A stretch of 25,051 nt of DNA, taken from positions 1 through 25,051 of the IMG/VR virus record IMGVR_UViG_3300038338_000007; one strand, written 5' to 3'. The translations under genes and the position numbers were made by a program. This document shows, piece by piece, positions 1 to 25,051 of this stretch. This DNA is from a virus. The notes under the pieces are model-generated. The model did no database searches and was not told the origin of the DNA. It saw nothing but the letters and a program-made list of their open reading frames with translations. Positions within the stretch are counted from its first letter, which is position 1. Each line of letters opens with the position of its first letter.

Positions 1-60
1 GGGGGGCATCCACCCAGCATAGTTTTAAATAAAATAAGTTAGCCCAAACCAACCCCTTTG

Positions 61-69
61 TGCTATAAT
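61..69 (+). promoter_or_regulatory. Extended -10 promoter for the tRNA gene
   Basis: A perfect TATAAT (64-69) is preceded by TGC, an extended -10 element, six bases before the tRNA 5' end. No good -35 is visible at 16-18 bases upstream (the bases there read GCCCAA), which fits an extended -10 promoter. Upstream, 21-49 is AT-rich and resembles 151-179, which lies before the next promoter. Confidence 0.6.
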
Positions 70-74
70 ACCAT

Positions 75-151
75 GTTGCCCATAGTCCAGTTGGTTAAGA
101 CACCTGGTTGTGGACCAGGTTACACGGGTTCGAATCCCGTTGGGCAACCCA
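75..151 (+). tRNA. tRNA-His (GTG anticodon)
   Basis: The cloverleaf folds cleanly. The acceptor stem is 76-82 with 141-147, all Watson-Crick. An encoded extra G at 75 pairs with C148, the G-1:C73 pair that marks tRNA-His. The anticodon stem is 103-107 with 115-119 around loop TTGTGGA, giving anticodon GTG at 110-112. The T stem is 124-128 with 136-140 around TTCGAAT. CCA is encoded at 149-151. The D stem has one mismatch. A strong -10 lies directly upstream, so it has its own promoter. A virus-encoded tRNA is the simplest reading; a host tRNA next to an integrated element cannot be excluded. Confidence 0.95.
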
Positions 152-181
152 GTTTTAGGTAAGATAATCAGCCCAACCCTA

Positions 182-209
182 TTGACCCACCCCAATTTGC
201 TGCTATACT
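182..209 (+). promoter_or_regulatory. Sigma-70-like promoter of the left operon
   Basis: TTGACC (182-187), a 16-base spacer, then TATACT (204-209) preceded by TGC, again an extended -10. It lies about 45 bases before the first protein gene of the operon. The same layout (TTGAC, 16 bases, YATACT) recurs at 1970-1997. Confidence 0.7.
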
Positions 210-252
210 AATCAAATGGGTGCGGCCCACCCATACTAACCAAGGAGGAATG

Positions 253-558
253 ATGCAAGGCATAATCGATCAGCTTGAAGCAAGGTTGCAGGAGCTAAAC
301 CTGGAAGCAGACCGCATCAAAAGAGCACTTGCCCACCTAAAAAGCGAGAAGACAGACCGGCCGGAACCCCACAACTTTCTCTGGTGTAACACGTGTAAGT
401 GGGGGAATCTGGACAACCGGTGTTTCTGGGGCGGTGAGAACGGATCGGTATACTCGAGTGTATCCGAGTGGCAACGTCGCAATCAGGTATCAATGAGTGG
501 TAAACGAGAAAAGCACCACATAAAAGAGTCCTGCCCTGGCCACGAGGAGAGGTTTTGA
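253..558 (+). CDS. Small Cys-rich protein, unknown function
   Basis: A 101-residue protein. The start is set by AAGGAGG at 242-248; the ATG at 253 (four bases of spacing) is preferred over the one at 250, one base away. The first 35 residues look like a charged, Leu-rich helix, possibly a coiled coil. The centre carries CNTCKWG, a downstream RCFWGG and, near the C terminus, SCPGH. The four cysteines and the histidine could bind zinc. First gene of the operon from the promoter at 182-209. Small proteins with CxxC pairs recur in this genome (about 2026, 2241, 8249, 8478). No named family recognised. Confidence 0.75.
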   Translation: MQGIIDQLEARLQELNLEADRIKRALAHLKSEKTDRPEPHNFLWCNTCKWGNLDNRCFWGGENGSVYSSVSEWQRRNQVSMSGKREKHHIKESCPGHEERF

Positions 559-629
559 AAATCGGAACCAATCATTACCAGTGTTACAACTGCAGAGCGC
601 GGGAAGCGCTTTCGGAGGTGCAGGAATGA
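555..629 (+). CDS. 24-residue Cys-pair peptide
   Basis: A very short frame starting with TTG, which overlaps the previous stop as TTGA. GAGGAG at 544-549 is correctly spaced. The product contains CYNC followed by basic and acidic residues. Its stop overlaps the next ATG by the ATGA arrangement seen throughout this genome. Context and ribosome site support translation, but at this length the frame could be a coupling device rather than a functional peptide. Confidence 0.4.
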   Translation: MKIGTNHYQCYNCRAREALSEVQE

Positions 630-739
630 CCAACGCACAAGAGTGGATCAACCTATTACTATACTTCATCACAATCCCAGCCCTAGTGTTTGGGTTCATA
701 TGGGTTGCTGCTGAGTGTTTCAGAAAGGATGGGGAATAA
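626..739 (+). CDS. 37-residue single-pass membrane peptide
   Basis: ATG overlaps the preceding stop; CGGAGGTG lies about six bases upstream, a good ribosome site. Residues 8-29 form a hydrophobic stretch rich in L, I, F, V and W, followed by a charged tail (ECFRKDGE), so one membrane segment is predicted. The size would suit a small holin-like or host-membrane-active early peptide, but there is no lysis gene beside it. No family recognised. Confidence 0.6.
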   Translation: MTNAQEWINLLLYFITIPALVFGFIWVAAECFRKDGE

Positions 740-740
740 G

Positions 741-836
741 ATGGGACCGCGTATACTGCTACAAATCGGGCTAATCATGACGGTTGTCTTGATATTCCTG
801 ACCACGATCTTTTTAATGTCGATTGGTGTGCTGTGA
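741..836 (+). CDS. 31-residue hydrophobic peptide
   Basis: ATG one base after the previous stop, with GGGGAA just upstream. The sequence is MGPR followed by an almost unbroken run of L, I, V, F, M and T to the C terminus, a likely membrane peptide. It directly follows another predicted membrane peptide, so the pair may act together. The next gene's ATG begins two bases after this stop, indicating coupled translation. Confidence 0.5.
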   Translation: MGPRILLQIGLIMTVVLIFLTTIFLMSIGVL

Positions 837-837
837 T

Positions 838-1119
838 ATGCTGGCCTGGAAAAGCAACCCAGTAGACCCAATCCAACTCAAGCCAGATTGTTGCTACTTG
901 GCGACAAAGCGCACGAAGTACATCCAACAATGCCCAACCGTACACCTCCTTGATTGCGACTGGGAGCTAAGCCTGTTTGACGAGGGTGGTGTATACTGGT
1001 CTACACAAGACATCGTGTTTTACATTGAAGTACCCACACTGCCCTGCTCTAGAAGTATTGAAGATTACAAAGAGGCCCTACTCGACAAAGAGCTGGATAA
1101 GTGGATCGAGGGTGGCTAA
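838..1119 (+). CDS. Unknown 93-residue early protein
   Basis: The ATG lies two bases after the previous stop; no clear Shine-Dalgarno site is visible, so translation probably depends on coupling. The product is soluble and acidic, with five cysteines (DCCYL, IQQCPT, LDCDW, LPCSR), tryptophan- and tyrosine-rich in the middle, and a charged C-terminal helix (about residues 73-90). No recognisable domain. Its stop overlaps the start of the XRE regulator as TAATG, so the two are expected to be co-translated. Confidence 0.7.
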   Translation: MLAWKSNPVDPIQLKPDCCYLATKRTKYIQQCPTVHLLDCDWELSLFDEGGVYWSTQDIVFYIEVPTLPCSRSIEDYKEALLDKELDKWIEGG

Positions 1120-1331
1120 TGACCTCTCACCATAAAGCATTTGGCAGCAGGTTGGTTCAGGGTCGCAAGCGGTTTGGTTGGACCCAGTGTGAACTTGCCG
1201 CGGTGGCACATGTCCCCCGGGGCAGTGTAGCCAACTGGGAGCAGGGTAGATTGTTTCCCAACATTCCACGGCTGATCAGGTTGGCACAGGTATTGCATGT
1301 AACGGTTGACTGGTTGTTGGGGGTTGAGTGA
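1119..1331 (+). CDS. Cro/CI-type XRE helix-turn-helix regulator
   Basis: A 70-residue protein consisting of one HTH_3 (XRE) domain and nothing else, the size of a Cro-type regulator. The core is the helix pair around residues 22-43, starting TQCELAAVA and running through GSVANWEQG, followed by the family's PNIPRLIRLAQVL and VDWLLG. GAGGGTGG (1108-1115) precedes the ATG. Last gene of the left operon. Directly downstream lie inverted repeats sharing ACTTG, one of which contains the -35 of a promoter for a structured RNA. Control of that promoter, and perhaps of its own operon, is a reasonable inference. Confidence 0.9.
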   Translation: MTSHHKAFGSRLVQGRKRFGWTQCELAAVAHVPRGSVANWEQGRLFPNIPRLIRLAQVLHVTVDWLLGVE

Positions 1332-1347
1332 TGGATAAAATCCACCA

Positions 1348-1447
1348 CACTTGCAAATAAGTGACGTAATAACTTGCCAAAACAGTAAACCCGACCAATT
1401 TAGTCAGGTATGAAAATAAGGCAGTCGACTTGACTTTCCGTTCAAGT
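1348..1447. promoter_or_regulatory. Candidate operator cluster
   Basis: Three inverted repeats are visible. CACTT-N6-AAGTG lies at 1348-1363. CCCGAC-N7-GTCAGG (one mismatch) lies at 1390-1408. ACTTGA-N8-TCAAGT lies at 1428-1447. A further single ACTTG half-site lies at 1372. The last repeat encloses the -35 hexamer TTGACT (1430-1435). The cluster lies between the XRE gene and the promoter of the structured RNA, where autoregulatory phage operators are often found. Binding by the XRE protein is inferred. Confidence 0.45.
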
Positions 1448-1458
1448 TGAGCTAAATA
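1430..1458 (+). promoter_or_regulatory. Promoter for the structured RNA
   Basis: TTGACT (1430-1435), a 17-base spacer and TAAATA (1453-1458). The -35 is strong; the -10 is weak. Transcription would start near 1465, two bases before the first paired base of the RNA's closing stem. The -35 lies within an inverted repeat, suggesting repression by a dimeric protein. Confidence 0.5.
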
Positions 1459-1464
1459 GATAAG

Positions 1465-1624
1465 TAACAACCGTAATGGTTTGCTAGATATGCCGGGAGA
1501 CCGGAGAGCATTTCCTAGCGCTGTGGTAAGACGTCTAGCAGAAGCAGCGTGTGCGACCTGAGTTGGTAGCGGTTGTGCTATAGCGGTGAGACGGCGTTGA
1601 AAGGGTTTTTCAGCGTCGTTTTTT
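1465..1624 (+). ncRNA. Candidate structured RNA, about 160 nt
   Basis: No plausible protein frame is found here, but several perfect helices are. ACAACCG (1467-1473) pairs with CGGTTGT (1570-1576), closing the structure from its extreme 5' end. TGCTAGA (1482-1488) pairs with TCTAGCA (1534-1540). CCGG (1493-1496) pairs with CCGG (1501-1504) around a GAGA tetraloop, a GNRA loop. Smaller hairpins are possible in 1544-1567. A strong intrinsic terminator ends it. A promoter lies just upstream. I do not recognise a known RNA family. Position between a Cro-like gene and a palindrome-rich region suggests a regulatory, immunity or replication-control RNA, all inference. Confidence 0.65.
1591..1624 (+). 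terminator. Intrinsic terminator of the structured RNA
   Basis: A 12-pair stem (1591-1602 with 1608-1619, two G-T pairs) closes a five-base loop and is followed by a run of six Ts (1619-1624). It is a textbook rho-independent terminator on the plus strand. Confidence 0.9.
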
Positions 1625-1969
1625 ATTGCCCCAAACTGTATCAAACTTGCTACACACCTACATTAGAATACTGAACGGATGCGGTGTAGTTGTTTTCTAT
1701 CTATTCCAGTTATTCAGTGTGGGTGTTGGTGGGTGGCATGGTTGTTGCAATTAAGACTCGTTAACGTTAACTCGCGTAGTTAACTACGCGGCGCTTAACC
1801 ACGCGAAGCCAATTCATCTGCACCACCTTAACCCCGTCTGCGACGCCTAAAACCATGCGCCACTCGAATCATTCCTCCTCGTTGCTAAAATCTTAAGTGC
1901 AACCGGAGTGCATGCAAGGAGAAGTGGTCACATAGTCACCCAAACACCTACATGAACAAACTTCCGGTA
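1625..1969. other. Non-coding, palindrome-rich region; possible origin
   Basis: No supportable gene. It holds CTACAC/GTGTAG inverted copies 25 bases apart (about 1652-1688), a GT-rich tract with GGGTGTTGGTGGGTGG (1721-1736) that could form a two-tier G-quadruplex, a perfect 12-base palindrome GTTAACGTTAAC (1760-1771) and a perfect 18-base palindrome CGCGTAGTTAACTACGCG (1773-1790). A direct repeat of TTAACYACGCG (1780-1790, 1795-1805) overlaps the latter. ACACCTACAT occurs twice, near each end of the region. Such density beside early promoters fits a replication origin or multi-site control region. No DnaA boxes or replication gene were identified to prove it. Confidence 0.4.
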
Positions 1970-1997
1970 TTGACAATCCCAGACGTTCTGCCATACT
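1970..1997 (+). promoter_or_regulatory. Sigma-70-like promoter of the second operon
   Basis: Consensus TTGACA (1970-1975), a 16-base spacer and CATACT (1992-1997). It lies about 28 bases before the first start codon of a four-gene operon and has the same architecture as the promoter at 182-209. Confidence 0.7.
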
Positions 1998-2025
1998 GAG
2001 ACTTATTCAAACCAAGGGGGACCAA

Positions 2026-2244
2026 ATGAAGATAGTGGTAAACATAGACAACCGTGCTCCCTATTGTCGTAGCTGGTATGGTGACGAGCCGTGTCGGTTT
2101 ATGGACGTTGCGGGTGAGTGGTACATCTGCAGGGCGTTTAAAGTGTTACTACGCGACACCGGTGGCTATACCGCCCGCTGTCAGGAGTGTGTGGACGCCG
2201 AGCTAAACGACTGTAAGTGTTACGAACCAGAGGGGGCAGAATGA
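2026..2244 (+). CDS. Cys-rich small protein, paralogous tail with next gene
   Basis: A 72-residue protein with an excellent ribosome site (AAGGGGG, six bases before ATG). Cysteines are spaced as YCRSW, EPCRF, YICRA, RCQEC and DCKCYEPE, consistent with a small zinc-binding fold. The C-terminal LNDCKCYEPEGAE is nearly identical to that of the next gene. First gene after the promoter at 1970-1997. Function not recognised. Confidence 0.75.
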   Translation: MKIVVNIDNRAPYCRSWYGDEPCRFMDVAGEWYICRAFKVLLRDTGGYTARCQECVDAELNDCKCYEPEGAE

Positions 2245-2245
2245 A
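2203..2245 (+). repeat. 43-base junction repeat, copy 1
   Basis: Differs from 2385-2427 by a single base. It encodes the last residues of one small protein, the ribosome site of the next (GAGGGGGCAG), the stop codon and the overlapping ATG. The repeat therefore carries a complete translation junction. Confidence 0.9.
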
Positions 2246-2426
2246 ACAGTGTAAATGGGTAAATCGCGTTACCTGGACATCGTGGGGGGGCGAATTGCGT
2301 GAAAGCGCACTTTGTGAATACCCAGTGCCATCGTCGATGGATGTTGGTAGGGGGCCACTGAATTGCCCAGACTATGATAACCACCTAAACGACTGTAAGT
2401 GTTACGAACCAGAGGAGGCAGAATGA
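2241..2426 (+). CDS. Cys-rich small protein, second copy of cassette
   Basis: A 61-residue protein whose ATG overlaps the previous stop (ATGA), with GAGGGGGCAG as ribosome site. It has MKQCKW, ALCEY, LNCPD and DCKCYEPEEAE. Only the C-terminal 13 residues are clearly related to the preceding protein; the N-terminal parts are divergent although both have spaced cysteines and tryptophans. This is what recombination through the shared junction repeat would give. No family recognised. Confidence 0.7.
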   Translation: MKQCKWVNRVTWTSWGGELRESALCEYPVPSSMDVGRGPLNCPDYDNHLNDCKCYEPEEAE

Positions 2427-2427
2427 A
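2385..2427 (+). repeat. 43-base junction repeat, copy 2
   Basis: Second copy of the element at 2203-2245, again covering the C-terminal codons, ribosome site (GAGGAGGCAG), stop and overlapping start of the following gene. Confidence 0.9.
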
Positions 2428-2656
2428 CGCCAAGAAAAGGGTTAGGGTTCCCAAGTACTACACCCGCCCGAAGATGCGGTACGAGGTTTACAGGTCGTGG
2501 TATGATATTAGCGCCGATGAGTATGTGATTGCCGCCCGTACTGCGACTGGCCCAACCAGGGTTTTAGAAAGGGTGTCTCGCGCATCCTGCATATATCAAC
2601 CTGGTAAAATTGCCAGAATATTGGAAGGGTTTCGAAATGAACACCAACGCGGCTAA
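2423..2656 (+). CDS. Basic small protein, unknown
   Basis: A 77-residue protein starting inside the junction repeat, with GAGGAGG upstream. It is strongly basic (MNAKKRVRVPKYY, then many R and K) with aromatic residues in a probably beta-rich central part. A short nucleic-acid-binding protein is possible but not demonstrated. It overlaps the next gene by 20 bases. Confidence 0.65.
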   Translation: MNAKKRVRVPKYYTRPKMRYEVYRSWYDISADEYVIAARTATGPTRVLERVSRASCIYQPGKIARILEGFRNEHQRG

Positions 2657-2843
2657 ACTGCTCAAAAAGTATGCAGCCACACTTGGTGGGTACCAATCAG
2701 ATAAGTTCTCTCAGGCTGCTAAGGATGCTTTTGTAGACGGTGTATATCGGGACTGGAAAGCTAAGTACAAATCCGTGGATCACAAGACTCGTGGTCTGAT
2801 ACGGGCTTACATCAAACGTGTTCTTGACAAAAGATCAAGATAA
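2637..2843 (+). CDS. Basic helical small protein, unknown
   Basis: A 68-residue protein; GGAAGGG lies about seven bases before the ATG, which is why this start is preferred to longer in-frame options. It is rich in K, R and A with predicted helices throughout (AKLLKKYAATL; LIRAYIKRVLDKRSR). Last gene of its operon; the terminator complex follows within about 75 bases. No family recognised. Confidence 0.7.
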   Translation: MNTNAAKLLKKYAATLGGYQSDKFSQAAKDAFVDGVYRDWKAKYKSVDHKTRGLIRAYIKRVLDKRSR

Positions 2844-2857
2844 TGCAATTCTAAATC

Positions 2858-2879
2858 AGCAGAACAGACCTAATCTGCT
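2858..2879 (+). terminator. Weak hairpin after the operon
   Basis: AGCAGA (2858-2863) and TCTGCT (2874-2879) pair around a 10-base loop 15 bases after the last stop codon. There is no proper T tract, so this is more likely a stability or processing hairpin than a strong terminator. Confidence 0.3.
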
Positions 2880-2915
2880 TTGTTCATTGGAAACTCCTTT
2901 CGTGTTACTTGACTT

Positions 2916-3002
2916 ACCCATCACGAATACCCCAGGGCGCTCTATGGTGACCTCCTCCCGCAATAGTTGTTACGCCCGGTTATTTCGTGATGGGTTTTTT
3001 TT
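2916..3002 (+). terminator. Long two-stage hairpin terminator
   Basis: The outer stem is perfect: 2916-2927 with 2984-2995, 12 pairs. Inside it, CC-A-GGGCG (2932-2939) pairs with CGCCCGG (2973-2979) with one bulged A, enclosing about 33 bases. Eight Ts follow (2995-3002). The enclosed loop is longer than a simple terminator needs, so the structure could also be a stable small RNA or a 3' end element. Confidence 0.85.
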
Positions 3003-3023
3003 ACACAATCTTTTCTCACCCGC

Positions 3024-3052
3024 TTGCAATTCAAAATGATTCGGTACATACT
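3024..3052 (+). promoter_or_regulatory. Candidate promoter of the third operon
   Basis: TTGCAA (3024-3029), 17 bases, CATACT (3047-3052). The -10 is the same as at 1992-1997; the -35 matches consensus at four of six bases. Its place just after a strong terminator and before a new run of genes supports it. Confidence 0.4.
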
Positions 3053-3121
3053 AAGAAAGCTAGGACGGAGCCATACAGGGAAATGGGATAGCAATAAGTT
3101 GTTGGGAAAAGCAGAATTACA

Positions 3122-3247
3122 ATGAATCCAAAAGTTGACAATCCAAGTACAAGAAGTAGTGCGGTAGAAGTGTCGGTAAATTATCCCAGCCGATCGGTAG
3201 CCAAGTCCGGTGAATCCGACCCGTCCAGCTTTATCAGGGTTATATGA
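3122..3247 (+). CDS. 41-residue hypothetical peptide
   Basis: The ATG lies about 60 bases downstream of the predicted transcription start, and the stop overlaps the next ATG (ATGA). The upstream GGGAAAAG is too far (about 11 bases) to be a good ribosome site. The product is polar and Ser-rich with no recognisable domain. Support comes from overlap and position only. Confidence 0.35.
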   Translation: MNPKVDNPSTRSSAVEVSVNYPSRSVAKSGESDPSSFIRVI

Positions 3248-3612
3248 AAAGCGCCTGTAAAACCTGCGAATCAAAATGCGCCCACGCCGGGACCAAGAAC
3301 CCGTTTATGAGTGGTGCCAATTCCTGTGTAAGTCACTCTAAGAACAGCCAGGCCAAGAAAGCCAAGGACGAGATAATAGATCGGTGGTTCAACGGTTGGA
3401 AGGTGCCGTTTGTGTTGAACGTTGGGGCCGCAGAGCGTGCAAAAAGATTGAAGAGGGCAATTTGGAGAGCGTTAGACGAACAGCTGGAAAATACTTCAAA
3501 TACCAGTCATGGCCAGTGGGACCACTTCGATATGCTGAAGACGGATCCCGAAGAGCGACGGCGTCTACTTTACGGGAACTGGAACGTGGGAAGTACCTAC
3601 GACGACGAATAA
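3244..3612 (+). CDS. Cys-rich protein overlapping the next gene out of frame
   Basis: A 122-residue frame with AGGG eight bases before the ATG. The N terminus is a compact Cys/His cluster (CKTCESKCAHAG, then NSCVSH), like other small proteins here. A basic helical stretch follows (KKAKDEIIDRWF). The last 25 residues include DPEERRRLLYGNW, which resembles the motor-nuclease linker of large terminases; this virus's own terminase has REALLYGNW. The last 150 bases or more are shared with another long frame that also looks coding. Either both are read, the proteins are joined by a frameshift, or this one is partly fortuitous. Confidence 0.55.
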   Translation: MKSACKTCESKCAHAGTKNPFMSGANSCVSHSKNSQAKKAKDEIIDRWFNGWKVPFVLNVGAAERAKRLKRAIWRALDEQLENTSNTSHGQWDHFDMLKTDPEERRRLLYGNWNVGSTYDDE

Positions 3613-3920
3613 CCTACGATGCAACCAGATACATCCTTCGCCATACGTTTAGTTTCGAGTTTGATGAGCTTCGGGAAGATGCCAAAGAGCTTGTTCGTCA
3701 AGACATGTCTAACCTGCTTGATTTCGGAACATACCAACCGCTTAGTGCGAACTGCCCAGGGTTTGACAAAGAGCGTAAAACAAATCTTATCTGCAAGCTC
3801 ACGGACGATAGGATGAGTCCGATTGAATGGCAATATGAGATACTGAGATACTTGTTTGAACACAACTACAACTGCTGGCTCGATGAGGAGGCGGCGCGAA
3901 AGGAAGAGAATAATGGATAA
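3462..3920 (+). CDS. Winged-helix-like protein, start uncertain
   Basis: This frame is open from 3342. Possible starts are GTG at 3384 (no good ribosome site) and TTG at 3462, preceded by AGAGGG four bases away; I chose the latter (152 residues). Around residues 30-55, DGSRRATASTLRELERGKYL followed by RRRITYDATRYIL has the pattern of a small winged helix, as in phage DNA-binding proteins. The C-terminal half is acidic and helical (SPIEWQYEILRYLFEHNYN). It overlaps the upstream gene by 150 bases or more in another frame, exceptional here, and overlaps the SSB start by eight bases. Confidence 0.55.
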   Translation: MESVRRTAGKYFKYQSWPVGPLRYAEDGSRRATASTLRELERGKYLRRRITYDATRYILRHTFSFEFDELREDAKELVRQDMSNLLDFGTYQPLSANCPGFDKERKTNLICKLTDDRMSPIEWQYEILRYLFEHNYNCWLDEEAARKEENNG

Positions 3921-4254
3921 AAACCTAGTACACCTAATCGGCGAGATCGCCAGAAACCCCGTTTTCAAGCGTGGTAATAGCGGTAACCCCTATTTGCTTT
4001 TAGGGGTAAAAACGGAAACAGAAGCAAGCCAATACCCGTCGTACACAGATGCCATTGCGTTTGGCGACAATGCTGAGAATAACCAGGGCCTAAAACAAGG
4101 GGATCGGGTTGAGCTGGTCGGGAGCGTTCGAACCACAAAGCACCGGCAAACCGGGGACTACGAAACCAAGGTCTTTGTCGATGAGCTTAAGGCGAGTGCG
4201 CCCAAACCCAAACAAGACAACCAGTCCGATCCGGGTGATGACATCCCTTTCTAA
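3913..4254 (+). CDS. ssb: Single-stranded DNA-binding protein
   Basis: A 113-residue protein with AGGAAGAG five bases before the ATG. It shows the OB-fold pattern of bacterial-type SSB: VHLIGEIARNPVF near the N terminus, a central strand pair ending in DAIAFGDNAE, then GDRVELVGSVRTTKH and YETKVFVDELKA. A short Pro/Lys linker leads to the acidic tip DPGDDIPF, the conserved tail by which SSBs bind partner proteins. It is shorter than the about 178-residue E. coli SSB because the linker is short. It would coat single strands in replication or recombination and sits two genes from a nuclease. Confidence 0.92.
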   Translation: MDKNLVHLIGEIARNPVFKRGNSGNPYLLLGVKTETEASQYPSYTDAIAFGDNAENNQGLKQGDRVELVGSVRTTKHRQTGDYETKVFVDELKASAPKPKQDNQSDPGDDIPF

Positions 4255-4309
4255 GTTTGGAGTGGGATGAGTTGGTTGAATATATACTGGAGATAAAACG
4301 GCGTCTATC

Positions 4310-4534
4310 ATGCCAAAACTAATCCTAAAGTATGACATGGAAACAGAGCGTAACCAGGCAAACATTGCGGTTAGCTCAATGGATTACGCCTTGGCCTGGT
4401 CTGAATTGATGGGGTTTGTTCGAGCATGTCTTAAATACAACACCCCCCCGTCAATGGACTATGAAACGGTTGACGTAATACGGCATAAAATGGTTGAACT
4501 AATGGAAGAGTATCGGTTACCGCAACCGGAATAG
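4310..4534 (+). CDS. Conserved phage small acidic protein
   Basis: A 74-residue protein beginning MPKLILKYDMETERNQA, with ALAWSELMGFVRACLKY in the middle and VDVIRHKMVELMEEY at the end. The layout (short strand, E-R pair, helix with W, K-Y, helix with EL) resembles a small protein common near replication genes of tailed phages, of unknown role. No Shine-Dalgarno site within 12 bases of the ATG; GGAG lies 17 bases upstream. A 21-codon frame (4257-4322) ending inside this gene could supply coupling. Confidence 0.75.
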   Translation: MPKLILKYDMETERNQANIAVSSMDYALAWSELMGFVRACLKYNTPPSMDYETVDVIRHKMVELMEEYRLPQPE

Positions 4535-4951
4535 ATGAAACCAAAACAACCAAAACCAAATCCACCCACTGAAGATCAAGAACAGATGCTTCTGGCCGAG
4601 TACCTGAACAACCGGTTTGGGTACCACGGCTGGGTGCATGTGCCAAATCAGAGGTGGGCAAAGGTACATTACCTGAGAAAGCTTAGCAAAATGGGTGTGA
4701 AGAAGGGGTTCCCAGACATACTGATTTTTGGACGGGCTATGATACCATACCCCAAACCATGCAACCGTGGTAAACATCTGGTTGATGGGCTAGCTCTGGA
4801 ACTAAAAAGGCAAAAGGGTAACAGGGCAACTTTAGAGCAAAGAATATGGCTGGCTTGGTTTGGCGAACATAATTGGGCGCAAGCGGTTGCATACGGCGCA
4901 CAAGATGCTATAACAAAGATAGAGGAGGTATACGGAAAATGGACAAAATAA
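4535..4951 (+). CDS. VRR-NUC domain nuclease
   Basis: A 138-residue protein starting directly after the previous stop. It carries the VRR-NUC (PD-(D/E)xK) signature: an acidic N-terminal helix (EDQEQMLLAEYL), KKGFPDILIF with Asp at about 61, LALELKRQKG with Glu 88 and Lys 90, then a Gln (about 101) in the following helix and a last strand with AQAVAYGAQDA. Family members cleave branched or flap DNA; in phages they are stand-alone proteins, often treated as Holliday-junction-resolvase-like. A role in recombination or in resolving replication products before packaging is inferred from SSB nearby. Confidence 0.88.
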   Translation: MKPKQPKPNPPTEDQEQMLLAEYLNNRFGYHGWVHVPNQRWAKVHYLRKLSKMGVKKGFPDILIFGRAMIPYPKPCNRGKHLVDGLALELKRQKGNRATLEQRIWLAWFGEHNWAQAVAYGAQDAITKIEEVYGKWTK

Positions 4952-5142
4952 GAACTGGAGCGATACCAAACTGTCAGTGTCGGGCCAAGGTGGAAGAGTT
5001 AGAGGAGGCCCTACGCTGGTTGGCGTTCCGGGTGTCAGACGCCCTCTGGATCGCCTACGGTGGCAGTGTGGAAGCGTTGTGTATTGGGGCAACGGAACAG
5101 GCTCGTGAGAATATTAATAGGATCAATAACAATAATGAATAA
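4939..5142 (+). CDS. Small helical protein, unknown
   Basis: A 67-residue protein. The ATG at 4939 is chosen because AGGAGG lies about 11 bases upstream and this start gives the 13-base overlap typical of the region. Residues 12-34 (CQCRAKVEELEEALRWLAF) are helical with a coiled-coil look; the C terminus is Asn-rich. Overlaps the lipoprotein start by eight bases. No family recognised. Confidence 0.65.
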   Translation: MDKIRTGAIPNCQCRAKVEELEEALRWLAFRVSDALWIAYGGSVEALCIGATEQARENINRINNNNE

Positions 5143-5602
5143 AAACGCAATAACGTTGATAGTAAGTATTTCGCTATTGTTCGGTGGCTGTGCCGTACCA
5201 ACAGGCGAGGACTATTCCGTAGACTACGAGAATGCTAGAAGGGCGACGATAGAGGCGTGGGAAGAGGTCATCGGGCGGGTGTCAGATAGATGTTACGACA
5301 GGTCGGTAGACGCGATGGTTACCGAGGCCGGCTACTTCCCCGAAAGCTGTATATCACCAACCGGAAACTACGTTGGCTGCTACATGGCGACTGAACACCT
5401 CGGGATAGGGGGCGATATGATATATATACTAGAGACTCGTACGGATAAGCAAAAGCTGGACACCGCGGTCCATGAGTACATCCACTTGTTGGCGACATGC
5501 GAGTTTATTAACCCCGATCCCTTCCATGAAGATAAGCGGTTTTGGGATGACTTCGGGTCCGACACCGTCGAAGCGCACGGGTGTGCGAACCTAAGGCTGT
5601 AG
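5135..5602 (+). CDS. Predicted HExxH metalloprotease-like lipoprotein, copy 1
   Basis: A 155-residue protein. The N terminus is a lipoprotein-type signal: MNKNA, a hydrophobic run, then LLFGG before Cys 19, the predicted lipidated residue. Ala at the next position favours the outer membrane in Gram-negative hosts. HEYIH (113-117) is a zinc metallopeptidase motif, and a His 14 residues after its second His (residue 131, in HEDKRFW) is conserved in the paralogue at 6536, so it could be the third ligand. Four further cysteines are shared (RCYDR, SCIS, GCYM, TCEF), fitting an exported, disulfide-bonded protein. Peptidase activity is inferred. It may act on the host envelope or in superinfection exclusion. 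Ribosome site weak. Confidence 0.85.
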   Translation: MNKNAITLIVSISLLFGGCAVPTGEDYSVDYENARRATIEAWEEVIGRVSDRCYDRSVDAMVTEAGYFPESCISPTGNYVGCYMATEHLGIGGDMIYILETRTDKQKLDTAVHEYIHLLATCEFINPDPFHEDKRFWDDFGSDTVEAHGCANLRL

Positions 5603-5609
5603 GTGCTAA

Positions 5610-5813
5610 GTGAACCATGCTGAATGGCTGCAGTGGTTGATACTAACCATAAGAGCGCACATGAAGCTGGAGTATGGCAACACTGTTCCTCGCAAGGTGT
5701 TGCATGACGCAAGGCGCTATTTGTTGCGTGAGGTAGATGAACTGGACAGAAAACTAGGGAGGAATAGAGATGAAGATAACGAACCAAGCACTAGTAGATG
5801 CGCAGGCGTGTGA
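5610..5813 (+). CDS. 67-residue protein, unknown
   Basis: GTG start with AGGTG four bases upstream, seven bases after the lipoprotein stop. N-terminal half aromatic and hydrophobic (AEWLQWLILTIRAHMKLEY), then a charged helix (LLREVDELDRKLGRNRDEDNE). It may associate with membranes or be a small amphipathic helical protein. It overlaps the first MORN gene by 44 bases in a different frame. No family recognised. Confidence 0.6.
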   Translation: MNHAEWLQWLILTIRAHMKLEYGNTVPRKVLHDARRYLLREVDELDRKLGRNRDEDNEPSTSRCAGV

Positions 5814-6084
5814 GGATCAAGTCGAGCTATTCGAGGCAACGTTTCCGGACGGCGCCACGTGGCCCGACGACATGGAGAAAGCGTCGCGGGCCAAGCTTGA
5901 TGTGCAGTGGGCGATTCGCAAGTTCAAGCTATCGGGTCATTACCGCGAGTGGCACGACAACGGGGAGCTGCGGTGCGACATAACGTACGAGCGCGGCGAG
6001 CTGCACGGTCGTTGCCGCGAGTGGCACGACAACGGGGAGCTGTGGTGCGATGAGATGTGGGAGAACGGGAGGTGGGTGGGATGA
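5770..6084 (+). CDS. MORN/YwqK-repeat protein, two repeats
   Basis: A 104-residue protein. GGGAGGAATAG gives a good ribosome site for the ATG. Residues 1-35 are a short domain with ACEDQVELFEATFPDGATWP, a leader often seen on repeat-containing phage and bacterial proteins. Two MORN_2-type repeats of about 23 residues follow, each with REWHDNGEL and a C-D pair. Such proteins are often labelled YwqK-family antitoxins, but no toxin is apparent, so that label should not be read as function. It is nearly a duplicate of the next gene at DNA level. GC content is clearly higher than in neighbours, suggesting transfer. Confidence 0.85.
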   Translation: MKITNQALVDAQACEDQVELFEATFPDGATWPDDMEKASRAKLDVQWAIRKFKLSGHYREWHDNGELRCDITYERGELHGRCREWHDNGELWCDEMWENGRWVG

Positions 6085-6539
6085 AAATCACGAAGCAAAC
6101 ACTAATAGACGCGAAGGCATGTGAGGATCAAGTCGAGCTATTCGAGGCGACGTTTCCCGATGGCGCCACGTGGCCTGACGATATGGAGAAAGCATCGCGA
6201 ACTGGGCTTGATGTGCCGTGGGCGATTCACAAGTTCAAGCTATCGGGCCGTTACCGCGAGTGGTATACCAACGGGCAACCGTCGCTCGACGAAGCGTACG
6301 AGCGCGGCGAGTTGCACGGTCATTGCCGCAAGTGGCACGCCAACGGGGAGCTGTGGCGCGACGAGATGTGGGAGAACGGGAGGCCACACGGTCGTTTCCG
6401 CGCATGGTACGCCAACGGGGAGCTGCGGTGCGACGCGACGTACGAGCACGGCGCGCGGCACGGTCGTTACCGCGAGTGGCGCGACAACGGGGAGCTGCGG
6501 TGCGACGAGATATGGGAGAACGGGGGGTTGGTGAGATGA
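6081..6539 (+). CDS. MORN/YwqK-repeat protein, four repeats
   Basis: A 152-residue paralogue of the preceding gene, starting on its stop (ATGA) with GGGAGGTGGGTGGG upstream. The N-terminal domain is almost the same (ACEDQVELFEATFPDGATWP), followed by four MORN_2-like repeats (REWYTNGQP, RKWHANGEL, RAWYANGEL, REWRDNGEL) instead of two. Repeat number has therefore changed by internal duplication or loss. Its last codons, WENGG then LVR, provide the ribosome site and ATGA start of the second lipoprotein. Repeat proteins of this kind are usually binding scaffolds; partner unknown. Confidence 0.85.
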   Translation: MKITKQTLIDAKACEDQVELFEATFPDGATWPDDMEKASRTGLDVPWAIHKFKLSGRYREWYTNGQPSLDEAYERGELHGHCRKWHANGELWRDEMWENGRPHGRFRAWYANGELRCDATYEHGARHGRYREWRDNGELRCDEIWENGGLVR

Positions 6540-6991
6540 AGTGGTTGACCATATTCATGTTACTGTCTTTGGGTTGCTACCAAGAGGACTTGTACGAATT
6601 CGTATTAGACTCGTATGACGAAGTGGAGCGCCCGCGATTTGCCGCGGTAGATGCGTGGGAAGAGATGGTCGGTCGTGTTGGTGACGACTGCTACGAGCGC
6701 CTACAGGCGGTTGAGGTGTATCTCGTTAGTGATTTTACAGATGGTTGCACTGTTTTTGAGTATCAGAGTGGCTGTTATCTAAAGCAAGCCAGACAACACG
6801 TTGACTTGATACACGTTTATGACAAGCAGTCTGAGCAGAACAAGGAATATACACTAATACATGAATACATTCATCTGATCCATGCTTGTGAGGAGGGTGG
6901 GTTTGATACGAAACATTTAGACAAGCGGCTGTGGGACCGGTATGCGGGTGATACTGTCGAATCCACAGCAGTAAAGAATCTGGAGTTGTAA
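6536..6991 (+). CDS. Predicted HExxH metalloprotease-like lipoprotein, copy 2
   Basis: A 151-residue paralogue of the lipoprotein at 5135. The ATG at 6536 overlaps the previous stop and begins a signal sequence; the longer in-frame extension reads through the MORN gene in another frame and is not credible. MKWLTIFMLLSLG precedes Cys 14; the lipobox is less regular (Ser at -3). HEYIH (109-113) and the His at 127 (KHLDKRLW) align exactly with copy 1, as do AWEE-GRV-D-CY and four cysteines. Overall divergence is high, so the duplication is old, unlike that of the MORN genes between them. Shared features point to a conserved zinc-binding exported fold. Confidence 0.85.
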   Translation: MKWLTIFMLLSLGCYQEDLYEFVLDSYDEVERPRFAAVDAWEEMVGRVGDDCYERLQAVEVYLVSDFTDGCTVFEYQSGCYLKQARQHVDLIHVYDKQSEQNKEYTLIHEYIHLIHACEEGGFDTKHLDKRLWDRYAGDTVESTAVKNLEL

Positions 6992-7236
6992 TGAGAATCT
7001 ATATTATGGTTTTAATAGTAGCGTTCATCGCGTTGATTTGGTACACGTGTTTGAGTTATGCCGCTCTCCAGGGTAGCCAGGTTGTGGTAATGCTACTTAT
7101 GGCAACGCCGTGGTGCTTTATGGTGTGTTTGTGGACGCATGGCAACGATCAGTACGATGCCGGGTACCGCATTGGACATGCTGCGGGTGTGCTTAAGGCT
7201 TCTCAAAAGGTGGGGGATAACAGTGGTAATCAGTAA
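6991..7236 (+). CDS. Small membrane protein, two predicted segments
   Basis: An 81-residue protein starting on the stop of the lipoprotein (TAATG). Residues 4-25 and about 31-48 are hydrophobic, separated by a short polar turn (ALQGSQ), so two membrane passes are predicted with a soluble C-terminal tail (HGNDQYDAGYRIGHAAG). Linked to the lipoprotein by overlap, so the two may work together at the envelope. Holin-like size, but no endolysin is next to it. Confidence 0.7.
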   Translation: MRIYIMVLIVAFIALIWYTCLSYAALQGSQVVVMLLMATPWCFMVCLWTHGNDQYDAGYRIGHAAGVLKASQKVGDNSGNQ

Positions 7237-7444
7237 AAGAATTTGGGACCGGTATCAAGAACTGCGCACCATGAGATACGCTGAAGGAATGACCCCGGAA
7301 AAGGAGAAGTGGCGTAGTGATGAAGTGTGGCGTATGCATCTGGCGATGTTTTACAACATTCCTGAGCCGCTAGAAGGGCTGTTGGACGATGAAGAGCTGG
7401 TTTATGTCGATCGCCCCTGGAGTAAATATAGAGAGGTGGCCTAG
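7223..7444 (+). CDS. 73-residue protein, unknown
   Basis: GTG at 7223 is chosen because AAAGGTGGGGG lies about eight bases upstream; upstream in-frame ATGs lie inside the previous gene with no ribosome site. The product is rich in W, R and E (RIWDRYQELRTMRYAEGM; KWRSDEVWRMHLAMFY), soluble and probably helical. No family recognised. Confidence 0.6.
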   Translation: MVISKRIWDRYQELRTMRYAEGMTPEKEKWRSDEVWRMHLAMFYNIPEPLEGLLDDEELVYVDRPWSKYREVA

Positions 7445-7726
7445 GTGGGTCGCTGTACCGAGTGTGGGGAGGAAGTGCGGGTGGTAAAAACGCCATATTC
7501 AGAGATTGTCATTGATCCCGCTCCAGATTCCGCCGGAACCGTGTTCTTCATTCGTCGCGTTGCGATAAATTCTCCAAGTCACGCTCGGTATATGCGGAAA
7601 CAGCTTTATCGCGTTCACGCTTGCGCTCAACGATCGGAGCGATTGCGGCTGCGCGAATTAGTGAACGGGAGATCCCGAAAGCAGTGCCCAGTTTTGATGC
7701 GCACCAGAGCCGGTAGGCCCTCATGA
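7445..7726 (+). CDS. Small zinc-finger-like protein, C terminus doubtful
   Basis: GTG start directly after the previous stop, with AGAGGTG upstream. The N-terminal part has the layout of a common phage zinc protein: MGRCTECGEE, a middle with IDPAPDSAGTVFF, and YRVHAC at about 55-60, so CxxC and HxC could bind one metal. After residue 60 the sequence is Arg-rich and unlike the family. From residue 35 on, the DNA is also coding on the minus strand. The natural end may have been replaced by the antisense gene. Confidence 0.6.
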   Translation: MGRCTECGEEVRVVKTPYSEIVIDPAPDSAGTVFFIRRVAINSPSHARYMRKQLYRVHACAQRSERLRLRELVNGRSRKQCPVLMRTRAGRPS

Positions 7727-7862
7727 TTTTAGCCGCTCTTCTGGGTCCGATCTTTTTGCCACCAACGGCCTTAAGCCCCAGTTCCCGCAATACGGCTGCC
7801 AGGGACCAGGGCGAGGTGTTGAGGTATTCGGCAATATCTGCTAAACTGTAACGTACTGCCAT
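7548..7862 (-). CDS. Antisense helix-turn-helix protein
   Basis: The only convincing minus-strand gene here: 104 residues. Residues 6-30 (SLADIAEYLNTSPWSLAAVL) form a clear helix-turn-helix, and GTAFGISRSLIRAA further on may be a second one; the C terminus is highly charged. Codons look natural over the whole length. Its ATG (7862-7860) overlaps the ATG of the plus-strand gene (7861-7863) within CATG, and its 3' end overlaps the preceding gene by 179 bases. No Shine-Dalgarno site upstream. Likely a DNA-binding regulator acquired as a separate unit; a role in its own divergent promoter is inference. Confidence 0.7.
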   Translation of the reverse strand: MAVRYSLADIAEYLNTSPWSLAAVLRELGLKAVGGKKIGPRRAAKIMRAYRLWCASKLGTAFGISRSLIRAAAIAPIVERKRERDKAVSAYTERDLENLSQRDE

Positions 7863-8256
7863 GACTAAAATTAGCAAAAAAAGCAAACAAACGCAACTGG
7901 AACGCATAGATGACAACATGCTTTATGGCAGCCTGAACATTTTAGACGGTGTGTTGGACTTTGCTGATCTAAACCCAGAAGATGAGGAACCCCCTGCCAG
8001 CTGGGTGGAAAGATACGGCGAGGAGGATGCCTGGAAGCGGTTTAGGCTGGCCAGGGTTGGTTGGTTACCATCTAAAAACTTACCCAGCGGTGTGAAGATT
8101 GCATCCACACTGGTTACCGAGGTTCTAAAGGCGAAAATGATGGCCCAGGCAATGAATCGCGATCAAAGAGACCGGCCGCTAAAGAAACCTAAGGTTCAGG
8201 TTGAAGACGTTGAGACAGATGTAGAACAGTTCGGGGAGGTACAGGTTGATGAATAA
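7861..8256 (+). CDS. Candidate terminase small subunit
   Basis: A 131-residue protein with no ribosome site before its ATG; the first in-frame alternative (7918) is not better. The middle, SWVERYGEEDAWKRFRLARV followed by GWLPSKNLPSGVKIA, and the acidic C-terminal tail resemble small proteins found upstream of large terminases in podoviruses, some labelled small terminase. Position, five genes before the large terminase, is compatible but not close. No helix-turn-helix is obvious, which is a point against. The start region was probably changed by the antisense gene next to it. Confidence 0.55.
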   Translation: MTKISKKSKQTQLERIDDNMLYGSLNILDGVLDFADLNPEDEEPPASWVERYGEEDAWKRFRLARVGWLPSKNLPSGVKIASTLVTEVLKAKMMAQAMNRDQRDRPLKKPKVQVEDVETDVEQFGEVQVDE

Positions 8257-8485
8257 GTGGTTGACCCAAAAAATCCGTAACTCGGAAAGGTACTCACAAT
8301 ACGGCAGGTGTTGTTGGTCATGTACGAATGACCAGTGTTGGCTTTTCCGAAACCCACCACACGAATCGGGTGAGGGGCGTGTTTGCATCAGGTACACCGG
8401 TGCGGTTTATGCAAACCCGGCAGAACACATAGAGGAACGAACCCAGGCATCCATGTTATTTGGCAGGGGTGACGACGATGAGTAA
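8249..8485 (+). CDS. Cys-rich small protein, cassette copy 1
   Basis: A 78-residue protein. The ATG at 8249 follows GGGGAGG by nine bases. YGRCCWSCTNDQCW and, later, EGRVCIRYTG give a five-cysteine cluster that probably binds metal, followed by a tail ending GRGDDDE. The next gene is a clear paralogue (YGQCCWTCANTKCGF). The last codons (GACGACGATGAG) contain the next start codon. Confidence 0.75.
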   Translation: MNKWLTQKIRNSERYSQYGRCCWSCTNDQCWLFRNPPHESGEGRVCIRYTGAVYANPAEHIEERTQASMLFGRGDDDE

Positions 8486-8636
8486 CGAGAAACGATACAG
8501 GTTTTATGGTCAGTGTTGCTGGACATGCGCAAATACAAAGTGTGGCTTTTCTCAAATAAATGGCCAGCCACCCCAAGAGAGTAATGAGGGTAGGCAGTGC
8601 TCGCATTATACCAAGTTGGGTGACGACGATGAGTAA
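8478..8636 (+). CDS. Cys-rich small protein, cassette copy 2
   Basis: A 52-residue paralogue of the preceding protein. It keeps YGQCCWTCANTKC, then ESNEGRQCSHYT and the GDDDE end, but lacks about 25 residues between the Tyr and the tail. The start codon lies within the preceding DDDE codons, with GGGGTGA as ribosome site. Its own DDDE codons contain the start of the next gene. Conserved cysteines suggest a small zinc-binding fold; role unknown. Confidence 0.75.
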   Translation: MSNEKRYRFYGQCCWTCANTKCGFSQINGQPPQESNEGRQCSHYTKLGDDDE

Positions 8637-9018
8637 AAGAAAGTGCGTAAACATTCACGATGGCACCCCTGGGATAATCACCAACATTGATGGTGAGGAC
8701 TGTGTTCTGTTCAACGATCGTCGGGGAAACGTGCGCAAGGCTTTGTACTCCCCGCTGAACTGGCGTGAGGACAAGCCAGCTCCCCGCCACTTCCCCAAGA
8801 CGGTAATGTTGCAGGTGGCGTATGAGGCTGATAGAAAACTATTGCAGGTATACGGGCTTCAGGGAAAGGATTGGTTGAGTTTACATCCAGAGGAAAAACG
8901 AGCCTGGCTTGAGGGGACCGCTAACTTCCATGACCAGGGCGAGGTGGTCGGCGAGTTTAGAGAACTACTCCACAACACAATAATGGATACATTGGGACCT
9001 CTATGGAAAGAAGCGTAA
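8629..9018 (+). CDS. 129-residue protein, unknown
   Basis: Starts inside the DDDE codons of the previous gene, with GGGTGA nine bases upstream. The N-terminal third is beta-rich (GIITNIDGEDCVLFNDRRGN), then a proline-rich link, then a helical and acidic part with W and E (DWLSLHPEEKRAWLEG; EFRELLHNTIMDTLG). Just before the virion genes, so it may belong to the packaging or late region, but no family is recognised. Confidence 0.7.
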   Translation: MSKRKCVNIHDGTPGIITNIDGEDCVLFNDRRGNVRKALYSPLNWREDKPAPRHFPKTVMLQVAYEADRKLLQVYGLQGKDWLSLHPEEKRAWLEGTANFHDQGEVVGEFRELLHNTIMDTLGPLWKEA

Positions 9019-9401
9019 AAAAGGCACTGCCGGTAGTAAAGCCATCGAAAGACAACCTGGTCGACTATGTGTCGGATTTAGCAGCCGTGGTGCTGGAGAT
9101 TCGCACTGTCTTAAACCGTTTGATCGGCGAGTACGTGTCAACCGACGATGATTACACATGTCTTGAATCAGATTGGATTATACACGTCACCGCGGCAAAA
9201 ACCGTCACTTTACCTAGCTCATATCGTGTTGCAAGGATTGTTACGATCACAAAAAGCACCGGCTATGCTGTTACGGTGGTACCCCAATCTGGCGAAACGA
9301 TAAACGGCGCTGCAAGCAACACTATTATATCCGGCTATTCCACCAAGTCGTTTGTGGCCAATGACGGCGACTGGGAAACCGCTGGTGTAGGAGTTCCGTG
9401 A
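9003..9401 (+). CDS. Fibre-like beta domain protein
   Basis: A 132-residue protein. The first 45 residues are helical (VDYVSDLAAVVLEIRTVLNR), then a repetitive beta domain: DDDYTCLESDWIIHVTAAKT, VTLPSS, IVTITKSTGYAVTVVP, ETINGAASNT and a final W. This layout (a strand, a VTLP turn, a TI-N-GA turn) is common in tail-fibre, tailspike and decoration proteins. It lies directly upstream of the large terminase, an unusual place for a virion surface protein. Overlaps the previous gene by 16 bases and its stop overlaps the terminase GTG. Confidence 0.7.
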   Translation: MERSVKKALPVVKPSKDNLVDYVSDLAAVVLEIRTVLNRLIGEYVSTDDDYTCLESDWIIHVTAAKTVTLPSSYRVARIVTITKSTGYAVTVVPQSGETINGAASNTIISGYSTKSFVANDGDWETAGVGVP

Positions 9402-10912
9402 GGTTTGCAGAGTTCCCGGTTGATCCAGCTATATATACTCCGAGTAAATGGGGTATGCGGTATCACAACTTAGCGACGACTGAAGCGCTTGGTGCCGGCT
9501 CCGCTGGACCTGGTAAGAGCTTAACACTTCTATTAGATCCATTCCTGCAAATTGCCGTGGAAAACGAGCGGTGTAGCAACCGGGATCACCCAAACCGTAT
9601 AAACTGGGGGGAGTCAAAAGGTTGGGCGCTGCACCTAAGGCGCACTAAGCCAAGGTTGTTGCAGACCCTTTCTCGTGCGCATGTTTTGTTTCGCAAAATA
9701 GATCCAGCGGTTGGGTGGAACTCAAAGGATAGCTACTTCACCTTTCGTAGTGGTTATAAAATCCAATTTGGCCACTGCCGTAATCCCGGTGACTGGAGCC
9801 TATACACCTCGCAAGAGTATTCCCACATAGCCATAGACGAGCTTATCGAGTTTATGGAGGAGCAGGTTCATTGGATTATGACCCGGTTGCGCTGTAGTGA
9901 CCCCATCATGGATAGCATGAAGCGGTTTCGCGCGATGACAAACCCAGTCGTGTCCGATGACCTCGGTGGTATCAAGATGGGTGATACCGAATGGGTCCGA
10001 CGAAGGTACGTTGACCCGTTTCCGGACGGCAACAAGGTTCTTAGCAAAACCGAGAAGGCCAAGGACGGGCGGCTGGTGAAGCGTACTCGGATTTATCTGC
10101 CGGCCACCCTGTATGACAACCCTGATCCGGATTTCGTCCGCTCGTACGAGGACGAGCTGCTCCATAAACCCAGGCACATTAGAGAGGCCCTACTATACGG
10201 TAACTGGTACTGGACTATCGGCGGGTTTTACTCAGACGACTGGGATCCAGACCTACACGTGTGCAAGCCGTTCAAAGTACCGGAATACTGGAAAATTTTC
10301 AGGGCGATGGATTGGGGGTTTAGAAACCCCGGTTGTGTGCACTGGTATGCCATGAGCCCGGATGGCCAGCTCTTTCAAATCCGCGAGGTTACATTTCAGG
10401 ACAAAACCGACAAAGAAATGGCCTTGCGAATAAAGGAAATTGACCGAAAAATGGGCTTTGTGAAGGATAATGTTTCTTTGCTTTCCGGCCCGGCAGACAC
10501 ACAGTTGTGGGAAGAGCGCGGTGAATCGGTTTGCAGTAAAGCAGACACCATGGCTTACTACGGGGTGCAGTGGGTCAAGGCAAATAAAAAATCCCGTGGC
10601 AGAAATGCTGAATTGTTACTAAATAGGTTGCGCGATTTAGATAAAGGTGGTAAAAATCCAGGATTCGTGGTATTCAACAATTGTCAGAAGACTATACAAA
10701 TCATTCCATCCGTGAAAACGGATAAAGAAAACCCGAATGTTCCAGCAGATTCCAAAAACGATCACTGGCATGATAACGTGCTGTATGCGTGTGCATATGC
10801 GTCAATGCCAGGAGTTGGTACAAGCCTAAGAAACGTAAGAGAATGGACACGTGTACCAACGGAGGTAGAAGGCAAAGATGGCGACGGATACGGTTACGGT
10901 TTTAGATACTGA
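9398..10912 (+). CDS. Terminase large subunit
   Basis: A 504-residue protein, close to P22 gp2 (about 499). GTG start overlapping the previous stop (GTGA), with TAGGAG upstream. ATPase: Walker A GSAGPGKS at 34-41 and Walker B HIAIDE near residue 145. The LLYGNW element near residue 268 leads into the nuclease: RAMDWGF (Asp near 304), GPADTQLW (Asp near 366), and NDHWHDNVLYA (Asp near 456) supply the acidic residues of an RNase-H-like fold. It pumps DNA through the portal and cuts it. It overlaps the portal gene by 35 bases. Confidence 0.97.
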   Translation: MRFAEFPVDPAIYTPSKWGMRYHNLATTEALGAGSAGPGKSLTLLLDPFLQIAVENERCSNRDHPNRINWGESKGWALHLRRTKPRLLQTLSRAHVLFRKIDPAVGWNSKDSYFTFRSGYKIQFGHCRNPGDWSLYTSQEYSHIAIDELIEFMEEQVHWIMTRLRCSDPIMDSMKRFRAMTNPVVSDDLGGIKMGDTEWVRRRYVDPFPDGNKVLSKTEKAKDGRLVKRTRIYLPATLYDNPDPDFVRSYEDELLHKPRHIREALLYGNWYWTIGGFYSDDWDPDLHVCKPFKVPEYWKIFRAMDWGFRNPGCVHWYAMSPDGQLFQIREVTFQDKTDKEMALRIKEIDRKMGFVKDNVSLLSGPADTQLWEERGESVCSKADTMAYYGVQWVKANKKSRGRNAELLLNRLRDLDKGGKNPGFVVFNNCQKTIQIIPSVKTDKENPNVPADSKNDHWHDNVLYACAYASMPGVGTSLRNVREWTRVPTEVEGKDGDGYGYGFRY

Positions 10913-12914
10913 ACAACCACAAAAACTCGAGTACGACGACAACGCAGATAACCTAGTCGAAATGTTCGCCCAACACCCCGATGGGGTCCAGGCGCTACAA
11001 GACCTGTCGGTGAACATTCTGGAGGATTTTGACGAGGCTTGGTGTTCGGGTGAAAAGGCTCGTAAGCAGCGTAAGCTAGAGTGGGATCTGTTTACCAACG
11101 TTTTGCCAGAACGCAGCAGTAAGTTCAAGGACATGGCTAATGTGTCTCTAACCATTGTGTTGGAGAACATCTCCAGGCTGACCCATCGTGCGGAATCAGA
11201 ACTATTTGGCGACTGGACGAATGTGTTTGGGGTTATGCCAGTCGGACCGGACGACGTGGAGCAGGCCGAACTGCTTAGCTTGCATGGAAATTGGCAACTA
11301 ACGCAAAAAATAATTGACTTCCCCCGACAGATGCAGCGCGGCTTGCTGCACTTCTACCTATTCGGCGATGTGGTCGGTCACAGCTACTTCGATCCAAAGA
11401 CAAAGCGGAACCGGCATGAAATCCTAACGATGGATGATTTCGTTGTGCCGTTTACCGCGGTGTCTACCATGCCGGATTTCTCCGACGTGCCGTATCGCGT
11501 GCGGATTATACGCAAATATCGCCATTCCCTAGAAGCTCAACGCGGCATTTGGTACGGCGTGGATAGGGTTCTCGATGGGCAGATACCCGATTGGGCCGAT
11601 GACCCACAGCCCGAGTTCGCGTTACGCAATGCGGATAAACTTGGATACGACGTAGACGAGCTAATGACAGCGCCGTACATCGTATTACAGTACGAGGGGT
11701 GGTGTTCGCTACCCAACCAAAGGCGAGAGCGCTTTATTCAAGCGTTTGTCGATTACAAAACCGGCGGGATGCTGGGGCTAAGTATTCATGAAGAGGCCCC
11801 GTGGGAAGAGAATATCCGATTCGAAACCCAACGCCGTGAGCTTGATATGTACAGGGATCAGTACCAACAGCATCAAGCAATTACATCTCAACTCGAGTTT
11901 CAAAAGCAACTGATATCGGATCGCGCGGATGCTGGAGAACTCGAAGAGGGCGATGTCGGTATGGCCGAGCTTACTGGGCCTGAAGCTCAGCCACCACCCG
12001 CGCCTTCCTGGATGAAGAACCCGTCAGATATGGAGGAAGAGCCATCGCCAAAAAAGAGCCAGCCTATACACATGTTCAGTCACGCTGTGTGTATCGAGTC
12101 TCTTACCGGTGTTAGCGGGATTGGCTATGGTCGGATTGTAACCGCGTACAACATCGCTGCAAATATTCTTTTGTGCCAGTATATTGATACGGCCAGCCTG
12201 GCAAACTGTCCCACGATGATCACAACTGATCTAGTGCGTTGGAAAAGCCCGTTTAAGATTGGCCCTGCTCAAGTCAACACTGTCAGCGGAATATACGGCT
12301 CTGACCTGAAGGCAAACATCATGCCGTTTACGCCGGGGCAAGCAAATCCACAGATGAAGGAACTTGTGGAGATGTTTATCGCAGCCGGCCAATCGGCGAT
12401 TCAATCTCCCGACGTGTTATCTGGTGAGCCTGGTAAAAGCGGTGAGACCTTCCGCGGTATTGCTACCAGGGTAGAGCAGGCTACCAAGCAGCTTAGCGTA
12501 ACCACTCGCTCCTATGCCCGTTTTGTTCAGCAAATGCTAAAGAATAACGCTCGCCTCAATGCAATCTACATGGATGACATCGAGATTTTCATGGTGAATG
12601 ACCATAAGAACGGTCAGACCACGAAGCGCATTGACAAGCGCCTGTACGAGCGCGACTATTCAACCACTATTCGGTCTGATTTAAAGTACACCAGCCAAGC
12701 CCAAAAGCTAGAGCAGGCACAAAGGGTGCTAGACATGGCGATACAGAACCCCTATCTTTTGCAGAATGCATCGTTTCAATACCAAGCGCTCAAGAATTAC
12801 TTTGAAGCCCTTGGAACCCCGGAGCTAATCGCACAGCTTGGCCCAGCCCCACCACAGCAACAACAGCCCATGAGTTTACCGCAGCCGGAACCCCAACAGC
12901 AACAAATGCAATAA
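10878..12914 (+). CDS. Portal protein, P22-like
   Basis: A 678-residue protein, near the size of the P22 portal (about 725). It follows the terminase with a 35-base overlap and has GGAGG upstream. The N-terminal region is helical and acidic; the centre has long strands (VVPFTAVSTMPDF; PYRVRIIRKYR), and an insertion with charged coil (about 320-390). A Gly-Glu-Thr-Arg segment (SGETFRGIATRVEQATKQL) precedes the long pore helix region, as in P22-type portals. The C terminus is a Pro/Gln-rich tail. It forms the ring through which DNA enters. Confidence 0.93.
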   Translation: MATDTVTVLDTEQPQKLEYDDNADNLVEMFAQHPDGVQALQDLSVNILEDFDEAWCSGEKARKQRKLEWDLFTNVLPERSSKFKDMANVSLTIVLENISRLTHRAESELFGDWTNVFGVMPVGPDDVEQAELLSLHGNWQLTQKIIDFPRQMQRGLLHFYLFGDVVGHSYFDPKTKRNRHEILTMDDFVVPFTAVSTMPDFSDVPYRVRIIRKYRHSLEAQRGIWYGVDRVLDGQIPDWADDPQPEFALRNADKLGYDVDELMTAPYIVLQYEGWCSLPNQRRERFIQAFVDYKTGGMLGLSIHEEAPWEENIRFETQRRELDMYRDQYQQHQAITSQLEFQKQLISDRADAGELEEGDVGMAELTGPEAQPPPAPSWMKNPSDMEEEPSPKKSQPIHMFSHAVCIESLTGVSGIGYGRIVTAYNIAANILLCQYIDTASLANCPTMITTDLVRWKSPFKIGPAQVNTVSGIYGSDLKANIMPFTPGQANPQMKELVEMFIAAGQSAIQSPDVLSGEPGKSGETFRGIATRVEQATKQLSVTTRSYARFVQQMLKNNARLNAIYMDDIEIFMVNDHKNGQTTKRIDKRLYERDYSTTIRSDLKYTSQAQKLEQAQRVLDMAIQNPYLLQNASFQYQALKNYFEALGTPELIAQLGPAPPQQQQPMSLPQPEPQQQQMQ

Positions 12915-12921
12915 GAGGTTT

Positions 12922-13158
12922 ATGACTGAAAATATAGAGGAGCTACAGCAGCTTCACAGCAGCTGGAAAGAACAGAAGTATACACAAACGTTTCTAAACA
13001 ACCTAAAGCTACAGCTTAGGGATGCGTGGGTAGGGTTGCAAAGCTCTCTTGCGCAAACGACTGACCCAAAGGTAATGTATGCCTATAGCCGTTGGTGGAT
13101 GCTATCGGAGTGTATTACAGCGATAACGAAAGGACCGGAAGATGATCAAAGAGGCTAG
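12922..13158 (+). CDS. 78-residue helical protein after portal
   Basis: AAGAGGT gives a good ribosome site. The product is helical and polar (ENIEELQQLHSSWKEQKYTQ; KVMYAYSRWWMLSECITAI) with a WW pair. It overlaps the start of the GroES-like gene by 17 bases. Small helical proteins often occur between portal and scaffold in podoviruses, with unknown role. Possibly a partner of its overlapping neighbour. Confidence 0.65.
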   Translation: MTENIEELQQLHSSWKEQKYTQTFLNNLKLQLRDAWVGLQSSLAQTTDPKVMYAYSRWWMLSECITAITKGPEDDQRG

Positions 13159-13726
13159 GGAAGAAGCAAAGAAAAACAGGGTATCAGATACCATCCCAAG
13201 TGTGTCACCTGGTTCGTTGCTGGACATACGCCGTAAGCGGTACAACATCCCCGATGAGGTATTCGGTGTATCAGCGGTATATGATCGCATACTGGTATAC
13301 CAGGTGCAGAAAGAGGAGAAGGAGTTCTATGACGAGGGCGGGTTGATAAAAAAGACTGAGATTCGCCAAACCGCCGAACGGCGAACAACCCCGAGTGGTG
13401 TAATCGTAACCGCTGGTGTTCAGGCTTTAGATATCCTTAGAAGCAACGGCGTTGATTTAGGCCACCTGGTTTTTTACACCCAGCTGGCGTTTTATCGTAT
13501 ACCGGTAGACACCATTCTCGGTGAAGATATAAACCTTGTGGTGTTGCGAGCTGGTGAGATAGTCGCGAGTATTGACTTAGCGCACGCGCTTGCCACTAGA
13601 CAAGCAAGGACCATTACACGAGACCGTGAGCTTAAGGATGGCACAAAGATAACCCAACATTTCTATGTTGATGATAAGGGTAAGCAGTGGAACCCTGTAG
13701 AGGGTTTTAGCCCGGATGACCTGTAG
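13142..13726 (+). CDS. GroES/Cpn10-like co-chaperonin protein
   Basis: A 194-residue protein. Residues 47-147 show the order of landmarks of the Cpn10 fold: VYDRILVYQV at 46-55, a charged loop, GGLI at 66-69, a variable stretch rich in T and R where GroES has its mobile loop, SGVIVTAG at 85-92, a GVDLGHLVFY segment and LVVLRAGEIVASID at 132-145. A 46-residue N-terminal and about 48-residue C-terminal extension flank the core. Known phage co-chaperonins (T4 gp31) help host GroEL fold the capsid protein; its place between portal and scaffold makes capsid folding the simplest role. Not proven; the fold could serve another assembly function. Confidence 0.75.
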   Translation: MIKEAREEAKKNRVSDTIPSVSPGSLLDIRRKRYNIPDEVFGVSAVYDRILVYQVQKEEKEFYDEGGLIKKTEIRQTAERRTTPSGVIVTAGVQALDILRSNGVDLGHLVFYTQLAFYRIPVDTILGEDINLVVLRAGEIVASIDLAHALATRQARTITRDRELKDGTKITQHFYVDDKGKQWNPVEGFSPDDL

Positions 13727-13734
13727 GAGAAAGT

Positions 13735-14637
13735 ATGTTTGACGACGAAAATGATAATGTGTTAGAGAACGAAGACGAACCTATCGACGGTTCACCGGGA
13801 TCTATCGAGGATTCCGGCTCTGGGCTAGACGACGACGATTCGGGGTCGCAAGAGGGTAAACTAACCTGGAAAGAAAAACGCCGTCAGCGTGGTCGTGATC
13901 TCGTGGCCGAGGCAAAGCGTGATAAGTACGAAGCCGAACAGCGCGCGCTTCGGGCCGATCAGCGTGCCGTGGAGCTTGAGCGACGGTTGAACCAAATCGA
14001 GGGTCGCCTTGGCAGTGATCAGAAAAAGCAAGAAGAAGACGATGTTGATAAAGCGCTGATGGAAAATTACAACGCACGTGTAAGGTTATCTCGTGAGATC
14101 AATGCCAGGGCGGCCAACAACGAGACGCTAACCGACGCCGAAAGCGAGCAATACCTACGCGAAACAAAAAAGCTGGACGATGAGCAATACGAGCTTAGGT
14201 CCAGAAAGTTCGACCGACCGGCCCAACAGCAACCGCAGCAACCGCAGGAATCCCCACAAATCCAGGCACTTAGGTATAAGTACGCGGATGTGGTCACAAA
14301 CCAACGCGCCACGGCCTGGGCTACCGGTCAGATGCAATCAACCATAGCGGAGCGCGAGCACCCCCCTACGCAACAGGAGGCGATGGAGATTCTCGACGAT
14401 GTTATGAACCGAACTCGCCAGCGGTTTCGAATCGGTGAGCACTCCAAGTCTACCGATGCGTCTAAAAACCGGTTTTCCGGGGTGGGAAGCGATTATTCCA
14501 CCACCGGTGGTAGACGTGGAAAGGCCCCCGTCAATCTAACCGACACGGAAAAAGCCATGGCGAGACAGTTTTATTCAGACACCGAGATGTCTGAAGAAGA
14601 GATGTACAAAAGGTTCGCAAAAGAGGTTCGGGGTTAA
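13735..14637 (+). CDS. Scaffolding protein
   Basis: A 300-residue protein, the size of P22 gp8 (303). GGAGAAAG lies just before the ATG. The N terminus is very acidic and low-complexity (about 1-38), then a long charged coiled-coil region (AEAKRDKYEAEQRALRADQR and on to about 110), a Gln/Pro stretch near 165-175, and a C-terminal helix pair beginning LTDTEKAMARQFY that matches the coat-binding end of P22-type scaffolds. No cysteine. It would guide capsid assembly and leave before maturation. Confidence 0.85.
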   Translation: MFDDENDNVLENEDEPIDGSPGSIEDSGSGLDDDDSGSQEGKLTWKEKRRQRGRDLVAEAKRDKYEAEQRALRADQRAVELERRLNQIEGRLGSDQKKQEEDDVDKALMENYNARVRLSREINARAANNETLTDAESEQYLRETKKLDDEQYELRSRKFDRPAQQQPQQPQESPQIQALRYKYADVVTNQRATAWATGQMQSTIAEREHPPTQQEAMEILDDVMNRTRQRFRIGEHSKSTDASKNRFSGVGSDYSTTGGRRGKAPVNLTDTEKAMARQFYSDTEMSEEEMYKRFAKEVRG

Positions 14638-14652
14638 CACAAAAGAAATCCC

Positions 14653-14681
14653 TTGACAACACAAAACTAAACAAATAACAT
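14653..14681 (+). promoter_or_regulatory. Promoter before the capsid genes
   Basis: Consensus TTGACA (14653-14658), 17 bases, TAACAT (14676-14681). A second -10-like TATAGT (14683-14688) has no matching -35 at the proper distance. This is the only clear promoter within the virion genes and would boost the decoration and capsid proteins, which are needed in large amounts. Confidence 0.55.
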
Positions 14682-14690
14682 TTATAGTGC

Positions 14691-14808
14691 AGAAGCGTAT
14701 TAGACTTGCCGGTGTACGCTTTTGACTCGGCGCAATCGATCCCTGGTTGGAGCCAGACATTCTTAGGGAAGCCAGCTGCTAGGCGCAAGGAGAGCAGGGT
14801 GAGAATGT
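14691..14808 (+). promoter_or_regulatory. Folded leader before the 157-residue gene
   Basis: About 115 bases of untranslated leader with two strong foldings. AAGCGTA (14693-14699) pairs with TACGCTT (14715-14721), extendable to 10 pairs. ACATTCT (14757-14763) pairs with AGAATGT (14802-14808), ending exactly at the start codon; inside it CTGCT (14776-14780) pairs with AGCAG (14793-14797) with AAGGAG in the loop. The ribosome site GGGTGAG lies inside the outer stem, so translation could be held back until the stem opens. Confidence 0.55.
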
Positions 14809-15282
14809 ATGGCAAAACACAACCAACTGGAAGAGTATCGAAAAAGCCAATCCAGCGAAGATAGCGTTAGAACGGATCCGCGGAAATCATCTGCGACTTC
14901 GTCTCACGACCAATTCCGTAAACTGCAGATGGGACTGACCAACTGTGATCCAAACCGCCATTATGTTGGCGCGCTTGTTCGAGACGGCGACGCTGTTGCC
15001 AGGTACGAGGATCAGGGTTATGTCGTTGAAACGGTACGGAAAGGTGGGCCGAAGTACAACGGTTATAGCACGGCAAAATATGGTGAACCCATTTTATTTC
15101 GCGGTCACATGCTGATGTCTATCGATAACCAAGAACTCGCTGCATATAACGCAAAACGACAGGCTGTCTGTGATGCTCTTCGGAACAAAATGAGACTCAA
15201 GAAGGAAAAAGGACAGAACTTCACGGGAGTAGATGGCGTCATTGTTGATCGCCATGATGTGGATATTCCAGCTCCCGCATAA
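14809..15282 (+). CDS. 157-residue protein of capsid operon
   Basis: The first gene behind the capsid promoter and leader. A polar N terminus (HNQLEEYRKSQSSEDS) leads to a mixed region with CDPNRHYVGALVRDGDAVA and a basic C-terminal part (KRQAVCDALRNKMRLKKEKG). The motif order with G-Y-V and a helical end suggests a soluble, possibly minor head or DNA-packaging-associated protein. No family recognised. Expressed with the capsid proteins. Confidence 0.7.
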   Translation: MAKHNQLEEYRKSQSSEDSVRTDPRKSSATSSHDQFRKLQMGLTNCDPNRHYVGALVRDGDAVARYEDQGYVVETVRKGGPKYNGYSTAKYGEPILFRGHMLMSIDNQELAAYNAKRQAVCDALRNKMRLKKEKGQNFTGVDGVIVDRHDVDIPAPA

Positions 15283-15296
15283 TCCAGGAGACTTAC

Positions 15297-15944
15297 ATGG
15301 CTGACAACCTACACATTTATGGGTTTCGACCGTATAGGGCCAAGATTGGTGCGTTTACCTCTCCGGTAAGAATGACGGTTGCGACCGCTCAGGACGACGT
15401 TGATGACAGCGCCAATTCGGTTAATATATGGCCGGGTGACCCACTCAAAACCATGGCTACGGGTGGCGTAAAAGTTGCCCTTACGACTGAAGAGGTTGAC
15501 TACATCTGTTGCGGTATCTATCCGTACTACGATGCATCAACCGGCATAATGAAACATGGGAAATACTACCCTAACGCGACAGCATGGGGTACGGTAGAAG
15601 CAAGGCGCGGATGGGTCGCTTGTTACCGTGCGGATGCTTACATTTGGGAAGTCGACGTTGATGACAAAGTTACAGCAACTACTTACGCTGGTTATGTAGC
15701 ACACATTAACGCGAACTGCGCATTCGTGGTTCCAGGCGACACCACCAAGGTGGCGGCAGATCCATACGCTGACATTTCCACAGTCGATCCAACAGACGTT
15801 GATGATAGTTTGCGCATAGTCGGTATATCCGACACTATTCACAACCGGGACTTCTCAGGAAGTTACGTCAAACTGTTGGTAGAGTTCAACCTTACAGGGC
15901 TTGCTGGTACTCCGGAAGCTTCCGAGCTTGTTGCTGGTATCTAA
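15297..15944 (+). CDS. Head decoration-like structural protein
   Basis: A 215-residue protein with an AGGAGA ribosome site, just before the capsid gene. It is beta-rich with few charged helices and many G, T, D and Y residues, and a motif series GDPLKTMATGGVKVALTTEE that occurs in phage minor head and decoration proteins upstream of the coat gene. The C terminus LVEFNLTGLAGTPEASELVA is hydrophobic. A role as cement or decoration protein is inferred from position and composition. Confidence 0.75.
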   Translation: MADNLHIYGFRPYRAKIGAFTSPVRMTVATAQDDVDDSANSVNIWPGDPLKTMATGGVKVALTTEEVDYICCGIYPYYDASTGIMKHGKYYPNATAWGTVEARRGWVACYRADAYIWEVDVDDKVTATTYAGYVAHINANCAFVVPGDTTKVAADPYADISTVDPTDVDDSLRIVGISDTIHNRDFSGSYVKLLVEFNLTGLAGTPEASELVAGI

Positions 15945-15956
15945 TAGGAGAATATT

Positions 15957-16871
15957 ATGGCAGACCTAGTTATGAGAAGTACCGAAGCTACCTCGCTCGA
16001 AGTGATGCTGAACAAAGTCATCGACGACAAAGAGCGACCGGGAAAAATGTACTACAACAAGTGGCTCAAAGAAGAGTCTGGTTCAGGCGGACAGATCGAT
16101 GATCTAGAAACCTACGGACCTGGCCTTGCTTTTGAGGTTCCGGAAGGTACTGACCTACCGACCGCTACCATGGGTGAGCACACGCGTTTCCGGTACATCC
16201 CGGTGAAGTACGGCGTTATTCTTCAGATTACCGAAGAAGCGTTGGAAGACAACAAGCACCCGCAAGTGCTACGATTAGCTCAACGAACCAAGCGTGCGAT
16301 TATGAAGACCATCGAGGTTGTATCTCATGATCTACTAAACCGCATGTTCAACACGAGTTATCCGATTGGTGACGGACTGCCCCTGGGCTCCGCGTCACAC
16401 ACCTTGGGTAATGCGGGTACGTTTAGCAACTACATGGCAGCTCCACAGCTTTCGCCGTCGATTACGGCTCTTGAGCGTGCGCTAAGTGACATCACCGCGA
16501 TGGTGGGACACGATGGTGAGATCGAGGGTTACAACGGCAAGCGAGTTGTTTGTCCGCATGGGCAAAAGTTCGCATGGAAGCAGGTATTGAAGTCCGGTCA
16601 GTCTCCCGAGACCTATCAAGGCATCAACGCTGTATCCGCTGCTGAAACCGGCCTAGAGGCCGAGCCTGTCGCGACTCCATTCTGGAACGCTTCGACTACC
16701 AACTGGTGTATTCAGACCGACGCTGACAACCCTGCAAAAATCTACTTCTGGCGTAGACCCCGCGGTCGAGCCTGGAGAGAAGAGGGTCCGCAAGTCATGC
16801 GTTATTCTACCGACACTCGGTTTGTTGTTGGCTGTAGCGATGCGAGGGCTTTCTACTGCGTGGAGGCATAA
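15957..16871 (+). CDS. Major capsid protein
   Basis: A 304-residue protein with GGAG six bases before the ATG. It has the pattern of HK97-fold coat proteins without a long N-terminal scaffold domain: an N-terminal arm, a PVKYGVILQITEEALEDNK strand-helix unit, a long helix (QRTKRAIMKTIEVVSHDLLN), GSASHTLGNAGTFSN near 142-156, and a C-terminal beta-rich domain with WRRPRGRAW and YSTDTRFVVGCSDARAFY. It lies after scaffold and decoration genes and before the adaptor gene. It is shorter than P22 coat (430), probably lacking an insertion domain. Confidence 0.92.
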   Translation: MADLVMRSTEATSLEVMLNKVIDDKERPGKMYYNKWLKEESGSGGQIDDLETYGPGLAFEVPEGTDLPTATMGEHTRFRYIPVKYGVILQITEEALEDNKHPQVLRLAQRTKRAIMKTIEVVSHDLLNRMFNTSYPIGDGLPLGSASHTLGNAGTFSNYMAAPQLSPSITALERALSDITAMVGHDGEIEGYNGKRVVCPHGQKFAWKQVLKSGQSPETYQGINAVSAAETGLEAEPVATPFWNASTTNWCIQTDADNPAKIYFWRRPRGRAWREEGPQVMRYSTDTRFVVGCSDARAFYCVEA

Positions 16872-17801
16872 ATGGCTACCAACACTTTTATGAACGCAAT
16901 GCAAAGTTCGCTTTATAATCGGTATGGGATAACCATTCCGCCAACGGCGCACGTAGCGGCGTTTCTACACGCAGATGGTGTTCGAGATGGTGATGACTCT
17001 TTCATTAAGAACAACACCGTTAAGACGCTCAACAAAGCATTAGCGCGCTGTAAGTCTGACAGACAGGACTATATTTTTGCTCTTCCGGGGCACACGGAAA
17101 ACGTGGCTTCGGCAGATGCGATGGATAGCCTTGTTGCCGGCACTCAAATCGTTGGTATCGGTGATGGCGCTGGTCGCCCCGCCTTTACCTGGTCTGCGGC
17201 TGCCTCTACATTCTTGTTCGACGTGGCTAATGTTGGGTTGCACAACTGTATCCTAAACCTGGAACCAGGTACGGGAACCGTTACAGTGGCAGCTCCGATT
17301 ACCGTGTCTGGCGCCGGGTGTGCAATAACCGGGTGTTTGATGCGGTTTTCCACTGACGCGAACAACAAGGTAACGCAGGGTTTCACTGTAACTGGTGATG
17401 ATTTCCGTTTCGAAAACAATATTTGTTACGGAGCCACCGCGGGTGAGTGCACAGCGTTTATGGATCTCAACGCTGCACATCGTGCGGTTCTCATTGGCAA
17501 CTATATCGCCGGTGCGACCTCGAACGTAGCGGTGGGATTAGTACGCTTCGTTACCGCCGCCTCTCTGAACGTGTATTTGAAGGACAACGTCTATATCAAC
17601 CGAAAAGCCTTGAGCACCTGTTGTGTGACGGGGTTGGCGGCTGTATCTGGCATTTCCATCAACGAATCGTTCAACTACCTAGACACCGCTTCGTTGACCC
17701 CATGGTTGACGAGCACTGGTATTATGCACTTTCATCGACCGAGTGTAACAAACACGGCTGGTGAAACCGGTTCTGAAGTAGTCGGCACCGTATCTGCATA
17801 A
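16872..17801 (+). CDS. Right-handed beta-helix protein after the capsid gene
   Basis: A 309-residue protein starting on the base after the capsid stop, with GGAGG upstream. The N-terminal 35 residues are polar; the rest shows the repeating short strands, G, N, V, I and T of parallel beta-helices (QIVGIGDG; GLHNCILNLE; GCAITGCLMRF; FRFENNICYG; AVLIGNYIAG). VKTLNKALARCKSDRQDYIF and GHTENV in the first part match a similar order in the beta-helix protein at 18607, so the two are paralogues. Position suggests a head fibre or surface spike. Confidence 0.8.
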   Translation: MATNTFMNAMQSSLYNRYGITIPPTAHVAAFLHADGVRDGDDSFIKNNTVKTLNKALARCKSDRQDYIFALPGHTENVASADAMDSLVAGTQIVGIGDGAGRPAFTWSAAASTFLFDVANVGLHNCILNLEPGTGTVTVAAPITVSGAGCAITGCLMRFSTDANNKVTQGFTVTGDDFRFENNICYGATAGECTAFMDLNAAHRAVLIGNYIAGATSNVAVGLVRFVTAASLNVYLKDNVYINRKALSTCCVTGLAAVSGISINESFNYLDTASLTPWLTSTGIMHFHRPSVTNTAGETGSEVVGTVSA

Positions 17802-17813
17802 TCCTCCCACGCT

Positions 17814-17841
17814 CTGTGACTTCGGGTTTCCGGGGTCACAG
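17814..17841 (+). terminator. Stable intergenic hairpin, no T tract
   Basis: CTGTGACTTCGG (17814-17825) pairs with CCGGGGTCACAG (17830-17841), 12 pairs with two G-T, around a GTTT loop. There is no T tract, so it is more likely a stability or processing element that protects the abundant capsid mRNA, or it affects the ribosome site of the next gene (GGGATGG directly after it). Confidence 0.5.
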
Positions 17842-17856
17842 GGATGGTTATAAAAC

Positions 17857-18597
17857 ATGACGATATCCGATAATCGCGGAACCGAGAAGACCATCGATCA
17901 GATCGTCTTGACGGCATATGTACAGGCCGGGCTGGTAAATGACCAGCAAAGGCTAAACCCCCCACAGTGGGCTGATAAGCTTGCGGTTGGGCGTGACTAT
18001 CTAAACAGTATCGTGAATAGCCTGCAGGTTGAGGGCGTGCCTATCCGGTCACAGGTGCTGTACAACCTGTCTATTGAAGCTGATATCAAGCAATATGCAT
18101 TGCCGAGTTATGTTCTAGATGTTGTCGGTGATGCGGTTTTCCAGGATTCGTCTTCAACACTTCTAGAGGCTCAAGAAGAGTATTTGGTTCAGCCGGCTAC
18201 CATGGCTCAATGGCAGGTATTCCCCGACAAGAGCAGCTCCAGCACTCCGGAATACTACATGTTGTATAAGTCGTATTCGCCGATGAACCTCTTTTTATGG
18301 CCCATTCCAGATGAGAACGGTTATCTACGGCTACAAGTCCAAAGACTTTCCGCGGATTCAACCACCGGAACTAACACGGTGGATCTCGGCGTAACGTGGA
18401 CGGAATACCTAGAATGGCGGCTGGCGTTCAGACTAGCGATGTCCAACTCGTTGCCAGCGGATAAATGCCAAATGCTCAACGCGGAAGCCAAGGGGATAAA
18501 AACAAAGCTACTGCAAAAGTCCAATGAGACTGCGGTGGAGCCACTAAGCTTTATGCACTCAACGCCATGGAGCGGATACAGGAATACCATTGACTAG
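17857..18597 (+). CDS. Head-to-tail adaptor, P22 gp4-like
   Basis: A 246-residue protein. Its first half is helical with the adaptor pattern TIDQIVLTAYVQAGLVNDQQ, WADKLAVGRDYLNSIVNSLQ and VEGVP; then strands with LPSYVLDVVGDAVF. Known members attach to the portal and make the tail-binding platform. The order adaptor, beta-helix proteins, gp10-like protein in the next genes agrees with P22. It is longer than P22 gp4 (166). Weak ribosome site (GGGATGG about ten bases away) next to a hairpin. Confidence 0.8.
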   Translation: MTISDNRGTEKTIDQIVLTAYVQAGLVNDQQRLNPPQWADKLAVGRDYLNSIVNSLQVEGVPIRSQVLYNLSIEADIKQYALPSYVLDVVGDAVFQDSSSTLLEAQEEYLVQPATMAQWQVFPDKSSSSTPEYYMLYKSYSPMNLFLWPIPDENGYLRLQVQRLSADSTTGTNTVDLGVTWTEYLEWRLAFRLAMSNSLPADKCQMLNAEAKGIKTKLLQKSNETAVEPLSFMHSTPWSGYRNTID

Positions 18598-18606
18598 GAA
18601 TAAACA

Positions 18607-19455
18607 ATGTCGATTATACATCTACCAAACGGCATAGGGGAAACACTAGGGGATTCTTTAGCAACCACAAGCCCATTAGAAGTAAACGGCAACGTTTGGT
18701 ATGTGCACTATGGGACCGGAACAGACGCGGTGTCACCCGCTGGCCAGAGCCGACAGGCCCCGTTGAAAACCTTTGACCAGGCCAATACCAATGCGGCAAG
18801 TGGGGATGTTGTCGTGCTTATGGATGGACATGAGGAAACGATTGCGGCTACGATTACAGTTAGCAAAGATCTCACCGTCATAGGCGCTGGTTCGAGTGGT
18901 GGGCTTCCAACTGTAAAGCTTACCAATAATCAGGCAGCAGGTCAGATGCTTAGTATAACGGCGCAAAACTATGCGCAGTTTAGAAATATTTGGTTTGAAG
19001 AGGAGCTCCAGGCGAACTCGGCGGCCAAGCTGGTTCTATCTTCTGCGTTTTCCACGGGAGACGTGATATTCACCGGATGTTACTTCCAGTGTGGGCAATA
19101 CGACGATGACTATGCTGTGGAAATAACCCAGGGGTCGTCCGTTGTGTTTAAAAACACTACATTCATCTCAACAGCCACTTCCATCGCAACGCAACCGTAT
19201 GCTGCGATTGGAACCGTTTCCGGCTCAACGCTACACGCGGTTGTGCTCGACGGTGCGGTTATAGATGGTGGCACATACGGCTGGTCTAAGTACCACGCGG
19301 TGGACCTGGTGGACCAGCAACCTACGATGGTTATAGGCGAAAGCGTATCACTACTTCGCGGATCGGATGTGAGGATACATTCGAGCGCGGTGGGATACTT
19401 TAACGCATCTACTCAATCCGGCGGGTGTCGGATAGATTGGGATGGGGTTACTTAA
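18607..19455 (+). CDS. Beta-helix protein, paralogue of the one at 16872
   Basis: A 282-residue protein with AGGA upstream. After a polar N terminus it begins VWYVHYGTGTD, then APLKTFDQANTNAASGDVVV with DGHEETI, TVIGAGSSGG and further short strands, as in parallel beta-helix proteins. The order of landmarks (TL-A, GD, GH-E, IGAG-G-P) matches the protein at 16872, so they are distant paralogues. Its stop overlaps the tailspike start (TAATG). Likely part of a tail-fibre or spike complex, or a chaperone-like partner. Confidence 0.75.
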   Translation: MSIIHLPNGIGETLGDSLATTSPLEVNGNVWYVHYGTGTDAVSPAGQSRQAPLKTFDQANTNAASGDVVVLMDGHEETIAATITVSKDLTVIGAGSSGGLPTVKLTNNQAAGQMLSITAQNYAQFRNIWFEEELQANSAAKLVLSSAFSTGDVIFTGCYFQCGQYDDDYAVEITQGSSVVFKNTTFISTATSIATQPYAAIGTVSGSTLHAVVLDGAVIDGGTYGWSKYHAVDLVDQQPTMVIGESVSLLRGSDVRIHSSAVGYFNASTQSGGCRIDWDGVT

Positions 19456-21113
19456 TGCAGCTTGTATCAACGCTTGCATGTGGTGTAAATGGTGCCGGTA
19501 GCGGTACCGCGGAAATCTATGTTCGTGGAACAGCGACTCGCGCAACGTATTACACCGGTTACGATGGTTCCGGAGCGGTCGCGACCGGCGCGGATGTAAC
19601 ACTGGACACAAACGGTGGCGCAACCGTTTACGTAAATCAAAGCGTAGACGTAATAGTAAAAAGTTTCGCTGGAAGTCAAGTGCGGGCATTCACCGAGATG
19701 GTGGGTGCGCCTATCGTGGAATACTCCGGGGTGAGTTTTACCGGGACAGACTACACCACTGGGGCATCTGCCACGAGTAAGCCGATCACACTACAGGAGG
19801 TGCTGAATCTCTGGAACACAAGTGCGGGATCAATCGATTTTAACGTATTACTAGAGGGTTCATCGACCACAATCCAGGCTGCGCTGGGCACGGTTTCAGG
19901 GTTGTTTTTCAACGTAAAAAGCTCAGCCTACGGTGCCGTGGGTGATGGAACCACAGACGACACCACCGCTATTACAGCTGCTATAACCGCGGCGACTGCG
20001 AGTGGTGGAATTGTGTTCTTTCCAGCGGGAACCTATCGGGTTACAACTTCTCTTAGCCTTCCAGCAAACGTGTCTCTATTGGGATTGGGGCCAGAAAACA
20101 CGTTTATAACCATGGACCACGCTAGCAACAACCTACTGGTGTTATCCGGTGGTAGCAACGGTGGATTCCAATATGTAAAGGGAATAGCCTTTTCCGCGGC
20201 CCAGTCGTACACCGGGTTGCTTTTATACGGTGCTACAGCTGAAACATTCGCCACCTTCCAGCAGTGCTCATTTGGTGGCACCAACACAGCCGACACCATC
20301 ATAAGCATCGACATAGACCACGCGGTCGTTAGGTTCGATGACTGCTTTTTCCATCCCGAGGAAATCCCAGACACCGACCATGCGATATATATCGGATCAA
20401 GCGGAACCGACGAGGACATGGCGTGGTACTCGTTTACTGGTTGTAGATTTCAGTTTTCAGCAACCCAGACCGCGGTGACCTGCGACATGATACGAGCTGA
20501 GTCGTGCTTTATATCTGGTTGCCGTTTCGATTCCTCCCTAATGACCACCGCAGCCACCCTAACGTTTATAGATTGTTACGGCACGGCGGTTTCGGATATT
20601 CAGTCTGTCACTATTACGGGAAACTACTTCATCGGTAGCGCCACCGCAACGGTTCAAGGGCTAGATCTAGGGTCCGCCAACATAAATGTATACGAAGCGG
20701 GAAACCACTTTTCCGATGATATGACATTATACGGAGCTGGAGAAGAGACGGCGGGTGGATTCGTTCATTATGGCTCGAGGGAAAATAGGAACATAGACCT
20801 TGGAACGGATAATTCAGCTACGATACGCCTTAACACCATGGACTACGGATCGATACACATCACAAGATCTGATGCAACGGCGCTTACGCTTACCGCCGAT
20901 CTCATGCCACTGGGGTCTTGGTTTACAATCGTAATTCATAATTCCAATAGCGGGGCTGCCACCGGTAATATAACCCTTTCATCTGATGATTTCGCAGAAA
21001 GTACAGGTGTGTTTACCGTTGCTGCCAGTTCACACCGGATTCTTACATTTCGAATGGCCTACCTGTTCGGACCATATAAGTGGGGCGAGGTGGAAATAAC
21101 CGGGAATATCTAA
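19455..21113 (+). CDS. Tailspike-like protein with pectate-lyase motif
   Basis: A 552-residue protein. Residues 1-75 form a small beta domain (MQLVSTLACGVNGAG, then TAEIYVRGTATRATYY, ADVTLDTNGGATVYVN) found at the N terminus of many marine-type phage spikes, probably for attachment to the tail. At 153-175 comes the Pectate_lyase_3 signature AYGAVGDGTTDDTTAI, followed by about 270 residues of beta-helix turns. The last part, after about 440, is a strand-rich domain. A depolymerase for host capsule or O-antigen is the likely role; catalytic residues cannot be assigned. Its stop overlaps the next start. Confidence 0.85.
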   Translation: MQLVSTLACGVNGAGSGTAEIYVRGTATRATYYTGYDGSGAVATGADVTLDTNGGATVYVNQSVDVIVKSFAGSQVRAFTEMVGAPIVEYSGVSFTGTDYTTGASATSKPITLQEVLNLWNTSAGSIDFNVLLEGSSTTIQAALGTVSGLFFNVKSSAYGAVGDGTTDDTTAITAAITAATASGGIVFFPAGTYRVTTSLSLPANVSLLGLGPENTFITMDHASNNLLVLSGGSNGGFQYVKGIAFSAAQSYTGLLLYGATAETFATFQQCSFGGTNTADTIISIDIDHAVVRFDDCFFHPEEIPDTDHAIYIGSSGTDEDMAWYSFTGCRFQFSATQTAVTCDMIRAESCFISGCRFDSSLMTTAATLTFIDCYGTAVSDIQSVTITGNYFIGSATATVQGLDLGSANINVYEAGNHFSDDMTLYGAGEETAGGFVHYGSRENRNIDLGTDNSATIRLNTMDYGSIHITRSDATALTLTADLMPLGSWFTIVIHNSNSGAATGNITLSSDDFAESTGVFTVAASSHRILTFRMAYLFGPYKWGEVEITGNI

Positions 21114-22564
21114 TGCCGCAAAAACCAATCCCGCTTACCAATCAACAACGTAGCTCACAAGAAGAGCTCGGCGGGGGTTCGGCAATTGCAATGAACGTTG
21201 TCAGGGATGCTACGGATACATTGGTTCGTAGACCTGGGTTAGCGTTCACAACGGTAGCGACGGAAAGCCAGATAAACTCAGGTGGCATCGATTGCATCCA
21301 CGCGACCTACGGCGGTGTGCTCTATGCTACCGGGGCGTCTTTGGGCATCCACGACCTCTACAAGATTACCGCTGGTGGATATACCACCATTTCCCAAAAC
21401 CTGAATCAAAGGCTTCTCGGCACCGCCCGACCGCAGGTTGCGGAAACCGGGGCGTTGTTGGTCTTCGCGGCTGGGGAGGCACCACAAAAGATAGTTCTTG
21501 CGACCAACATATCAAGCCGACTTGGTGGCTCACCACCGGATGCGACCCACGTTATAGCAAACAGCCTTAGACTTTTGATAAACGATCCGAAAACAGACAC
21601 TTCACAGGTACGGTATTCTTCTATAGCTACTGGAACGGTGTATACCGGTCATGAAGTCTGGACACTGTCTGGATTATCCGGCTCTGCTACGGCGGAAGCA
21701 AGGCCTGACCCGGTTGTAGCGCTTGGTGAGAATACAAACACGGTTTTTGTTTTTGGCAGAAGCACGCTGCAGCTCTTCTCACCAGACCCTACCTGGACAT
21801 TTGCACCAGCGCAAACCATTAATCTAGGCTGTTCCGCCCCCTATTCAATTGTACGTGTAGACGAGAATTTCGCCTGGTTGGATGACAAGCGAAGATTCGT
21901 AATCTCAGACGGTCTTTCTTATCAGCCCATGTCCACTGACATTGATGGGGATCTCAAGAACCTCACGTCAGTCACGGACTGTTTTGGCTATCGTGTGTAT
22001 GAACCGCCGGTGGATTGTATGGTATGGACATTCCCTACAGACGGGCTCACCTTCGTCAAGCAGACAAACGGGGGCTGGTCGCAGTGGGCAAAGCGATCCG
22101 CATCAACTGGGATGTGGGAACCGTTGGGTGTAAACTGCCATACCTTTTTAATGCAGTCTGGTAAAAATATCGTTGGAACGACAGATGGTTACGTGGTGGA
22201 ATTAAGCCGGTCGGTTGAAACGGATTTCGATGTACCGATAGAGGCATACGTGGAAAGCGGGTTTGTAAGCCGGGTTACAACAGAACGAAAACACTGTAAA
22301 CGTATACAAATACTGCTAAAACGTGGTACAAACAGCGCGAGTACCACCACCGCACAAAGGCTGAGAATTAGTTATGCAGACGAGCCGGGCGAGTGGTGTG
22401 ATCCACTCTGGGTGGATTTGGGCACTAGCATTGATCAACACCCCGTGGTAGAATTAAACTCATTGGGTGTGTACCGAACGAGAAACTGGAGATTTGATTT
22501 CTCCACAGCAGATGAAATGGCAATTGTTGGAATAATTGAAGATTACGATACCTTGGGGGTATAG
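21113..22564 (+). CDS. Packaged-DNA stabilisation protein, P22 gp10-like
   Basis: A 483-residue protein, close to P22 gp10 (472). The start overlaps the tailspike stop (TAATG). The N-terminal segment PIPLTNQQRSSQEELGGGS leads to repeated blade-like strands: YATGASLGIHDLYKITAGG, VFVFGRSTLQLFS, AWLDDKRRFVISDG and others of a beta-propeller-type tail-hub protein. The C-terminal half has GGWSQWAKRSAS and a W-rich strand region. Known members close the portal after packaging and bind the tail. Gene order supports it. Confidence 0.85.
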   Translation: MPQKPIPLTNQQRSSQEELGGGSAIAMNVVRDATDTLVRRPGLAFTTVATESQINSGGIDCIHATYGGVLYATGASLGIHDLYKITAGGYTTISQNLNQRLLGTARPQVAETGALLVFAAGEAPQKIVLATNISSRLGGSPPDATHVIANSLRLLINDPKTDTSQVRYSSIATGTVYTGHEVWTLSGLSGSATAEARPDPVVALGENTNTVFVFGRSTLQLFSPDPTWTFAPAQTINLGCSAPYSIVRVDENFAWLDDKRRFVISDGLSYQPMSTDIDGDLKNLTSVTDCFGYRVYEPPVDCMVWTFPTDGLTFVKQTNGGWSQWAKRSASTGMWEPLGVNCHTFLMQSGKNIVGTTDGYVVELSRSVETDFDVPIEAYVESGFVSRVTTERKHCKRIQILLKRGTNSASTTTAQRLRISYADEPGEWCDPLWVDLGTSIDQHPVVELNSLGVYRTRNWRFDFSTADEMAIVGIIEDYDTLGV

Positions 22565-22999
22565 ATGGGCGTTGGATTAGAAAGAATCACCAGTGGACCG
22601 CAGCAGGCGTTTGGTCTATCAGAGGCTCCGGAGTCAAAGCAACACAAACGAAACCTCGCCATGCTAACCAAGGCGATAGCACAGTATCAGCAAGAGAACG
22701 AGCAAGCTCGTATGAACGCGATGCAACAGCAACTTAGGTCACTCCAGCCGTTGTTCGGCAAAATGAACGAGGTGTACGGTGGTAATGTCGCGCCTGATAT
22801 CAGCGGCTTACTATCTATGACTAGCGCCTATCCCGGTGGAAGGCAGTCGCTAGGTACCGCAACCGCTGAATCGGATGCCATAGCAAAAGCAAACGCTCCG
22901 CGAAAACCCGGGCCGTTGGGTGCCCTGAGCGATGTTCCGCTGGTGGGTGACTTCTTCAAGGGCCTGCAGAGCCTACCGCTGTTCGGGGATTTGTTTTAG
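22565..22999 (+). CDS. 144-residue helical protein after gp10-like gene
   Basis: The ATG directly follows the previous stop. The product has a Gln/Arg-rich coiled-coil-like helix (KAIAQYQQENEQARMNAMQQ and on), then Gly/Pro-rich parts and a hydrophobic C terminus (LVGDFFKGLQSLPLFGDLF). In P22 the same position is occupied by gp26 (needle) and gp14 (assembly); this one lacks the repeats of a needle. A minor internal or tail assembly protein is likely. Confidence 0.65.
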   Translation: MGVGLERITSGPQQAFGLSEAPESKQHKRNLAMLTKAIAQYQQENEQARMNAMQQQLRSLQPLFGKMNEVYGGNVAPDISGLLSMTSAYPGGRQSLGTATAESDAIAKANAPRKPGPLGALSDVPLVGDFFKGLQSLPLFGDLF

Positions 23000-23006
23000 G
23001 TGAATT

Positions 23007-24560
23007 ATGGCGTATAGAACCACGAAAGTAAAATCCGCTGCACCAAGGCCGACCCCATCCACAACCACCGCTATATCAGGGCCAACGGGATTACCCCCGG
23101 TATTTACCGAGTCATTACCGGGTTCGCTAAAATCATCCCTTACTACCAACTCGGATCCCGGGTCCAAATACCTCCCGCAACCTTTACCAGGATTAACCCC
23201 TCATCCCAGCACTGAACTGGATCCCGGGTCCAAATACCTCCCACAACCTGGCGTCTTTCCTACCCGGGTGGGAGATGCGTTAGGAATACCACGGAATCCA
23301 CAAATGCAGCCGGAGGGTGGATCTTCCCCCGCCCCGAATATCCGAGGTGGGATGGGGGCGGTAGAGGATTTGGTAACAGAAGCTACCCCTCCGGGCGAAA
23401 GCCAGCTTCCAACCACGTTTGAGGATCTGTTTCCACAAATAAAAGACCTACTAATGCAACCCGGGTTTTCTCAACAGCTCCTGGGTGGAATGATACTAGA
23501 GGGGTATGGAAACACCCCCACTTCTACACAAGATCAGTTCGAAGGTGCTCAGGGCTTTTTTGGTGACCCCACCCAGTCTGGTGATTTCTACAAACAGATG
23601 GAGGATTTTTTCACCAGCATGAATATGGATCCCACCCAGTCCACGGAATTCATGGAGAGGATGAGGGGGTTGGAGGGGATGACCGGGGCTGACAACCCGG
23701 CAATGCAGTTTTATAGTCAGCATATGTTGAATCGTCCAGACGTTTCCGCGGAACCTGGCTTCGGCACTTACTACGATACGGCGATTGAGCGGTCTTTAGA
23801 AGACCAGCAACGCGCATCTGCAGCCCGCGGTTCATACGGATCTACCACCGCTCAAGACATGGAGGGTCGTAGAATCGGGGAGCTCAGGGCCGACCAGGCA
23901 AATCGCGAGGCGGATTATAATCTAAAACGCCTTGGGGAAGAGCGTGCCTGGGAACAACTCGGCGGAACACTAGGTCTCAACGCTAGTGAGTCTCAACGCG
24001 GTTGGGCCGGTACAATGGGCGCGATAACAAGCGCAGCGGACGCGGCGGAACGCGCGGTTGGAATGGAGAACATTAATAAAGCCATCGCCGGGACAGGGGC
24101 TGCGACTGGTGCTGACGCGGCCGACCTGGCCAAAACCATAGGCGGTATTGAATCAGCGAACCTAGCAGACCTATCAGAAGACCGGGTGATGGAACTCCTG
24201 TCGAACCTGACGAGTGGCATTGACGAACAAAGTGCCGACAACCTACTCGGGGTTTTATCTGGCGCAGCTACGTCACAAAAACTCGGGAAGGAGCGGGTGG
24301 AAGCTCCGATAATCGCAGGGATGGATGCAAGTAACCTTGTTACCGATTTAACCGGCCCGGGGTTCGGGGGCATATTCGATTCGACCACAGACCTTATGGA
24401 AACACTAGCGTCATTTGGGCTTGGAACGTCTAAGGAAAGCATGAACCAAAACGACCAGGGTGTGCAGAAGTTTATGCAGGGTCTAGAGGTGGTGATGAAG
24501 GCGCTGGGGATGGATGTGCCAGGAATGGGGAGCATGGGAAGTACGGGGAAACCGGAGTAA
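23007..24560 (+). CDS. Candidate internal/ejection virion protein
   Basis: A 517-residue protein with AGGTGA upstream. The N-terminal 120 residues are low-complexity, Pro-rich, with a repeated decapeptide DPGSKYLPQP (first Asp near 50 and 72). The rest is Gly/Ala/Met/Gln-rich and mostly helical, with a stretch YDTAIERSLEDQQRASAARG near 253 and AAERAVGMENINKAIAGTGA near 345, typical of proteins ejected with the DNA. The place after gp10-like and before another helical gene matches the P22 ejection proteins (gp7, gp20, gp16), but sequence similarity cannot be tested here. Confidence 0.7.
   Translation: MAYRTTKVKSAAPRPTPSTTTAISGPTGLPPVFTESLPGSLKSSLTTNSDPGSKYLPQPLPGLTPHPSTELDPGSKYLPQPGVFPTRVGDALGIPRNPQMQPEGGSSPAPNIRGGMGAVEDLVTEATPPGESQLPTTFEDLFPQIKDLLMQPGFSQQLLGGMILEGYGNTPTSTQDQFEGAQGFFGDPTQSGDFYKQMEDFFTSMNMDPTQSTEFMERMRGLEGMTGADNPAMQFYSQHMLNRPDVSAEPGFGTYYDTAIERSLEDQQRASAARGSYGSTTAQDMEGRRIGELRADQANREADYNLKRLGEERAWEQLGGTLGLNASESQRGWAGTMGAITSAADAAERAVGMENINKAIAGTGAATGADAADLAKTIGGIESANLADLSEDRVMELLSNLTSGIDEQSADNLLGVLSGAATSQKLGKERVEAPIIAGMDASNLVTDLTGPGFGGIFDSTTDLMETLASFGLGTSKESMNQNDQGVQKFMQGLEVVMKALGMDVPGMGSMGSTGKPE
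23153..23249 (+). repeat. 31-base direct repeat inside the internal protein gene
   Basis: 23153-23183 and 23219-23249 differ by a single base. They encode the decapeptide DPGSKYLPQP twice and are separated by 35 bases, with a 66-base period that keeps the reading frame. Confidence 0.9.
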
Positions 24561-24564
24561 GTAA

Positions 24565-25051
24565 ATGGCAATCCGACCACATGAAATAGCTGCACTACTT
24601 TCCAAGCAGGTTGACCCCACTCAAGCCGCCTCAAGCTTCTCTGCTACCATTGGTGAGATAATAGCCAATAAGCAGAAAACCAAGCAGTTCGTCGACAAGC
24701 TAGCGCTGGAACGCGATAAGCTAAAGGCGCAGGAGGAATACCAGGCCGCTACGATCAAGCAAAAGGAACTGGATAGAGAACTCGAGTCGGATAAGTTTAG
24801 CGTTTCATCCAAACGGCGACAAGAAGACCTAGACCTACGTGAACGACAAAACCAAGCCCTCCAGTTAAAGGCGATAAGTGATGCGGCGAAAAAAGACCCC
24901 GCACTAGCCAGGGCATTAGCGGCGAATGAAGGGGTTCTTGCCGGCGGGGGGCAACCCCAACCTCAACGGCCACCAGCTCCGAACGTAGACCCCCTGGCCG
25001 CCCTTGGTGCCAGTGAACTCGCTCCCGCTTTACAGAAAGCGGTGGGACAGG
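24565..25051 (+). CDS. Helical virion protein, incomplete at the window end
   Basis: An open frame of 162 codons with no stop, running off the end. GGAG lies seven bases before the ATG, four bases after the previous stop. It is strongly helical and charged (KTKQFVDKLALERDKLKAQE, SDKFSVSSKRRQEDLDLRER), then Gly/Pro/Gln-rich (GGGQPQPQRPPAP). The composition and place fit the second of the ejection/internal proteins of a podovirus. The remaining part lies outside the window. Confidence 0.75.
   Translation, partial: MAIRPHEIAALLSKQVDPTQAASSFSATIGEIIANKQKTKQFVDKLALERDKLKAQEEYQAATIKQKELDRELESDKFSVSSKRRQEDLDLRERQNQALQLKAISDAAKKDPALARALAANEGVLAGGGQPQPQRPPAPNVDPLAALGASELAPALQKAVGQ

Follow-up and report, generated by a model that had tools for sequence, protein, structure and literature searches.

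Gene organization of the left end

The window, by which we mean the whole stretch of DNA that was analysed, is a virus record of 25,051 bases whose left-end genes lie on the plus strand. A tRNA-His gene, small genes and a Cro/CI-like regulator share this end; SSB (Pfam) and a VRR-NUC-like gene (Pfam match under the family cut-off) are also encoded on the plus strand, and the terminase, portal and further structural genes come after them in the same orientation. The regulator is the last gene ahead of the region in which an earlier note had proposed a new structured RNA, at 1465-1624, with its own promoter and terminator. The relevant features are as follows.

76-151, plus strand: gene for tRNA-His (anticodon GTG), located in the block that holds the regulator, at its left end
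182-209, plus strand: promoter-like site TTGACC-16-TATACT with TG before the -10 (10/12 consensus matches), candidate operon start reading into the region
1119-1331, plus strand: Cro/CI-like helix-turn-helix regulator (Pfam HTH_3, E 2.3e-10; PHROG transcriptional regulators)
1332-1587, plus strand: untranslated stretch of 256 nt from the regulator stop codon to the terminator, with a clearly coding frame on neither strand
1430-1458, plus strand: weak promoter proposed in the earlier note, TTGACT-17-TAAATA (8/12 consensus matches)
1467-1576, plus strand: proposed helix P1 (1467-1473/1570-1576) enclosing P2 (1482-1488/1534-1540) and P3 (1493-1496/1501-1504); pairs verified, body z -0.9 to -1.4
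1520-1584, plus strand: competing long hairpin in the minimum-energy fold, incompatible with P1 and P2
1588-1624, plus strand: predicted intrinsic terminator hairpin with T-run (z -5.61), with a longer stem than any other hairpin-plus-T in the window
1760-1771 and 1773-1790: GTTAACGTTAAC and CGCGTAGTTAACTACGCG, both perfect palindromes, which probably form a cluster of operators or an origin
1970-1997, plus strand: promoter-like site TTGACA-16-CATACT with TG, preceding the next gene block (from 2026)

In tblastn searches of phages, the regulator protein matches 120 records, every one below 60% identity, and the left-arm proteins encoded at 253-555, 841-1116 and 2637-2840 match none. The 256-nt untranslated tail behind the regulator is part of a regulatory gap of 694 nt in which palindromic repeats of operator-like appearance are found. 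A further related half-site lies beside the two palindromes (1755-1805), and 8 of the 22 GTTAA copies in the window fall within 1640-2025; the palindromes at 1760-1790 are likely to be operators or an origin. The surroundings described in the earlier note, with a Cro-like gene before the proposed RNA and palindromes after it, are thus correct. The next gene block (2026-2843) also closes in a hairpin terminator (stem 2916-2995), with 72 nt from its last stop codon (2843) to the start of the stem (2916).

Some other features of the window deserve mention. Two adjacent small genes at 2026-2426 have near-identical DNA ends (LNDCKCYEPE...), a recent partial duplication in which the ribosome site of the next gene is included; viral contigs contain no exact copy of the LNDCKCYEPE-type peptide motif of these neighbours. 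Neighbouring genes at 5770-6539 carry repeated units of the 'REWHDNGELRCD' type, which we take to resemble MORN-like antitoxin repeats. The start of the VRR-NUC-like gene (4531-4680) has an unusually stable RNA fold (z -4.85 for 4561-4680).

The terminator and the stretch ahead of it

The hairpin at 1588-1624 has a folding energy of -18 kcal/mol, and none of 200 shuffles is equally stable. Its core of 12 pairs (1591-1602/1608-1619) becomes 15 pairs once extended into the T-run, and it exceeds all other hairpin-plus-T stems of the window in length when both strands are searched. As in other intrinsic (Rho-independent) terminators, a stable, GC-containing hairpin with a short loop (5 nt) is followed immediately by a T-run; the difference is that the stem at 1588-1624 reaches into the T-run through A-U and G-U pairs, which is probably why a consensus terminator scan did not report it. 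The 12-pair terminator of the earlier note is therefore confirmed. Judged by sequence and stability, 1588-1624 is a real terminator at which stopping of the polymerase is predicted, and very probably the 3' end of a non-coding transcript lies near 1624.

The stretch ahead of the terminator is of a different nature. The helices drawn in the earlier note do exist: P1 and P2 are perfect 7-bp helices with full Watson-Crick pairing, and P3, with 4 bp, closes a GAGA loop. The full stretch 1465-1624 has a z score of -2.70, because the terminator carries the score; without it, z is -0.88 (1465-1586), -1.12 (1465-1582) or -1.39 (1467-1576). An independent second run on 1465-1586 gave -0.89, with 35 of 200 shuffles equally stable. 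The body thus lacks the stability beyond composition that would mark an autonomous structured sRNA. When 832 sliding stretches of 120 nt on the plus strand are compared, the one at 1471 has a z score of -0.66, and the best of the region (1501-1620, z -3.12) includes most of the terminator. The locus illustrates a common trap, in that a strong terminator can make the ordinary sequence ahead of it score as folded. A functional structure is not evidenced by a single-sequence fold, according to Rivas (PMC8250186).

The calculated pairing depends on where the RNA ends. P1 has a pair probability of about 0.01 in the full-length RNA, P2 of about 0.15 and P3 of 0.5-0.9, and the minimum-energy fold uses the competing hairpin 1520-1584 instead of P1 and P2. 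The energies are close, with -57.9 for the minimum as compared to -57.8 with P2 and -56.3 with P1; forcing the helices costs 0.1 (P2), 1.6 (P1) or 2.2 kcal/mol (P1, P2 and P3 together), all within model error. For an RNA ending at 1582, the probabilities become 0.92-0.98 (P1), 0.87-0.91 (P2) and about 0.5 (P3), so the drawn fold could form during transcription. Of 1000 shuffles of 1465-1586, 6 contain two perfect 7-bp helices nested as P1 and P2 are; elsewhere in the window, such a pair is present in 7 of 624 stretches of 122 nt, one of them over the tRNA. The P1/P2/P3 fold is thus possible in the model, chiefly during transcription, yet it is not singled out, and the claim of a multi-branched structured RNA is not borne out by a body that behaves like its shuffles and has two near-equal folds in silico.

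Promoter-like sites

The promoter that was proposed for the RNA is found at chance level, since the plus strand of the window holds 185 combinations of the same 8/12 quality, or 7.4 per kb; a consensus promoter scan does not report 1430-1458 either. TTGACT at 1430 is a good -35 half, and a weak, activated promoter may be present here. Sites that combine 10/12 matches with a TG (extended -10) were found in three scans only at 182 and 1970, each just ahead of one early gene block. Promoter-like sites with a score of at least 9 are no more numerous in the region than in shuffles.

The idea that the promoter is duplicated in an inverted repeat (1455-1471/1689-1705) was rejected: the repeat gives 5 matches at up to 3 mismatches, which 11 of 100 shuffles equal, and no TTGACA-like box is seen ahead of the second copy (1689-1705).

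The motif ACTTG, chosen after looking, has 5 of its 40 sites in the window within 1332-1664, and two sites of this cluster (1349-1650) form an inverted pair that flanks the proposed promoter. It is possible that the cluster represents operators of the Cro-like protein.

Search for known families and relatives

A cmscan of the window against all families of Rfam 15 gives a tRNA as the sole match at gathering score, by which a known RNA family for the proposed RNA is excluded, in agreement with the earlier note, in which none had been recognised. At E values up to 10, the segment 1330-2030 has a single match of 15.6 bits, read as chance, and Rfam gives no match on seven loci of the terminase family. 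With blastn, segment 1100-2000 finds merely five 29-base chance matches in phages, and 1332-2025 finds none in plasmids. A pattern of the RNA core is carried by 33 viral contigs, none of them alike beyond the pattern; the P2-arm pattern is present in at least 120 contigs, and among the matches listed none resembles the proposed RNA.

Relatives of the window were gathered by protein searches with the terminase and the VRR-NUC protein; the family size is a lower bound. The terminase shares 25-30% identity with the known phages that match best; its own syntenic family consists of metagenomic contigs, with about 40-53% identity among the matches listed. The sole close terminase relative among these (L121, 80% identity) begins around the gene at 3244 of the window, and therefore does not include the region of the proposed RNA. 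In another contig (L010, 3628-6084) the terminase gene is broken after the Walker A region by an insert, presumably intein-like.

Single-sequence nhmmer searches with 1420-1660 gave nothing at E values up to 10, both in 62 terminase-family loci and in all 427 loci finally collected (4.65 Mb); in an earlier set of 119 loci, one match (E 3.9) was centred on the pattern with which the contig had been fetched. Of 26 whole records compared by DNA search, three had matches of 14-21 bases, the best with E 0.013 over 18 bases, which we read as chance. A covariance model of the drawn fold (R1), which has a short reach because it consists of one sequence entered twice, found besides the window just L141 in 66 sources (12.4 bits, E 3.5) and L418 in 30 further sources (15.2 bits, E 0.38), both read as chance; in 28 whole records it gave no match with an E value of 1 or below. 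No homologue of the proposed RNA was thus detected in the 427 loci, the 28 whole related records, phages and plasmids.

A candidate folded element in the next gene block

The segment 2910-3003 (plus strand) has a z score of -5.13, and none of 200 shuffles is equally stable. It is a hairpin terminator whose branched loop is closed by a stem of 12 bp, with eight T behind the stem. The apical nine nucleotides of this loop, ACCTCCTCC, resemble an anti-Shine-Dalgarno sequence and pair in silico with the ribosome sites of genes 2423 (-13.6 kcal/mol) and 2241 (-12.7 kcal/mol), both located upstream in the same block; when 41 gene starts are compared, only 8246 scores better (-14.1) than 2423, for a pairing that was noticed after the fact in a single sequence. 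By these calculations, 2910-3003 would be a better-supported candidate for a folded RNA than 1465-1586.

Probable termination of the left operon

We consider it probable that 1588-1624 is the predicted intrinsic terminator of a rightward left-end operon that extends from the tRNA to the Cro-like regulator. Transcription would start from a promoter around 182-209 and proceed through small orphan genes and the regulator gene ending at 1331, and the operon mRNA would read into the terminator. RNA polymerase would then copy both arms of the hairpin, the hairpin would fold and the T-run would free the RNA, which would insulate the left operon from the next one, starting around 1970-1997. The tail between regulator and terminator would have no specific fold of its own.

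The evidence for this consists in the first place of direct observations on the sequence and stability of the terminator (z -5.61, the longest hairpin-plus-T stem), on the shuffle-like body (z -0.88 to -1.39), on the gene order and on the missing coding signal. Across 1332-1630, the six frames score between -0.074 and +0.039 per codon; the regulator gene itself reaches just -0.026, so the coding test is weak for short genes. Its values for the SSB gene, obtained out of frame, and for 3384-3920, 840-1119 and 5140-5602, which begin on or slightly beyond their annotated starts, are left out of account. The location of the two 10/12 TG promoter-like sites just ahead of both gene blocks points in the same direction, and from the hairpin terminator that also ends block 2026-2843 it follows that the phage separates its early blocks in this way. 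Against a plain 3' tail stand its length (256 nt versus 72 nt in the next block), the scarcity of the nested 7-bp pair (6 of 1000 shuffles) and the probability of 0.87-0.98 that P1 and P2 reach in an RNA truncated at 1582. Of the mechanisms considered, simple intrinsic termination of the left operon has the best support, and an sRNA derived from the tail is its main rival.

Such an sRNA would end at the terminator, originate from its own promoter at 1430-1458 or from processing of the operon 3' end, fold as drawn and act in trans on phage or host mRNAs. The long untranslated tail ahead of a very strong terminator would fit with it, as would the presence of P1 and P2 as an uncommon nested pair, the dominance of the drawn fold in the 1465-1582 form and the hint at operators from the ACTTG sites. 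We regard it as unlikely, in view of the body z score of about -0.9, the chance-level promoter, the lack of an Rfam match and the empty homologue search; moreover, the pairing of 1465-1586 with 42 stretches, mostly gene starts, is not above that of shuffles (118 of 200 reach the best value). More doubtful is an elaborate form, in which an orphan phage sRNA of about 160 nt would be made from a regulated promoter beside the Cro-like gene, form P1 and P2 during transcription and then slowly refold to the near-equal long hairpin, acting as a timed two-state regulator without known relatives. In the prophage Gifsy-1, IsrK is an RNA locus with a Rho-independent terminator at which read-through is possible (PMC4825925); the present phage locus shares the terminator, but has no Rfam match and no anti-repressor or AntQ-like gene is seen alongside.

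An improbable explanation is that the region is a cis-acting leader, i.e. a put-like anti-termination RNA or an attenuator, in which the two folds switch read-through of the terminator. Their near-equal energies (-57.9 versus -57.8 with P2 and -56.3 with P1) would suit this, and the put element of HK022, an RNA element by an early phage promoter, provides a precedent, as it suppresses pausing and termination (PMC9378689). The sequence relation to putRNA was examined through Rfam and DNA searches. However, both folds leave the terminator hairpin untouched, and it is intact in every full-length fold, so that no switch is visible; furthermore, the terminator is not followed directly by a gene, the next one starting only at 2026, and near-equal folds also occur in random sequences.

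Antisense or immunity RNAs offer a further comparison. The C4 RNA of P1 is an antisense/immunity RNA comparable to P4 CI and pairs with its own leader. For P4 CI, an antisense-type mechanism with such pairing is described in PMC4825925. An RNA of this kind, forcing termination through its own leader, would agree with the phage setting near a Cro/CI-like gene and with the terminator behind, but no complementary seqA/seqC-like partner and no Rfam match were found here. Instead of the expected leader complementarity, pairing was as good in 63 of 100 shuffles for the upstream flank (1332-1460), in 64 for the downstream flank (1640-2025) and in 50 for the minus strand of the latter. The comparison with P4 CI and P1 C4 drawn in the earlier note is therefore not supported, and the mechanism, to which we attach very little probability, was discarded on the basis of this shuffle-level pairing.

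Copy-control RNA I of the ColE1 type, which requires a primer transcript on the opposite strand, is likewise a short terminated RNA by a possible replication region, but at 1465-2025 a consensus scan gives no minus-strand promoter-like site, and there is no Rfam match. Coding on either strand is the least credible reading and was rejected: both candidate frames are open, but the 122-aa minus-strand ORF (1276-1644) scores -0.033 per codon and has a TTG start and a 5' end inside the terminator, the plus-strand ORF (1490-1561) scores +0.05 across just 23 codons, and inspection by eye showed a ribosome site for neither.

Should the tail give rise to a stable RNA after all, this would represent an orphan regulatory RNA of the phage, next to a regulator of the lysis/lysogeny type. 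In the preferred reading, with 1588-1624 as the terminator of the left operon, the feature would provide a clean terminator and mark the boundary between two early operons in a poorly sampled group of phages.

Follow-up and report, generated by a model that had tools for sequence, protein, structure and literature searches.

Two genes for related predicted lipoproteins, each with an HExxH motif, lie on either side of a pair of MORN-repeat genes in a virus contig. This arrangement raises the question of what such lipoproteins are, what they might do for a phage, and whether they and the MORN genes belong together. The window, i.e. the whole stretch of DNA analysed, covers positions 1-25,051 of IMGVR_UViG_3300038338_000007, a 25,051-base virus contig from IMG/VR. 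Judging from its terminase, portal, capsid and pectate-lyase-like spike genes, the contig is that of a tailed phage of a little-sampled group. It also encodes an SSB protein and a VRR-NUC protein, and its portal matches one annotated phage only, with 24.5% identity. Among 310 Myxococcota genomes, one holds a distant portal homologue (L126, G292 C649:961-2670; 25% identity), which is a weak hint on the host range of this phage group.

The lipoprotein pair and its surroundings

The positions of the genes and motifs discussed are given in Table 1. The 2 lipoproteins are 35% identical over the whole length (BLASTP E 5e-27). They have in common HEYIHL, HxDKRxWD, four cysteines besides the lipobox cysteine, and a C-terminal DTVE segment, and in both the third His stands 14 residues past the second His of HExxH. 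The residues named in the preliminary description (HEYIH, the His at +14, the four shared cysteines, and the triads H113/H117/H131 and H109/H113/H127) are thus all correct. The window has two copies of the motif HExxH-x13-HxDKxxW, and none of 100 shuffles has any. Lipoboxes were assigned by eye and by pattern, and lipidation is less certain for lipoprotein 2, since its predicted lipobox cysteine at residue 14 leaves a stretch that is short for a signal peptide.

Table 1. Features of the window referred to in the text.
Feature	Position	Strand	Remarks
Small ORF, 67 aa	4939..5142	+	Adjoins lipoprotein 1, same accessory block
Lipoprotein 1, 155 aa	5135..5602	+	Predicted signal peptide, lipobox LFGG-C19; HEYIH 113-117, H131, D133, W137; C53, C72, C82, C122
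HExxH-x13-HxDKxxW metal-site motif, lipoprotein 1	5471..5545	+	
Small conserved phage gene, 67 aa	5610..5813	+	Between lipoprotein 1 and the MORN pair
MORN protein 1, 104 aa	5770..6084	+	N-terminal domain of ~55 aa and ~2 MORN_2 repeats
MORN protein 2, 152 aa	6081..6539	+	Same N-terminal domain and ~4 MORN_2 repeats
Lipoprotein 2, 151 aa	6536..6991	+	Short predicted signal peptide, Cys14; HEYIH 109-113, H127, D129, W133; C52, C71, C80, C118
HExxH-x13-HxDKxxW metal-site motif, lipoprotein 2	6860..6934	+	
Small predicted membrane protein, 81 aa	6991..7236	+	Directly after lipoprotein 2
Terminase large subunit	9398-10912		
SU10-type portal	10878-12914		
Capsid protein	15957-16871		

As for the MORN proteins, the second scores above the Pfam MORN_2 cut-off (43.8 bits vs 29.6, E 1.2e-11) and the first just below it (26.6 bits vs 29.6, E 5e-6). 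They are 79% identical at the protein level and 86% at the nucleotide level, and their N-terminal parts show a synonymous divergence of ~0.48 with dN of 0.07. The duplication described earlier as recent is therefore real and, by these divergence values, younger than that of the lipoproteins, yet not very recent, because synonymous divergence has reached 0.48 at 86% nucleotide identity. The higher GC content noted for the MORN pair is also borne out (0.61-0.62 vs 0.47-0.52 for the lipoproteins) and comes mainly from the repeats (0.65-0.67). Three phage records and 50 of the 310 Myxococcota genomes contain distant MORN relatives of these proteins. For the N-terminal domain, phages gave no significant match.

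The relative closest to the window phage is L003 (80% identity in the terminase, 78% in the portal). It is a 14.6 kb fragment and the sole relative that covers the insertion site. Its gene order is SSB, VRR-NUC and the homologues of the genes at 5610, 7214 and 7445. The homologue of gene 5610-5813 lies at L003:1424-1597 (phmmer E 2e-6, 34% identity in the alignment). L003 lacks any counterpart of the window blocks 4939-5609 and about 5814-7213, and the genes next to them are conserved there. Neither lipoprotein nor MORN relatives are detectable in 45 loci related by portal, of which 42 have a terminase match and many are fragments that stop short of the lipoprotein region. HExxH ORFs were found in these 45 relatives; nearly all of them look non-coding, and none matches the lipoprotein family. 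The fixed-spacing motif has 0 matches in viral contigs.

Since the blocks are absent from relatives and L003 keeps both the flanking and the middle genes, the comparison identifies the lipoproteins as accessory, in two separate blocks on either side of the conserved gene 5610-5813. Absence from close relatives between conserved flanks is also the pattern used to recognise a moron. With one informative relative, both gain in the window phage and loss in L003 fit. The small ORF at 4939..5142 has no family match, and the small membrane protein encoded at 6991..7236 has no homologue in the phage relatives examined. Promoter and terminator sites around the genes are no more frequent than in shuffles.

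Several other features of the contig were recorded. On the minus strand, opposite the plus-strand genes, an ORF at 7548-7919 with a helix-turn-helix-like region may encode a regulator, and by eye it is kept in L003 (1950-2525, minus) and L044 (5069-5425, minus). At 2026-2426, two successive short ORFs have nearly identical ends (LNDCKCYEPEGAE and LNDCKCYEPEEAE), and the DNA 3' of both is alike, which suggests a local duplication. The region 16872-21113 holds three long ORFs similar in style (starting at 16872, 18607 and 19425). The one at 19425 matches a pectate-lyase-like tail spike, and the three may be related spike or appendage proteins. Unrelated predicted lipoproteins are encoded upstream of the terminase in L071 (2220-2519) and L058 (3638-4549), members of the same phage group, in which this region may often hold envelope cargo.

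Relatives of the lipoproteins in Myxococcota

When the lipoproteins were used directly as queries, singly or together, nothing matched in phages, plasmids, IMG/VR or GTDB. The cut-off is reached by no catalogued family (NCBIfam included), and a sequence profile search of the PDB yields no meaningful match. Relatives were found by scanning about 85,000 GTDB genomes for the pattern HEx[hydrophobic]H-x13-HxDxx[hydrophobic]W. Among the 20 stretches obtained, translation left four proteins of one family (L004, L007, L017 and L019), and the other stretches, which are short, antisense or in unrelated frames, were dropped. Two of the four are labelled Myxococcales, one Sandaracinaceae and one only 'Proteobacteria', the last being very similar to the other three. 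All four are predicted to be lipoproteins, and their cysteines are those of the phage pair.

Aligned by hhalign against these four proteins, the window pair has a probability of 96.5 (E 8.7e-10, 122 columns). As the motif scan itself selected for the metal motif, so that motif conservation among the four is not independent, the comparison was repeated without it. For the part between the signal peptide and HExxH alone, the score is 25.5, vs at most 17.6 in 60 column shuffles. Run by hmmsearch against every ORF of the window and of 45 phage loci, a Myxococcota-only profile finds the two window lipoprotein ORFs at 5e-10 and 1e-5 and has no other significant match. The column-shuffle comparison is the cleaner test, because three of the members in this profile were themselves recovered by means of the window proteins. 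These three (L028, L034 and L036) were added by a search of Myxococcota genomes with joint profiles containing the window proteins, and they keep HExxH, the His-to-Trp pattern and the cysteines. HExxH is thus kept, not lost, in all seven Myxococcota relatives.

The invariant columns of the family are W42, C53, C72, C82, H113, E114, H117, C122, D128, H131 and W137, and the Glu of HExxH is the same in all nine sequences. Similar to the phage pair, the Myxococcota proteins have a lipobox (the start being uncertain in L028), a conserved AW helix, the four cysteines and HExxH, with D-x2-H-x-D-x3-W in most. In contrast to the phage pair, they are slightly longer and have a different C-terminus, the DTVE segment being missing from most. 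Unlike the phage copies, members are chromosomal where checked: L004 (6655-7275) and L017 (2325-2876) lie beside a glutaredoxin/rhodanese gene and an SDR gene. Neither neighbourhood shows a sign of phage genes, and no MORN gene is evident alongside. The family is rare in Myxococcota: 318 genomes of the class yielded only a few clear members.

Full-length profile similarity, HExxH, the third His, the Trp and the four cysteines were all found in the phage lipoproteins, which on these comparisons are taken as divergent members of a genuine, unnamed and uncatalogued Myxococcota lipoprotein family. The weak class-wide matches L037-L043 were set aside: L037 is larger and has the motif by chance, L040 and L042 match the same short stretch as L037, and L038, L039, L041 and L043 have no matching ORF. 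The string EAWEE in a 99-aa lipoprotein of L071 is regarded as coincidence, as this protein has neither HExxH nor a profile match.

Predicted fold and metal site

AlphaFold models built from seven-sequence alignments have pLDDT of 78.9 for lipoprotein 1 and 76.0 for lipoprotein 2 (pTM 0.74 for both), with pLDDT near 90 around the HExxH helix. The order of elements is a helix, a short helix, three strands, the long HExxH helix and a C-terminal helix, and the models are consistent with a minimal zincin topology, as in small zincins. The upper ranks of the fold searches are mostly occupied by zincins, namely selecase, IrrE/PprI, SPRTN and phage SprT/IrrE proteins, all matches being below significance (best E 0.02-0.09).

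Regarding known metallopeptidase families, the pair reaches the Pfam cut-off of neither SprT-like proteins nor Peptidase_M78. For SprT-like proteins (PF10263), lipoprotein 2 scores 17.1 bits vs a cut-off of 25.6 (E 0.005), lipoprotein 1 has no match, and profile comparison with real SprT domains gives a probability of 4 only. The SprT-like hallmark of HExxH with a distal third His is present in the lipoproteins at a spacing of 14, and SprT-like/SPRTN proteins resemble them in having this His ~13-15 residues past HExxH, an aromatic residue soon after and a small zincin topology. However, SprT proteins are cytoplasmic and are not known to have the lipobox or the four cysteines. For Peptidase_M78/IrrE (PF06114), lipoprotein 2 scores 13.7 bits vs a cut-off of 22 (E 0.054) and lipoprotein 1 has no match. 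The strand and HExxH helix of IrrE/M78 align with those of the lipoproteins (hhalign probability 72 over 51 columns only), and IrrE is the top fold match of lipoprotein 2, albeit below significance. IrrE/M78 proteins, however, have no lipoprotein signal, and IrrE takes its third metal ligand from a later helix, a Glu in place of which the phage lipoproteins have the conserved His. Selecase and the minigluzincins share the minimal zincin size and include the top fold match of lipoprotein 1 (E 0.09), but they are not lipoproteins and have no sequence match. Lipoprotein 2 also matches the phrog_87 metallo-protease weakly (E 0.004).

The third His is conserved, and the Myxococcota members have no conserved Glu at the position it takes in IrrE; both facts favour a three-His metal site, as proposed in the preliminary description. 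The earlier proposal of exported zinc-binding paralogues is well supported by these predictions, given the HExxH, third His and cysteines of the seven Myxococcota relatives and the zincin-like predicted fold.

Possible roles in the infected cell

The best explanation, to which we give roughly an even chance, is that the proteins are accessory membrane-anchored metallopeptidases of the zincin type, probably derived from a myxobacterium-like host, that act on the cell envelope. The outer two genes would be moron-like cargo of a tailed phage, and each product a small, lipid-anchored zincin stabilised by disulphides, with a metal, presumably zinc, held by HExxH and the His 14 residues later. The phage would have acquired the genes from a myxobacterium-like host or its relatives, which is probable because the family is carried on Myxococcota chromosomes. 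After export by the Sec/Lsp route, the lipoproteins might be retained on the inner or outer membrane, where they may act on a protein of the infected cell's envelope, either cutting it or binding to it. Phage receptors and other exposed proteins of the envelope would be natural targets, and superinfection exclusion or receptor processing the most natural benefit.

A further-reaching version of this explanation appears unlikely. It treats the pair as a new class of phage lipid-anchored metallopeptidases, drawn from a Myxococcota surface-protein family, that remodel the envelope of infected or lysogenic cells, the two diverged copies having different targets. Such remodelling could serve receptor processing, superinfection exclusion, or kin or prey interaction. 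That moron genes can alter the properties of a host is well established in general (e.g. PMC7067206). A literature search returned no described HExxH phage lipoprotein and no MORN-lipoprotein phage system.

Among the alternatives, the lipoproteins might be anchored in the envelope and exclude superinfecting phages without any cleavage: they would bind a receptor or a protein of the incoming phage, and the metal site would be structural. The predicted lipobox and the disulphide-type cysteines suit a surface binder. Receptor-blocking phage lipoproteins are known: T5 Llp and TP-J34 Ltp are likewise small, phage-encoded and accessory in distribution, although they are not known as HExxH proteins and act by binding. 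A purely structural site, however, has no need of the catalytic Glu, whose invariance in the nine sequences makes this reading rather improbable.

A cytoplasmic or DNA-linked role similar to that of SprT, SPRTN or IrrE (repair or anti-defence), with an N-terminus that merely resembles a signal peptide, would agree with the weak SprT-like, M78 and phrog_87 matches of lipoprotein 2 and with the presence of SPRTN and IrrE among the fold matches. We regard it as very unlikely, since nearly all members, including those of Myxococcota, have the lipobox and the four cysteines, the SprT profile probability is as low as given above, and all Pfam scores are below cut-off. As for lysis, a lipoprotein and the small membrane protein encoded directly after lipoprotein 2 might work together on the outer membrane when infection ends, and lipoproteins are common in spanin pairs. 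Nevertheless, no endolysin or recognisable holin was identified nearby, both genes are absent from relatives, which must also lyse, and no HExxH is known in spanin lipoproteins, all of which makes a lytic function highly improbable.

Finally, there is little to commend the maintained module of lipoprotein, MORN, MORN and lipoprotein suggested in the preliminary description. The four genes are adjacent on one strand, and the ATGA overlap of MORN gene 2 with lipoprotein gene 2 suggests translational coupling. The outer genes do flank the MORN pair as stated, but an overlooked fifth gene, the conserved and unrelated phage gene 5610-5813, interrupts the layout. Co-occurrence of the four genes elsewhere, which had been set beforehand as the test, was not found in viral collections or in the 45 portal relatives. 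In the L003 fragment both blocks are gone and the middle gene is kept, and family members L004 and L017 have no evident MORN neighbour. A single co-inherited functional module is thus scarcely credible, and the MORN pair, tied to the lipoproteins by position and the ATGA overlap only, is regarded as separate cargo.

Returning to the reading of the pair as accessory envelope zincins, the analysis points to a family of small zincin lipoproteins, probably exported and so far uncatalogued, that Myxococcota chromosomes and a phage have in common. The family is also a hint as to which host this group of uncultured phages may infect. Most known envelope modifiers encoded by phages either bind their targets or alter glycans, and a proteolytic mechanism would join these if the lipoproteins do have enzyme activity.
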